Shown: in pieces, positions 1 to 53,596 of the stretch | How positions within the stretch are numbered: position 1 is the first letter of the stretch | Layout: every line of letters starts with the position of its first letter | Source: Bizionia argentinensis JUB59 | Lineage (GTDB): Bacteria; Bacteroidota; Bacteroidia; Flavobacteriales; Flavobacteriaceae | Direction of reading: 5' to 3' | NCBI RefSeq assembly: GCF_000224335.1 | Contig: NZ_AFXZ01000065.1 | Span: forward strand, 1 to 53,596 | DNA: 53,596 nt | Notes under the pieces: model-generated | Seen by the model: only the letters and a program-made list of their open reading frames with translations | Told to the model about the DNA's origin: nothing | Databases searched by the model: none | Translations under genes and position numbers: made by a program

Positions 1-40
1 TTGTATTATTTTATCTTATGTTTCGTTAATTAATGTTCCT

Positions 41-58
41 CAAAGTCGGGAGACTTTG
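41..58. repeat. Perfect short hairpin at the left edge
   Basis: CAAAGTC and GACTTTG form 7-bp arms around a GGGA loop. A plus-strand reading frame is open from base 2 to a TGA at 155-157, directly abutting the end of the convergent gene at 158. It could be the 3' end of a gene entering from the left, but it resembles nothing I recognise, and the hairpin sits inside it. A REP-like intergenic repeat is equally possible. Confidence 0.35.
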
Positions 59-157
59 CGGAGCGGGGAGGCTTCTATCTTTAATATTATTGATATGGCT
101 ATTACTAAAAAACGTCTAAAAGACACGCTTTCTAATGCTTTAAATGGAACTGTCTGA

Positions 158-619
158 TTACCATTTAAGAGTTGACAATAACCAATTCCGTATAACGTTT
201 TGTCCTAATTCAAATTTGGTTAATTCTAATAAACTATTACCTTTATAGCCATTGTCTCCCGTGAAAGAAGAAAAAGGTTGATTAATTTTTTTTGAATTCA
301 GCCAATACTTCAATGTAGGATTTCCTATTCTTTCAAAATATTTTATTCCATATAGGTAAGCTATAAATTTAAGTATATCATCTTCCATTGGCAAATCAAG
401 GCGTATTATCCTATGGTATTCTTCTTTCATTTTAGTAAAACAAAACTGTTTCAAATACATTTTCTTTATGAAACTATCTTGCTTGTCTTTTGTATCAGCA
501 TTAAATGCGATTTTTACAAACTCCATATACTTTTTCCAGTCATCACTAATCCTAGAATAATTTAACCTAATAAATTCCTCAAATTCTAAGTTTTCATATT
601 GCTCTTGAATATTCATCAT
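158..619 (-). CDS. Putative immunity protein of the adjacent toxin
   Basis: This 153-residue protein has no signal peptide or membrane segment. It is rich in Glu, Lys and aromatic residues and looks mostly helical. I do not recognise a family. Its job is inferred from position: two in-tandem ATG codons (617-619 and 614-616) begin 2 bp after the stop of the RES-like toxin tail, and small cytosolic genes placed directly after a toxin C-terminus are normally its immunity partner. If so, it would bind and block the toxin domain in the cytoplasm. It shows no frame damage although the carrier upstream is broken, which fits continued need for protection against sibling cells. Confidence 0.5.
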   Translation of the reverse strand: MMNIQEQYENLEFEEFIRLNYSRISDDWKKYMEFVKIAFNADTKDKQDSFIKKMYLKQFCFTKMKEEYHRIIRLDLPMEDDILKFIAYLYGIKYFERIGNPTLKYWLNSKKINQPFSSFTGDNGYKGNSLLELTKFELGQNVIRNWLLSTLKW

Positions 620-621
620 TC

Positions 622-1554
622 TTACCAGGGTTCTGAATTAATACTACCTTTAATTGCGGTATTTACTGTGGATTGCTCAAAAATAAGCAAGTTCACATAG
701 TCTGTAGATCCGTGAGCTCCATAAAACTTAACTCCAGAATATCCATTGTTTTTTGCCCAAATTGCAATCTCTTGCGTAAATTCATATTGAATCAAATCGT
801 TAGGATGTATTTTTTTCATTTGCTCAAATGTTGTCCCTAATATTTCAATTGTATTTGGATCAGTAATATCTAGCAGATTATTAACTTGAAAATCAGTAAT
901 CTCAAAAAGGTTTTTACCATTAGTACCTCCGTTTGCTCCAACTTCAATTATGTTGCCAGGCTTAGTTTCGCTCAGATACAAACCTTTTCTCAACCTGTTT
1001 CCTGCATCTGTGATTCCACTATGAATAATTGTTACTGTTTCATCAGCATATTGACTCCCTATATAACGATAAGTTTTTCCTGAATAAGGAACTCCAGTAG
1101 GCAATTCAGTTATACCATTTAAGAAAGTTTTTAATTCAGTTCCAGACTTAGCAATAAATCTAGTCCCCCCCTTACCCAAAATTCTAAACCCAAGCTCATC
1201 CCCATTTTTCACAATAGTAATTGTGCCCGTTTTTTCTCCAAGATCATCAATATACCTAATATTCTCAAATATGGCATCGCTACCGTCCGTTAATTTTATA
1301 ACAGCTCCTTCTTGAAGTAATTTCATTTCTGAAAACAAAGCATCATCAGATATTTTTGCCAGTCTTGTGGTATTTAGCTTTAGGATAAGATAGCTTTTTG
1401 TACCCGCTCTCTGGACTTCTTTAACAATGTTGTTTGGAAGTTTTTTCAAAGCCCCTGAAAGATGTTTAGGCATTTTCTTTAAACCTTTGATAACCCCATT
1501 CGTGATGCCTTCAGAAATCTTGGTCAAGGAGGCGATTTTACTAAATTTGCCCAT
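622..1554 (-). CDS. Polymorphic toxin C-terminal module with RES-like domain
   Basis: The frame gives about 310 residues from ATG at 1554 (a TTG lies at 1563). The first ~60 residues are basic and amphipathic, like the linker before many toxin tips. The C-terminal half looks like a RES domain (NAD+-degrading or ADP-ribosyltransferase-like fold): TYRYIG near residue 165, GLYLSE followed by an acidic residue near 195, LLDITD near 230, a TQEIAIWAKNNGYSGVKFYG stretch near 270 and NLLIFEQ near the end match the order of RES elements. The usual serine after GVKFY is replaced by GAHG, so activity is uncertain. The frame continues upstream without a stop to the TAG at 1663-1665, so this is probably the severed tail of a larger secreted toxin. 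The family call rests on motif order only. Confidence 0.5.
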   Translation of the reverse strand: MGKFSKIASLTKISEGITNGVIKGLKKMPKHLSGALKKLPNNIVKEVQRAGTKSYLILKLNTTRLAKISDDALFSEMKLLQEGAVIKLTDGSDAIFENIRYIDDLGEKTGTITIVKNGDELGFRILGKGGTRFIAKSGTELKTFLNGITELPTGVPYSGKTYRYIGSQYADETVTIIHSGITDAGNRLRKGLYLSETKPGNIIEVGANGGTNGKNLFEITDFQVNNLLDITDPNTIEILGTTFEQMKKIHPNDLIQYEFTQEIAIWAKNNGYSGVKFYGAHGSTDYVNLLIFEQSTVNTAIKGSINSEPW

Positions 1555-1662
1555 CTTTGCCAATGAGGAAACTTCTCCTACGCCAACAAAAAACGAAGCT
1601 ACAAATACGATATCCTTCCCGAATTGATGTGAGAGTTTGAAATTATAGGTCTCTTTATTCTC

Positions 1663-2189
1663 CTAATAACCATGAACTTCCTTGAAACTTACCCATGCTG
1701 AAGCAAAAGTTAGTTGACTAAGACCCTCGTCAAACGCTCGTGCTTTTTCGGGGTTCAGGAAATATTCTGTTGCCAGAATACCTGCGTCAGGCAACCCTTT
1801 GACCTCACCTATTACCCCATTCCAGATACCGGTTTTAAAAGCGAACTGCATTTGCGCCTGTTGCGTGTTGAGCACCGATCCAAAATCACCCATCGTAACA
1901 TTAAAAGCAGCTGCCATGTAGGGCGTATATTTTGGATAGTGTTCCTGTTTGGGGTTCCAATACTTCTCAGGTACCGTGGTCACCGCTAACATATCAGAGG
2001 CATAGGTCAACAATTGATGACTGACCATTATGTTGATTTTAAGATGGGCTACGGTGCCTTCACCCAAATCTAAGGTCGTGTCAGCAACATAACTTCTGTC
2101 CAGTGTGCCGTGGCGGAAGCAATCTTCGTGTCAAAATCTTTAGGAACAATATTGTTCTGTAAAGTCTTCCGGATTTTAGGAGCTGGCGG
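1663..2189 (-). pseudogene. Remnant of the toxin carrier (pre-toxin region)
   Basis: Two overlapping frames join into one sensible protein segment. From 2189 the frame reads PPAPKIRKTLQNN, then VPKDFDTKIASATAHW, and hits a stop. The second frame, open from about 2135, continues with LDRSYVADTTLDLGEGTVAH and runs to a TAG at 1663-1665. A one-base indel near 2100-2115 would join them. Neither part has a convincing ATG start, and a TAG precedes the first part at 2190-2192. The second frame is the same frame as the RES-like module, so without the amber codon they would be one polypeptide. I read this as the pre-toxin part of a large polymorphic toxin whose N-terminal bulk has been deleted. Confidence 0.55.
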
Positions 2190-2204
2190 CTATTCAATTT
2201 CTAA

Positions 2205-2747
2205 CTATGATTTATAATCATCATAAACTTTTATTCCTTTAGTTTTTAATCTATATAAAACAGACACTTGAAAACTTATCCAAGCTAACGCGATTATTAA
2301 AATTAAATACGCCATATAGGGTTTCTTTTTTTGATAGGTTATAATTTTAATTCCATTTATTTCCAACTCGTACAATCTATCATCGGAATAGCTATATTTA
2401 TAAGATTTATTTCCTTTTTCAAAAACCAATTCGTTACCAAAACTGAAACTATTTAAATCTGGTAAATTATAAAGAATAGATAACTGTTTTAATATAGAAT
2501 CATTAATGCTAGCCGAAAATTTCTCATTATTATTTATAATTGTTAAAAAATCTAATGGTGTATCTCCAATTTTAGTTTTTTCTATTTTAATTACTGTAGG
2601 CAGGGTGTTTTTTGTAGTTAATTCACTTTTATCTTTATTATAATAAAACAAACCATAACTGAGGTATAGTAAACAAAACCCCGATAGCAAGAACAAAATT
2701 GCTAAAAACCATCTTCTTTTATAATATTGTTCTTTTGTTAAAAACAT
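2205..2747 (-). CDS. Two-helix membrane protein of unknown function
   Basis: The product has 180 residues. A hydrophobic helix near residues 13-33 and a second near 142-162 flank a polar domain of about 105 residues that would lie outside the cytoplasm if both helices span the membrane. The tail after helix two is short and charged (RLKTKGIKVYDDYKS). I recognise no family. It sits between a broken toxin carrier and a decayed immunity-like gene in the same orientation, so an orphan membrane-bound immunity protein is a reasonable guess but is not shown by the sequence. Confidence 0.55.
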   Translation of the reverse strand: MFLTKEQYYKRRWFLAILFLLSGFCLLYLSYGLFYYNKDKSELTTKNTLPTVIKIEKTKIGDTPLDFLTIINNNEKFSASINDSILKQLSILYNLPDLNSFSFGNELVFEKGNKSYKYSYSDDRLYELEINGIKIITYQKKKPYMAYLILIIALAWISFQVSVLYRLKTKGIKVYDDYKS

Positions 2748-2839
2748 TTTTCTAACTTGGATTTGTTATTTTATATGTCGATTGCTAATTGCTTCCAAAA
2801 AAAACTGGTTGCTTTCTATTTAACATTTTTGTGTTTATT

Positions 2840-3101
2840 TTATAATTCATTATTTGCTGGAATAGTTTCTACCTCTTCAAATATAAAACCCTTTAAACCG
2901 TTTAACGCTATTATAGATTTTATTATTTTTGATATAAGTAAAAAACGAATGGACTCTTTAATTCTAAATACATAGGGAATCCTTTTATTGGCGTATTAAA
3001 AATTGGTTTTTTTAGTAATCTTCCAAATCTATTCTATGAACACTTGGAATATCATCTATGCTTTGAGCATAAACAACTTTTATCGTATATACCTTATTCA
3101 T
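2840..3101 (-). pseudogene. Decayed Imm11/DUF1629-like immunity gene
   Basis: An ATG at 3101 starts a 29-residue frame (MNKVYTIKVVYAQSIDDIPS...) that stops at 3012-3014. After a frame change a second frame reads YANKRIPYVFRIKESIRFLL, then SKIIKSIIALNGLKGFIFEE, and ends at 2840. The end resembles the C-terminus of Imm11 (DUF1629) proteins, which close with a FR-x-n-ISEKIKE-x-n-LKG-x-x-FEE pattern. The middle of a normal-length gene is missing. I infer an immunity gene lost by deletion; the family assignment is from memory of the pattern only. Confidence 0.4.
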
Positions 3102-3159
3102 TTTAATTTATAAATATTATTTTTGTACTCTATAAAGTGTAATTCTCAAATTTTTGTTT

Positions 3160-3543
3160 ATGCCGTATCAAGATGTTTTTGTCCTTTTTTGGGATCAAGT
3201 TAAGGAAAGTATCCATGAGGGACGCTTTGCTAAATTAACTATGGCAAAAACCATTGGTAAACCTAATTTAAAAAATATTTTTGTCCGGCCAATTTACTCA
3301 AAAGAGGATTTTAAGGTTTTAGTGAAATTGCGCTATGCTTCTAAAGAAACGGAAGATGAGGAGAAGGAGCTTTCCCTAGAAGATGCTTTTAACTTTTTAA
3401 AATCACATCTTAAAACATCTTTTTCAACAGTACTTTTATTTACCACCACAAAAGATGTCACCTTCAAAATTAATAAGAAAGATGCTGGCAAAATCACGGA
3501 GAATGTACCGACATTTCGTGACGTAACCCAAGCTAAAAAGTAA
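3160..3543 (+). CDS. Conserved-looking hypothetical protein
   Basis: This 127-residue soluble protein starts at ATG 3160; an upstream in-frame TTG at 3154 is less likely. The sequence alternates basic and acidic stretches, with a charged KETEDEEKE segment near residue 65. It has no signal peptide, no membrane helix and no cysteine motif. The overall pattern, with FVRPIY, FKVLVKLRY and STVLLFTTTKDVTF strands, suggests a compact alpha/beta fold. It stands alone on the plus strand between minus-strand genes. I cannot assign a function. Confidence 0.6.
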   Translation: MPYQDVFVLFWDQVKESIHEGRFAKLTMAKTIGKPNLKNIFVRPIYSKEDFKVLVKLRYASKETEDEEKELSLEDAFNFLKSHLKTSFSTVLLFTTTKDVTFKINKKDAGKITENVPTFRDVTQAKK

Positions 3544-3834
3544 CTCTTAATAAATTTAAACCTGTTATGACTATTCTTTGGCAATGCCTGTGTTTTGATA
3601 ATTCCATTACTTCTTTATAAGGTATACCATTTTTAAAGTGTAATAGTATAGATGTTATTTTATTTTTTTCGACTTAAAGTTTTTTCATTTAGAGTGAACT
3701 ACGGGTAGGAAGTGTTAATAAAATCAACTTATTCTTGTCGTTTTCATCATATCTAAAACTATAATGCTTAACATAGTTATTTCTATAAATAATCAATTAG
3801 TTTTTATAAAGTTTTAAAAACTCTAAAATGTCTA

Positions 3835-5541
3835 TCAAGCATCATTAACATATATTTTATTAAATTTATGTTTCATATCTATATTTCCAAGCATCACTAT
3901 TTCAGCGCCATGTGGGAGAATCGAATTTGCCGCTAATAAGGTTACGACTTCAGAGTTTTCTTTAATAGCAATTACCGATAATCCAGTTTTAGCGCCTATT
4001 CCAGACTCTGCAAGCGTTTTACCTTCTAATGATTTTGGTATCGGGATAATAAACAAAGTGAAACCTTCACCAAGAACGGTTAATTCCTGGCCTTTGGAAA
4101 TAGATAAAACAGCCTCCGAGCCTAATGTTGCGTAACTTAAAACAAAATCTGCTCCTGCTTTTTGCATGATATCCACATTGCGTGTTTCCGATATTCGGCT
4201 CACTATCCTAATGTCTTTGTTTAACTGGCGACAGTAGGATGCCAGATAAATATTTATAGTGTCGTCATGGGTAGACAGTAATACCGAAGGTGCTTCTAAA
4301 ATCCCTGCTTTTTTTAGTAGTTGATAATCTGCCGCATCGCCTATGAATACCTGATTACAAAAAGGGCTAGCTTTTTTACATACCTCTGGATCTTTGTCCA
4401 CAACATTTACTGAAACACCATCTTTATATAATGCTTCTGCAGCTGCCAAGCCTACTTTGCCTGCTCCAATTAGCAGCACTGGATTGGGATTTATATGGTA
4501 ATCATGGAAAATAATATCAATGTTATTTAATTGTTCTTTATTTCCTATAATCACCAAAACACTATCATGAGTTAATATTTCATCGCCCTTAATGGGTTGA
4601 AGGCGGCCACGTTCCCAAATACCTACAATACTTACTCCAAATTTTTGTCGTAAGCCTATATCTCCAATAATTTTAGATACTAATGGCGTATTATGAATGG
4701 GTAATTCAGCAATTAATAAATCTTCATATTGTCCGATGGCATGAGATTCGGCATGCTGCGTGTTTACCCTATTGGCTAATTGTTCGCCCAGCCATTTTTT
4801 AATGGGCAGCACATGGTTGGCACCATTTAATTGCTGTACATCTACAGATTCTATATCTGTGGCAATAGCCACAATAGGTATTGTGGGAGCAATTTCTCTA
4901 ATGGTAAGAATAATTTTGGTGTTTACAATATCATTTCTATTCACTAAAATCAATTTGGCATCCTTAATATTGGCATTTATAAAGGTTTGTGCTTCATCCA
5001 ACTCGCCAAAAAGTACGGAAACATTATTATCATAGTTTTTTAGTGCTTTTTCTAAATCATTTTCTATAACATAATAGGGCGTGTTTTCTTGTTTAAGGCG
5101 CTCGGTGAGTTCTCGAGCAATAATATCATAGGAACAAATTATAATATGATTTTTAGTTTTAGCAGGTACTTGGCGTGGCACTTTATTTTTTTCTTTAGAT
5201 TCTAAAAGTGGAATGTAAAAGTGCCTAATAAAGGCAAAGGGTAAAACAATCATTAACATGAAAATACCGGAAAGTAAAACAACAATACTAAACAGGCGGC
5301 CAAGATCCGAGGCAAATGTAATATCTCCAAACCCTAATGTACTCATTACCGTAAGTGTCCAATAAAAGCCAGTAACCCAAGAATGGTTTTGACCTTCAAA
5401 TCCCATTATAAAATGGAAAAGAATTGAATATATAACGATGACAATTCCTAAAAGAGCCAGATATTTTAGTAAGACCTTGTAATTTCTTTTAAAGTCTGTG
5501 TCGCTCATGTAAAAGGCTAACTGACTGCCAATAAATTTCAT
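3835..5541 (-). CDS. Two-TM potassium channel with two RCK (TrkA) modules
   Basis: The 568-residue protein starts with a helix near residues 23-46, then a pore loop with filter TLGFGD at 68-73 and a second helix near 83-106, which is the minimal K+ channel fold. Two cytoplasmic RCK units follow. The first NAD-binding half begins near 128 and ends in an RCK_C region near 270-345. The second has a clean GAGKVG dinucleotide loop near 355 and its own RCK_C at the end. Tandem RCK modules normally form the ligand-gated ring below the pore, so this is a gated K+ channel rather than a Trk subunit. It is monocistronic. Confidence 0.9.
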   Translation of the reverse strand: MKFIGSQLAFYMSDTDFKRNYKVLLKYLALLGIVIVIYSILFHFIMGFEGQNHSWVTGFYWTLTVMSTLGFGDITFASDLGRLFSIVVLLSGIFMLMIVLPFAFIRHFYIPLLESKEKNKVPRQVPAKTKNHIIICSYDIIARELTERLKQENTPYYVIENDLEKALKNYDNNVSVLFGELDEAQTFINANIKDAKLILVNRNDIVNTKIILTIREIAPTIPIVAIATDIESVDVQQLNGANHVLPIKKWLGEQLANRVNTQHAESHAIGQYEDLLIAELPIHNTPLVSKIIGDIGLRQKFGVSIVGIWERGRLQPIKGDEILTHDSVLVIIGNKEQLNNIDIIFHDYHINPNPVLLIGAGKVGLAAAEALYKDGVSVNVVDKDPEVCKKASPFCNQVFIGDAADYQLLKKAGILEAPSVLLSTHDDTINIYLASYCRQLNKDIRIVSRISETRNVDIMQKAGADFVLSYATLGSEAVLSISKGQELTVLGEGFTLFIIPIPKSLEGKTLAESGIGAKTGLSVIAIKENSEVVTLLAANSILPHGAEIVMLGNIDMKHKFNKIYVNDA

Positions 5542-5782
5542 AATCGATATTTTTTAAATAGGATTTACTCTTTTTGTATTTTTTATTCTAAACCTATACA
5601 ATTTACTTCATGTTTTACTTCTGATGAAGCGTATATCAAATATAATACTCTAAAGGTAATTCTACGATGGAAGTGGTTTTGTTTTATGTGGTTTTGTTTG
5701 GAATGTCATTATTAATTTTAAATGTATCGCTTTGCTACTTTTCTAAATTGAGTTTCACTAAAAAACTAAATATATAAAAGTC

Positions 5783-5813
5783 AACCCTGCCGCAGGAATA
5801 GGTTGACAGGGTT
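5783..5813 (-). terminator. Stem-loop downstream of the M24 peptidase gene
   Basis: AACCCTG (5783-5789) pairs with CAGGGTT (5807-5813) around a 17-base loop. On the minus strand it is followed by GAC and four T. It lies about 60 bp past the peptidase stop, so it is a likely terminator for that gene. The rest of the 334-bp gap (5542-5875) shows no gene or further repeat. Confidence 0.5.
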
Positions 5814-5875
5814 TTAATTTATTGATAGTTAGTGGTATATCTCGTTTGTAATTATTATTGAAAGGTTATCAGAGT

Positions 5876-7084
5876 TTAAACTCCAAATGGATTTTCAATA
5901 CTATGTGCTGGCTCTGTAAACCATTTAGGGCCTGCTTCTGTCATATAAATATGGTCTTCCAAGCGCACGCCAAATTCATCAGGAACCACAATCATTGGTT
6001 CAATGCTAAACGCCATACCTACTTGTAATTTAAGGTCGTTTCCTCTTAATATAAACGGATGTTCATGGATTTCAAGCCCAATGCCGTGACCCGTTCTATG
6101 TGGTAATCCTGGTAAATCATAATCAGGTCCTAAACCATCTTTTTCTAGTTGTACTCGAACCTGGTCGTCAATATGTCCACAAGGCTTACCGAGTTGTGCT
6201 GCGTGAAAAGCAGCTAATTGCGCAGATTTTTCGTTTACCCAAATTTTCTTTTCCTTATCGGTGGCGTCACCATAAATGTAAGTTCTGGTGATATCGGAAA
6301 GGTATCCCTTAAATTTACAACCCGTATCTACTAAAACGATGTCATTTTCTTCCAATGGTTTTGGCGTTTTTACACCGTGCGGAAAACTGGAATCTTTACC
6401 AAATAAAACAATACAAAAATAAGAGCCACTTGCTATACCTAATTTCTGATGAGCTTTATGAATAAAACTTTCTACTTCAGCTGTAGTGATGCCTGGTTTT
6501 AAAATTCTAGCAACTGCTTGGTGCACTTGCATAGTTAAGTTCATCGGGTATTGAATGTGCGCTATTTCCGCTTCACTTTTAAGTAGTCTAATATCTCTGA
6601 TAAGCTCTTCAGCACTGCTAATTGTAAACTTTTTGTTTTCTTGAAAACGAGAAATCATCGTAAAAGCTGTAGAATCATCAACAGCAAGATGTGTCCCTTC
6701 TGGAACTACTTCTGCTATTTTCTCTACAGGCCATTCGTGCTCCGCCCAAGGAATAAGTTCTCCATCTATTCCAATAAAATCATTGAATGTGCCTATTTCA
6801 AACTCTGGAACCACATATTTCAGCGTTCCATCGGCAAATAAAATAGCGCCAACCAAGCGTTCTGACGGATTCCATAGCGTATTAGTAAAATACTGTAAAT
6901 TGGTGCCTGCATTAATATATAATGCGTCTAGTCCCTTTTTCTTTAGAGATTCACAGGCCTTATCTATTCTACTTTGAAACTCTTTTCCATCAATAGGACT
7001 AGGTTTTTTTGTTGGTTCGCTTAATTTTAAAAGTTCTTGTTCTGGCTTACTACCTCCAATACCGTATTTTCTATTACTATTCAT
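5876..7084 (-). CDS. M24 family metallopeptidase, Xaa-Pro aminopeptidase type
   Basis: This 402-residue protein has a creatinase-like N-terminal domain (to about residue 170) followed by the pita-bread catalytic domain. The metal ligands are visible in order: two Asp in DIVLVDTG and YLSDITRT (about 250-265), His in HRTGHGIGLEIHEH (about 330-345), and two Glu in FSIEPM and GVRLEDH (about 365-380). It would hydrolyse N-terminal Xaa-Pro bonds or dipeptides using two metal ions. No signal peptide is seen, so it is cytosolic. It is a single gene with a hairpin downstream. The exact substrate class (PepP or PepQ) cannot be decided here. Confidence 0.88.
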   Translation of the reverse strand: MNSNRKYGIGGSKPEQELLKLSEPTKKPSPIDGKEFQSRIDKACESLKKKGLDALYINAGTNLQYFTNTLWNPSERLVGAILFADGTLKYVVPEFEIGTFNDFIGIDGELIPWAEHEWPVEKIAEVVPEGTHLAVDDSTAFTMISRFQENKKFTISSAEELIRDIRLLKSEAEIAHIQYPMNLTMQVHQAVARILKPGITTAEVESFIHKAHQKLGIASGSYFCIVLFGKDSSFPHGVKTPKPLEENDIVLVDTGCKFKGYLSDITRTYIYGDATDKEKKIWVNEKSAQLAAFHAAQLGKPCGHIDDQVRVQLEKDGLGPDYDLPGLPHRTGHGIGLEIHEHPFILRGNDLKLQVGMAFSIEPMIVVPDEFGVRLEDHIYMTEAGPKWFTEPAHSIENPFGV

Positions 7085-7525
7085 TTTGATGTGATTTTAT
7101 AAATTAATGCTAATTTTTTAAGCGATAATAGCGTCTAGTTTCCCGTAATACTAAAGTTATATAAACGCATTTTAAAGTTAATTTGAATATAATTACAAGT
7201 TCATAAAATTTGGGTAAACCTCAATTGTATTTAACTTTTAATTTTAGTTTTGGCATGTATAAGGACTAGCGCGTAAAGCCCGATTGTGCAGTGGTTTTTG
7301 GAGAAAAATGATTTTATAAAGCTGCTTATATTTCTGTTTTCTTTTAGTTTAATCTATGAGACTTAAAAAGTATTGATGTCATTAAAGTGAAGGTTGAAGG
7401 CTTTTAAAAATCTAAAAACCTTGTAAAGGTGATGAAAGCAGGTGCGAAACATCTTTTTGATTAGATATTCATAGAAAGGGTTTTTAATTATTAGTAGATA
7501 CTTTCCAGCTTCTAATAACTCATAT
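7085..7525. other. 441-bp intergenic region with no recognised feature
   Basis: This stretch lies between the start of the M24 peptidase gene and the end of the MocR-type gene, both minus strand. It is AT-rich with stops in all frames. I see no hairpin of note, RNA signature or repeat shared with the rest of the window. It presumably carries the peptidase promoter. Confidence 0.5.
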
Positions 7526-9001
7526 TTATGCAATCACTTCCCTATATGCCTCCTCAAGTAATTTCACGGCCTCTTCCATTTCCTGCGGATTAAGATGTGT
7601 AAAACCTAACCTTAAACCTATTATCGTTCTATTTTGGTAAAGACAAATACTGGGAATAAATAGGCCTTTTTCTCTGGCTTTTTTCTGTAAAAGCGTCAAT
7701 GAAAAGGAGTCACTAAACCGAATCCAGAAAGCCAAACCCGAAGAAGGCGTGGTAAAAGTAATTCGGTTTTTAAAGTGTGCATTTAGTAATCCTGTAAATA
7801 TTTCTTTCCGCTCCGAAATTATTTTTTTGGATTTTCTTTGATATCGATGAATGTCTCCTTGGTGAATAAGTTCTCCCAAAGCTTTTTCCATCATGGAATC
7901 TGGTTTGCCATAAACATTCAAGTATTTTGCACCTTCTCGTAAGAGATCTTTTGGTGCAGTTATAAAATTCATTTGAAAACTAGGGCTCAAAAATCGTCCA
8001 AAACTACCAACATAGATGACGCGATTTCCACCGTTTTTTCTAAACAGTGATTCTTTTTTGTTTTTTACCAATGAAAATTCGAAATCAGTATCATCTTCAA
8101 TTACAATAAAATCGTAGGCCTCTGCTAAATCTAATAATTGAGTTTTTCGTTTTTCAGAAAGACCAACCGTTGTAGGGTATTGGCATTTGGTATTGATATA
8201 AACGAGTCGTATTTCACCAGGTTTAAAATTCTTTTCAATAAAATCGATATCCATTCCGTCGGCATCTAAGGGAATAGTTTTCATTTTAGCACCTGCTTGA
8301 CTATAAATCATATTGGGTAAAAAGTAACTAAGTTCTTCTACCAAAACAAGGTCACCCGTATTTATTAGTAAACGCGATAAGATGGAATGTACTTTTTCTA
8401 GGCCTGCTACTGGTAACAAAAAATCTCTTGAAAGATGAAACCCTCTAGTTAAATTTAGATAATAGCTTAATTGATCCCTGAAAAACAAACTCCCATCAGT
8501 GGCATTTAAGAATATTCCAGACTGTTTTTTTCTTTTCAATACTGACGTGTAAAAACGTACGAGTTCCTCCGATTTAATAATCCGATAATCTGGTGTGCCA
8601 TCAGTGAAATAAAATTTCCCTAGGTTTTCTTCTAAAGGCGTATCTAGAATAAAATCTTTCCTAAAATTAAAGGCGGCTTCTTCTGGAGGATGTTGAAAAA
8701 CTTTGTTTTTTTGGATTTGAGCTGGGGAAAGTTCAGGATTTCTTACAAAAGTTCCAATGTTGGGACGTGTTTTTACCCAGCCTTGTTCTTTAAGCTCTTC
8801 CAAGGCAGCTACTACTGTTTTTCTGTGAACCTGAAGCTCTTCGGCTATTATTCTGCTGCCAGGAAGGCGATCACTGTCTTCCAGTAGGTTCACTTTGACT
8901 GCATTTATGAATTGATAAACGATTTGCATGTAGATGGCCTCTTTTTTACGGCGATCTATTTTTACAAAGGAATGAAAAGGAATTATAACCGGACTATTCA
9001 T
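7526..9001 (-). CDS. MocR/PdxR-type GntR regulator with degenerate aminotransferase domain
   Basis: The 491-residue protein begins with a GntR winged helix (about 15-85; SRIIAEELQVHRKTVVAALE is the recognition region, then GTFV). A linker and a fold-type-I aminotransferase domain follow from about 140 to the end. In MocR proteins the PLP lysine sits in G[ST]FSK; here the segment is VGSFGRFLSP, with Arg (codon CGA) in its place. The usual EDDYDSEF is EDDTDFEF, and the PxxxPTG loop is CQYPTTV. The C-terminal carboxylate-binding Arg region (GLRLGF) is kept. So it probably cannot form an internal aldimine and may sense a ligand without PLP chemistry. It is divergent from bioB with 102 bp between starts. 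Confidence 0.85.
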   Translation of the reverse strand: MNSPVIIPFHSFVKIDRRKKEAIYMQIVYQFINAVKVNLLEDSDRLPGSRIIAEELQVHRKTVVAALEELKEQGWVKTRPNIGTFVRNPELSPAQIQKNKVFQHPPEEAAFNFRKDFILDTPLEENLGKFYFTDGTPDYRIIKSEELVRFYTSVLKRKKQSGIFLNATDGSLFFRDQLSYYLNLTRGFHLSRDFLLPVAGLEKVHSILSRLLINTGDLVLVEELSYFLPNMIYSQAGAKMKTIPLDADGMDIDFIEKNFKPGEIRLVYINTKCQYPTTVGLSEKRKTQLLDLAEAYDFIVIEDDTDFEFSLVKNKKESLFRKNGGNRVIYVGSFGRFLSPSFQMNFITAPKDLLREGAKYLNVYGKPDSMMEKALGELIHQGDIHRYQRKSKKIISERKEIFTGLLNAHFKNRITFTTPSSGLAFWIRFSDSFSLTLLQKKAREKGLFIPSICLYQNRTIIGLRLGFTHLNPQEMEEAVKLLEEAYREVIA

Positions 9002-9020
9002 TGTTTACATTTCGGACTGC

Positions 9021-9028
9021 CAAAACTA
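9021..9028 (-). promoter_or_regulatory. -7 box of the MocR-type gene
   Basis: The minus strand reads TAGTTTTG, a full match to the Bacteroidetes TAnnTTTG element. It sits 20 bp upstream of the ATG at 9001 and would give a leader of about a dozen bases. Confidence 0.5.
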
Positions 9029-9041
9029 CTGTTTTTATTCA

Positions 9042-9049
9042 AATATTTG
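9042..9049 (+). promoter_or_regulatory. Candidate -7 box of bioB
   Basis: AATATTTG matches seven of the eight TAnnTTTG positions. Transcription would start near 9056, placing the palindrome at 9063-9089 just inside the leader of bioB. Confidence 0.35.
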
Positions 9050-9062
9050 CACTTCATTCTAA

Positions 9063-9089
9063 AATAACATTATTAGAATAATAGTTATT
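9063..9089. promoter_or_regulatory. Palindromic operator candidate between the MocR-type gene and bioB
   Basis: AATAACATTATT (9063-9074) and AATAATAGTTATT (9077-9089) are inverted repeats around an AG centre. All twelve left-arm bases pair if one extra A in the right arm is bulged. It ends 15 bp before the bioB ATG and is 60 bp or more from the regulator start. The position suits repression of bioB by the divergent regulator. Confidence 0.55.
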
Positions 9090-9103
9090 AAAACAGCAGA
9101 ATA

Positions 9104-10186
9104 ATGGACAAATTAAAAAAATGGACACGAGATGAAGTCGTCGCGTTATATAAAAAACCGTTAATGGAGTTACTATATGAAGCGGCTACTATTCATAGGC
9201 AGCATCACGATCCTAATAAAGTGCAAGTGTCAACTTTAGTCTCCATAAAAACAGGCGGTTGTCCCGAGGACTGTGGGTATTGTCCGCAGGCGGCGCGCTA
9301 TCATACAGACGTTAAAGCACAGGCTTTAATGGGTGTTGATCAAGTCATTGCTCAAGGATTACAGGCAAAAGCTACCGGTAGTTCAAGAATTTGTATGGGA
9401 GCCGCATGGCGAAACGTAAAAGACGGACCAGAATTTGATCAAGTTTTGGAAATGGTACGTTCACTAAATAAAATGGATATTGAAGTGTGTTGCACGTTGG
9501 GCATGATAACAGAAAATCAAGCCCACCGACTTTCAGAAGCTGGACTATATGCCTACAATCATAATATTGATTCCTCTGAAGATTATTATGAGGAAATAAT
9601 ATCTACCAGAGGTTATAAAGACCGTCTTCAAACTATTAAAAATGTACGTAAAACGAATATAACAGTTTGCAGTGGCGGCATTATTGGTATGGGTGAGAGC
9701 ATAGAAAATCGTGCCGATATGTTAATTACCCTAACATCTATGACGCCACAGCCTGAATCGGTACCCATTAATGCTCTTGTTCCTGTTGTGGGAACACCAA
9801 TAGGAGAGATGGCGCCCGTATCCATTTGGGAAATGGTACGTATGATAGCAACAGCAAGAATATTATTACCGCAGACTCAAGTGCGCCTATCTGCAGGACG
9901 AACCAATATGAGCCGCGAAGGACAAGCCCTATGCTTTTTTGCTGGTGCCAATTCTATATTTGCTGGTGATAAATTACTCACGACACCCAATCCTGACGTG
10001 AATGAAGACATGAAAATGTTTGAAGAATTAGGATTGATTCCGCAGCAACCTTTTGAAAAGCATGCTCAACGCAAAACGGTAGAAGAGGAGGATGCGCAAT
10101 ATTACGCCTTGGGAGAAAAACCCAAATGGTCTCGACCAATGCATCAAATTCAGCGTAATTTAGATACACAAAATAAAAAGGGATGA
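9104..10186 (+). CDS. bioB: Biotin synthase
   Basis: This 360-residue radical SAM enzyme inserts sulfur into dethiobiotin, the last step of biotin synthesis. The [4Fe-4S] motif is GGCPEDCGYCPQ (about 53-64). Ligands of the second, [2Fe-2S] cluster fit Cys in RICMGAAW (about 100), VCCTLGM (about 130) and VCSGGIIGMGE (about 190), with the conserved Arg in RLSAGRTN (about 265). The length is close to the family norm. It stands alone, with no other bio gene in the window; the divergent MocR-type regulator and the palindrome just upstream suggest local control. A 40-residue tail after the core is not unusual for this family. Confidence 0.97.
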   Translation: MDKLKKWTRDEVVALYKKPLMELLYEAATIHRQHHDPNKVQVSTLVSIKTGGCPEDCGYCPQAARYHTDVKAQALMGVDQVIAQGLQAKATGSSRICMGAAWRNVKDGPEFDQVLEMVRSLNKMDIEVCCTLGMITENQAHRLSEAGLYAYNHNIDSSEDYYEEIISTRGYKDRLQTIKNVRKTNITVCSGGIIGMGESIENRADMLITLTSMTPQPESVPINALVPVVGTPIGEMAPVSIWEMVRMIATARILLPQTQVRLSAGRTNMSREGQALCFFAGANSIFAGDKLLTTPNPDVNEDMKMFEELGLIPQQPFEKHAQRKTVEEEDAQYYALGEKPKWSRPMHQIQRNLDTQNKKG

Positions 10187-10220
10187 AATACTTTTGTAAA
10201 AGATGATATATAAGAATAAT

Positions 10221-10260
10221 AGGGTTGGATTTCCTTTTGAGGTTGGACCCTTCTTTTTTT
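10221..10260 (+). terminator. Terminator of bioB
   Basis: AGGGT (10221-10225) pairs with ACCCT (10247-10251), followed by a T-rich run to 10260. The stem is short and the loop long, so this is a moderate call, but it lies 35 bp past the bioB stop. Confidence 0.45.
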
Positions 10261-10385
10261 AGAGCGTTACACAATTTGTCACGTTAATTTTGAAATTATT
10301 TTTCTAATAAATTTAATTCTACTCCTATTTATTTTTAGTAAAACGCTCAATTTAAAGAAGCTATTTCAAAAACGCTTTAAAAAAT

Positions 10386-10417
10386 AAAAAGCAAGCCCAA
10401 ATAAGGCCTGCTTTTTT
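10386..10417. terminator. Bidirectional terminator between bioB and ferritin
   Basis: AAAAAGCAAGCC and GGCCTGCTTTTTT pair over 12 positions with one mismatch around a 7-base loop. A- and T-runs flank both sides, so it can stop transcription from either convergent gene. Confidence 0.8.
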
Positions 10418-10440
10418 CAATTATTAAAAATGATATTCTT

Positions 10441-10995
10441 TTATTCCGGATTCTCCATACTTGCATCTCTAGCTAATGGTGCCGAGTCTGGTTCTTTACC
10501 TAAAAACGTATCCAAATTTAATAAAGATTCGTTAGAAGCTTTAGGGCCACCGGCAATTTTTAATTTATCCAATAGTTCCATGACTAATTTCTCCTCTTCA
10601 ATCTGTTCTTTAACAAACCACTGTGCGAAATTATAGGTTGCCCAATCTTTTTCTTCATGAGCTAAATTAACAATGTCATAAATGGCATTTGTATTATCTA
10701 CTTCATGTTTAAAGACTTTCTCGAAACAATCCTGAAGGCTTTTAGGGTTGGCTGGTGGCGCTTTTATAGCTAGAATTTTTACAGTTCCGCCACGTTCCAT
10801 GATGTATTGCATAACTTTCATCATATGGTCGCGCTCTTCTTGACAATGACGAAATAAAAAATTGGCAATTCCACCAAAACCTTCACTGTCCGCCCAACAG
10901 CCATAAGATAAATATATCTGTGCCGCTTCTGCCTCTTTAGTGACTTGATGGTTTAGGATTTCTTCTATGCTTTTGGATAATCTATTGGTGTCCAT
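10441..10995 (-). CDS. Non-haem ferritin
   Basis: The 184-residue protein is a four-helix-bundle ferritin that stores iron as a ferric mineral in the cytoplasm. Ferroxidase ligands are visible: Glu in TKEAEAAQIYLSYG (about 20-30), the EERDH pair (about 53-57), Glu in KHEVDNT (about 95), and EQIEEE (about 130). After the last helix there is an unusual Pro/Ser/Asp-rich tail of about 25 residues (DSAPLARDASMENPE). The gene is monocistronic, with a strong terminator downstream. It resembles the FtnA type and has no haem-binding Met as in bacterioferritin that I can see. Confidence 0.92.
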   Translation of the reverse strand: MDTNRLSKSIEEILNHQVTKEAEAAQIYLSYGCWADSEGFGGIANFLFRHCQEERDHMMKVMQYIMERGGTVKILAIKAPPANPKSLQDCFEKVFKHEVDNTNAIYDIVNLAHEEKDWATYNFAQWFVKEQIEEEKLVMELLDKLKIAGGPKASNESLLNLDTFLGKEPDSAPLARDASMENPE

Positions 10996-11269
10996 ATATT
11001 ATATCTTTTATGTTTTTATAAAGGACTTGTTTTTGCTTTAAAAAGTTTGACTATTTACAGTAAAAAATTAACTCAAATGCGGAGTTTAGCTTAATAAAAG
11101 GCTTTTTTACTCTGAGTGTTTTCATTTAACGCGACATCAATTTATAACATTGCCGTATTGATTGTTATGATTTTAATACAGCTAATTACTTTAAGTAGAA
11201 TCGACTCTAAAAACTTTTTATTTTTGAAGACAGTTATGAAAACAAATCAATAATTTCAAAATAAAGCTG

Positions 11270-11833
11270 TTACATTCTTTTAATAACTTGCTTTGCTAAC
11301 GCCGAGGCCTTGTCAATCATTTCATCTTTACTCAATGGGTTGTCTTTTTTTGGGTTTACAAAAAAGGATACAAAAAACAAGTACCCATCTGCAGTAACAC
11401 GCAATTGTCCGCCTGCCATAGTGCTCCAAGACGCCTTATCTCCAACATCAGACACTTCCTGAAGGCCTTTTTCCTGGTAGACGGATTTACTTTGACCTTC
11501 CCAAATTTTATCAATAACACTACTGCTACGTCTATCACCGCGTGCAAAGTTTAGCTTTACTGAATAAAACAGTTTTTTATCACTTGGCATTTCCCAATCA
11601 AAAGAGGAAATAGCGCTTTTCTTTTCTTTGTGTTCTATTTCATGGTCATTATCCAACTCGAATATGCTGCGAATATCTTCTTTAGTAATTAACTTTGAGA
11701 TATCTTCTCGCTGACTAGAGCCAAAATAACTGCCTTTGTTTTTTTCTTCTTTTTTACACGAGGTTGCTACACTTATTAAAAAAAGAAAGAGTAGTAGGTA
11801 AGTGGCTTTGGGTAATTTGGAAATAGTTTTCAT
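11270..11833 (-). CDS. Lipoprotein, paralogue of the 19072-19590 gene
   Basis: The ATG at 11833 gives a good lipoprotein leader (MKTISKLPKATYLLLFLFLI..SVATSC), so I prefer it to a start 87 bp upstream that has no leader. The mature part has about 158 residues. It shares a layout with the gene at 19072-19590: a segment reading EDIRSIFEL or AEIKNALSI, then GDKASWSTMAGGQL or GDMATWGEKKTQL, then GYLFFVSF or GTLFHVHC. The two bracket the lipoprotein array. The function is unknown; the domain looks like a small beta-rich fold exported to the envelope. It is the last gene of the minus-strand array. Confidence 0.75.
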   Translation of the reverse strand: MKTISKLPKATYLLLFLFLISVATSCKKEEKNKGSYFGSSQREDISKLITKEDIRSIFELDNDHEIEHKEKKSAISSFDWEMPSDKKLFYSVKLNFARGDRRSSSVIDKIWEGQSKSVYQEKGLQEVSDVGDKASWSTMAGGQLRVTADGYLFFVSFFVNPKKDNPLSKDEMIDKASALAKQVIKRM

Positions 11834-11925
11834 AATGAGTTGATTTATTTTTAGTTTGAAAAATAATGGCGATAAAATAATTGTTCTTTTAAAAGGATAA
11901 ATGCTGCAACAGAGTTTCAAAGATT

Positions 11926-11960
11926 TAAAGCCATTCCAAATTAATTATTGAAATGGTTTT
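11926..11960 (-). terminator. Stem-loop after the broken Fn3/lipocalin-like gene
   Basis: AAAGCCATT pairs with AATGGTTTT (one G-T pair) around a 17-base AT-rich loop. The intact paralogue has a similar element at 15236-15269 in the same position, so the terminator was duplicated with the gene. Confidence 0.45.
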
Positions 11961-11986
11961 AAATTTCTGGTATAGCATTATAACTA

Positions 11987-12697
11987 TTATTTTAGTAATG
12001 TTAGTGTCGTACCATCTGCCAGAATAATAAGTTCAGTTTGGGTTAAGGATTGAATTAGCCAAATTTGTGCATTTGAACCACTGGTTAATTCAATTTGATT
12101 GTTTCCTAAAATTGTATAGGTATAATTATGGTGTTGAGAAGTAATGCTTTCATCATTTGTATCTTCAAGATAAGTATGTATTTCAAACCCTGAATTACTT
12201 GAAAACAGCATGAAACTTGTTTTCTCGAAGTCAGACATTTCTGGTTCACCTAATCTACTTTCAAAAAACCATTTCCCTACTATTAAATCTTGGTTTGTTT
12301 GCGCACGTGTTTTAAAAGAGGCCACTAGACTTTTAGTACCACCTTGACTGTTTTTAGCCACCACTTTCCAATTATAAATCGTATTAAAGTACAAATCATC
12401 CGATAAATCAAAAATCGTGTTACTTATATCTGAAGCAACTTTTTTCGTTGGAGGATTATTTGTGCCAACGTATAAATCATAGCTTACAGTGCTTCCATCT
12501 GGACTTGTGGCTGCACTCCATGAAAAAGTTGGTTGTAATTCTACGTTTTGCGAACAATCCGATACGTCTATTAAATTAAAGTCTAATTGATTTTTGCTAA
12601 CTGCTATGGCGTCATCATCGCTATTACAGCTGTTTAAGGCAAACCCAGCGAATAGTGTAAATAGTAAGATTTTAAAATTGTTTTTAATTGTTTTCCT
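11987..12697 (-). pseudogene. Fn3 plus lipocalin-like lipoprotein with lost start codon
   Basis: An uninterrupted frame of 711 bases gives 236 codons before the stop, exactly the length of the intact paralogue at 15275-15985. The first codon is AGG where ATG is expected, followed by KTIKNNFKILLFTLFAGF and a LNSC lipobox with NSDDD export signal. No ATG, GTG or TTG lies in frame until the TTG at 12394, inside the Fn3-like domain. The rest is intact: Fn3 (about 35-130) with FSWSAATSPDG and YNWKVVAKN, then a lipocalin-like part starting LIVGKWFFES. The single change T to G in the start codon would explain it. Confidence 0.7.
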
Positions 12698-12763
12698 AGT
12701 TATTTAGGTGATACATATTAATTTTTTGCTCTAATCCTGTTTATTGTATAACGCTGTTGTTTT

Positions 12764-13936
12764 TTATGGACACATGCCCCATAAAGGTTTATTGTCATTG
12801 GTTAAATTACTTCCTGAAGCAAAATTATTAGGCTCGATGGAAAAATTATCTACACACCAGCCCGTGAGGTCTTGGTTAAATACACTTGCATCGGAAAGCA
12901 TACCTTCCATATCCGTTACACTACTTACGTCCCAGTTGCTAAGGTTTGCATTAAAGGCATAAGCACTAGAAAACATGTAATGCGCATTTGTTACGCTACT
13001 TACGTTCCATGTGCTAACGTCTCCGTTAAACTCCTTGGCAAACCAAAACATGTAACTCATATCCGTTACATTACTCACATCCCAATTATTAAGGTCTTGA
13101 TTAAATATACTATTACCGCCAATATAAGACGTATAAAACATTTGCGCCATGTTCGTTACACTACTCACATTCCAGCTGGATATATCTCCGTTAAAGTAAC
13201 TAGCATCCCTAAACATATAACTCATATCTAATACGTTGCTTACATTCCAATGGCTAAGATTTCCATTAAACATTCTAGCATTGCTAAACATAGATCTCAT
13301 GTTCGTTACGCTACTCACATCCCATAGGTTAATGTCAGAGCTAAATACGCTGGCTCCTCTAAACATGCCCTCCATATTAGTTACGCTTTCCACATCCCAA
13401 TGACTGATATCTCCGTTAAACGTATCTTCGTCTTTAAATAGTTGTGTCATATCAGTAATGCCAGTTGTACACGTTGATTCAGCATTTTGGGGAGTAATTT
13501 GGTCTACCGTACGTTTGGTGTATGTAATACCATTTACCACACCGGTATCTCCCACATTTGCTAAAGGCGCCATAATAGTTACACCGTTATCTGCTAGATA
13601 AAATAAGTCTCTTTCAAACACAGCTGTTATATTTTTAGCAGCATCTACTGTAAGTTGTATAGGATTGTTGGTACCAGTAATATCGCCTTGCCATTCTTTA
13701 AAATGCCAACCTTCAGATGGTGTGGCAGTTAGGTCTATTTGTTGGTCTTTATCAAATTCGCCACTAAGTGGTAACACGGTTCCGCCATCATTTGGTGACG
13801 CGGTAATAGTAACCTGAAAGGATGTGATTTCCGGACTTGTCGGCGCATTATCATTATCACTGCTGCAGCTGGTTAACGCGAAACCTAGAGTTAGTAAAAA
13901 AAATAGGGGTTTGAAATTGATTTGAAGTATTTTCAT
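12764..13936 (-). CDS. BspA-like (DUF285) surface lipoprotein
   Basis: The 390-residue protein has leader MKILQINFKPLFFLLTLGF with lipobox LTSC, then SSDNDN, which fits a Bacteroidetes surface-export signal. Residues about 40-110 form an InlB-B/Flg_new-like beta domain (GGTVLPLSGEFDKDQQIDL ... GWHFKEWQGD). From about 165 there are seven 25-residue DUF285 repeats of the form F-N-G-D-[IL]-S-x-W-[DN]-V-S-S-V-T-x-M-x-x-M-F, with one expanded by an insertion (YTSYIGGNSI), and a closing unit ending WGMCP. Such repeats form LRR-like solenoids used for adhesion or recognition. It is adjacent to a close paralogue (14047-15204). Confidence 0.88.
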   Translation of the reverse strand: MKILQINFKPLFFLLTLGFALTSCSSDNDNAPTSPEITSFQVTITASPNDGGTVLPLSGEFDKDQQIDLTATPSEGWHFKEWQGDITGTNNPIQLTVDAAKNITAVFERDLFYLADNGVTIMAPLANVGDTGVVNGITYTKRTVDQITPQNAESTCTTGITDMTQLFKDEDTFNGDISHWDVESVTNMEGMFRGASVFSSDINLWDVSSVTNMRSMFSNARMFNGNLSHWNVSNVLDMSYMFRDASYFNGDISSWNVSSVTNMAQMFYTSYIGGNSIFNQDLNNWDVSNVTDMSYMFWFAKEFNGDVSTWNVSSVTNAHYMFSSAYAFNANLSNWDVSSVTDMEGMLSDASVFNQDLTGWCVDNFSIEPNNFASGSNLTNDNKPLWGMCP

Positions 13937-14046
13937 GTTTATTGTTTAATTAATTTAAAGCGCTTTTTTTTTGAACTTAATTTATCCGTTTCCATGTATT
14001 AAACAACGTGTAGCTATGCCATGGGTAGTGGATACTGATATGTGTT

Positions 14047-15204
14047 TTATGGACATGTACCCCATATTGGTTTATTGCTACTGCTTAAAGGGCTGCCCGA
14101 GGCAAAATCGTTGGGTTCGGATGTTAGATTTGTCACACACCAACCGCTGATATTTTGGTTAAAGGAAGTCGCATCAGCAAACATGCGTAACATATTCGTA
14201 ACATTACCTACATTCCAATTACTAATATCTCTATTGAAGTTACTAGCCTCATGAAACATAAAATCCATAGCTGTGACGTTGCTCACATTCCAATCAGTAA
14301 TATCGCCATTAAAGGAACTAGCATTAAAAAACATCCATCCGGTATTTGTTACGCTGCTCATATCCCAACTATTCAGGTCTGAATTAAATGAGCTGGCTCC
14401 ATTAAACATAGATCTCATAGTTGTAACATTACTCACGTCCCAATTACTTAAGTCTGCGTTAAAAGCCGCAGCTGCAGCAAATATACCATTCATGACCGTT
14501 ACGCTAGAGACGTCCCAATTACTGAGGTCTGAATTAAAAACCAGTGCATTATTAAATAAAGTGCCCATATTCGTTACGCTGCTTACATCCCAATTGCTCA
14601 AGTCTGCATTGAAGACATCGGTGCTTTGAAACATATTATTCATATTAGTTACGGTACTCACATCCCAATGACTGATATCTCCATTAAAGGTATTGGCGGC
14701 ATTAAATAAGTTACTCATATCTGTGATGCCACTGGTGCAGGTTGTTTCAGCATTTTCGGGTGTTATTTGGTCCACAGTGCGTTTTGTGTATGTAATGCCA
14801 TTTATTACCCCAGTACCTCCCACAGGTGCGTTTGGTGCCATGATGGTTACCCCGTTATCTGCTAAATAAAATAAGTCTCTTTCAAAGACGGCTGTTATAT
14901 TTTTAGTTGCATTTACCGCAAGTTGAATAGGGTTATCGATACCTGTAACATCTCCCTGCCATTCTTTAAATTCCCAGCCTTGCAATGGTGTTGCGGTTAT
15001 GTTTATTACTTGATCTTTTTCAAATTCACCGCTTTGTGGGGATACGGTTCCGCCATTACTTGGGGACGCGTTTATGGAAACCTGATAGGATGTTGGTTCA
15101 GGGATTGTAGGCGAATTATCATCATCGCTGCTACAACTTGTAAAAGCGAATCCAGCTAATACTAAAAACAGCAAAGGCTTAAAATTATTTTGTAAACGTT
15201 TCAT
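14047..15204 (-). CDS. BspA-like (DUF285) surface lipoprotein, paralogue
   Basis: I start it at ATG 15204, which gives leader MKRLQNNFKPLLFLVLAGF with FTSC lipobox and SSDDDN (385 residues); an earlier in-frame start at 15243 would bury the leader. The architecture equals that of the neighbour at 12764-13936: one InlB-B-like domain (GWEFKEWQGDVTG), a DLFYLADNGVTIMAP linker identical to the neighbour's over its whole length, then seven 25-residue DUF285 units and a WGTCP end. The repeats differ more than the linker, so the repeat part evolves faster. A surface-exposed adhesive or binding role is inferred from the family. Confidence 0.88.
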   Translation of the reverse strand: MKRLQNNFKPLLFLVLAGFAFTSCSSDDDNSPTIPEPTSYQVSINASPSNGGTVSPQSGEFEKDQVINITATPLQGWEFKEWQGDVTGIDNPIQLAVNATKNITAVFERDLFYLADNGVTIMAPNAPVGGTGVINGITYTKRTVDQITPENAETTCTSGITDMSNLFNAANTFNGDISHWDVSTVTNMNNMFQSTDVFNADLSNWDVSSVTNMGTLFNNALVFNSDLSNWDVSSVTVMNGIFAAAAAFNADLSNWDVSNVTTMRSMFNGASSFNSDLNSWDMSSVTNTGWMFFNASSFNGDITDWNVSNVTAMDFMFHEASNFNRDISNWNVGNVTNMLRMFADATSFNQNISGWCVTNLTSEPNDFASGSPLSSSNKPIWGTCP

Positions 15205-15235
15205 ATTTATTTTAATATTAATTGTTGAATTAAAA

Positions 15236-15269
15236 TAGGCCATCCCAAATTTATAGTTGAAACGGCCTA
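15236..15269 (-). terminator. Stem-loop after the Fn3/lipocalin-like lipoprotein gene
   Basis: TAGGCC (15236-15241) pairs with GGCCTA (15264-15269) around a 22-base loop, 6 bp past the stop. T-rich sequence follows on the minus strand. Confidence 0.5.
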
Positions 15270-15274
15270 AAATT

Positions 15275-15985
15275 TTATTCTTCTTTAATAAATGTTATTA
15301 TGATTCCATTATAATTTACTACAAGTTCAGTTGATGAAATAGTCTGAATATTCCAAACTTCAGTGTTGCCATTTACTGATATTTCAAACTGAAATCTATC
15401 AATTACTTGGTAGGTACCATTTAGACTATTCAATAGTGTACAATCGCCGTTAATGTCTTCGTCATAGTTACTTAATTGAAAGAAGAAGTCATCTGTAAAA
15501 TTGATAAAGGCATTTTTTTTACATTCTGACAACGGCGGTGATCCAGCCTGACTTTCAAAATACCACTTTCCTATTAAGGTCTCTCCAGTAGTGAGCTCTC
15601 TGGTTGTAAACGTATCGATATTACTTTGGGTTGTATTTCCATTTGCATCTTTTGCTATAACCATCCAGTAATATGTGGTTTCTGGTTGTAAATCCGTTTG
15701 TATGCTATAAGTAGTTGCATTCAAGTTATTAGCAATTGCCATTTGGGGTGGATTTTGAGTATCCAAATAAACTTGGTAGCTAATTGCATCGCCTTCTGGG
15801 TCTGTTGCTGTTTCCCAAGATAATTGAAGTTGTAAATCGGCATCATTAGCCACATCCACGACATTAAAGTTATTTGGTGCTTGGTTTGCTATTGAACCGT
15901 CATCATCAGAACTACAACTATTAAGTACAAAGCCTAGAAGCAATGAGAAAAGTAAAAAATTAAATTTGTTTTTAAATATTTTCAT
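15275..15985 (-). CDS. Fn3 plus lipocalin-like surface lipoprotein
   Basis: The 236-residue product has leader MKIFKNKFNFLLFSLLLGF, lipobox LNSC and SSDDD. Residues about 36-130 look like a fibronectin type III domain: LQLSWETATDPEGDAISYQV, TYYWMVIAKDANGN and FTTREL are the typical strands. Residues about 135-236 start LIGKWYFES and read like the lipocalin-like domain (PF13648 type) common after lipoprotein leaders in this phylum. It is an intact paralogue of the start-less gene at 11987-12697. Its likely promoter has a TATTTTTA -7 box and a GTGTT/AACAC palindrome near 16028-16041. No enzymatic motif is present. Confidence 0.78.
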   Translation of the reverse strand: MKIFKNKFNFLLFSLLLGFVLNSCSSDDDGSIANQAPNNFNVVDVANDADLQLQLSWETATDPEGDAISYQVYLDTQNPPQMAIANNLNATTYSIQTDLQPETTYYWMVIAKDANGNTTQSNIDTFTTRELTTGETLIGKWYFESQAGSPPLSECKKNAFINFTDDFFFQLSNYDEDINGDCTLLNSLNGTYQVIDRFQFEISVNGNTEVWNIQTISSTELVVNYNGIIITFIKEE

Positions 15986-16081
15986 TTTTATAATATTTTG
16001 TTTGTTAATCCTAAAAATAACACCTTTGTGTTTTTTAACACGTGTGTTTCCCGAAAGTACATAAAGGTGCTTTTGTTTAGG

Positions 16082-16132
16082 AACGGTTTATAAATTCTAT
16101 TAGACTAACCACGAGGTGAGACATAAACCGTT
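16082..16132 (-). terminator. Inverted repeat after the first beta-helix gene
   Basis: AACGGTTTAT (16082-16091) and ATAAACCGTT (16123-16132) are perfect 10-bp arms with a 31-base loop, 20 bp past the stop at 16152. There is no clean T-run, so it may be a processing or regulatory stem rather than a terminator. Confidence 0.4.
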
Positions 16133-16151
16133 TTATTTATAATTTTGATTA

Positions 16152-17384
16152 TTACGGAGTTGTAACTTCTGCGCCATTCCAATCAGAAAACATCAAAGGC
16201 GTATTGTCTAAAGTTAAGTTACTGTATTCTAAATGAAACGGATAATAATAATTAAGGCTCATTGCATACTCAAAACAATTGATAAAGTTAACATCGCGGA
16301 TTTTCAAAAAAGCAGAGGACTCTAATTTAATAGCTCCATTTGGATCACCAACCGTTTGACCTGCATCTGAAATATCTAAGAAAGCAATTTCATTAAGTGG
16401 ACTATCAGATTCAATAACTAATCCTTTCCAGTAACCAGGAACATCTTCTTTTCCTTTAATAGTTATTCTATCTTCAGCTGTACCAACCATAATGGTTTCA
16501 TGTTGATAAGAAAAAGCGTTATTGAAACGGATTTGACTTCCTGCAACCATTAATAGCGTAACTCCTGGTTTAAATGTAAATGTACGTTTGGCAGCGTTAT
16601 TTGGCTTAAATCCATCACAATAAAATGGTATGTCAATATTATGGAATGTGATGTCTTTATCAACATCGTTGCCTCCAATTCTAACATAATCATTTACGTT
16701 ACCTTGATATGTACTAGTTTCGTCAATTGAATTAATATGACTTGCATCTGTTACAATTGGCACATCATTTCTTGTGAAAACAGAATTATTAATATATAAA
16801 TCGGCTGCGTAATGTACCCAATGCAATCCTATTTCTTGTCCATCTTGAATTGTACAGCTATCGAAAGTCATGATAGCTCCCCAAGAGCCAATAACGGCTC
16901 CTTTATAGCCCCAACCACCTGGGCGTACTTGACCAGCAAATTCAACTGTTACATGTTTCATGATGTTAGAAGGGTTGTCACTGGTCATTAATAAACCTCT
17001 CCAATAACCTTTATCTTTTTCTACTCCTGTTAAAATAATTGGTTTTGCAGATGTTCCATTCATCTCTATTTTATAATTTGCATCATCCGTAAATATTAAA
17101 CCTGCGTTTCTCTCAAATTCTATGATTACTCCTGCATCTATAAGCAAGTCACCTTTGATTTTAGCATCACAGCTTATTATATAATCCACAGGAGCGCCTG
17201 GGACGTTTTCGAGATGAATGTTACCTGATTGACTAAAGTAATCACAGTCCAAAACTATGGCGGGATTATTGCCTTGAGGTGGCTCTTCTGTAATCGAGTC
17301 GTCTTCACTGCTGCAACTACCAAAGATAAAACCAACTAATAGTAAAAGCATTAAAGGTTTGAAATTCAATTGTAAATTTTTCAT
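16152..17384 (-). CDS. Right-handed beta-helix surface lipoprotein
   Basis: The 410-residue product has leader MKNLQLNFKPLMLLLLVGF, lipobox FGSC and SSEDDS. The mature part consists of two similar halves. Each has a start like PVDYIISCDAKIKGDLLIDAG or its equivalent, a hydrophobic ladder, an AKPIILTG/EDRITIKG turn, a G(Y)WRGL/GYWKGL segment, and an MKHVTVEFAG/IAFLDISDAG rung. This is the pattern of right-handed parallel beta-helix proteins, which often bind carbohydrate at cell surfaces; no catalytic residues can be named. It has a close paralogue just upstream (17704-19041). A duplicated promoter region (17401-17625) lies upstream. Confidence 0.78.
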   Translation of the reverse strand: MKNLQLNFKPLMLLLLVGFIFGSCSSEDDSITEEPPQGNNPAIVLDCDYFSQSGNIHLENVPGAPVDYIISCDAKIKGDLLIDAGVIIEFERNAGLIFTDDANYKIEMNGTSAKPIILTGVEKDKGYWRGLLMTSDNPSNIMKHVTVEFAGQVRPGGWGYKGAVIGSWGAIMTFDSCTIQDGQEIGLHWVHYAADLYINNSVFTRNDVPIVTDASHINSIDETSTYQGNVNDYVRIGGNDVDKDITFHNIDIPFYCDGFKPNNAAKRTFTFKPGVTLLMVAGSQIRFNNAFSYQHETIMVGTAEDRITIKGKEDVPGYWKGLVIESDSPLNEIAFLDISDAGQTVGDPNGAIKLESSAFLKIRDVNFINCFEYAMSLNYYYPFHLEYSNLTLDNTPLMFSDWNGAEVTTP

Positions 17385-17400
17385 GTTATTTTTATTTTTT

Positions 17401-17625
17401 AATTAATAATAGCTCTTGTAAAAGTAACCTATGTGTTTTCCTACACAAGTACTAATCAGAGTTTAGGTTATACGAATGAGTATTTGATTCATATGATTTA
17501 GAATTCAGTGAACTAATTATTTTGTAATATTATTTTTTAAAAAATTAGTTATACTTATAAAGCTTTATCATAATTTAAAACCTGTTCCAATAGTTTAATG
17601 CTTAAAAAAAGGAATGGTTAACACA
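17401..17625 (-). promoter_or_regulatory. Duplicated promoter region, copy A, with LytTR-like repeats
   Basis: This 319-bp gap is clearly similar to 20405-20590. Reading toward the gene at 17384: a conserved GGTTAACAC/TAGTTAACAT block, then repeats TGAGTATTTGA (17477-17487) and TTAGAATTCAG (17498-17508) spaced 21 bp (plus-strand reading), then the palindrome TGTGTTTTCCTACACA at about 17432-17447, then a -7-like box (TACTTTTA on the minus strand) about 40 bp before the ATG. The gap holds no gene. Confidence 0.55.
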
Positions 17626-17703
17626 TACTTTTTAAAAATTTAATAATCTTTGAATTGTCGTGATGAATAATAAATATGCTTTTCGATTTTAAACAAACAA
17701 TTT

Positions 17704-19041
17704 CTATGGGTTATCAGGATCGGTAAGCTCCTTTCCTCCCCAATCAGAGAACAGTTTTGGGGTATTATTCAATGTTAAATTGCTGTGTTTTAAATAAAAC
17801 GGATCTGAACCGTAATTAAGGCTAATGCCATACTCAAAGCAATCTGTAAAGACCACATCGTGTATGTTTAGGAATTTTGAACGCTGAAGTTTTACAGCAC
17901 CATTAGGTTTACCTGTTGTTCTTCCTGCATTTTTAAAATTTACGTGGGCAATTTCGTTTAAAGGGCTACTAGAGTCGATAGTTAGTTGCTCCCAAAACCC
18001 AGGAACATCGTGTTCGCCACGAATTATAATAGGATTTTCTTCAGTACCTACCATGACCAATGACGCTTTTCCAGATATATGAAACCAGCTTCGTGCGGGC
18101 ATTATAATTTCTGTGCCAGGCTCCATAGTAAGGACGCCTTCTTCATTTTTAAAATTACCTTGAAGAAAATAGGGGACATCTAATCCGGCCCAAGTAGCAT
18201 TTCCATAAAGAGTTCCTCCATTCAACTCGATATAATCTTTCTCATTTCCAGAAAAACTATTAGCATTATTAAACAATCGTAAACGGGTGACATTGGTTTT
18301 AAATGGGATATTGTTTTTGGTGAATATGCAGTTCTTCATAACAATGTTATAGGCGTCTTTCTCTACTTTATTATTGACTACCATTCCATAATTTTTGCTA
18401 TTTGAAAACGTACAATGATCTAGCGTTAAAATGCTATTTTCTCTATAAATTCCTAGAGCAGCTTTTGCGCCTCCGCTTGGTGGTTTTCCGCCAGCGAAAT
18501 CGATTGTCACATAACTCATTTTGTTATTAGCATTCGAGCTCTCGGAATGAATGCCGCGCCAAAATCCTTTTGTTTGTTCTTTTCCTGTTAGAATAATTGG
18601 TTTTTCAGCGGTACCTTTCATTTTAAAGGAGGAGCCATCTTTAAATTCCATTCCTGCATCTTGTTTAAAAGCTATAACTACGCCCGGTTCAATTGTCAAC
18701 TTACCATCAATTCTTGTGACACAGGTAATGATATAATCTATAGATGCTTTTGGATTATCTTTCAAGATTGTATTAGTATTTTCCTTAAAATAATTGCAAT
18801 CTAAAGTGATTGCCGTATTGTTACCATCTTCCGAATTAGGACTAGACACGGCATCATCCTTATTCTGTATTGATTTAGCTGTTTTTGGATCAGCTTTTAA
18901 TTTTGGTTGCTTGTTAACTTGTTCTGGATTTGCTTCAAGTTTTGTAGCCTCGCTTTCTTTGTTATCACGGCAGCTGGCAAAGACCAAACTAACCATAAAT
19001 AAAACCAGTAGCGTTTTGAATTTTAGTTGAAATGTTTTCAT
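17704..19041 (-). CDS. Right-handed beta-helix lipoprotein, paralogue
   Basis: The 445-residue product has leader MKTFQLKFKTLLVLFMVSLV and lipobox FASC. The residues after Cys (RDNKESE) lack the SDDD export signal seen in its relatives, and a charged Lys/Asn/Asp spacer of about 50 residues precedes the fold. The fold itself has the same two halves as the gene at 16152-17384: AITLDCNYF, KLTIEPGVVIAF, GTAEKPIILTGKE, FWRGIHSES, and near the end NGAVKLQRSKFLNI and a matching NTPKLFSDWGG ending. It may be anchored differently from its neighbour. No catalytic motif is visible; a surface binding role is inferred. Confidence 0.78.
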   Translation of the reverse strand: MKTFQLKFKTLLVLFMVSLVFASCRDNKESEATKLEANPEQVNKQPKLKADPKTAKSIQNKDDAVSSPNSEDGNNTAITLDCNYFKENTNTILKDNPKASIDYIITCVTRIDGKLTIEPGVVIAFKQDAGMEFKDGSSFKMKGTAEKPIILTGKEQTKGFWRGIHSESSNANNKMSYVTIDFAGGKPPSGGAKAALGIYRENSILTLDHCTFSNSKNYGMVVNNKVEKDAYNIVMKNCIFTKNNIPFKTNVTRLRLFNNANSFSGNEKDYIELNGGTLYGNATWAGLDVPYFLQGNFKNEEGVLTMEPGTEIIMPARSWFHISGKASLVMVGTEENPIIIRGEHDVPGFWEQLTIDSSSPLNEIAHVNFKNAGRTTGKPNGAVKLQRSKFLNIHDVVFTDCFEYGISLNYGSDPFYLKHSNLTLNNTPKLFSDWGGKELTDPDNP

Positions 19042-19071
19042 TTTAAAATTGTTTTTAATAGCGACTTATGG

Positions 19072-19590
19072 CTATAGTTTATTAATAATCAGTTTCGCTA
19101 TTTTTATAGTTTTGACCTTGTTGGAAGTAGCATCGTTGGAAGTTCTACAATGCACGTGAAATAAGGTTCCATTGTGCAAAAAGGTAAGTTGCGTTTTTTT
19201 CTCACCCCATGTTGCCATATCGCCTATCCCGTTTTCTGCTTGGCCATCTTTATAAAACGAAATCGAAGTCTCATACTTTTCTTTATTAACATGGTCTACC
19301 ATTACAATACTTAACTCTGCAGAATAGTCAGCCATATGGCCTGGCATAACTTCATACTCCCAAGTAATTGACTTCCATTTATAATAACAGCTAGGATAGG
19401 TCGTGTTTTTTTCATTCATGGTCGTTTCCGTTTCTGCAGGAATTGATAATGCGTTTTTTATTTCGGCCTCAGTCAATATTTCACAAGGAGACAATGCTGC
19501 ACTTTTACCTGAAGTGCTATTCTTTTTTTCAGAATTCCCGCAGGCTATTGTGCCTATGATAGTGACGAGTAAGAATATTAATTTTTTCAT
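19072..19590 (-). CDS. Lipoprotein, paralogue of the 11270-11833 gene
   Basis: The 172-residue product has leader MKKLIFLLVTIIGTIAC with Cys17 and a Ser/Lys/Asn-rich linker. The mature domain begins SPCEILTEAEIKNAL and contains CYYKWKS, a VMVDHVNKEK stretch and GDMATWGEKKTQLTF, which match the layout of the gene at 11270-11833. A second Cys (ALSPC) and a CRTSND Cys could form a disulphide. The function is unknown; the fold pattern recalls small DUF3558-type lipoproteins, but I would not assign that family. It lies 30 bp after the stop-proximal end of the 19622 gene and is probably co-transcribed with it. Confidence 0.72.
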   Translation of the reverse strand: MKKLIFLLVTIIGTIACGNSEKKNSTSGKSAALSPCEILTEAEIKNALSIPAETETTMNEKNTTYPSCYYKWKSITWEYEVMPGHMADYSAELSIVMVDHVNKEKYETSISFYKDGQAENGIGDMATWGEKKTQLTFLHNGTLFHVHCRTSNDATSNKVKTIKIAKLIINKL

Positions 19591-19621
19591 AGTTTTAAAT
19601 TTTTATTTGTTTTCCTTAAAC

Positions 19622-20113
19622 TTAATCGATCCTCATAAATATAAAAACCAACGGTTCCTGGACAGTATTTGTTCTAATTCTTCTAGTTCTATTAGAATCA
19701 GTGATTTCTTCAAGCTTTAAAGTAGTTTGGTTAATTTGAGAGATTCTATATTTCGAAATGGGCGGAAATGGATTATCTTGATATGATTTATTGTCTTCCA
19801 AGTCAACTATTAAAATATTATTCTCGACATGGTATCGGCCTATGAAATAGTAATTTATCATACACGTATTATCATACCAGCGCAAGGACATTTTTTTATC
19901 AGATCTAAAGCTCAATCTATCACTCTCTTTATTACAAACGTGCCTATAGTTGAAAAGACGTTCGTTTCCATTTGTGGTTATCGTACCAGTTTTTACAAAG
20001 GCCCAATCGCCCCATAGACTGCCTGGAAGTGGTTGTTGTAGTGTTACACAACCTAATGTCATGGTGCATACAGTGATTAATAAAACTATATTTTTTGTTT
20101 TTAAACTTTTCAT
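19622..20113 (-). CDS. Lipoprotein with lipocalin-like features
   Basis: The 163-residue product has leader MKSLKTKNIVLLITVCTMTL with lipobox TLGC. The mature part reads PGSLWGDWAFVKTG, then DRLSFRSDKKMSLRWYDN, YYFIGRYHVENNILIVDLED, and SKYRISQINQTTLKLEEI. This order (GxW, then a -Y-x-[IL]-x-N-n-L strand, then LxLxE) is that of lipocalin-like beta-barrels frequent in Bacteroidetes lipoproteins. The most C-terminal strand (PLVFIFMRID) completes it. No ligand can be named. It is the first gene of the minus-strand array on this side, 703 bp downstream of the DUF4412-like gene. Confidence 0.65.
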   Translation of the reverse strand: MKSLKTKNIVLLITVCTMTLGCVTLQQPLPGSLWGDWAFVKTGTITTNGNERLFNYRHVCNKESDRLSFRSDKKMSLRWYDNTCMINYYFIGRYHVENNILIVDLEDNKSYQDNPFPPISKYRISQINQTTLKLEEITDSNRTRRIRTNTVQEPLVFIFMRID

Positions 20114-20384
20114 AACACCAATTTCATTTTAAGATAAATTTTTCATCGAATTTTATTAAGACTTTAAAAAACAGAGTTCAATTAAGGATTATTAAATGCT
20201 GTTTTAATAACTAATGGGTATTAATATATATTCTCTTAAAACAGCTCTTCCTCTTGGGCAGCTTATGTGTTCTAAATAATATTAGAGTAGCCAAGCTGAT
20301 TAACTACAGCTGTTTATAAAAATCATAATATCTTTAGTTGCAAGTCACAAAAGCAGAACAAGTCTTTATGGTTTGAAATTTATT

Positions 20385-20590
20385 TTTCAAGTTTTGTTTT
20401 TTATTAATTATAGCACTAACAAAAATAAATTATGTATTTTCCTACATAAGTACCCATCAGAGTTTGGCGGATACTAAAGCGTATATAATATATATGAGTT
20501 AGTATTTAGTGAAAACCAAACAACCATAAATTAATGTTCAAAAAAGAAAATAGTTAACATGAACTTTAGGTTAAATTTTTAAATTCTAAA
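20385..20590 (-). promoter_or_regulatory. Duplicated promoter region, copy B, before a vanished lipoprotein gene
   Basis: In the 703-bp gap 20114-20816, bases 20405-20590 repeat copy A (17401-17625). They contain palindrome TTATGTA-TTTTCC-TACATAA (about 20430-20449), LytTR-like half TTAGTATTTAG at 20499-20509 with a weak partner at 20478-20488, and the TAGTTAACAT block. The minus strand has a full -7 box TATTTTTG just past the palindrome. About 45 bp further, TTGAAAAATAAATTTCAAACC resembles the start of the 17384 gene (ATGAAAAAT...GAATTTCAAACC) but stops after 18 codons, so the gene itself is gone. Confidence 0.5.
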
Positions 20591-20615
20591 AAGAATATTC
20601 TAGAAAAACTCATAT

Positions 20616-20646
20616 AAAAAGACTTCGTTTTAATGAAGTCTTTTTT
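20616..20646 (-). terminator. Terminator of the DUF4412-like gene
   Basis: AAAAAGACTTC and GAAGTCTTTTTT form a perfect 11-bp stem around an 8-base loop, flanked by T-runs. It lies about 170 bp past the stop of the gene at 20817. Confidence 0.75.
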
Positions 20647-20816
20647 AAAATTAGTTAAAACTTGATAATTACTTTTCACTTAAAATATTTTGTAATTATT
20701 CTAACATAATTTGAAACTGATTTTTGGCGTGCTTTAAAGCATATGAGATATGATTGAAATAATATTCAATATTTTGTGTCAAGTACTCTATAAAATGCAG
20801 GAGTTGTTCTGTATGT

Positions 20817-21680
20817 TTACAGTTTACCTAAAATATCATTTATTTGATAATCACTTAAGTCGAAATATTTCGGATCTGATGTTTTATTGAAGGTTGTAAT
20901 ATCCATTTGCATGCTTGGTGTATCGTTATTTTTTTCAAAGTAAATACTACGCACCATCATACCTCGTGGGAAGTTTTCATCAACCTCTTTAGCAGACGCA
21001 GTTGTTGATATATTAGAAAAGTCCTTAATTTGTCCACCAAAAAGATGGTTTCCGCTTAAGTCGATGCTGATATCTGGAGAAACCCAAGCATGCATCTTCA
21101 TTTTTTCCTTTTCATTGGTATAAATATATTTTCGACAATTATACCCATTAATTTCTTTTTGTTCATCCGTTCGTTTCCACTCGCCATTATCATCCTCTAC
21201 ATCCACTTGATTTCTTGCCATTCTTTCAGCCATTTTCTGAAAATTTATCATAGGCATTTTTGTCGCGGTTTTTTGCTCGGGATTAATCATATAAGTTGCG
21301 GCACCTTTATAATCAAAAAGCATGCGGGTTTCATTTTTATCGCCTTCGTTCATAATCATACATTCGCCCATATCACCAAAAACCATTTTTGCGGTCATAG
21401 TTTCTTTTAACTTTCCATTATTTTTATAATTACGTGTTTCCATAACCAACGTCGCTTTCACCGGGTTTTCTGGAATAGGGTAGCGGGTATCGTTTTCGTA
21501 CGTAATATCTTCCAGTGCTTGACGCCCTTTTTCTCTTTGTGGTTCGGCGTGCTGGTCCTTCATGTCCTGATGTACTTTATTCTTTATCTTACGTTTAATT
21601 AAGCCACGTTGTGCATTTACAGGAGCGGTAAAGGCTAGTAAAATGATTGTTACTAATGAAAATAAATATATATTTCTCAT
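20817..21680 (-). CDS. DUF4412-like exported protein
   Basis: The 287-residue protein has a signal peptide (MRNIYLFSLVTIILLAFTAPVNAQ) and no lipobox. A basic region (RGLIKRKIKNKVHQDMKDQH) follows. The main domain has a repeated strand pattern: KATLVMETRNYKNNGKLKET, MLFDYKGAATYMINPEQKTA, NGYNCRKYIYTNEKEKMKMH AWVSPDI, and a final MQMDITTF. This fits the DUF4412 type of periplasmic proteins, whose function is unknown. It is Met-rich (13 Met in about 110 residues around the centre). LytTR-like direct repeats and a perfect -7 box upstream suggest control by the adjacent LytS/LytTR pair. Confidence 0.65.
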   Translation of the reverse strand: MRNIYLFSLVTIILLAFTAPVNAQRGLIKRKIKNKVHQDMKDQHAEPQREKGRQALEDITYENDTRYPIPENPVKATLVMETRNYKNNGKLKETMTAKMVFGDMGECMIMNEGDKNETRMLFDYKGAATYMINPEQKTATKMPMINFQKMAERMARNQVDVEDDNGEWKRTDEQKEINGYNCRKYIYTNEKEKMKMHAWVSPDISIDLSGNHLFGGQIKDFSNISTTASAKEVDENFPRGMMVRSIYFEKNNDTPSMQMDITTFNKTSDPKYFDLSDYQINDILGKL

Positions 21681-21727
21681 AATTACTTGATTTTTAATAT
21701 TTTAATACAATAAATATATTTAAAAAT

Positions 21728-21780
21728 CAAAAATATTTCAACTCTCATTTAGTATTTGACTGCTATGGTTTAGAATTTGG
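21728..21780 (-). promoter_or_regulatory. LytTR-like direct repeats and -7 box of the DUF4412-like gene
   Basis: TTAGTATTTGA (21749-21759) and TTAGAATTTGG (21770-21780) are direct repeats with a 21-bp period. On the minus strand TATTTTTG (21735-21728) is a full TAnnTTTG match 13 bp beyond them. The start codon is 48 bp further on. Confidence 0.6.
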
Positions 21781-21823
21781 TAATCATTTGAAGAGTTTGA
21801 AATTGATACTGTAGTAGAAAAAT

Positions 21824-22581
21824 TTATTTAAAACGAAGCATGGTATCCAGAATCTCGTTAATTTGTTTGGATTTTTGTCTGGACACTGGAATTTCAGTAT
21901 CATCATGCATAATTAAGCTACCGCCATCTTGTTTTAAAATACCTTTTACAAATTTCGGGTTTATCAGGTGCGATTGGTGCACCCTAACAAACCCATGGTT
22001 TTTTAATAACTCTTCAATTTCTTTTAAAGTCCGACTGATTAAAACTCTATTATCATCCTTACAGTAAATAAATGTGTAATTACTATCAGATTGACATCTA
22101 ACAATATTTTTAATTTCTACAATTTGATAACCGACACCTGTAGGCAGCGCTATTTGAGAACACTCCTCATTGTTTCCCTTTAAGTGATTCTGTAACAAGG
22201 CCCACTGTTTATTGCTTGTTTTTTTCGGCGTTTTTCCCAATTCGAAAGTGTTTTAACAATATTTTTTTCAGTTATTGGTTTTAATAAGTAATTAATGGCA
22301 CTATATTGAAAGGCTTTAATAGCATATTGGTCGTAAGCAGTTGTAAATATGACATCGAAATCTATAGGAAGTAAATTATCTAATAAAGCAAAACCGTTGA
22401 GGTTGGGCATTTCTATATCGAGGAATAATAAATCTGGTGGGTTTTTCTGAATAAACTCTAATCCATCTAATGGGTTTGTAAAAACCCCAATAACTGTATA
22501 GTCAGCATGGACTTTTTTGATTAAACTATCCAGAACATTTATGCAATGGCTTTCGTCGTCTATAATTATAATTTTCGTCAT
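21824..22581 (-). CDS. LytTR-family response regulator split by a -1 frameshift
   Basis: The first frame (from 22581) encodes a CheY-like receiver: IIIIDDE near residue 8, the phospho-acceptor Asp in LLFLDIEMPN (about 55), TTAYDQYAIKAF and the KP of LLKPIT. It ends at 22180 after 133 codons. The second frame (21824-22240) encodes the LytTR DNA-binding domain: IALPTGVGYQIVEIKNIVRC, NYTFIYC, FVRVHQSHLINP and IPVSRQKSK. They join at T7 (22219-22225; A7 in the mRNA): slipping back one base on A-AAA-AAA gives ...EKRRKK then TSNKQW and a 252-residue regulator of normal size. It may be programmed slippage, a mutation or a read error. It begins 3 bp after the kinase stop. Confidence 0.8.
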
Positions 22582-22584
22582 GGC

Positions 22585-24615
22585 TTAATGGTCATAAATT
22601 AGTGTAATTCGCGTTCCTAATGCAGTTTCATCCTCTTCTAAATCGGTGATTTTAAACCGAATATTATGGTCATTTAAATGATTGTATAATGTTAGACGAT
22701 CCTGAACAATTGTGGTACCCATAGATTCATGGAGCTTTTTCTTTTTGGCACTTTCTTTTCTTCCTATACCATTATCTTCAATAATTATTTTTAGATTTTC
22801 TGTAGTATCAAAAATAATTATTAGTTTTTTATCCGTTTTAAGACTTGGGTGAAGTCCATGCCAAATGGCGTTTTCAACTATTGGTTGTAATAATAGGGGT
22901 GGAATTTCGTACTGCGAGAGCGCTTCATTTGAATCCACTTGAATATTATAATTGAAATTGGGACCCATTCGGTTTTGTTCTAAAGAAAGATACAATTCTA
23001 AAATCTCTAATTCTTCTTCTACTGTAATTTTTTTGTGATTACTATTTTGTAATATGCCACGAAGTAAACTTGAAAAATCGTCTAGATAGTTTATGGCATC
23101 GTCATTCCGAGCAGTCATTATTAAACTTTTAATGGCACTCATACTATTGAAAATGAAATGAGGATTCATTTGAGAGCGTAAAGCCACCATTTCTGTTTCC
23201 TTTATTCTATTGGTGAAATCATCTTTTATTTTTTGTTCCCGTTCGCGTTCTATTTCAGAATATAGCTGAATAAGTTCATCCGTCTTTTTTTGTACTTTTC
23301 CGTCTAGCTCGCGATTCATAGTTTCCTGTAAATGCTGATTTTTTTGCAACTGATCAATCAGTTTTCTATTCGCTTTTTCTTTATCTTTTTGAAGTATAAA
23401 AACATTTCTTCCTAAAGCAAGAGAAAAGCAATAGACCTCTGCCAACAACCCAATCTGAAAAATTACATTGGCCGATTCTTTAAAATTAAATAAATGTCCA
23501 GGAATATATCTTACACCCGAATACCCTACATAAGTAGCTAAAATAGCGCCAATAAAGAAGAAGGTCTGTCCAATTATAAAATAGTTGAACAAGGGATGTT
23601 TAACCTTATAAATAATCCATATAATTAAAACGAGATTAATGGGAAGAATTATAGAACGAATAATCAAAAACAACGTGCCTATGGATTGCGTATCCGTTAT
23701 AAAATAGTTAGTGACAAAATAGGATACCGCATAGATAAAACAGAATAACCCTAAATATTTAAGGGCTTTTGCAAGTAACTTGTCGTACTGGTTTATTTGT
23801 AAAAGCTGTAAAATGAAAAACACATAAAACCCGATAAAAATAAATTGTACCGGCTCAAATAATTTAAAAGCTAGCTCTGGAATATAATTAAAGAAATTAC
23901 CTACAGGAGCTAATGTACTTCGTAATACTAAAAAACCGTAAATAAGTTGAAAAAACAAATAACCCAAGTAATAGAGATAAAGTTTTTTGCGTAGTCGTAG
24001 CCAAAATACAAGTGCAAATATGAAGATAGTAAATAGCGAAATAATATAGAAGTAAATAAAACCTATAGAGTTTGCTTGATTTTTTGACTCCTCATTAACA
24101 TATTTCCAATATCCTTTTTCTGAATAAATGGTTGGACTATTATAAAATGCGATTAAATTATTGAGACTTAATTTTACATAAATCAGTGATTTTTGAAAAG
24201 GTAAAACTTCTAATTTTGTAAAAAAAGCGTTCGATTGATTAGCGCGCTCATGAAATGGCACAAAAGAACCGTTTTTTGATTTTGTAAAACCATTATTGTT
24301 CTGCTTATATAATAGCGTATAATGATCTGTACTATGCAAATAATTTATAAGTGTATCCTTCGTTTGATTTTCAATTTCAAACTTGAGCCAAATAGCGGTT
24401 TCTGTTGATGCATTATAAGAAGCATCATAAAATCGCCAATTTGTTTCTCGTCTTACAGTGTTAAACGATGTTTCTGCATCACTTGTAATTACTTTAACAT
24501 CTTTATTATCTATTAACACGAGCTTTTCTTCAATAGCATCGACTATAATCTGCCCAGATAGGCACATTATGCCAATTGAAAAATAACATATTAAGAGCGT
24601 AATGGCTTTTATCAT
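22585..24615 (-). CDS. LytS-type sensor histidine kinase with 7TMR-DISM sensor
   Basis: The 676-residue kinase has a signal-like N-terminus, then an extracellular beta-domain of the 7TMR-DISMED2 type (about 30-175; WRFYDASYNASTETAIWLKF, LIYVKLSLNN). Seven membrane helices follow at about 185-400, then a coiled coil (about 400-460; IDQLQKNQHLQETMNREL), and a His-kinase domain whose phospho-acceptor is in LRSQMNPHFIFNSMSAIKSL (about 480). The ATPase has IPPLLLQPIVENAIWHGL and EDNGIGR. This is the LytS/YehU class, which partners LytTR regulators such as the one 3 bp downstream. Its ligand is unknown. LytTR-like repeats 44-75 bp upstream suggest autoregulation. Confidence 0.93.
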   Translation of the reverse strand: MIKAITLLICYFSIGIMCLSGQIIVDAIEEKLVLIDNKDVKVITSDAETSFNTVRRETNWRFYDASYNASTETAIWLKFEIENQTKDTLINYLHSTDHYTLLYKQNNNGFTKSKNGSFVPFHERANQSNAFFTKLEVLPFQKSLIYVKLSLNNLIAFYNSPTIYSEKGYWKYVNEESKNQANSIGFIYFYIISLFTIFIFALVFWLRLRKKLYLYYLGYLFFQLIYGFLVLRSTLAPVGNFFNYIPELAFKLFEPVQFIFIGFYVFFILQLLQINQYDKLLAKALKYLGLFCFIYAVSYFVTNYFITDTQSIGTLFLIIRSIILPINLVLIIWIIYKVKHPLFNYFIIGQTFFFIGAILATYVGYSGVRYIPGHLFNFKESANVIFQIGLLAEVYCFSLALGRNVFILQKDKEKANRKLIDQLQKNQHLQETMNRELDGKVQKKTDELIQLYSEIEREREQKIKDDFTNRIKETEMVALRSQMNPHFIFNSMSAIKSLIMTARNDDAINYLDDFSSLLRGILQNSNHKKITVEEELEILELYLSLEQNRMGPNFNYNIQVDSNEALSQYEIPPLLLQPIVENAIWHGLHPSLKTDKKLIIIFDTTENLKIIIEDNGIGRKESAKKKKLHESMGTTIVQDRLTLYNHLNDHNIRFKITDLEEDETALGTRITLIYDH

Positions 24616-24658
24616 TAAAGCTAAAATACCATTCTATTTTTAAATCTCTTATGGAGGT

Positions 24659-24690
24659 TTAGAATTCAGCGGGTTTAAGTTAGTATTTGG
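24659..24690. promoter_or_regulatory. LytTR-like direct repeats between divergent genes
   Basis: TTAGAATTCAG (24659-24669) and TTAGTATTTGG (24680-24690) are direct repeats with a 21-bp period, the same as upstream of the DUF4412-like gene. They lie between the kinase start (24615) and the plus-strand small membrane protein, so they could act on both. A TATTTTAG near 24623-24630 on the minus strand may be the kinase -7 box. Confidence 0.55.
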
Positions 24691-24771
24691 TGATTTTTAC
24701 AAATAGATAAAGTAATAAATCTTTTGTGCGCTTATTTTCGTATTGATTATCTTTATAATAAAAACGATGTC

Positions 24772-25077
24772 ATGGTAAATTCTCAAAGATATAGATTCCC
24801 AAAGACTGTTTTGTTCGGAATCACTGGACTTTATATAATTTTAATAGTAGCCACTTATTTTTTATATTATATAGAACCCTATATAAATTGTGTTAAGCGT
24901 ATTTTAGTAGCCCAAGTAATGGCCTTACTTTTTCAAGTGGTATTGAACTATGTTAATTATCATTCAAAAAATAAAATTTTTATTCTTACCACACTATTTA
25001 TAAGTGCAATGATTGTTTCTGGCGTGCTTTCAACATTTTTTAATTTAGAACTAATGTGTAAATACTTTGGAATTTAA
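24772..25077 (+). CDS. Small three-helix membrane protein
   Basis: I start it at ATG 24772 (101 residues); an in-frame TTG at 24724 would add 16 residues without adding a helix. Hydrophobic helices lie at about 13-34 (TVLFGITGLYIILIVATYFL), 44-62 (VLQ/AQVMALLFQVVLNYV) and 70-90 (KIFILTTLFISAMIVSGVL). The N-terminus is basic. I know no family. It is divergent from the LytS-type kinase across the LytTR-like repeats, with a TATTTTCG -7-like box near 24738, so it may belong to the same regulon. Confidence 0.5.
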   Translation: MVNSQRYRFPKTVLFGITGLYIILIVATYFLYYIEPYINCVKRILVAQVMALLFQVVLNYVNYHSKNKIFILTTLFISAMIVSGVLSTFFNLELMCKYFGI

Positions 25078-25124
25078 TTTGGTTGTTTCCCGCTTTCTTG
25101 ATCAATAACTGAAACATTATTTCG

Positions 25125-25562
25125 CTATTCATCAAAAGAGGTTGCTGTTACAATATAGTTTTTGCCTTCAAAGTCATATCGCAAACCGATGACTTGCCAG
25201 CCTTCTTGATAAAATTGAATTTCACCTATTTTATAGATCTCGTCAATCATTGGTTTAGTTTCTTTTACCAAATCAATATCTACAGCATCATGGTACAATA
25301 AGTTAAATTGATTATCATAAATAGCGACTTCTACTTCATTTAAAATCTGCCTGTTGTTGCGATAAATATCTTACAAGGTCTCCAGATTTACCTTCGCATT
25401 AAAAAATAAGTTGGCTTTGGTAATAGCTTCAGTTTTAAGAAGCGTATAAAATTCACGTTCGCGACTTTCTTGTGTGGAATAGTAAATTATAGCCGCAAAT
25501 ATTAAAAGAATAGTGGCGGTAATTAGTGTAAATAATATGGCAAGCCGTGTTCGTGTTTTCAA
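25125..25562 (-). pseudogene. Truncated sensor histidine kinase (only the sensor part left)
   Basis: ATG 25562 opens MKTRTRLAILFTLITATILL, a typical first helix of an OmpR-partner kinase. After 63 residues a TAA (25371-25373) interrupts the frame, which otherwise continues DIYRNNRQILNEVEVAIYDN and further through a periplasmic-sensor-like stretch with DGKNYIV-like ending, until TAG at 25125-25127. The rest of a kinase (second helix, HAMP, His box, ATPase) is absent from the window. The gene follows the OmpR-type regulator by 30 bp, as a kinase partner would. So the pair has lost its kinase. Confidence 0.8.
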
Positions 25563-25592
25563 GATATTAACTAAAAAATTTAGGTGTTGAAT

Positions 25593-26279
25593 TTAACGGT
25601 CTTCGCGTTTCAATACAAATCCCATTCCTGATTTTGTATGAATAAGTTTGTTGTCAAACTCTTTATCAATCTTTTTTCGTAAATAGTTTATATAGACATC
25701 AATAAAGTTCGTTCCGGTGTCAAAGTGTGTGTCCCAAACTTTTTCAGCAATTTCAATCCGCGATAACACACGCTCCTTATTTTGAAGCAAATATTCCAAA
25801 AGTTTAAATTCTTTAGGAGTTAGGCTGATGTCCTGATTGTTGCGTTTTACCATTTTGCTGTGTAAGTTCATTTCCAAATCAGCGTAATTGAGAATAAAAC
25901 TCGAATTGTTATTACTGTCAGAACGTCGATTTAGTAAAGCTCTAATACGTGCTAAAAGTTCGCGCATTTCAAAGGGTTTTACCAAATAGTCATCGGCACC
26001 AGCATCAAAACCTTCAACTTTATCATCGGTGGTGCCGAGTGCTGTTAGCATAATTATTTGCATATTAGGCTTGGCTTGTCTGATTAATTTACACAAATCA
26101 ATTCCATCCATTTTTGGTAAAATGATATCGGTTATGATGAGGTCATACTCATTTTGTAAGGCCAGTTTTTTCCCAGAAACACCATCATAAGCTAACGTTG
26201 CTGTAAATCCATGCTCTGTCAGACCTCTTTGTAAAAGTTCAGCAACGCGCAAATCATCCTCTATAATTAAAATCGTCAT
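25593..26279 (-). CDS. OmpR/PhoB-family response regulator
   Basis: The 228-residue protein has an N-terminal receiver (ILIIEDDLRVAELLQRGL; phospho-Asp in LIITDIILPKMDG near 51; KPFEMRELLARI near 102) and a winged-helix DNA-binding domain (ISLTPKEFKLLEYLL, VLSRIEIAEKVWD, GTNFIDVYINYLRKKID, IHTKSGMGFVLK). It controls transcription when phosphorylated. The kinase gene 30 bp downstream is broken, so phosphorylation must come from another kinase or a small phosphodonor if the regulator is still used. The receiver and DNA-binding residues look intact. A TAGATTTG box sits only 6-13 bp upstream of the ATG, so translation could be nearly leaderless. Confidence 0.95.
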   Translation of the reverse strand: MTILIIEDDLRVAELLQRGLTEHGFTATLAYDGVSGKKLALQNEYDLIITDIILPKMDGIDLCKLIRQAKPNMQIIMLTALGTTDDKVEGFDAGADDYLVKPFEMRELLARIRALLNRRSDSNNNSSFILNYADLEMNLHSKMVKRNNQDISLTPKEFKLLEYLLQNKERVLSRIEIAEKVWDTHFDTGTNFIDVYINYLRKKIDKEFDNKLIHTKSGMGFVLKREDR

Positions 26280-26453
26280 TGTTACAAATCTACAAATTCA
26301 TTTCAGCTTTCCATCTGGAAACAATATAATAGTTATTTCAATTCTTGCGACTTTCTATTAGTGAGTTTCTTCGAAATTTATATGTTATAAACCTTAAAAA
26401 ATAATACTGAATTATTCTTTATTTTTATAAAATATAATCGATAACTTTAAAAG

Positions 26454-26461
26454 TATATTTG
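26454..26461 (+). promoter_or_regulatory. -7 box of the TerC gene
   Basis: TATATTTG is a full match to TAnnTTTG, 23 bp before the ATG at 26484. I see no yybP-ykoY-like riboswitch in the 204-bp gap. Confidence 0.5.
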
Positions 26462-26483
26462 TAACAATTTATATAAAACTGCA

Positions 26484-27443
26484 ATGACTGTTTGGATACT
26501 ATTTATTATCGGAATTATTGTTTTTTTAGCTTTGGATTTGGGCGTTTTTAATAAAAACCCACATGTTATAAGTTCTAAAGAAGCTGGTGTTTGGACCTTG
26601 GTTTGGGTGTCGCTATCTTTTGCTTTTTCCGGTGTTGTTTACTGGTTATATAGCGGCGGTGTACATATTGATAATCCCGATGGATTATTGCCGCATGACG
26701 CCATGATTAAATACATTACAGGATATTTAATTGAACTATCATTAAGTATTGATAATATATTTGTTATTGCTATTATTTTTGCTGCTTTTAAAATTCCACC
26801 TATGTATCAGCATCGTGTGTTGTTTTGGGGAATTTTGGGTGCTGTTGTTTTTAGAGGACTCATGATTTTTTTAGGCGTTATGCTGATTAATAAATTTTCA
26901 TGGATGACATATATTTTTGGTGCTTTCTTAGTGTTTACAGCGCTTAAAATGTTGTTCAAGAAAGATGATCATCACTTTCATCCCAAGGATTCTTTTGTGT
27001 TTAGATGGCTTAAAAAAATTATGCCGGTTACAACAGAAATCGATAGTGAGCATTTCTTTGTAAAACGGAAACATATAACTGCAGCAACGCCTTTATTTGT
27101 CGCTTTAGTTGTTATTGAAGTTATGGATGTTGTATTTGCAATAGACAGCGTACCAGCTATTTTGTCTATTACCTCCGATCCATTTTTAGTATTTAGTTCT
27201 AATATTTTCGCCATTTTAGGCCTTCGTTCTATGTATTTCTTTTTAGCAAATATGCTGGAACGATTCAGTTATTTGGAATACAGTTTAATTGCTATTTTAT
27301 CTTTTGTGGGTATTAAAATGCTAATTGTACATTACTTTAAATTCCCAGAATGGATTTCATTAGGATTTATTGGTATGGCGCTTTTGGTAGGGATTTTGGT
27401 GTCTCTTGCCAAAACAGATAAGTCAGATAAACTTTCAGTATAA
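26484..27443 (+). CDS. TerC/Alx family integral membrane protein
   Basis: The 319-residue protein has about nine hydrophobic segments. The family signatures are clear: LSIDNIFVIAIIFAAF near residue 92 and VEVMDVVFAIDSVPAILSIT near 210, the two repeats whose Asp residues line a metal site. TerC/Alx proteins export Mn2+ or related metals and support folding of membrane or secreted proteins. A cytoplasmic loop between helices (KKDDHHFHPKDS, about 155) carries three His and may bind metal. The gene is single, with its own -7 box. Confidence 0.93.
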   Translation: MTVWILFIIGIIVFLALDLGVFNKNPHVISSKEAGVWTLVWVSLSFAFSGVVYWLYSGGVHIDNPDGLLPHDAMIKYITGYLIELSLSIDNIFVIAIIFAAFKIPPMYQHRVLFWGILGAVVFRGLMIFLGVMLINKFSWMTYIFGAFLVFTALKMLFKKDDHHFHPKDSFVFRWLKKIMPVTTEIDSEHFFVKRKHITAATPLFVALVVIEVMDVVFAIDSVPAILSITSDPFLVFSSNIFAILGLRSMYFFLANMLERFSYLEYSLIAILSFVGIKMLIVHYFKFPEWISLGFIGMALLVGILVSLAKTDKSDKLSV

Positions 27444-27577
27444 AATACTCTTCTGTTTTAAAAGTAAACATGGTTTAATAAAAACAGGAATTTTGAATGT
27501 ATTAATTCGCCATTTTTATTTTAGAAAGATAATACCCTAGTTTCTAAATCTCTTTTTATTTGTGAAGTAAGGTTTAT

Positions 27578-29815
27578 TTAGTTTTTGGTGTCATTTAATA
27601 TTTCGCCATAGCGCATCGTACCTTTCTCTAAACTTTCAGAAAGCGATTTCAACCAAATAAGTTGGTTGGATATTAAATAGGCCTCCTGTAAATGGTGAAG
27701 CGTTTTTTTACTTATTTTAGTATAGCCTTTTTGAATGTTTTCATCTCTGGTTAGCGATAGCTCATGATACGTTTTTAATAGTTTTTCTTGCGCATCTTCA
27801 ATGGCCTCTGGATCTGTGTTTTTAAGTGGCGTAATGCCTTCTAATAAATCGCAGGACATTTGTAGCGTATTCGATATTTTCAAAACTATAGCATCAAATT
27901 CTTTTGAAACTGGTGTCGTTTTATGATTAATAATAAAACTTCCAATAGCGGCAATTGCCGAAACCATGGTTTGGTTTAAAGTAACCAAATTGTAAATTAA
28001 TTGGAATTCTTTTTGTTTCGATTTCGGATCTTGGGTAAGACGTTGAAATGCTGCATTTAAATTACTTACAGCTAAAAACACTTCTTTTCTAGCGATTTTA
28101 TAAGTTAATTGATTTTCATTTTTATCATGATATAATTCCTGCGTTGCTAATAGATAATTTTTATTCTTCTTTAAAGCAGTAAGTAATACTTCTTTTAAAT
28201 TATTAGTTTCCCAACTTGGCCATATGGTATAATTAGCTACCACAGCAATAACGGCGCCAATAACGGTATCTATAACACGGTACTGAATAACTTGAAAAGC
28301 ATCAGGATGCATTAATGAATAAACAAAAATGATGTTGATGGTAATTAATGCTGCTCCCGATTTATAGTTCTGCTGAATTAAGGCAAAAGCCAGTGTTAGG
28401 GATATGATGGATAAAACACCATAAACAATAACGTTTTGCGTTATAAGCACAATGCCAATCGCAATAGCTGCTCCAATTAAAGTTCCTATAACACGATCTT
28501 TAGAGCGCTCTTTGGTTAAACCATAATTAGGTCTCATAATCACGATTATACTTAAAAGAATCCAATAAGTATTATGAATATCAAGAGCCGTACCCAAAGC
28601 AAATCCGAAAACCATGGCAACCGTAAAACGTAGCGAATGTCTAAATAAGGTAGAGTTGAAACTGAAATTTTGGATAATAACATTCAGGCGATATTCTTGT
28701 AATGTTAAAAACTGACTACCATCCTGGCGTTTTAAAGACACTTTTGAAGAATCGTAAACATTGGTCATCACACGTCTAATAGATCTAATCTCCTCGAGTA
28801 GTTGTTTTTGGTAGTCGTAAAGGTTTTTTAATACAAGTGCGCCTTCACGCGCTTTTGGAAGTTTTACATCTTCAACATAAGTTGAAATAGTTTCGTCCGC
28901 TTTCTTTAAGGCTTTTGTTAAGGCATTTTTATTGGGAAGCTTATCATTTTGAATTAATAATTCTGACAACGTAATCAGATGGTTTCCCATGACCTTATTA
29001 AGCTTTTTAGCAGCTTTTAAATATTGTTTGTTGTGGCCAAATAACTTGTCTACTTCATCATAATTAATGTGTTTGGCTTCAATGAGTTCAAATATATTGA
29101 CTGTAGAAATGAAAATAAGTAATTGTTTTTCATCATAATGAGAGCGTCCCGAGCGTTTTCTACCGGTAAAAAGCATTTCTCTTAAGGTTTCATGCTTTTC
29201 ATTAATCTGTGTTTGCAACAAAAATGCTTGCTGCATAAGTTCTTCGCGCTTTTTATTTTTCGTTAATAGTCTGGCGCGTAGTTTTAAATAATCACCAATA
29301 AGAAGTAACGTATCTGAAAGCAATTGATTTTTCTCTTTTTTCGGAGCTAATTTTTGAAATAAGAAAGAAACTAATAAGTACCAAAGTCCACCAACACCCA
29401 TAAAGCCAATATGCGTAAAGATTTCTAGAGCTGTTTCTTTTTCAATAGCAAAAGCAATTACCATGGATAGTAAGCCAGAGAAAGACACTAATGATGCTCT
29501 GAAACCATAAACAGAGAGCAGCGAGACTAAAAACGTTATGATGGCAATGGCAAGCAGTAGAAACGGAAAGTAGGGCTTTAAAAAGAAAATGATAGCTGTT
29601 ATAAGCATGGTTAAGACAATACTAATTAAAATAGCATTAACTTTTCGTTTTAAACTCCCTGGAATATCACTAGCTGCATTTAAAAAAGCGCCCATTATAA
29701 TGGGTGGTGCTAACGCTGTAAAGCCTAAAAGGTATAGGATAACTAAGGGCGTTAAAACTGCAAACGTAATTTTAAGCCCTTTATAAAAGTTGGAGCCTTT
29801 TAAAAATAGCTCCAT
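27578..29815 (-). CDS. FUSC/YccS-family membrane protein
   Basis: I start it at ATG 29815 (745 residues) because the upstream alternative is a TTG at 29857 that adds 14 residues before the natural MELFLKGSNFYKGLKITFAV start. It has two membrane bundles: about 15-170 and about 395-520 (FTVAMVFGFALGTALD, RSKDRVIGTLIGAAIAIGI, YRVIDTVIGAVIAVV). A coiled, charged cytosolic region lies between them and another at the C-terminus. This is the YccS/FUSC layout, thought to export aromatic or other organic acids. The RSKDRxxGTxIG signature is present. Monocistronic, divergent from copA. Confidence 0.87.
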   Translation of the reverse strand: MELFLKGSNFYKGLKITFAVLTPLVILYLLGFTALAPPIIMGAFLNAASDIPGSLKRKVNAILISIVLTMLITAIIFFLKPYFPFLLLAIAIITFLVSLLSVYGFRASLVSFSGLLSMVIAFAIEKETALEIFTHIGFMGVGGLWYLLVSFLFQKLAPKKEKNQLLSDTLLLIGDYLKLRARLLTKNKKREELMQQAFLLQTQINEKHETLREMLFTGRKRSGRSHYDEKQLLIFISTVNIFELIEAKHINYDEVDKLFGHNKQYLKAAKKLNKVMGNHLITLSELLIQNDKLPNKNALTKALKKADETISTYVEDVKLPKAREGALVLKNLYDYQKQLLEEIRSIRRVMTNVYDSSKVSLKRQDGSQFLTLQEYRLNVIIQNFSFNSTLFRHSLRFTVAMVFGFALGTALDIHNTYWILLSIIVIMRPNYGLTKERSKDRVIGTLIGAAIAIGIVLITQNVIVYGVLSIISLTLAFALIQQNYKSGAALITINIIFVYSLMHPDAFQVIQYRVIDTVIGAVIAVVANYTIWPSWETNNLKEVLLTALKKNKNYLLATQELYHDKNENQLTYKIARKEVFLAVSNLNAAFQRLTQDPKSKQKEFQLIYNLVTLNQTMVSAIAAIGSFIINHKTTPVSKEFDAIVLKISNTLQMSCDLLEGITPLKNTDPEAIEDAQEKLLKTYHELSLTRDENIQKGYTKISKKTLHHLQEAYLISNQLIWLKSLSESLEKGTMRYGEILNDTKN

Positions 29816-30121
29816 ATTTTTCAGGTGTTTTTTCAAAATATGGTATCTAATAGGCAAAGATACTTTAATTCATGGATAGACCTTTTTAGAACGGTAAAAT
29901 TAAATTTAAACTTATATATATTTCGAGAAACTATGTTTCGCAGCTTCTTTTGTGTTTAAAAAGAGTGTAAACTATCAATTCTTCTCGTATTCATTTAGTT
30001 GCTTAAACTTTTATAGTTGACATACATTTTTATACCTTTATTCTAAATTTATTTTCCTATATTATAACATTGGGTTGCAATCTAGAACCTACTATTAATA
30101 GCAATTTAGTAACAAAATATA
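29816..30121. other. 306-bp divergent promoter region of FUSC gene and copA
   Basis: It is AT-rich with no ORF or hairpin of note. TTGACA at about 30016 followed by TATACC 15 bp on, and TTGGGTTGC near 30070, are only weak signals. No copper operator palindrome was recognised. Confidence 0.4.
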
Positions 30122-32623
30122 ATGAAACATACTTATCATGTACATGGCATGACTTGCGGCGGATGTCGCGCTCATGTTGAAGACATACTTTCAAAAGTTG
30201 AAGACGTAACCACTGCTGATGTTAATTTGGAAAACGAAGAAGCCACAATTGAAATGGTATCCCATATTCCAATCGAAAAATTTCAAGCAGCGTTAAAAAA
30301 TGATGGCGGCTCATACAGTATTTATAAACTCGGAGAAAAACCGGATCCTTCCGCACTAAAAAAAGAAAATAAACCAAAAGGTCAAGGCACAGGAACATTT
30401 TATTGCCCGATGCATTGTGAAGGTGATAAAACCTATAGCAAACCAGGCGACTGTCCTGTTTGTGGTATGGATTTGGTGGAAGAGCAAAACTTATCAGCTC
30501 AAGCAGCTGATCAATGGACTTGTCCAATGCACCCCGAAATTGTTGAGAATGAAGCAGGCGCTTGTTCAATTTGTGGGATGGATTTGGTGCCTATGGAACC
30601 CGATTTATCAGCAGAAGAGAAAACCTATAAAAAGCTTCTCAAGAAATTTTGGATTGCTGTAGGCTTTACGCTGCCTATATTTATAATCGCGATGAGCGAA
30701 ATGATTCCAAATAACCCATTATATCAGGTTTTGGAACAAAAATATTGGAATTGGATTCAGTTTATACTTTCCATTCCAGTCGTGTTTTATGCCACTTGGA
30801 TGTTTTTTGAGCGTGCGTTTAAAAGTATCAAAACCTGGAATCTTAATATGTTTACATTAGTCGGTATCGGATCCGGTGTGGCGTGGTTATTTAGTCTTTT
30901 TGGACTGTTTTTTCCAGATTTTTTTCCTGCTCAATTTAAAACTGATTCGGGTGCTGTACATGTATATTTTGAAGCAGCAACTGTAATTCTGACATTAGTG
31001 TTAATGGGACAAGTTCTGGAAGCACGAGCACATGGTAAAACCAATTCAGCTATTAAAGAGTTATTAAAATTGGCTCCAAACAAGGCTATAAAAGTAGTGG
31101 ATGGTGAAGAAGTTGAGGTTAGTATTGATAAAATTGAAGTTAATGATATCCTAAAAGTAAAACCTGGTGATAAAATTCCTGTAGATGGTTCTTTAACTGA
31201 AGGCGAAAGTACAATTGATGAATCTATGATTTCAGGAGAACCAATTCCTGTTAGTAAAGCGGTAGGTGATACTGTAAGCAGCGGAACCATAAATGGGAAT
31301 CAATCTTTTTTAATGAAAGCTGAAAAGGTGGGGAGCGACACCTTATTATCACAAATTATACAAATGGTTAATGACGCTAGTCGAAGTCGCGCGCCAATTC
31401 AGAAATTAGCCGATACTGTATCTGGTTATTTTGTGCCGATTGTGGTAATTATAGCGGTTATAACCTTTGTTGTTTGGTCTATGTGGGGACCAGACCCAGC
31501 TTATGTGTATGCTTTGGTTAATGCCATTGCAGTACTAATTATTGCATGTCCTTGCGCATTAGGATTAGCAACGCCTATGTCCATTATGGTTGGTGTTGGT
31601 CGTGGTGCTCAAAATGGTGTATTGATTAAAAATGCAGAAGCACTCGAGAAAATGGATAAAGTAGATGTTTTAATTATTGATAAAACAGGAACCATAACCG
31701 AAGGAAAACCTACAGTAGAAAAAGTTGGAAGTTTTAGTACTGATTATAGTGATGAAAAAATTCTACAATATATTTCATCTATAAATAAAAACAGTGAACA
31801 TCCGTTAGCAGAAGCTACTGTTCAATACGGTAAAGAGCAGAATACAGAAATTATAAAAGCGGAGGACTTTAATGCGGTTACAGGAAAAGGTGTCGAAGCT
31901 AAAATTGAAAATAAAAAAGTCGCTTTAGGAAACCCTAAAATGATGGAACATGCTGGAGCTGAAATAACTTCAGAAATGCATGACGAAGCACAAACATTTC
32001 AGAAACAAGGTAAAACAGTTTCATTTTTATCTATAGACAATATCGTTGTTGGTTATGTGGTAATTGGCGATAAAATAAAACCAACAAGTGCCAAAGCAAT
32101 TAAGGAACTTCAAGACAAAGGTATTGATGTGATTATGCTAACTGGCGATAATTATGATACAGCGCAAGCAGTTGCAACCGAACTTAATTTAGCCGATTTT
32201 AAAGCTAGTATGTTGCCGGAAGACAAGTTGAAAGAAGTGGAAACGTTACAAAATAATGGTAGAATAGTCGCAATGGCGGGAGATGGTATTAACGATGCGC
32301 CAGCTTTAGCGAAAAGTGATGTAGGAATTGCCATGGGAACAGGAACCGATGTGGCTATTGAAAGCGCCATGATTACCTTGGTTAAAGGCGACTTGCAAGG
32401 CATTGTAAAAGCGCGACATTTAAGTGATGCGGTTATGAAAAACATTAAACAGAATCTGTTTTTTGCATTGATTTATAATACGTTAGGCGTTCCAATTGCA
32501 GCAGGTGTGCTATTTCCAATCTTCGGATTGTTATTGTCGCCTATGATTGCGGCTTTAGCTATGAGTTTTAGTTCGGTTTCCGTTATTGCAAATGCTCTAC
32601 GATTACGCACGGTGAAACTGTAA
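30122..32623 (+). CDS. copA: Copper-translocating P1B-type ATPase
   Basis: The 833-residue pump exports Cu+ from the cytosol. In order: an HMA domain with HGMTCGGC (8-15), two heavy-metal-binding HMBD domains with YCPMHCEGDK...CPVCGMDLV (about 98-127) and TCPMHPEIVE...CSICGMDLV (about 138-165), then membrane helices. Key residues are CPCALGLATP in helix 6, the actuator SGEPIPV, DKTGT phosphorylation site, HPLAEA for ATP binding and GDGINDAPALAKSDVG. The presence of two tandem HMBD domains is a minor elaboration. It stands alone with no CopZ or CueR-type gene nearby. Confidence 0.96.
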   Translation: MKHTYHVHGMTCGGCRAHVEDILSKVEDVTTADVNLENEEATIEMVSHIPIEKFQAALKNDGGSYSIYKLGEKPDPSALKKENKPKGQGTGTFYCPMHCEGDKTYSKPGDCPVCGMDLVEEQNLSAQAADQWTCPMHPEIVENEAGACSICGMDLVPMEPDLSAEEKTYKKLLKKFWIAVGFTLPIFIIAMSEMIPNNPLYQVLEQKYWNWIQFILSIPVVFYATWMFFERAFKSIKTWNLNMFTLVGIGSGVAWLFSLFGLFFPDFFPAQFKTDSGAVHVYFEAATVILTLVLMGQVLEARAHGKTNSAIKELLKLAPNKAIKVVDGEEVEVSIDKIEVNDILKVKPGDKIPVDGSLTEGESTIDESMISGEPIPVSKAVGDTVSSGTINGNQSFLMKAEKVGSDTLLSQIIQMVNDASRSRAPIQKLADTVSGYFVPIVVIIAVITFVVWSMWGPDPAYVYALVNAIAVLIIACPCALGLATPMSIMVGVGRGAQNGVLIKNAEALEKMDKVDVLIIDKTGTITEGKPTVEKVGSFSTDYSDEKILQYISSINKNSEHPLAEATVQYGKEQNTEIIKAEDFNAVTGKGVEAKIENKKVALGNPKMMEHAGAEITSEMHDEAQTFQKQGKTVSFLSIDNIVVGYVVIGDKIKPTSAKAIKELQDKGIDVIMLTGDNYDTAQAVATELNLADFKASMLPEDKLKEVETLQNNGRIVAMAGDGINDAPALAKSDVGIAMGTGTDVAIESAMITLVKGDLQGIVKARHLSDAVMKNIKQNLFFALIYNTLGVPIAAGVLFPIFGLLLSPMIAALAMSFSSVSVIANALRLRTVKL

Positions 32624-32752
32624 TTTTATTGGAAGTGATTTTAAGGATATAGAAATATTTTTAAATTCGTAAGTATTAATTGAAGGTTTTTATTTGTAAC
32701 AAATTCGCCAAATAGGCGTCTTATGAATACATCAATTAAAATATTTTAAATA

Positions 32753-33097
32753 ATGATAATGAGAGAAGATAAACAACTATTGGTTTTAACACATTTAAGT
32801 CAATTATTAACTTATGTAACCGGTTTTGGTGGATTAGTTGTACCACTTATTATTTGGGTGATGCAAAAAGATAAAGTCATAACAATGGATGAAGAAGGTA
32901 AGAAAATAATCAACTTTCAAATTAGCATATTTATTTATGCTATTTTAAGTATTCCAGCTATTTTATTAATTGGTTTAGGAGTTCTTATGCTCATAGTGAT
33001 TGGTATTATAGCTTTAGTTTTTCCTATTATGAATGCTATTAAAGCGAGTAATGGTGAAGCGACTAATTATCCGCTGTCGATTACGTTTTTGAAGTAA
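32753..33097 (+). CDS. DUF4870 membrane protein
   Basis: The 114-residue protein starts MIMRED (a second ATG two codons in). It has two to three hydrophobic segments: 18-36 (LLTYVTGFGGLVVPLIIWV), 57-79 (FQISIFIYAILSIPAILLIG) and 80-97. The signature L-x-H-L-S-Q-L-L-T, then PLIIWVMQKDK, a polar MDEEGKKIINFQIS loop and a terminal PIMNAIKASNGE-Y-P is that of DUF4870 proteins. Its role is unknown; it is often an orphan like this one. A strong terminator follows. Confidence 0.9.
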   Translation: MIMREDKQLLVLTHLSQLLTYVTGFGGLVVPLIIWVMQKDKVITMDEEGKKIINFQISIFIYAILSIPAILLIGLGVLMLIVIGIIALVFPIMNAIKASNGEATNYPLSITFLK

Positions 33098-33130
33098 ACA
33101 ACATGAAAGCCGATCTGTATTTTCAATATA

Positions 33131-33165
33131 AAAAAACGCTCATCCAATAAAGGTGAGCGTTTTTT
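33131..33165. terminator. Bidirectional terminator between the DUF4870 gene and dnaN
   Basis: AAAAAACGCTCA and TGAGCGTTTTTT form a perfect 12-bp stem with an 11-base loop. It serves both convergent genes, ending about 35 bp from the dnaN stop. Confidence 0.88.
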
Positions 33166-33199
33166 AGTATAAGAGATTCCTTCTTCCGAAGGAATTATT

Positions 33200-34318
33200 T
33201 TAACTATTTAGCATTACAGGCATAACCAACATAGTTACGTGTTCGCCTTCATCCAATCCATCAACAGGCGTTAAAATACCTGCACGGTTTGGTAAGCTCA
33301 TTTCTAGTTGCACGTCATCACTTGTTAGATTGTTTAACATTTCCGTTAAGAAACGCGAGTTAAAACCAATTTGCATATCATCACCTTGGTAATCACATGT
33401 TAAACGTTCTTCTGCTTTGTTTGAGTAATCAATATCTTCAGCAGAAATATTTAATTCAGCACCAGCAATCTTTAAACGAATTTGGTGTGTTGTTTTATTT
33501 GAGAAAATACTCACACGACGAACCGAGTTTAAAAACTGATTACGGTTAATAACTAATTTATTTGGATTCTCTTTAGGAATTACGGCTTCGTAATTCGGAT
33601 ATTTCCCATCAATTAAACGACAAATAAGCTCTACATTTTCAAAAGTGAATTTTGCGTTAGAGTCGTTGTATTCAATCTTAACATCATCATCACTAGACGC
33701 CAAAATACCTTTCAATAAGTTTAAAGGTTTTTTAGGCATAATAAACTCTGTTACTTCAGATGCTTGTACATCAGCTCGAGAATATTTAACAAGTTTATGA
33801 GCGTCGGTTGCTACAAAAGTTAAACCTTCCGTAGAGAACTGAAAAAACACACCACTCATTACAGGACGTAAATCATCATTACCAGCAGCGAAAATAGTTT
33901 TGTTAATAGCGGTTGCTAAAATATCACCATTTAAAGTCGTTGCCGATGCGTCTTCCAAGGTTACTGGTTTTGGGAATTCAGCACCATCAGCATATGCTAA
34001 AGCATATTTACCGTGATTAGAGCTGATTTCAATGGTGTTATTTTCTTCAACAACAAAAGTCAAAGGTTGCTCTGGGAACGTCTTTAAAGTATCTAATAAC
34101 AGTCTTGCAGGAACTGCAACGCTACCATTATTGTCACTTTCCACTTGAAGTTTAGAAGACATCGTTGTTTCTAAATCGCTAGCAGATATAATAAGTTCAG
34201 TTTCGTTTAATTCAAATAAGAAGTTATCTAAAATAGGTAAGGTGTTCGAACTGTTTATAACACCACCAAGAACTTGTAATTGCTTCAGTAAATAGGTACT
34301 TGATACTATAAATTTCAT
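33200..34318 (-). CDS. dnaN: DNA polymerase III beta sliding clamp
   Basis: The 372-residue protein is the usual size. It starts MKFIVSSTYLLKQLQVLGGV and has the three-domain layout, with landmarks ALAYADGAEFP, SGVFFQFSTEGLTFVATDAHKL (about 165-185), ICRLIDGKYPNYEAVIPKEN (about 230) and the C-terminal MLVMPVMLNS that ends on the canonical M-P-[VM]-x-L. It forms the dimeric clamp that tethers DNA polymerase. The gene is not beside dnaA here but near gldFG, as seen in several Flavobacteriaceae. A -7 box TATATTTG lies about 42 bp upstream. Confidence 0.97.
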   Translation of the reverse strand: MKFIVSSTYLLKQLQVLGGVINSSNTLPILDNFLFELNETELIISASDLETTMSSKLQVESDNNGSVAVPARLLLDTLKTFPEQPLTFVVEENNTIEISSNHGKYALAYADGAEFPKPVTLEDASATTLNGDILATAINKTIFAAGNDDLRPVMSGVFFQFSTEGLTFVATDAHKLVKYSRADVQASEVTEFIMPKKPLNLLKGILASSDDDVKIEYNDSNAKFTFENVELICRLIDGKYPNYEAVIPKENPNKLVINRNQFLNSVRRVSIFSNKTTHQIRLKIAGAELNISAEDIDYSNKAEERLTCDYQGDDMQIGFNSRFLTEMLNNLTSDDVQLEMSLPNRAGILTPVDGLDEGEHVTMLVMPVMLNS

Positions 34319-34359
34319 CTATGTAAAATGCGTTTGTGCGTTCGTAAAAGTTAATCATA

Positions 34360-34367
34360 CAAATATA
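34360..34367 (-). promoter_or_regulatory. -7 box of dnaN
   Basis: The minus strand reads TATATTTG, a full TAnnTTTG match. It is 42 bp upstream of the ATG at 34318. Confidence 0.5.
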
Positions 34368-34448
34368 TCCTAATCCGATTAATATAGGAAACAAACTTAT
34401 TAACAAATCATTCCATTGAAAAAGGGAATATCATTAATAAATTAAGGC

Positions 34449-34632
34449 GCTCTTTAGCGTATTTCCGCTTCCTAAAGAAGTTAAACAAAAACCAGAAATC
34501 ACCTAGAACACTACTGGTAGAACGATATTTATTACCTGTTATTTCGTTTATTCTGTAAGTGCTTTTTTTTAGTCTAAAAAAGCTATATAAATATCTTTGG
34601 ATCGAATGTTTATAAGTCTATTATCGTCTAAT
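34449..34632 (-). pseudogene. Decayed tandem copy of the gldFG 3' end (copy 3)
   Basis: This segment aligns with 34985-35163 inside gldFG. The frame still reads LDDNRLINIRSKDIYIAFLD before a stop, against LLDDNGLLNIRSKDISIAFLD in the real gene. It has further substitutions and indels. It lies between gldFG and dnaN. Confidence 0.75.
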
Positions 34633-34760
34633 CGCTAAATTCCTGCTAAAGTAGAAGTCCACTAATCAAAATGAACAAGATATTTAATTCGATCAAACTA
34701 CTTCAAAAAAACACCAGGGAGCTCTGATCTATTGATGAAGAATGGCATTTAAGTTAACAG

Positions 34761-34850
34761 CGTTTATTTTGCGTATTTGCGCTTCCTGAAAAAGTTAAAT
34801 AAAAACCCAAAAACTGCTAAAAAGAATAATGGTAAGACAATATTGATCAA
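34761..34850 (-). pseudogene. Tandem copy of the gldFG 3' end (copy 2)
   Basis: Bases 34761-34850 match 34975-35064 almost base for base, with a 214-bp offset. It covers the last ~30 codons of gldFG. The intergenic bits that follow each copy also match (34634-34760 versus 34852-34973). Confidence 0.8.
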
Positions 34851-34861
34851 CTGCTATCTAA

Positions 34862-34881
34862 ATTCCTGCGAAAGCAGGAAT
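34862..34881. repeat. REP-like hairpin with GAAA loop
   Basis: ATTCCTGC and GCAGGAAT are perfect 8-bp arms with a GAAA tetraloop. A worn copy (ATTCCTGC-TAAA-GTAGAAGT) lies at 34639-34658 in the second duplicated unit. Similar hairpins are common between genes in this family of bacteria, from general knowledge. Confidence 0.6.
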
Positions 34882-34977
34882 CTCCTAAATAAAATGATTA
34901 AGATATTTAATTCAATCAAAAATCATCAGGGAATCCCGATCTGTTTGTAATGAATCGCATTCAAGTTAAAACAGCGT

Positions 34978-37380
34978 TTATTTTGCGTATTTGCGCTTCC
35001 TGAAAAAGTTAAATAAAAACCCAAAAACTGTTAAAAAGAATAATGGTAAGACAATATTGATCACTTGCCACTTTGTCTTTTCTTCCGAAACTTTCTTATA
35101 GTCTAAAAAAGCTATTGAAATATCTTTAGATCGAATGTTTAAAAGTCCATTATCGTCTAATAGGTAATTCACGGCGTTTAGAAGAAAATCTTTGTTACCA
35201 TAACTTTGACCTGTCCAACGGTCGAAACCTAATTCTAATGGACCATTTCTGCCTATATCATTTTTAATAACATCACCGTCCGCAATGACAATCATCTTAG
35301 TGGGTTTACTCGTATTTATAAAGTTTGAAACCTCAAAAGGTTTTACACGATTATTGTAAACCGATGTAAATTCACCCTCTAATAATACCGCTAAATTTTG
35401 CGGACCACTAACATATTGTTTCGGATTTGGTTCTTCATTGGTCATCTCTAAACTAATTTCGCGTGGTGTACCATCAACTCGAGTTAGTAATGAACTTTGC
35501 AGTAAAACAGTTTTCTTAACGTTGTTTTTTAGCGTGTCGATTTGATTAGCAAAATCGAATTTTATTAAATTCAGATTATTAACAATCGGGTGTTTTGAGG
35601 TAGCATTTACCAAAGGCGAGTAATACCAAGTTAGTTGTTGAAATTGCGCTTCGCTACCATCACCAGTCGCTAAAGTAATAGGAGCCGAGTAGAGGTCGTT
35701 AATCAATACAGGATTGACTCTAACTCCGTATTTAAAGAAGAAATCAGTCATATTTAAATCGCGGGCTACGGCAATATTTTTTCCAGATGCATTGTACAAG
35801 CTATCTTGTTCAATAGCGACTCTATCCAATAGCCATAAGCTTTTTCCACCAGACATGGTAAATTGATCCAGCACCAATTTTTCGGCTTCATTGAAGGCTT
35901 CGGTTGGTTTTGCTGAAATAACTAAATCGTAGGATTTTATATCTTCTAAAGTTTTCTGTGGATTATTTTGAACACTATCTAAAGTGAAAGCTGCGATATA
36001 GTAATAGTCTTTTATGGTTTTTACAAAGTCGAAAATCTGACCATCATTCAACTGATTATTACCTTTTAAAATGGCTATTTTTCGTCGCTTCGGGTTCACC
36101 AATTTACTAAACCCATCCGCAAATGCATATTCTAAATGCTGAATGGAATTACTGGCAAGCTCTTGCACACTCGCTCCAATTTTGTTTTTTATTAATGGAA
36201 TTTTAACGGTTTCATTATTATAGCTCGCCAAAGCCCAAGGGAAAATAACTTCCTGACTCGATTTTCCAGCTTCCTGAACTGTTACTTGCATAGGTTTTAA
36301 GCCACGTTCATTTAATTGCTGAATGTTTTGTTCTCGTGAAGCAGAGTCTTCCAAAGGATTGACAAAATTGAAATGAATCTGGCTGTTTTCCGCTTTAAAT
36401 TCTTCTAGCAATTGACGTGTTTCTGTTTGCAGCCGTCTAAATTCTGAAGGTAAATTGGTACCATCTAAAAACACATCAACAATAATGGGAGATTTAACCA
36501 ATGCTACAATTCCACTAGATGCTTCACTTAAAGTGTAACGTTTATCTTGGGTTAAATCGAAACGTTGATAAAATCCGTGTGTAAGAATATTCAATAACAA
36601 CAATGCTATTGGCATAACTAAAAATTTTCCTAACTCCTTTTTATGAAATGGTTTCGTGCTAATATATCGAACAGTAAAAATTAGAAAAACTAGAATAACA
36701 CTAATAAAATAAAGTAAATCGCGTGTATCAATGACGCCTCGACTAATGCTTTTATAATGGGCACTCATGCCTAGTTGATCGATAAAATTGCTCGATGTGA
36801 AATCGGCAATACCTTCCATACCAATATAAAAGAAAAAACATAAAAATATAGCGGTAATAAAAGCAACAATTTGATTGTCGGTTAAACTAGAAGCAAAAAT
36901 GCCAATAGCCGTATATGCTGCGGCTAAAAAAAGCAAACCTAAATAGGAACCTAATGTGCTTGCAAAATCGATGTTACCAGTAGGATTTCCTAATTTGTAA
37001 ACCGTATAAACATAGAGTAGAGTAGGTAGTAATGCTAATAGAATAAGTATAAAAGCACCTAAATACTTTCCTAATACAATTTTAAATAAACTTACGGGTT
37101 TGGTAAGCAGTAACTCTAAAGTGCCTTGTTTTCTTTCATCTGAAAAACTCCGCATGGTAACCGCTGGAATCAGGAATAAAAGAATCCAAGGTGCTAGTAA
37201 AAAAAAGCTAGACATATCGGCAAAGCCATTGTCCAAAATATTGAATTCTCCTTTAAAGAGCCAAAGAAATAGTCCATTTAACACAAGGAAAATGGCAATC
37301 ACTAAATAGCCAATTGACGAAGCGAAAAAGGCGTTTATTTCTTTCTTGAGGATTGCAAGCATATTTTTTTGTTTTTTCAT
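34978..37380 (-). CDS. gldFG: Fused GldF-GldG gliding-motility ABC transporter protein
   Basis: An 800-residue protein combines two proteins usually encoded separately. The first ~240 residues match GldF, the ABC permease: MLAILKKEINAFFASSIGYL near the start, MRSFSDERKQGTLELLLTKP, and six membrane helices. The rest matches GldG: a TM (LVMPIALLLLNILTHG), FDLTQDKRYTLSE, then an auxiliary domain with LDRVAIEQDS, IVIADGDVIKND, and a C-terminal TM (LPLFFLTVFGFLF). In Flavobacterium gldF and gldG are two adjacent genes needed for gliding. I start at ATG 37380; ATG 37362 is equally possible. The ATPase GldA is not in the window. Confidence 0.88.
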   Translation of the reverse strand: MKKQKNMLAILKKEINAFFASSIGYLVIAIFLVLNGLFLWLFKGEFNILDNGFADMSSFFLLAPWILLFLIPAVTMRSFSDERKQGTLELLLTKPVSLFKIVLGKYLGAFILILLALLPTLLYVYTVYKLGNPTGNIDFASTLGSYLGLLFLAAAYTAIGIFASSLTDNQIVAFITAIFLCFFFYIGMEGIADFTSSNFIDQLGMSAHYKSISRGVIDTRDLLYFISVILVFLIFTVRYISTKPFHKKELGKFLVMPIALLLLNILTHGFYQRFDLTQDKRYTLSEASSGIVALVKSPIIVDVFLDGTNLPSEFRRLQTETRQLLEEFKAENSQIHFNFVNPLEDSASREQNIQQLNERGLKPMQVTVQEAGKSSQEVIFPWALASYNNETVKIPLIKNKIGASVQELASNSIQHLEYAFADGFSKLVNPKRRKIAILKGNNQLNDGQIFDFVKTIKDYYYIAAFTLDSVQNNPQKTLEDIKSYDLVISAKPTEAFNEAEKLVLDQFTMSGGKSLWLLDRVAIEQDSLYNASGKNIAVARDLNMTDFFFKYGVRVNPVLINDLYSAPITLATGDGSEAQFQQLTWYYSPLVNATSKHPIVNNLNLIKFDFANQIDTLKNNVKKTVLLQSSLLTRVDGTPREISLEMTNEEPNPKQYVSGPQNLAVLLEGEFTSVYNNRVKPFEVSNFINTSKPTKMIVIADGDVIKNDIGRNGPLELGFDRWTGQSYGNKDFLLNAVNYLLDDNGLLNIRSKDISIAFLDYKKVSEEKTKWQVINIVLPLFFLTVFGFLFNFFRKRKYAK

Positions 37381-37450
37381 GGACACTCGCAAGTGGCCCT
37401 TGCCAACTTTCAGGACACTCGCGCGTATCCCGTACTGCTAGCTATTTTTT

Positions 37451-37747
37451 CTATTCTAACGATTCTAATTTATCCACACTCCAGGCTTCAGGTTTCATAT
37501 TAAAGAGGGGCTTGGTAACCGACCAAATTTCTTTAAATAAATCGGAATGACGGTAATTTTCTAAATCTGACTCTGTTTTCCAGTAACTATAGGTGAAAAA
37601 TATGTTGATGTTATTTTTATCTCGATATAATTCTAAAAACTCACAACCTTCAAAGTTCCGAATGGCTTTTTTATTGGTTTCAAAATTCTCTAAAAACGTC
37701 TTAATATGTTGGTCTTCAAAACCTAATTTTACAATGCGTACAAGCAT
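37451..37747 (-). CDS. ABM-domain (antibiotic biosynthesis monooxygenase-like) protein
   Basis: The 98-residue protein has the dimeric alpha/beta-barrel pattern of ABM domains: MLVRIVKLGFEDQHIKTFLE at the start, then FEGCEFLELYRDKNN, FTYSYWKTESDLENYRHSDL and a C-terminal WSVTKPLFNMKPEAWSVDKL. Such proteins are small heme-degrading or quinone-oxidising enzymes or just ligand-binding; the active residues cannot be told here. It starts 2 bp from the stop of the SAM hydrolase, so the two are probably co-transcribed and then run into gldFG. Confidence 0.8.
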   Translation of the reverse strand: MLVRIVKLGFEDQHIKTFLENFETNKKAIRNFEGCEFLELYRDKNNINIFFTYSYWKTESDLENYRHSDLFKEIWSVTKPLFNMKPEAWSVDKLESLE

Positions 37748-37749
37748 AA

Positions 37750-38586
37750 TTATTCTTTTATAAAATTAACAGTTATAGTATCCATTAGACCCAAGCCTAA
37801 AAGAGATGATGCGCTTCCTACTGTTTCTGGATTACTTTTATATACGGCAATTTCAATATAACCAGCAGAGTTAAAAATTACCATTCCGCGGCCTTCTATA
37901 TTGCGCTTTTCAGGAACTATATCGTGATACAAAATATCACTATATTTATTAAAAATGATATCAAAAGTCTTATTTCTTGCTGAAATTTTGAAGGCACGAC
38001 CACGTTGTATCTTTTCAAAAAAAGTGCGTTTTATATTAGTAATCACATTTCCGTAATTATCAATGTAAATAACATGTCCAATTATATAGGATTGTTCATC
38101 ATTAACAAAAGGTGTAAGATTCTGTATGGGCTTGATGGCATCAATAACTTTTCCAACAACTTCTAATGTACCACCACGAGCTATATGGCAGGCAACTTTT
38201 ACAAACACATCTAAAACGGGGAAACTTGTTTCTATTTTATCGTGAATGTTTATTTCAACAATTTTTTCTGGTGCTATTTCAGCACAAATCATACTCATTA
38301 TTCCATTATTAGCACAAATGAAAAAGTGACCATCTAACTTTACTGCAATGTGTTTATTTTCCTCATGTAACTCGGAATCCACCCCAATGATATGAATAGA
38401 GCCTTTGGGAAAACTACTGTAAGCATTTAAAATAATATATGCGGCTTCGGGAATACTAAAAGGAGAAATAGAATGCGAGACATCAACAACGGTTACATCT
38501 GGTAATTCGCTATATATAGCGCCTTTGGTCGCACCAGCAAAGTGATCTCTCACTCCAAAGTCAGTTGTTAATGTAATTATTGCCAT
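37750..38586 (-). CDS. SAM hydroxide adenosyltransferase (SAM hydrolase)
   Basis: The 278-residue enzyme belongs to the DUF62/PF01887 family, which converts S-adenosylmethionine and water into adenosine and methionine. It has the two-domain layout: TLTTDFGVRDHFAGATKGAI (about 5-24) with the key Asp, VVDVSHSISPFS, IGVDSE, the FICANNGIMS segment (about 90) and IDNYGNVITNIKRTF at about 175. A C-terminal beta-barrel follows with NSAGYIEIAVYKSNP. It is cytosolic. It starts 110 bp from the divergent phoH gene. Confidence 0.92.
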   Translation of the reverse strand: MAIITLTTDFGVRDHFAGATKGAIYSELPDVTVVDVSHSISPFSIPEAAYIILNAYSSFPKGSIHIIGVDSELHEENKHIAVKLDGHFFICANNGIMSMICAEIAPEKIVEINIHDKIETSFPVLDVFVKVACHIARGGTLEVVGKVIDAIKPIQNLTPFVNDEQSYIIGHVIYIDNYGNVITNIKRTFFEKIQRGRAFKISARNKTFDIIFNKYSDILYHDIVPEKRNIEGRGMVIFNSAGYIEIAVYKSNPETVGSASSLLGLGLMDTITVNFIKE

Positions 38587-38631
38587 TTAGAATTGTTGAT
38601 GATTTTTTACACAACACGAATTAAAATTGCG

Positions 38632-38639
38632 TATTTTTG
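38632..38639 (+). promoter_or_regulatory. -7 box of phoH
   Basis: TATTTTTG is a full TAnnTTTG match. It gives a leader of about 50 bases before the phoH start at 38696. Confidence 0.5.
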
Positions 38640-38695
38640 TTTAAGCACAAAACTAATAAAACTTAATAGATAAACTTAATTAAATCTCCTAGCTT

Positions 38696-39649
38696 TTGAA
38701 TGAAATCGTAATCGAACTTGAAGAGGTATCACCAAAGGACTTTTTTGGTGCTCAAAATGTTAATATAGAACTCCTTAAAAAATATTTCCCTAAATTAAAA
38801 ATTGTTGCCCGAGGTAATAAAATCAAAGCCTATGGTGATGAAGATATGCTGGAAGAATTTGATAGGCGACTAAATATGCTTTTAGAACATTATATGAAGT
38901 ATAATAAACTTGATGAAAACATCATGGAACGTGTTTTAACTAGTGATAGGAAAGAAGATTATACTACAAGTGATAAAAGTGGCGAAGTAATTGTACATGG
39001 TGTTAATGGCCGACTAATTAAAGCGCAAACTGCAAACCAACGCAAGCTGGTAGAAAGTATGCGTAAAAATGATATGGTTTTTGCAATTGGTCCGGCTGGA
39101 ACAGGAAAGACCTACACAGGTGTAGCTTTAGCTGTTCGTGCGTTAAAAAACAAAGAAGTTAAACGTATTATTTTAACTCGTCCAGCTGTGGAAGCTGGTG
39201 AGAATTTAGGGTTTCTTCCGGGCGACTTAAAGGAAAAGTTAGATCCCTATATGCAACCGCTTTATGATGCCTTGCGCGATATGATTGCTCCCGAAAAACT
39301 AGCACACTATATTGAAAATGGCACCATTCAAATTGCGCCTTTAGCTTTTATGCGCGGTAGAACTTTGGATCATGCGTTTGTTATTTTAGATGAAGGTCAG
39401 AATACAACTCATGCCCAAATGAAAATGTTTTTAACACGAATGGGTAAAGATGCTAAGTTTTTATTGACTGGCGATCCCGGACAAATTGATTTACCCAGAC
39501 GTACGGTATCCGGTTTAAAGGAAGCCTTACTCGTTTTAAAAAATGTAGAAGGTGTTGGCATGATATATTTAGATGAAAAAGATGTCATTCGCCATAAACT
39601 GGTTAAAAAGGTTATTGAAGCATATAAAAGTATTGAGAATATTGATTAA
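38696..39649 (+). CDS. phoH: PhoH-family ATPase
   Basis: The 317-residue protein starts with TTG (38696) followed by NEIVIELEEVSPKDFFGAQN, which aligns with PhoH starts; no in-frame ATG gives the full protein. It has the N-terminal KH-like region, then Walker A GPAGTGKTYTG (about 130), RPAVEAGENLGFLPGDL, Walker B VILDEGQNTTHAQMKMFLTR and the LTGDPGQIDLP motif. It is a cytoplasmic ATPase of the YbeZ type, thought to act in RNA metabolism. It is monocistronic; a REP-like hairpin follows. Confidence 0.94.
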   Translation: MNEIVIELEEVSPKDFFGAQNVNIELLKKYFPKLKIVARGNKIKAYGDEDMLEEFDRRLNMLLEHYMKYNKLDENIMERVLTSDRKEDYTTSDKSGEVIVHGVNGRLIKAQTANQRKLVESMRKNDMVFAIGPAGTGKTYTGVALAVRALKNKEVKRIILTRPAVEAGENLGFLPGDLKEKLDPYMQPLYDALRDMIAPEKLAHYIENGTIQIAPLAFMRGRTLDHAFVILDEGQNTTHAQMKMFLTRMGKDAKFLLTGDPGQIDLPRRTVSGLKEALLVLKNVEGVGMIYLDEKDVIRHKLVKKVIEAYKSIENID

Positions 39650-39659
39650 AATTAGACCC

Positions 39660-39702
39660 GTAGGGGTCACTGGCGTAGGCGTCACTCGCGAGTGAACCCT
39701 AC
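39660..39702. repeat. REP-like stem-loop after phoH
   Basis: GTAGGGGTCACT (39660-39671) and AGTGAACCCTAC (39691-39702) pair with one mismatch over 12 positions around a 19-base loop. Inside is the 14-base perfect palindrome TCACTCGCGAGTGA. A related, weaker sequence with two CACTCGC units lies at about 37382-37428. It may be a repetitive intergenic element. Confidence 0.55.
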
Positions 39703-39849
39703 TAATGGCTTTTATGTTTTCATCATTTCCACTGATACTCAACTTGTTGTTGGTTTTTTACTGTAATTGTATAAATTTTGTAGGAAATCCTGTAACTTTT
39801 TGAATCTCATCTTACGGATCTTTGTAGTATAACTATAAAACAAAAGAAG

Positions 39850-40377
39850 ATGAAAAAAATATTTTTATTAGCAGCATTAATAGGATTCAGTCCTATTTTC
39901 TCACAAGAACGCGATCAGATCAGAGAACGCGATGAAATTTCACCAGATAATTCATGGCTAAAAGTAGGGATCACCGGAGGTGTTCCTGTCGGTGATGCAA
40001 ATAATGCTTCGTCATTTGCCTTAGGGGCAGATATTAGAGGGCAGTATTTGTTTAATCCTAATATAGCAATTGGTATAGCTTCTGGTTATACGAACTATTT
40101 TGGAAAAGATGGTTTTGATGATTTTGGCGTTATTCCAGCTGCTGGTTTCTTCCGTTATTACTTTACTCCAAGCGGTCTGTTTTTAGGAACTGATATTGGG
40201 TATGGATTTGTTACCAATGTTGAAAATAACGATGGTGGATTATATGTTAATCCACAAATAGGTTATCACAACAGAGATTGGAACATCTATGCGTATTACC
40301 AAAACACGTTTTTAGAAACCGATATGGACATACAAAATGTAGGGGTTGGTGTTACTTACAACATCAGATTCAACTAA
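39850..40377 (+). CDS. Outer-membrane beta-barrel protein
   Basis: The 175-residue protein has a signal peptide (MKKIFLLAALIGFSPIFSQ). The mature part is made of alternating strands: LKVGITGGVPVGDANN, FALGADIRGQYLFNPNIAIG, GYTNYFGKDGF, FRYYFTPSGLFLGTDIGYGF, VNPQIGYHNRDWNIYAYYQN, and a final VGVTYNIRFN ending in aromatic residue and Asn. This is a small OmpW/OmpA-like barrel pattern with a C-terminal Phe-Asn. The ligand is unknown. It has its own promoter-like TTTTTG and GATCTTTG boxes about 30 bp upstream and a strong terminator after it. Confidence 0.8.
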   Translation: MKKIFLLAALIGFSPIFSQERDQIRERDEISPDNSWLKVGITGGVPVGDANNASSFALGADIRGQYLFNPNIAIGIASGYTNYFGKDGFDDFGVIPAAGFFRYYFTPSGLFLGTDIGYGFVTNVENNDGGLYVNPQIGYHNRDWNIYAYYQNTFLETDMDIQNVGVGVTYNIRFN

Positions 40378-40397
40378 ATCACCACATAAATTACAGC

Positions 40398-40429
40398 AAA
40401 AAAGGAGAAATTTTTATTTCTCCTTTTTT
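40398..40429. terminator. Terminator of the beta-barrel gene
   Basis: AAAAAAGGAGAAA and TTTCTCCTTTTTT form a perfect 13-bp stem with a 6-base loop and a T-run. It ends 20 bp past the gene. Confidence 0.85.
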
Positions 40430-40455
40430 TATTTAGAATTGTTTGACAAACAAAT

Positions 40456-40463
40456 TACATTTG
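40456..40463 (+). promoter_or_regulatory. -7 box of purC
   Basis: TACATTTG is a full TAnnTTTG match, 26 bp before the purC ATG. I see no purine riboswitch. Confidence 0.5.
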
Positions 40464-40488
40464 CAAAACAAACAACAGACTACTGCTC

Positions 40489-41436
40489 ATGAACACAATT
40501 ACTGATACCAATTTTAATTTTCCAAAGCAAAAAAGCTTGTATAAAGGAAAAGTTCGCGAAGTTTATAACATTAATGATGAGCAACTGGTAATGGTTGCCA
40601 CCGATAGATTAAGCGCTTTTGATGTAGTTATGCCAAAAGGTATTCCATACAAAGGTCAAATTCTGAATCAGATTGCTGCTAAAATGATGAAAGCGACAGA
40701 AGATTTGGTTCCAAATTGGCTTATTGCTACACCAGATCCAAACGTAGCTGTTGGTCATTTGTGCCAGCCTTATAAAGTTGAAATGGTAATTCGCGGCTAT
40801 TTATCGGGTCATGCAGCAAGAGAATACAAAGCTGGAAAGCGACTAATTTGTGGAGTTTCCATGCCAGAAGGAATGAAAGAGAATGACAAATTCCCAAATC
40901 CTATTATCACGCCGGCTACAAAAGCAGAAATAGGAGATCATGATGAAGATATTTCACGAGAAGATATTTTAATAAAGAGTATTGTTACGGAAGAAGATTA
41001 TCTAGTTTTAGAAGATTATACGCGTAAACTATTCCAACGCGGTTCTGAAATAGCAGCGTCACGGGGATTAATTTTAGTGGATACTAAGTATGAATTTGGA
41101 AAAACAAAGGATGGAAAAATTGTGTTGATTGATGAAATCCATACCCCTGATTCCTCGCGATATTTTTATGCCGATGGCTATCAAGCACGTCAAGATAATG
41201 GTGAAATACAAAAGCAGCTATCTAAAGAATTTGTTCGCCAATGGTTAATTGCAAACGATTTCCAAGGTCTACAGGGGCAAACGGTTCCATATATGAGTGA
41301 GGAATATATCCAATCGGTTAGCGAACGTTATATAGAGTTATATGAAAATATTACTGGAGAAGCTTTTGTAAAAGGCGATTTGTCGGATATTCAGAATAGA
41401 ATTAAAAATAATGTAGAAAACTATTTGAGTAAATAG
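40489..41436 (+). CDS. purC: SAICAR synthase (phosphoribosylaminoimidazole-succinocarboxamide synthase)
   Basis: The 315-residue enzyme joins aspartate to CAIR in de novo purine synthesis. Signatures are [28 protein letters not shown] (about 20-45), [19 protein letters not shown] (about 105-122), [17 protein letters not shown] and [30 protein letters not shown] (about 205-230). The length fits the 310-residue Bacteroidetes/eukaryote-like type, longer than the 240-residue E. coli form. It is monocistronic with a terminator-like stem downstream. Confidence 0.96.
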
Positions 41437-41462
41437 TGATTTCAGGCCATTAAATAATAAAG

Positions 41463-41486
41463 AACCTTACTGATTTTAGTGAGGTT
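41463..41486. terminator. Terminator between purC and the DUF4833 gene
   Basis: AACCTTACT pairs with AGTGAGGTT (one T-G pair) over a 6-base loop, followed by seven T. It can serve purC and, less well, the convergent gene. Confidence 0.7.
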
Positions 41487-41515
41487 TTTTTATGGTTATT
41501 TTTTAAAATTAGAAA

Positions 41516-42043
41516 TTAATTCATCAAAACCTTTTCAGTTACCCGTATCCCAGAATTAAAATCGGTGCCATAAAAAATAACGAATTCAGGTTTTACGGAG
41601 GTTCCTAAAAATCCATCTTTAAGCTGAACAAACATCTTGTCCAAATACATTTTATGTTTATTAACGGTGACATAAATTCTAGCTCCTTTAATTTTAGTGT
41701 AGTTCAGATAAAAGAACAAATCCTCTGTAGCGGCTAGATGAAACTTCCATAAATTTGTTTGTGAATCGACTAATTCCATGCCATAGGCCAGTCTTTTCTG
41801 TAAGTTACTCAAAGGCTCTTTTTCGGCATTTTCCGTGTAAACTATGCGATATTCATTAATTGGTTCTAAAGCGTTAATAGTTCCGTTCTTTATATTCGCA
41901 TCATACACATAGGTATTGTGATTGTTGCTATGTTGAATATAGAAAAGGCGTGATTTTGTTTTTTTAGGTTCGGGATAACCGGTTTGTGAAAAGCTACTTA
42001 AGAAACAAAGATATAGTATAAATAAAGCAAGATGTTTTTTCAT
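41516..42043 (-). CDS. DUF4833-family exported protein
   Basis: The 175-residue protein has a signal peptide (MKKHLALFILYLCFLSSFSQ). The mature part has RLFYIQHSNNHNTYVYDANIK, NEYRIVYTEN, ERLSNLQKRLAYGM, FHLAATEDLFFYLNYTKIKG and a final YVTVNKHKMYLDKMFVQLKD. This is the pattern of DUF4833 proteins, a small family of unknown function common in Bacteroidetes. The asparagine- and His-rich FYIQHSNNHNTY motif is its most conserved part. It is a single gene, convergent with purC. Confidence 0.72.
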   Translation of the reverse strand: MKKHLALFILYLCFLSSFSQTGYPEPKKTKSRLFYIQHSNNHNTYVYDANIKNGTINALEPINEYRIVYTENAEKEPLSNLQKRLAYGMELVDSQTNLWKFHLAATEDLFFYLNYTKIKGARIYVTVNKHKMYLDKMFVQLKDGFLGTSVKPEFVIFYGTDFNSGIRVTEKVLMN

Positions 42044-42282
42044 TTAGTAGAATTTTTTGTTTTTGAGAATTACTCAAAATATGGATGCCGAAATATGTCG
42101 GGTACTTGCGCAAGGCTTTTGTGTTTTATAAGTTTTTTCAGAATTAATTCTATTGTTGAATATCAAAGTTAACTCTTAATTTATAAAATGCGAAAAAACA
42201 ATTAGATTGAATAGTTTAAACTTTTAAAGATTTCCTGATAAGTTGAAATTACTTTGTTATATTTATATCGACTAGATTATTT

Positions 42283-43653
42283 ATGGAACAACTCAATAAA
42301 TTTATTTCCGATTTTGCCTCTCTTGCTTGGGGTTTACCCTTGCTTATTTTACTGATTGGCGGTGGATTTTACCTGCTTATTTTATCGCGTTTTTTGCCTT
42401 TTCGGTTCTTTTTACATGCTATTCACGTACTTACTGGGAAATATGATAATCCAGAGGATCCTGGAGAAATTACACATTTTCAGGCTTTAACCACAGCATT
42501 GTCCTCTACCATTGGCATGGGTAATATTGCAGGTGTGGCCGTAGCTATTTCAATTGGTGGTCCAGGAGCTGTTTTCTGGATGTGGGTAAGTGCCGTTATT
42601 GGAATGTCCACTAAATTTTTCACATCTACATTAGCAATTATGTATCGTGGTAAAGATAGTGCTGGTGAATTGCAAGGAGGTCCCATGTATTTTATTACGG
42701 AAGGTTTAGGTAAATCATGGAAACCATTAGCCGTTTTTTTTAGTATTGCCGGATTGGTTGGTGCTCTGCCAGTTTTTAATGTAAATCAATTAACCCAAGC
42801 TATTAATGATATTTTATTAGTACCCAATGGTGTTGAAATTAGTTTTACTTCAAATTTAACTATCGGTATTGTTTTAGTGGGAATCACATCTGTGGTTATT
42901 TTAGGTGGTTTAAACCGCATTAGTAAAACCGCTTCTAAATTGGTTCCAGGTATGGTGTTGTTATATTTTGTTTCTGTTTCTATAATTCTTATATCAAATT
43001 ACGAAGTGGTACCCAGATATTTGAGTCTCATTTTTACCGATGCATTTAGTGCCAGTTTTTATAAAGGCGATACCTTTTTAGGTGGTGTCGTGGGAGGTTT
43101 AATGTTATTAGGTATTCGTCGGGGCGCATTTTCCAATGAAGCCGGAATTGGTACAGCACCCATGGCTCATGGGGCAGCCAAAACATCGGAGCCTGTTCGT
43201 GAGGGTTTGGTTGCCATGCTTGGCCCAGCTATCGATACTTTAATAGTTTGTACCTTAACTGCTTTAGCTATTTTGGTAACCGGTGTTTGGCAAACTACAG
43301 ACGCTAACGGCGTGAGCTTAACAGCGTCTGCATTTGGTAGTGCTATGCCGGGTTTTGGGAAATATTTACTGTTGATTTGTATTGCAGTTTTTAGTATTTC
43401 GTCCTTGTTTTCTTATTCGTATTACGGTAGTAAATGTTTGTCATTTTTAATTGGCGCCGACAAAAAACATTATTATAATTATGTTTATATCGTGAGTATT
43501 CTTTTGGGCGCGACAACGTCTTTAAGTATGATGATTAATTTAATTGATGGTTTTTTTGCGCTTATGGCATTTCCAACCATGTTTACCACGCTTATGCTGG
43601 CGCCTAAAGTTATTAAGGAAATTAAAGCTTACAAAAGACGCACGTTTCCATAA
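42283..43653 (+). CDS. Alanine/sodium symporter (AGCS family)
   Basis: The 456-residue transporter has about eleven membrane helices. Family signatures are GMGNIAGVAVAISIGGPGAVFW (about 80-100), the GELQGGPMYFITEGLG motif (about 130-145), a second GGLNRISKTASKLVPGMV region and GVVGGLMLLGIRRGAFSNEAGIGTAPMAHGAAK (about 275-305). It imports alanine or glycine with Na+. It lies upstream of acs in the same orientation, 113 bp apart, but a separate unit is likely. No glycine riboswitch is visible in the 239-bp gap ahead. Confidence 0.92.
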   Translation: MEQLNKFISDFASLAWGLPLLILLIGGGFYLLILSRFLPFRFFLHAIHVLTGKYDNPEDPGEITHFQALTTALSSTIGMGNIAGVAVAISIGGPGAVFWMWVSAVIGMSTKFFTSTLAIMYRGKDSAGELQGGPMYFITEGLGKSWKPLAVFFSIAGLVGALPVFNVNQLTQAINDILLVPNGVEISFTSNLTIGIVLVGITSVVILGGLNRISKTASKLVPGMVLLYFVSVSIILISNYEVVPRYLSLIFTDAFSASFYKGDTFLGGVVGGLMLLGIRRGAFSNEAGIGTAPMAHGAAKTSEPVREGLVAMLGPAIDTLIVCTLTALAILVTGVWQTTDANGVSLTASAFGSAMPGFGKYLLLICIAVFSISSLFSYSYYGSKCLSFLIGADKKHYYNYVYIVSILLGATTSLSMMINLIDGFFALMAFPTMFTTLMLAPKVIKEIKAYKRRTFP

Positions 43654-43766
43654 GAGAAATAATTCGTCCTATTATTTTTAATAGTAGGATATAGATGTGT
43701 TTTAACAAAGGATTTTTTAATTCCCAATTAGAATTGTTAAATTTAGTAGCATAATAAACTGTATAT

Positions 43767-45674
43767 ATGAGTAATTATCACATCAAGCATTTAGAAGAAT
43801 ACTATCAGATTTATAGAAAATCTATTCGTGAACCAGAGAATTTCTGGGAAGAGGTGGCTGAAGAGCATTTTGTATGGCGAAAAAAATGGGATAAAGTTTT
43901 AAGTTGGGACTTTTCTAAACCCGAAATTAAATGGTTTGAAGGTGCCAAATTAAATATTACAGAAAATTGTATCGATAGACATCTTGTTACGCGCGGAAAT
44001 AAAACAGCAATTTTATTCGAGCCAAATAATCCAGATGAACCTGCCGAACATATTAGCTATAATGAGTTACATGAGCGGGTAAATCAAATGGCAAATGTGT
44101 TAAAAGATCACGGAATTAAAAAAGGAGATCGTGTTTGTATTTATGTGCCTATGATACCTGAATTGGCGATTTCTATTCTGGCCTGTGCTAGAATTGGTGC
44201 CATTCATTCAGTAGTTTTTGCTGGTTTTTCTTCAACAGCATTATCAACTAGAATTAATGATTCCGATTGCAAAATGGTAATTGCTGCAGATGGTTCATAC
44301 CGTGGTGCGAAAACTATCGATTTAAAAGGTATTGTTGATGAAGCTTTAGAGAGTTGCCCAGGTGTAGAATCCGTTTTAATGGTAAAACGAATTAATTCGG
44401 ATATTAAAATGAAAAAAGGTCGCGATAAATGGTTGCAACCTTTGTTAGATGAAGCTTCAACGCAATGTCCAGCCGAAATTATGGATGCTGAAGACCCTTT
44501 GTTTATTCTCTACACTTCAGGCTCTACAGGAAAACCCAAAGGCATGGTGCATACTACAGCTGGATATATGGTTTATACAGCCTATTCTTTTAAAAATGCT
44601 TTTCAATATCGTGAAAATGATGTTTATTGGTGTACGGCCGATATTGGTTGGATTACCGGACATAGCTATATTGTTTATGGACCGCTTGCAAATGGAGCGA
44701 CAACCGTTTTATTTGAAGGTATACCGAGTTATCCCGATTTTGGACGTTTTTGGGATATAATTGATAAACATAAAGTAAATCAGTTTTATACAGCGCCAAC
44801 AGCCATCCGTGCCTTGGCAAAACAAGGTTCCGAGCTAGTAGAAAAATTTGATTTATCATCAATTAAAGTATTAGGTTCCGTAGGTGAACCTATAAACGAG
44901 GAGGCTTGGCATTGGTATAATGATAATATTGGTAAAAATAAAAGCCCCATTATTGATACCTGGTGGCAAACCGAAACTGGCGCCATCATGATTACGCCTA
45001 TTCCGTATGTTACACCAACCAAACCCACTTATGCCACATTACCTTTTATTGGCGTTCAGCCAGCAATTGTTAATGAAGCAGGTGAGGAATTAAAAGGTAA
45101 TCAAGTAGAAGGGCGTTTGTGTATTAAATTTCCTTGGCCAAGTATGGCTAGGACAATTTGGAGAGATCATAAACGCTATAAAGAAACATATTTCTCAACG
45201 GTTAAAAATATGTATTTCACAGGTGATGGTGCTTTGCGTGATGAAGTTGGTTACTACCGAATAACAGGCCGTGTGGATGATGTTATTATTGTTTCTGGAC
45301 ATAATTTAGGAACCGCTCCAATTGAAGATGCTATTAATGAACATCCAGCTGTTGCGGAGTCGGCTATTGTAGGTTTTCCTCATGAGATTAAAGGAACTGC
45401 TTTATATGGTTATGTTACGCTTAAAGATGCCGGTGAAGGTCGGATTCATGATAACGTAAGAAAGGAAATTAACCAACTAATAACGGAACGTATTGGGCCG
45501 ATTGCTAAACTGGATAAAATACAGTTTACGCAAGGTCTTCCTAAAACGCGATCTGGTAAAATTATGCGTCGTATTCTTCGAAAAATCGCCGAAAGAGACA
45601 CCTCTAATTTAGGGGATATCAGTACGCTGCTAAATCCAGAATGTGTGCAAGATATTATTGATGAGGCTCTATAA
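43767..45674 (+). CDS. acs: Acetyl-CoA synthetase
   Basis: The 635-residue AMP-forming ligase makes acetyl-CoA from acetate, ATP and CoA. It has the ACS N-terminal domain (about 1-60; YRKSIREPENFWEEVAEEHF), the A3 loop YTSGSTGKPKGMVH (about 248-261), DTWWQTETGAIMI (about 395-407), the A8 hinge GRVDDVIIVSGHNLGTAPIED (about 505-525) and the acetylation-site motif KTRSGKIMRRIL near 595. The length is typical. Its final residues (DIIDEAL) close the enzyme. It is monocistronic; a weak TAGAATTG -7-like box lies near 43730. Confidence 0.95.
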   Translation: MSNYHIKHLEEYYQIYRKSIREPENFWEEVAEEHFVWRKKWDKVLSWDFSKPEIKWFEGAKLNITENCIDRHLVTRGNKTAILFEPNNPDEPAEHISYNELHERVNQMANVLKDHGIKKGDRVCIYVPMIPELAISILACARIGAIHSVVFAGFSSTALSTRINDSDCKMVIAADGSYRGAKTIDLKGIVDEALESCPGVESVLMVKRINSDIKMKKGRDKWLQPLLDEASTQCPAEIMDAEDPLFILYTSGSTGKPKGMVHTTAGYMVYTAYSFKNAFQYRENDVYWCTADIGWITGHSYIVYGPLANGATTVLFEGIPSYPDFGRFWDIIDKHKVNQFYTAPTAIRALAKQGSELVEKFDLSSIKVLGSVGEPINEEAWHWYNDNIGKNKSPIIDTWWQTETGAIMITPIPYVTPTKPTYATLPFIGVQPAIVNEAGEELKGNQVEGRLCIKFPWPSMARTIWRDHKRYKETYFSTVKNMYFTGDGALRDEVGYYRITGRVDDVIIVSGHNLGTAPIEDAINEHPAVAESAIVGFPHEIKGTALYGYVTLKDAGEGRIHDNVRKEINQLITERIGPIAKLDKIQFTQGLPKTRSGKIMRRILRKIAERDTSNLGDISTLLNPECVQDIIDEAL

Positions 45675-45787
45675 ATTGTATGTTTGGTTCGTCTTTAGGG
45701 ATGGTACTTTATAAAATCAGCCATTTAAACCAATTATCACAGACATTTCGTTAACTTTACAAATTACCCAAAAACTAAAAACAGGCA

Positions 45788-46561
45788 ATGGAAATTAAAT
45801 TAGCAGTTCTAATTGATGGCGACAATATACCGTCGGCTCATGTAAAAGAAATGATGGAAGAAATAGCCAAATATGGTAATCCAACAATTAAACGTATCTA
45901 TGGCGATTGGACTAAACCTCATTTATCTAAATGGAAAAATCTGCTTTTAGAAAATGCCATTACACCCATTCAGCAATACGGTTACACAACAGGTAAAAAT
46001 GCCACGGATAGCGCCATGATTATTGATGCTATGGATATTTTGTATAGTGAAAAAGTAAACGGTTTCTGTCTCGTTTCTAGTGATAGTGATTTTACAAGGT
46101 TAGCTACAAGGCTTCGTGAAGCAGGTATGCAAGTGTATGGTATTGGTGAAAAGAAAACGCCCAAACCATTTATTGTAGCCTGTGATAAATTTATTTATAT
46201 TGAAATTCTAAAACAAGCTTCAGCAGATGCTGATTTGGATTCTGAAGATAAAAAGAAATCGACTAAAGACGATAATTACGATAAAATTACGCCAAAGGAT
46301 ATTCAGTTTATATCGCAAACCATTGAAGATATTGCTGATGATGATGGTTGGGCTTTTTTGGGTGATGTTGGTGGATTGTTACAAAAGAAACAACCAAACT
46401 TCGATTCTCGTAACTACGGGTTCGCCAAACTGACACCTTTAATTAATTCGATTGATGATTTCGAAATTGATAAACGTGAAAGTGGAAACGGTCGTTTTAA
46501 GTTGGTCTATGTGCGTATAAATGAGAAGCAACCTAAAAAACAATCACGAAGAAAAAAATAG
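45788..46561 (+). CDS. NYN-domain nuclease-like protein with OST-HTH/LOTUS domain
   Basis: The 257-residue protein has an N-terminal NYN (PIN-like) domain: LIDGDNIPSAHVKEMMEEIA (about 8-27), SAMIIDAMDILYSEKVNGF, VSSDSDFTRLATRLREAG (about 98-115) and IGEKKTPKPFIVACDKFIY. The acidic residues D10, D12 and the SSDSD pair are those that bind metal in NYN nucleases. A charged linker leads to an OST-HTH/LOTUS domain (about 180-250; DGWAFLGDVGGLLQKKQPNFD, RNYGFAKLTPLI, FEIDKRESGNG) and a basic tail. NYN plus LOTUS proteins act on RNA in other organisms; bacterial targets are unknown. Confidence 0.88.
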   Translation: MEIKLAVLIDGDNIPSAHVKEMMEEIAKYGNPTIKRIYGDWTKPHLSKWKNLLLENAITPIQQYGYTTGKNATDSAMIIDAMDILYSEKVNGFCLVSSDSDFTRLATRLREAGMQVYGIGEKKTPKPFIVACDKFIYIEILKQASADADLDSEDKKKSTKDDNYDKITPKDIQFISQTIEDIADDDGWAFLGDVGGLLQKKQPNFDSRNYGFAKLTPLINSIDDFEIDKRESGNGRFKLVYVRINEKQPKKQSRRKK

Positions 46562-46648
46562 GGTAAAGCTTTACATTTATTATATCTTTATTTAAGATTT
46601 ACGTAACCTTGAACTTGCAAAAAAGTAGTGAATTTGTAGTAAAAAACT

Positions 46649-47281
46649 ATGGATTTATTTTTAGTCAGTTTCGGAGCACTATTCTCCATTATGAACCCAC
46701 TTGGAACCGTTCCAGTATTTGTAGGTTTAACACAAGAAAGCACGAAGAAAGAACGCGGTGTAATAGCTTTTTGGACATCTTTTAACGTGTGGATTATTTT
46801 ATTACTTTCCTTTTTTGCAGGTAAATATATTTTATCATTTTTCGGCATTAGTTTAAATGCTTTAAAAATAGCAGGAGGTCTAATTATTGCTTCTTCAGGA
46901 TTTGCATTGTTAACGGGGAAATTTAAAGAGCATAAAGGAATGAAACGTGATAAAATTGAAAAAGATATTCGTACACGTGATGCTATTTCATTAACGCCTT
47001 TGGCTATACCGATGTTGGCTGGTCCAGGGACTATTTCGTTACTTATAACCTTTAATCAGGAATATCAGTCTACACTTCAAATAGGCATAATACTGTTATC
47101 TTTATTGGTAACAACAGTGGCTATTTATATGATTTTAAAATCATCACATGTTATTGTGAAATTTTTAGGCGCTTCAGGGATTAATGCGCTTTCCCGTGTT
47201 ATCGGATTTATTGTAATAGCAATTGGCGTAGAGTATATTATTTCATCTGCAGTGTCCATTATTGAGGCGATTGAGTTTTAG
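46649..47281 (+). CDS. MarC-family integral membrane protein
   Basis: The 210-residue protein has six hydrophobic segments. Family marks are MNPLGTVPVFVGLTQE (about 16-31) near the start, GGLIIASSGFALLTGK (about 75-90), ISLTPLAIPMLAGPGTISLL (about 110-130) and RVIGFIVIAIGVEYI near the end. MarC proteins are permease-like with unknown substrate; the early antibiotic-resistance link is not supported. Its 3' end overlaps the convergent MFS gene by 23 bases (47259-47281). Confidence 0.92.
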   Translation: MDLFLVSFGALFSIMNPLGTVPVFVGLTQESTKKERGVIAFWTSFNVWIILLLSFFAGKYILSFFGISLNALKIAGGLIIASSGFALLTGKFKEHKGMKRDKIEKDIRTRDAISLTPLAIPMLAGPGTISLLITFNQEYQSTLQIGIILLSLLVTTVAIYMILKSSHVIVKFLGASGINALSRVIGFIVIAIGVEYIISSAVSIIEAIEF

Positions 47282-48479
47282 TGTAATTTCGAACAGAAAG
47301 GAATAATATCACAGATATTATACCACATATTGAAAAACCAATAAATAATGGCAATACGCTTTCCATTACAAAACTACCAATAAAGCTTGCTATAGGAACC
47401 GCCATTATTGTGCTAAAAAAACCATTTACCGCGGCGCCAACACCAGCAATATGCCCTACGGGCTCCATGGCTAACGAGCGTAAGTTTCCAAACAGAAAAC
47501 CGATGGCTGTAAATTGTAAAACGAAAAATATAACCAAAACGGATAAATCTGGATTAATACCAGAGGAAAATAGTATCACATATAAAACCGAAACAATACT
47601 AAAGCAAATTGCTGCTGTAAACGCAATTTTCTTCATTCCAAAACGCAAAACTAAAGCACTGTTTAAAAAAGTAGCAAAACCAACAGAAACTGCCAAACTA
47701 GCAAAGATGTAAGGAAATAAATCTGCTAAATTATATTGGTATTCAAAGATTTGCTGCGATGTACTTAAATACACCATAAATGAACCCGTTATTAAACCGG
47801 AAATAATGGTGTAAGCAACGGCATCTTTATGTGTGTAAAACTCTTTGACGCCTGCAATAAAAAGTTGAGGCGTTAATTTTGTTCGATTTTCTTTTAAATG
47901 GGTTTCTGGTTGCTTTTTCCAAAACCAAAACATGACCCCTAAACCAAAGATTAAATTGACATAAAAAATAGAATGCCAATCGTAAAACGTTATCAAAAAC
48001 TGACCTAAAGTAGGTGCAATGACCGGAACCAATATGAAAATCATCACAACAAAAGACATTACTTTGGCCATATAGTCACCACTATAGGAATCTCTAACCA
48101 TAGCAATGCTAATAGTTCGCGGTGCTGCTAAACCTACACCTTGAAGGATTCTTCCAACAATCATAAGTTCAAAACTACTTGTAGAAACACACAAAATACT
48201 TGCCAATACAAATAGTACAAAACCCACATAGATAATAGGTTTCCGACCAAAACTATCAGAAAGCGGCCCAAAAATTAGTTGCCCGAACCCCAGACCTAAA
48301 AAAATCATGGTAATCAGTAGTTGGTTTTTGGAAACATCTGTTACACCTAAATCTTTAGCAATGTCGGGCAAAGCTGGAAGTAAAGCATCAATGGAGAGCG
48401 CAACAATTGCCATTAAAGACGCCATTAATGCAATAAATTCTATATTGACTTTTTCTGCTGTTGCTGTATTTTTTTGCAT
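47259..48479 (-). CDS. MFS drug efflux protein, Bcr/CflA type
   Basis: The 406-residue protein has twelve predicted membrane helices. Motif A between helices 2 and 3 is GFGQLIFGPLSDSFGRKPII (about 65-85), preceded by MQKNTATAEKVNIEFIALMA and SIDALLPALPDIAKDLGV, the typical DHA1 start of Bcr/CflA proteins. The second half has LRFGMKKIAF and LFGNLRSLAMEPVGHIAG, the MEP-G-AG motif seen in this group. It exports drugs or other small molecules with H+. It is convergent and overlaps the MarC gene by 23 bp. Confidence 0.93.
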   Translation of the reverse strand: MQKNTATAEKVNIEFIALMASLMAIVALSIDALLPALPDIAKDLGVTDVSKNQLLITMIFLGLGFGQLIFGPLSDSFGRKPIIYVGFVLFVLASILCVSTSSFELMIVGRILQGVGLAAPRTISIAMVRDSYSGDYMAKVMSFVVMIFILVPVIAPTLGQFLITFYDWHSIFYVNLIFGLGVMFWFWKKQPETHLKENRTKLTPQLFIAGVKEFYTHKDAVAYTIISGLITGSFMVYLSTSQQIFEYQYNLADLFPYIFASLAVSVGFATFLNSALVLRFGMKKIAFTAAICFSIVSVLYVILFSSGINPDLSVLVIFFVLQFTAIGFLFGNLRSLAMEPVGHIAGVGAAVNGFFSTIMAVPIASFIGSFVMESVLPLFIGFSICGIISVILFLSVRNYTKTQSPQ

Positions 48480-48630
48480 CCTGCAAAATTACTCCAAATG
48501 AAGAGAGTAGAGGCTATTTGAATTTATAAGAGATTGTTAATTCTTTATTAATAATCTATTTTTAAGTCGATTTATTAATCAATGGTCGCTAAAACGATAT
48601 AAGTTAGGGGGTTTTGCTATTAAATTAATG

Positions 48631-48638
48631 TATTTTTG
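48631..48638 (+). promoter_or_regulatory. -7 box of the sensor kinase gene
   Basis: TATTTTTG is a full TAnnTTTG match. It overlaps the alternative TTG start at 48636, so translation must begin at the ATG at 48657. Confidence 0.55.
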
Positions 48639-48656
48639 TTAGACAAAATCTCGCAT

Positions 48657-49757
48657 ATGTCGCTATTAATATCAGCTGAAGAAAAGTTAAATGAACGTAT
48701 AAAAGAACTCACCTGTTTATATACCGTTAGCTCCTATATAGCTAATAGTAATTTGGAAGATCTGTATCCGACACTAAAGGCCATAGCTAGAAGTTTGCAA
48801 GGTGCTATTTTGTATTCGGATGAGGCATCGGTTGAAATAAAAGTGGAAGATGCATTATTTGTAGTTGGTCAGAAACCAGTAGATAAAGTCTTTATTATTT
48901 CGGCAATTAAGGCCTTTAATATTCCTATAGGATCGATAAAAGTGGGATATCCTCAAGGTGAATTTACGACTACGAGTTTTTTAGATGAAGAAATACAGTT
49001 ACTACATAAAGTCGCTTCAGAAATTGGTAACTTACTTGAACGCAAGCAAATTATTGAAAAAGAAGCTATTTCTCGTAGACAAGTTGAACGGGCAGATCGA
49101 CTATCTATTTTGGGAGAAATTACAGCTGGTATTGCGCATGAACTCAATACGCCGTTGGCAAATATTTTGGGGTATTCGGAACTGTTAAAAGAACAATTTG
49201 ATACAGATGAAACCGTTTTAAATGATTTAGATAAAATAATGAATAGTGCCATTTACTCACGCGAAGTTGTAAAAAAATTAATGTTTTTCTCCTGTGATAT
49301 GCCACAGCAAATGGAATTAACTAATATTACTCATATTGTAAAAGATGCCATTAGTTTACTAAAACCAAATTTCTCCAAAAAACATATTTCGTGTAAAGTT
49401 CATATTGCTGATGAGTATATACCATTTCGAGTAGATTCTATTCAACTAACGCAAGTTATTTTTAATTTGGTTATTAATGCTATCTATTTTTCACCAGAAA
49501 AAGGTGAAATTAAAGTTACAGTTAGTCAAACTGAAACGCAGATTATTATAGAAATTAGTGATGAAGGCTCTGGAATTGGTCCAGAAAAAGGTGAAAATAT
49601 TTTTAATCCTTTTTTTACAACAAAACCGGTTGGTGAAGGTTCTGGATTGGGTTTAAGTGTTGTTCATGGTATTGTTAAAAGTCATAAAGGAAGCATAATA
49701 CATAGTCCCAACACACCAAAAGGAACTATTTTTACTATTCGCTTTCCAAAAAAATAA
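48657..49757 (+). CDS. Soluble sensor histidine kinase with GAF-like input domain
   Basis: From ATG 48657 the protein has 366 residues and no membrane helix. The first part (LNERIKELTCLYTVSSYIAN, then LYPTLKAIARSLQGAILYSD) is a GAF-like sensor of about 130 residues. HisKA has GEITAGIAHELNTPLANILG (about 160) with the phospho-His, and the ATPase has IFNLVINAIYFSPEKG, SDEGSGIGPEKGENIFNPFF and GEGSGLGLSVVHGIVKSHKG. It resembles NtrB-type kinases. It is followed 3 bp later by its NtrC-type regulator. The signal sensed is intracellular and unknown. Confidence 0.93.
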   Translation: MSLLISAEEKLNERIKELTCLYTVSSYIANSNLEDLYPTLKAIARSLQGAILYSDEASVEIKVEDALFVVGQKPVDKVFIISAIKAFNIPIGSIKVGYPQGEFTTTSFLDEEIQLLHKVASEIGNLLERKQIIEKEAISRRQVERADRLSILGEITAGIAHELNTPLANILGYSELLKEQFDTDETVLNDLDKIMNSAIYSREVVKKLMFFSCDMPQQMELTNITHIVKDAISLLKPNFSKKHISCKVHIADEYIPFRVDSIQLTQVIFNLVINAIYFSPEKGEIKVTVSQTETQIIIEISDEGSGIGPEKGENIFNPFFTTKPVGEGSGLGLSVVHGIVKSHKGSIIHSPNTPKGTIFTIRFPKK

Positions 49758-49760
49758 GTT

Positions 49761-51089
49761 ATGGTATTTAATCGTGAAAATATATTGCTGGTTGATGATG
49801 ATGTTCATATTTTAGAACTGTTGCAACGGCATTTGCAAAGTTTAAATTATCATACATTTAAAGCTGTTTCTGTTAAAGAGGCTATTTCTATTCTAAAAGA
49901 TCAAACGATTGATTTGCTAATAACCGATTTAAAAATGCCAGGAGTTGATGGTCTGGAACTGGTGAAATATGTTTCTGAACATTTCCCATCCATTCCAAAA
50001 TTAGTTGTAACAGGTTATCCTTCAGTTGATGGAGCTTTAGAAGCTATGAAGTCGGGAGCTGTGGAGTATGTCACCAAGCCCTTTACTAAAGAGGAACTTA
50101 AAACGGCTGTGATAAAATCATTGAAACGCAGACCCAAAAGGGTAGCGGAAAAGGTGAGTGAAATAAGAGATGACGATTCCTATGGGGAACTAATAGGCCA
50201 ATCTGAGGCTATAAAAAAAGTAACTGATGTTATAGATCGGGTTAAAAACAATAGGGCTACAGTTTTTATTTCTGGCGAAAGTGGAACAGGGAAGGAGCTT
50301 GTAGCACGATCCATCCATTATATGGGGAAATATGCTACGGCACCTTTTATTGCTGTAAACTGTGGCGGCATACCAGAGTCGCTCTTGGAAGCAGAGTTAT
50401 TTGGTTATACTAAAGGTGCTTTTACGGGTGCTGACGATAATCGGGAAGGATTTTTTCAGGCAGCAAACAAAGGGACTATTTTTTTAGATGAAATTGGTAA
50501 TGCTTCTTTAGCCACACAATCACGATTATTACGTGTACTTCAAGAAAAGGAGGTTATGCGGGTCGGATCGCAAAAAGTAGAATCTATTGATTTACGGGTT
50601 ATTGCAGCAACTAATGTGAACCTAAAAGATTTAATTGCAAAGGGCCGTTTTCGTGAGGATTTATATTATCGCCTAACGGTTGTTGAGGTATCGGTGCCAG
50701 CATTAAAAGAGCGAAAAGAAGATATTGGTTTATTAACTAATAAATTTTTACTAAAATATGGTGTAGAATTTAAGGATAGGTTAATAACAATTTCAAATGA
50801 AGCTCTTAATGTATTAGAACGCTATGATTGGCCTGGAAATATTAGAGAGTTAGAAAACGTTATTCAACGTGCGGTAATAATGTGCGATAAGCAAGTCACG
50901 ATAGCTGATTTACCAGAGCAATTAAAATACAACATTACATTTCCGAAGGAAAATCAATCGCTTTTACCATTAAAGAAAATGGAAAAAAACTATATTTTAA
51001 AAGTATTAAAGGCAACAAATAACAACAAATCTAAAGCAGCAAAAATATTAGAAATTGATAGAAAAACATTAGGAGAAAAAATAAAGTAA
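49761..51089 (+). CDS. NtrC-family sigma-54 activator response regulator
   Basis: The 442-residue protein has a receiver (ILLVDDDVHILELLQRHL; phospho-Asp in LLITDLKMPG near 55; KPF at about 104), an AAA+ domain with Walker A GESGTGKE (about 172), GAFTGADDNREG (about 217), Walker B GTIFLDEIGN (about 240), the sensor RELENVIQRA, and a C-terminal Fis-type HTH (NNKSKAAKILEIDRKTLGEK). GAFTGA means it contacts sigma-54 RNA polymerase. It starts 3 bp after the kinase and precedes a palindrome and sigma-54 promoter that it very likely controls. Confidence 0.95.
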   Translation: MVFNRENILLVDDDVHILELLQRHLQSLNYHTFKAVSVKEAISILKDQTIDLLITDLKMPGVDGLELVKYVSEHFPSIPKLVVTGYPSVDGALEAMKSGAVEYVTKPFTKEELKTAVIKSLKRRPKRVAEKVSEIRDDDSYGELIGQSEAIKKVTDVIDRVKNNRATVFISGESGTGKELVARSIHYMGKYATAPFIAVNCGGIPESLLEAELFGYTKGAFTGADDNREGFFQAANKGTIFLDEIGNASLATQSRLLRVLQEKEVMRVGSQKVESIDLRVIAATNVNLKDLIAKGRFREDLYYRLTVVEVSVPALKERKEDIGLLTNKFLLKYGVEFKDRLITISNEALNVLERYDWPGNIRELENVIQRAVIMCDKQVTIADLPEQLKYNITFPKENQSLLPLKKMEKNYILKVLKATNNNKSKAAKILEIDRKTLGEKIK

Positions 51090-51104
51090 AACTTATTATT
51101 GTGG

Positions 51105-51131
51105 GTAATTATTACGCAGTTGTGTAATTAC
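51105..51131. promoter_or_regulatory. Palindromic enhancer candidate for the NtrC-type activator
   Basis: GTAATTA (51105-51111) and TAATTAC (51125-51131) form outer arms, and ATTACGCA/TGTGTAAT (51111-51118, 51121-51128) an inner, shifted palindrome with one mismatch. It lies about 95-120 bp upstream of the sigma-54 -24 box, the usual place for an activator site. Confidence 0.5.
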
Positions 51132-51222
51132 ACCACAAATGTAAAACTTATCCTAATAAATAATAAATATCAAATAGCGTAATTTGAGGTGATTAACAAC
51201 GGTTTAACTTGTGTTATCTAAC

Positions 51223-51238
51223 TTGGCATAGAGGTTGC
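51223..51238 (+). promoter_or_regulatory. Sigma-54 promoter of the Cys4-gdh operon
   Basis: TTGGCAT-AGAGG-TTGC has the -24 GG (51225-51226) and -12 GC (51237-51238) with exactly ten bases between. Transcription should start near 51250, about 20 bp before the gene at 51272. Confidence 0.75.
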
Positions 51239-51271
51239 GCTTAAATAGATAGATGAAATTGAAAATAATCT

Positions 51272-51469
51272 ATGAGTCAATTTTTGGAAAATAGTTTGTG
51301 TCAAGATTGCAAGTTTATAGACACCTGTATTTTAACCGCAGATAAAAATTTTATATGGTCGTGTAGCGAATATGAAATTGTTGCGCAAAACCATGCAAAC
51401 ACGGAGTCCCAACGAAAAGTACGGAAAAGCGATTTTAAATCGAAAAAACGTGTCTTTGAACTTATTTAA
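51272..51469 (+). CDS. Small four-cysteine protein, first gene of the sigma-54 operon
   Basis: The 65-residue protein has Cys at 10, 13, 19 and 31 in the spacing CX2CX5CX11C, a pattern able to hold Zn or a [4Fe-4S] cluster; CQDCKFIDTC resembles cluster-binding tails of SPASM-type proteins. The C-terminal half is basic (RKVRKSDFKSKKRVFELI). No signal peptide. It is the first gene after a strong sigma-54 promoter and 11 bp ahead of glutamate dehydrogenase. I do not recognise a family; a small redox or metal-linked regulator is conceivable. Confidence 0.65.
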   Translation: MSQFLENSLCQDCKFIDTCILTADKNFIWSCSEYEIVAQNHANTESQRKVRKSDFKSKKRVFELI

Positions 51470-51480
51470 ACAAAAAAAAT

Positions 51481-52776
51481 ATGACAGTAACAAAAGAAGC
51501 AAAAAAGAAAAAGCAGCCTAAACAGGGGATGTTACAGAATGTTATGAAGCAATTCGACGCTGCAGCAGATATGGTTGGCTTAAATCCAAACATTAAAAAA
51601 ATATTAGCTGTAACGAATAATGAGTTAATTATTCACTTTCCAGTCCGAATGGACAACGGAGAAGTTGAAATTTTTAAGGGTTACCGAGTGCAACATAATA
51701 ATGCATTAGGTCCTTACAAAGGTGGTTTACGTTACCATCCTACTATTGACATTGATTCGGTGAAAGCTTTAGCAATGTGGATGACTTGGAAAACATCATT
51801 AGCAGGTTTACCTTATGGTGGTGCTAAAGGAGGTATTCAAATGGATCCTACAAAATATTCTAATTCTGAATTGGAGCGCATTACAAGACGTTTTACTTAT
51901 GCTTTAGGTGATAACATTGGGCCAGAACATGATATTCCTGCGCCAGATGTCAATACAACGGCACAAACGATGGCTTGGATTGCAGATACTTATATGTCTA
52001 CAAAAGCACCATCGGAACGTTCTAAAAATCAGCACGTAGTGACAGGTAAGCCAGTTGGTTCTGGTGGATTAGAAGGTCGTGATAGAGCAACAGGATTTGG
52101 TGTTTATTTAACCATTAAATATTGGGCTGAAAGTAAAGAAATACACTTGTCAGATAAAAAGTTTATTGTTCAAGGTTTTGGAAATGTTGGCTATTGGGCT
52201 GCACACTTTTTAGAATTAGAAGGAGCTAAAATGGTTGGTGTTCAAGACGCATTTGGAACAATTAGCAATGCGGATGGTTTAGGTGTTGCAGACTTATTCG
52301 AATACGCAAAAAACAATCATGGTTCAGTTGTCGGATTCGCAGGATCTGCTGTAGTTGAGAAAGAGGACTTTTTCGCATTAGATTGTGATATCTGTATTCC
52401 GGCTGCTTTAGGAAACCAAATTACTGAAGAAAATGCTTCTAAAATTAAAGCATTTTTAATTGCTGAAGGAGCTAACGGCCCAACAACAGTAGAAGCTGAA
52501 AAAATACTACTAGAGAGAGGTATCAATATTATTCCAGATATCTTATGTAATTCTGGTGGTGTTATTGGTAGTTACTTTGAGTGGTTACAAAACCGTAATG
52601 GCGAGCTTTGGGAGTTAGACGAAATTATGGCTAAAATAGATAAAAAGATCAAAGAAGTTTTTAAAAGAGTTTTAAAAACATCGGAAGAAAAGCAAATAGA
52701 TATGCGTTCGGCTGCTTACTTTATAGCTATCGAACGAATTGAAAGAGCTTATATTCAACGTGGAATTTTCCCATAA
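51481..52776 (+). CDS. gdhA: Glutamate dehydrogenase (Glu/Leu/Phe/Val family)
   Basis: The 431-residue enzyme interconverts glutamate and 2-oxoglutarate plus ammonium. The N-terminal domain has RVQHNNALGPYKGGLRYHPT (about 61-80) and GLPYGGAKGGIQMDP (about 107-121), with the catalytic Lys in PYGGAKGG and Asp in PAPDVNT. The Rossmann domain has FIVQGFGNVGYWAAHFL (about 225). Ends IAIERIERAYIQRGIF. The length is that of the 420-residue catabolic or dual-type enzyme. It is under a sigma-54 promoter beside an NtrC-type system, so it may answer to nitrogen status. Confidence 0.95.
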   Translation: MTVTKEAKKKKQPKQGMLQNVMKQFDAAADMVGLNPNIKKILAVTNNELIIHFPVRMDNGEVEIFKGYRVQHNNALGPYKGGLRYHPTIDIDSVKALAMWMTWKTSLAGLPYGGAKGGIQMDPTKYSNSELERITRRFTYALGDNIGPEHDIPAPDVNTTAQTMAWIADTYMSTKAPSERSKNQHVVTGKPVGSGGLEGRDRATGFGVYLTIKYWAESKEIHLSDKKFIVQGFGNVGYWAAHFLELEGAKMVGVQDAFGTISNADGLGVADLFEYAKNNHGSVVGFAGSAVVEKEDFFALDCDICIPAALGNQITEENASKIKAFLIAEGANGPTTVEAEKILLERGINIIPDILCNSGGVIGSYFEWLQNRNGELWELDEIMAKIDKKIKEVFKRVLKTSEEKQIDMRSAAYFIAIERIERAYIQRGIFP

Positions 52777-52793
52777 ATAAATATTTATGTAAA

Positions 52794-53207
52794 ATGAAAT
52801 ACGGGAGCTTGATATTTGAAAAAAAAGAGTATGTTGCTTTAAAGAGTCTTTTAAATTTATCTAAAAATTTAAAAGAAGATACACGTAAATACTCTGTCAA
52901 AAGACTTGAAGCTGAATTGCAGAAAGCTTTAATAGATGATGAAGAACTTGTTCCTCATGATGTTATTAGATTCAACTCTGTAATAACTGTAGCAACGGAT
53001 GATGGTTGGGAAAACACTTTTGAACTGGTTATGCCCAATGATAAAAATCATCAAAACAATAAGGTTTCAGTTTTAACTCCAATGGGATCTGCTGTTATGG
53101 GTTATGCCCAAAATGATGTAATAGACTGGGAGTTTCCTGGAGGAATCAAAAAGCTACGTATTATTAGTGTAGTACAAAATAAATCGAACAAACAATATCA
53201 ATTATAA
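52794..53207 (+). CDS. Rnk/GreA C-terminal-like protein
   Basis: The 137-residue protein has a short helical N-terminus and then the FKBP-like C-terminal domain of GreA/GreB: DVIRFNSVITVATDDG (about 60-75), TFELVMPND, KVSVLTPMGSAVMGYAQNDV (about 95-114) and PGGIKKLRIISV. This matches Rnk (nucleoside diphosphate kinase regulator) and other GreA/B C-terminal paralogues that bind RNA polymerase but lack the cleavage coiled coil; here the first 45 residues are too short for a full coiled coil. It follows gdhA by 17 bp. Confidence 0.8.
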   Translation: MKYGSLIFEKKEYVALKSLLNLSKNLKEDTRKYSVKRLEAELQKALIDDEELVPHDVIRFNSVITVATDDGWENTFELVMPNDKNHQNNKVSVLTPMGSAVMGYAQNDVIDWEFPGGIKKLRIISVVQNKSNKQYQL

Positions 53208-53584
53208 TGGAATCAAAACCTTTTTTTAATCATAATACGGATGAAGAAATCATTCTTGCCAAGCGAACACAAGAGCTTGATGTATGGATTTCTCATTTAA
53301 CTTATGTTACGGACGAAAGTGATTGGCTAGCTCAAATAGCTTCAAAGAAACTAAATGATGAAACGTTAAAAGATGAATTGTTAGAGAAATCCGAACAAAA
53401 TACAATTATCATCAATGAATTGTACACATATAGAGGCTCAATTGAAAACTACAATGAATGTGATAATTTAGAATGTGACATTTATTATGTTAATCTACAT
53501 GATACTTTTTGTTCAAAATATGTGAAACATTTAGAGGCATATCGAAATCTTAAAAATGAGCTTTATAAAAAGTTATTAAATTAG
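53207..53584 (+). CDS. Acidic hypothetical protein, last gene of the operon
   Basis: The 125-residue protein overlaps the stop of the Rnk-like gene by one base (TAATG), so they are translationally coupled. It is acidic, mostly helical and has three Cys in NECDNLECDIY and DTFCSKY. The first half (DVWISHLTYVTDESDWLAQI, then LKDELLEKSEQNTIIINELY) looks like two helices of a coiled coil. No family is recognised. Coupling and position suggest a partner of the Rnk-like protein. Confidence 0.65.
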   Translation: MESKPFFNHNTDEEIILAKRTQELDVWISHLTYVTDESDWLAQIASKKLNDETLKDELLEKSEQNTIIINELYTYRGSIENYNECDNLECDIYYVNLHDTFCSKYVKHLEAYRNLKNELYKKLLN

Positions 53585-53596
53585 TAATTTTCTATA

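Follow-up and report, generated by a model that had tools for sequence, protein, structure and literature searches.

Does the two-component kinase-regulator pair encoded directly before a glutamate dehydrogenase (GDH) operon in Bizionia argentinensis JUB59 control that operon through sigma-54? The window, which is the whole 53,596-nucleotide stretch of DNA that was analysed (contig NZ_AFXZ01000065.1), was compared with related genomes, and the comparison supports the gene order, the promoter element, the paired upstream sites, their near-fixed spacing and the co-inheritance of regulator and target. Judged from these comparisons, it is probable (roughly 85%) that a dedicated two-component sigma-54 circuit controls an operon encoding a Cys4 protein, GDH, a Rnk-like protein and an acidic protein (HYP). 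The parts are of known kinds and the circuit belongs among the NtrC-type sigma-54 circuits; no description of a kinase-regulator-GDH sigma-54 circuit was found in the open-licence literature searched. To our knowledge, few sigma-54 activators of Bacteroidota have been matched to targets.

Genes and elements of the locus

The open reading frames and gene order given in an earlier note on this DNA agree with the ORF list and the Pfam search, and the features are as follows.

48631..48638, + strand, TAnnTTTG-type motif TATTTTTG, overlapping TTG 48636 upstream of the kinase start
48657..49757, + strand, soluble histidine kinase with GAF-like N-terminal sensor region, HisKA and HATPase_c (Pfam, alignment, structure model)
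49761..51089, + strand, NtrC-type response regulator with receiver, AAA+ sigma-54 activation domain with GAFTGA, and Fis-type HTH (Pfam, ortholog alignment)
51103..51117, + strand, distal putative enhancer site GGGTAATTATTACGC (sequence comparison)
51122..51136, + strand, proximal putative enhancer site GTGTAATTACACCAC, beginning 102 bp upstream of the -24 element
51224..51239, + strand, putative -24/-12 sigma-54 promoter element TGGCATAGAGGTTGCG (conservation in orthologs, element score)
51272..51469, + strand, Cys4 small protein, 65 aa, C-x2-C-x5-C-x11-C-x-E-Y (motif found in relatives)
51481..52776, + strand, GDH (Pfam, NCBIfam, closest solved sequence)
52794..53207, + strand, Rnk-like protein with GreA/GreB C-terminal domain (Pfam, NCBIfam, solved relatives)
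53207..53584, + strand, HYP, acidic protein, three-helix bundle in the model (ORF list, structure model)

The alignment of 23 sequences makes ATG 48657 a more likely kinase start than the listed TTG 48636. The model of the kinase sensor region (pLDDT 89) is a confident mixed helix-sheet structure, and this region has no Pfam match and a weak profile match to Nlh1 (E 0.003, 41 positions); peak hydropathy of the kinase in a 19-residue window is 1.56. The TAnnTTTG-type motif TATTTTTG would suit housekeeping expression of the kinase and regulator genes, but it is poorly conserved: of 20 loci examined, 7 have one no more than 70 bp from the start of the kinase gene.

The regulator is, as had been proposed, an NtrC-type activator with GAFTGA (KGAFTGADD), with Pfam matches to Response_reg, Sigma54_activat and HTH_8 and with a phosphorylatable Asp, Walker A and a Fis-type HTH. 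Across 19 of the 25 orthologs, which were aligned, D12, D13, D56, K106, GESGTGK, G219 and F221-A224 are invariant, and A220 is replaced by S in one. Each of the 25 NCBIfam models listed for the protein has a cut-off that its score does not reach. Other sigma-54 activators in its own genome were treated as paralogs. In a contig search with generic AAA+ peptides, the matches listed include relatives in many phyla, with identities of 37-45%.

Among the operon products, the Cys4 protein has no Pfam or NCBIfam family match. GDH has PF00208 and PF02812 above cut-off (232 and 193.7 bits), and its closest solved sequence is 1b3b, titled simply glutamate dehydrogenase, which is the Thermotoga enzyme. 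The name gdhA used earlier does not fit, since the protein lies outside the NADP-specific GdhA class (PRK09414, 260.4 against an equivalog cut-off of 536), and it is also under the cut-offs of the five other NCBIfam models listed. The designation "Rnk-like" stands as regards the GreA/GreB C-terminal domain (PF01272, 64.3 bits, gathering cut-off 26.9; best solved relatives 2pn0 and the Rnk structure 3bmb), but the protein remains under the NCBIfam Rnk cut-off (PRK05753, 80.7 against an equivalog cut-off of 109). The start of HYP overlaps the stop of the Rnk-like gene at 53207; HYP is indeed acidic (pI 4.8), and a three-helix bundle is its predicted fold.

Conservation of the module and its gene company

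Regulator orthologs (at least 51% identity; listed paralogs at most 44%) occur in 25 of 149 genomes and 21 genera, own genome counted, and five of the 25 cognate loci come from a single genus; paralog loci L067-L069 served as controls excluded from every count. The kinase adjoins the regulator in all 25 loci and GDH lies within 22 of them, where the Rnk-like gene stands beside GDH in 21, HYP next in 18 and Cys4 upstream of GDH in 18; the proposed order kinase-regulator-Cys4-GDH-Rnk-like-HYP is retained in relatives. Regulator and this type of GDH co-occur (both in 23 genomes, regulator alone in two, GDH alone in three, neither in 121; Fisher p 1.2e-21; counted per genus, 19/2/3/95 with p 6e-17), a count from which six GDH matches at 41-43% identity that pass E<=1e-60 were dropped. 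The module is absent from the three GDH loci of regulator-less genomes, whose highest scores are 13.5-15.5 for an element and 14-16.5 for a pair of sites. In one genome (G016), GDH and the regulator are on separate contigs, and the GDH operon is preceded by a single good site, with no good second one, and by an element of low score (17.0, 280 bp upstream of Cys4). The HYP cut-off in the co-occurrence analysis (E<=1e-29) was chosen after inspection of the list; at E 1e-5, HYP is found in 31 of 149 genomes, 22 with the regulator and nine without. HYP elsewhere is not a marker of targets, since L389-L396 are without the module, as is an unlinked HYP-Usp pair in G006.

Usp, ferritin-like and transhydrogenase genes accompany the circuit in some relatives, and this gene company, taken by itself, points to starvation or redox stress as much as to nitrogen. 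It is rather unlikely that the circuit is a nitrogen-status regulator standing in for NtrBC: GDH is its most frequent target and the regulator reaches 396 bits with the NCBIfam model ntrC (TIGR01818), but that is below the equivalog cut-off of 558.6, the AtoC score is equally good (398.8, cut-off 714; ZraR 381.7, cut-off 760), and the Usp, ferritin-like, Rnk-like and transhydrogenase neighbours in relatives were judged atypical for nitrogen assimilation. Tentatively, the circuit might be a catabolic switch comparable to the RocR-rocG system of Bacillus subtilis, turned on during growth with amino acids as the carbon source, and GDH would then deaminate. RocR is not known to be a two-component regulator or to work with a kinase, which counts against this analogy, as does the absence of the regulator from three genomes that retain GDH. 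In its favour, transhydrogenase genes lie beside GDH in L049 and L066 and, by eye, in L249, and SigL/RocR control of rocG is established, according to excerpts of PMC4348106. The earlier link of the circuit to nitrogen or carbon state does not hold as stated, and no result here shows it.

Promoter element, paired sites and spacing

The proposed GG-N10-GC was located correctly, as TGGCATAGAGGTTGCG begins at 51224 with GG at 51225-51226 and GC at 51237-51238, and the usual sigma-54 spacing would place the operon start near 51250. A TGGCAC-N5-TTGC-type element is present in orthologs, and rpoN is found in 147 of the 149 genomes (144 above cut-off), with one copy in the genome itself. Taken as the best-scoring element within a stretch of about 240 bp per locus (positioned by hand around a match in L049, L051, L053 and L058), the element before the operon reaches a score of at least 18.5 of 23.5 at 22 cognate loci out of 25 and 17-18 in the other three (L061, L063 and L065), where 19 of 200 shuffles equal the weak element of L061 and 32 of 200 that of L065; the -12 GC lacks its C in L047, L050, L064, L066 and L248.

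It is very improbable that the housekeeping sigma factor mainly transcribes the operon and that the -24/-12 match is due to chance or minor. The strict pattern TGGCAYN5TTGC has seven matches in the genome and 11 in the reversed control, which lends this some weight and means that TGGCATAGAGGTTGCG alone is not significant; the evidence for it as a candidate promoter is its conserved place across orthologs, not a lone match. Over 17 genera, mean pairwise identity is 0.665 in the element (shuffled 0.258) against 0.354 in the adjoining spacer (shuffled 0.307), the GG-N10-GC element persists in relatives with the same gene order, and the check for a TAnnTTTG promoter gave no strict match in 51087-51275. 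At sequence level, then, neither of the two refuting results named in the earlier note was observed, and its reading largely holds.

The palindrome placed earlier at 51105-51131 is palindromic, but is really two tandem imperfect palindromes, 51103-51117 and 51122-51136; a tandem pair upstream of a -24/-12 promoter is thus found at sequence level. The nearer site starts at -101 to -107 bp from the element in 25 of 30 loci against 35 of 600 shuffles, and the observed site-pair score was reached by none of 600 shuffles; this count leaves out L376-L379 and L380-L382. The latter (45-46% identity) have no sites, and L376-L379 (genus g120) have the element, weak and nearer sites and different genes downstream. 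In L373-L375, which took no part in deriving the spacing, the sites lie at -103 to -105 and -122 to -124, and in L051 and L053 sites and element remain together though intervening genes put 0.9-1.3 kb between them and the regulator. Sites are shifted in L058, L063 and L066, and the joint score favours a different pair in L064 and L248. L248 and L252 were found by a gapped pattern with the site-to-element distance fixed within 29 bp and are therefore not independent support for the spacing.

An alternative reading makes the palindromes a terminator for the kinase-regulator transcript or sites of another factor, and not the regulator's enhancer. It would agree with the position of the nearer site, 22-36 bp past the regulator stop codon in 22 of 28 loci, and with the hairpins that 13 of 30 loci have in the stretch from the sites to the promoter. 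This reading is nevertheless highly unlikely, for the distance to the promoter is near-fixed while that to the stop codon ranges from -9 to 1337 bp, a site also lies upstream of the G016 GDH operon and of a ferritin-like gene in G078, away from the regulator gene, and the GDH genes of regulator-less genomes have no such sites.

In the genome itself, a 16-base site pattern matches with zero mismatches at this locus only, and the other places listed, with up to two mismatches, are without a suitably spaced sigma-54 element. The description of the circuit as self-contained is favoured by these results, although the pattern was modelled on the site itself. The gapped site-element pattern gave 17 matches in 26 genomes (reversed control 9), nine of them at cognate loci, one each at the GDH operon of G016 and the ferritin-like gene of G078, and six elsewhere; no module was seen in the three of these six inspected (G032:C3, G078:C1:406502 and G081:C3), the inspection having left out G078:C1:1087503, G016:C16:80503 and G095:C12. 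The plain 15-base motif, with one mismatch allowed in five genomes, showed no genome-wide enrichment (132 matches, control 177). In a scan of 107 loci, which left out the listed place G043:C15:35083, a good site and a suitably positioned element (score at least 17) came together at the cognate locus in each of G043, G080 and G089, as well as before the GDH operon of G016 and the ferritin-like gene of G078. At L292, L339, L348, L361 and L362 the score is reached, but a partner site is lacking.

Proposed circuit and known systems

In the favoured reading, a dedicated two-component circuit, phosphorylation, binding, looping, the start site and a single transcript are inferred steps. The soluble kinase with its GAF-like sensor region would phosphorylate the regulator, which would assemble on the two tandem sites, some 104 and 123 bp upstream of the -24 element, loop to sigma-54 RNA polymerase poised at 51224-51239 and open the promoter by its ATPase, and Cys4, GDH, the Rnk-like factor and HYP would be produced together from a start near 51250. 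A nutrient or redox down-shift seems the most likely signal; GDH would convert glutamate to 2-oxoglutarate and reduced cofactor, and the Rnk-like protein, in relatives also with Usp and ferritin-like proteins, may ready the cell for slow growth. A more specific proposal, which we regard as unlikely, is a survival circuit of one family, probably Flavobacteriaceae, in which one kinase-regulator pair, whose enhancer keeps a nearly constant distance of ten helical turns from the sigma-54 promoter, links the metabolism of glutamate and redox cofactors with a change in RNA polymerase via the Rnk-like factor and its partner HYP, a new helical protein; some genera would also have recruited Usp, ferritin-like and transhydrogenase genes. 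If true, it would cover part of the role of RpoS or the stringent response elsewhere. The comparison yields regulator, likely binding sites, promoter and targets together, and each step is therefore directly testable. The near-fixed enhancer distance across an almost random spacer sequence would be an unusual natural constraint on DNA looping, and HYP and Cys4, both unannotated families, acquire a testable context.

Sigma-54 promoters next to their own activator and a stress-type RNAP factor had been called not commonly described in Bacteroidetes; this does not hold as stated, since sigma-54 promoters are described in this phylum: according to excerpts of PMC9723704, -24/-12 promoters were mapped in Flavobacterium psychrophilum, probably a relative of the window's organism, and one was tested by mutation. 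That species has three PF00158 proteins, and its sigma-54 regulon, which shares -24/-12 promoters with the present circuit, includes chaperone, protein quality control, gliding and envelope genes (PMC9723704, in excerpt); the term "glutamate dehydrogenase" is absent from the main text of that paper. Computed sigma-54 regulons include glutamate dehydrogenase (COG0334) in Bacillota and UspA (COG0589) in Planctomycetia, and no GDH-sigma-54 tie in Bacteroidota was found in the excerpts of the same source (PMC12316311). As in the RocR/SigL-rocG system, an activator and sigma-54-type control are associated with a GDH gene, but that system belongs to another phylum and its enhancer lies downstream of the GDH gene, according to a title cited in PMC4348106, also seen in excerpt. 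The Rnk-like protein resembles the Rnk/GreA family in its GreA/GreB C-terminal domain and, unlike Rnk, scores below the Rnk cut-off and shares an operon with GDH and HYP. The circuit is like those of NtrC, AtoC and ZraR in its receiver, AAA+ domain with GAFTGA, Fis-type HTH and a tandem pair of palindromes located some 100 bp upstream of a -24/-12 promoter, and differs from them in a regulator under their NCBIfam cut-offs, a GAF-like sensor region in the kinase, apparently one main target and a site-promoter distance nearly fixed across genera.

Gene order and encoded proteins

The window is a complete contig, ending at position 53596, of a 3.28-Mb genome, and the circuit is laid out in it as follows (forward-strand coordinates, all genes on one strand):

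48657-51089: histidine kinase (HisKA and HATPase_c domains) and response regulator (receiver, sigma-54 activation and Fis-type HTH domains), by Pfam
51224-51239: sigma-54 (-24/-12) element TGGCATAGAGGTTGCG, agreeing with the sigma-54 consensus
51272-51469: first gene of the downstream group, encoding the 65-aa Cys4 protein
53207-53584: last gene of the group, encoding HYP

A gap of 182 bp separates the regulator from a four-gene group encoding Cys4, glutamate dehydrogenase (GDH), a Rnk-like protein whose C-terminal domain is of the GreA/GreB type, and HYP (125 aa, acidic), whose start codon overlaps the stop of the Rnk-like gene. At E 0.01 neither Cys4 nor HYP falls into any Pfam or NCBIfam family, and the model of HYP is a three-helix bundle (pLDDT 90). 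The solved structure closest to GDH is 1b3b, which we take to be the Thermotoga enzyme. The regulator retains its phosphorylation site, the Walker A motif, and the GAFTGA motif, and its scores fall under the cut-offs for NtrC, AtoC, and ZraR. The kinase sensor region gives a confident model of a mixed helix-sheet domain and a weak profile match to Nlh1, and a GAF-like fold is a reasonable prediction. Elsewhere in the window (12764-15243), two adjacent lipoprotein-like ORFs are rich in repeats resembling FNxDISxWDVSxVTxM.

Conservation of the promoter and its paired sites

The sigma-54 consensus is TGGCACG-N4-TTGCW. A strict pattern for the element has 7 matches in the genome vs 11 for the reversed control, showing no excess; the element by itself is weak evidence, and conservation is the test. 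Regulator orthologs (at least 51% identity, with paralogs among the matches listed at no more than 44%) occur in 25 of 149 genomes including this one, apparently all flavobacteria, and span 21 genera, and 13-kb stretches around the 24 other orthologs were compared with the end of the present contig. The kinase directly precedes the regulator in 25/25 of these cognate loci and GDH lies downstream in 22/25 (exceptions L059, L060, and L063), followed by the Rnk-like gene in 21/22 and then HYP in 18/22, with Cys4 before GDH in 18/22. In L066, about 5550-5800, one small protein carries the Cys4 motif twice. The GG-N10-GC element named in the earlier note is likewise kept along with most of the gene order, scoring at least 18.5 of 23.5 before the operon in 22/25 loci, as the best match within about 240 bp (a stretch placed by hand for L049, L051, L053, and L058). 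Scores of 17-18 were obtained in L061, L063, and L065, and were equalled by 19/200 shuffles for L061 and 32/200 for L065.

Upstream of the element, palindromic sequence is present as the earlier note held, in the form of two tandem imperfect palindromes (GGGTAAwwwTTACCC) rather than one. Their geometry was compared in 30 loci, namely the 25 cognate loci, a GDH operon in genome G016, a ferritin-like gene in G078, and three loci from a phylum-wide search (L373-L375). The best pair is spaced by 19 or 20 bp in 28/30 loci, and its observed score is reached by 0 of 600 shuffles; the nearer site begins 101-107 bp before the element in 25/30 loci, compared with 35/600 for shuffled sequence. The exceptions are L058 (-116), L063 (-117), and L066 (-94), together with L064 (joint score favouring -84, one good site at -104) and L248 (joint score favouring -83, one good site at -103). 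The distance from the sites to the regulator stop codon runs from -9 to 1337 bp, with 0.9-1.3 kb containing other ORFs intervening in L051 and L053; the sites therefore travel with the promoter. Across 17 genera, mean pairwise identity is 0.665 for the element (shuffled 0.258), 0.355 for the site region (0.261), and 0.354 for the 84-bp spacer (0.307), and the spacer is thus conserved in length more than in letters. Hairpins of at least 7 pairs lie between enhancer and promoter in L051, L056, L059, and L060, as if terminating the kinase-regulator unit.

Distribution and further targets

GDH of this type (at least 66% identity; six further genomes at 41-43% passed the E threshold and were excluded) occurs in 26/149 genomes, 23 with the regulator and three without (G046, G058, and G085), and this co-occurrence gives a Fisher p of 1.2e-21, or 6e-17 counted by genus. 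Upstream of the three regulator-less genes, elements score 13.5-15.5 at best and site pairs 14-16.5, compared with at least 17 and 18, respectively, in the 25 cognate loci. Conversely, G007 and G089 have the regulator without GDH, and their operon retains the Rnk-like gene, a HYP paralog, and a Usp-cluster gene. Such a paralog stands beside or replaces HYP in eight loci, with a Usp-cluster gene next in 7/8, one of these being Usp by Pfam. Strong HYP matches (E<=1e-29, a threshold chosen afterwards) occur in 22/25 regulator genomes and 0/124 others; at E<=1e-5, nine regulator-less genomes match too. By eye, a kinase sensor remnant adjoins a HYP remnant in one of these nine, G019 (L390, about 2359-2947), as if the entire circuit had been lost in one block. 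In L391-L396, distant HYP relatives adjoin a metallo-beta-lactamase-like protein or a lipoprotein, in some cases with Usp-like and small heat-shock-like proteins nearby (all named by eye), and the enhancer-promoter module is absent. The sole congener searched without regulator, GDH, or HYP matches is G005 (assembly 88% complete, 170 contigs), which may reflect either a loss or an assembly gap.

A gapped search for one site plus the element in 26 genomes returned 17 matches vs 9 for the reversed control, comprising nine cognate loci, G016:C20, G078:C1:1156769, and six others without evident meaning. The G016:C20 match precedes a Cys4-GDH-Rnk-like-HYP-Usp operon on a different contig from the regulator gene. 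Only one of its sites is good (-103), and the element, 280 bp before Cys4, is weak (AGGCATGCACTTTGTT, 17.0); the case is therefore suggestive only. The G078 match (L252, 1156769-1156904) marks a possible second target: its element scores 19.0, its paired sites stand at -122 and -103, and the ferritin-like gene (Pfam Ferritin) follows. In the present genome the 16-base site pattern, modelled on this very site, occurs without mismatch at this place only. In five genomes the 15-base motif was no commoner than its control, and a same-geometry search of five genomes returned no additional target; within the scope of these searches the circuit is narrow.

Among 395 genomes of the phylum, eight besides this one carry regulator orthologs (54-68% identity), one being the already known G006. 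In L373-L375 the geometry is kept, with sites at -103 to -105 and -122 to -124, and GDH is retained in L373 and L374. In L376-L379 (four species, one genus) the kinase-regulator pair is followed by an element 106-108 bp past the regulator stop. Weak sites lie near -81 in all four and near -100 in three; the GDH operon is replaced by two genes with AraC-like C-termini (by eye), which are the apparent targets. Three more distant regulators (45-46% identity) have neither enhancer sites nor element.

Proposed mechanism and known systems

By analogy with NtrC-type activators, the kinase would detect a soluble cue and phosphorylate the regulator, which would occupy the paired sites, loop about ten helical turns to the sigma-54 polymerase, and open the promoter, with transcription starting near 51250. 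Transhydrogenase genes occur in L049 and L066 and, by eye, in L249; because these and Usp, ferritin-like, and Rnk-like genes accompany the circuit in relatives, a role in starvation or redox adjustment is suggested. A catabolic circuit like RocR-rocG, or a role in nitrogen metabolism, is also possible. Sigma-54 control has been mapped in Flavobacterium psychrophilum (PMC9723704), and Bacillota are known to place GDH under sigma-54 (PMC12316311, PMC4348106). Searches of open-licence papers brought up no description of this kinase-regulator-GDH circuit; sigma-54 circuits of its kind are known.
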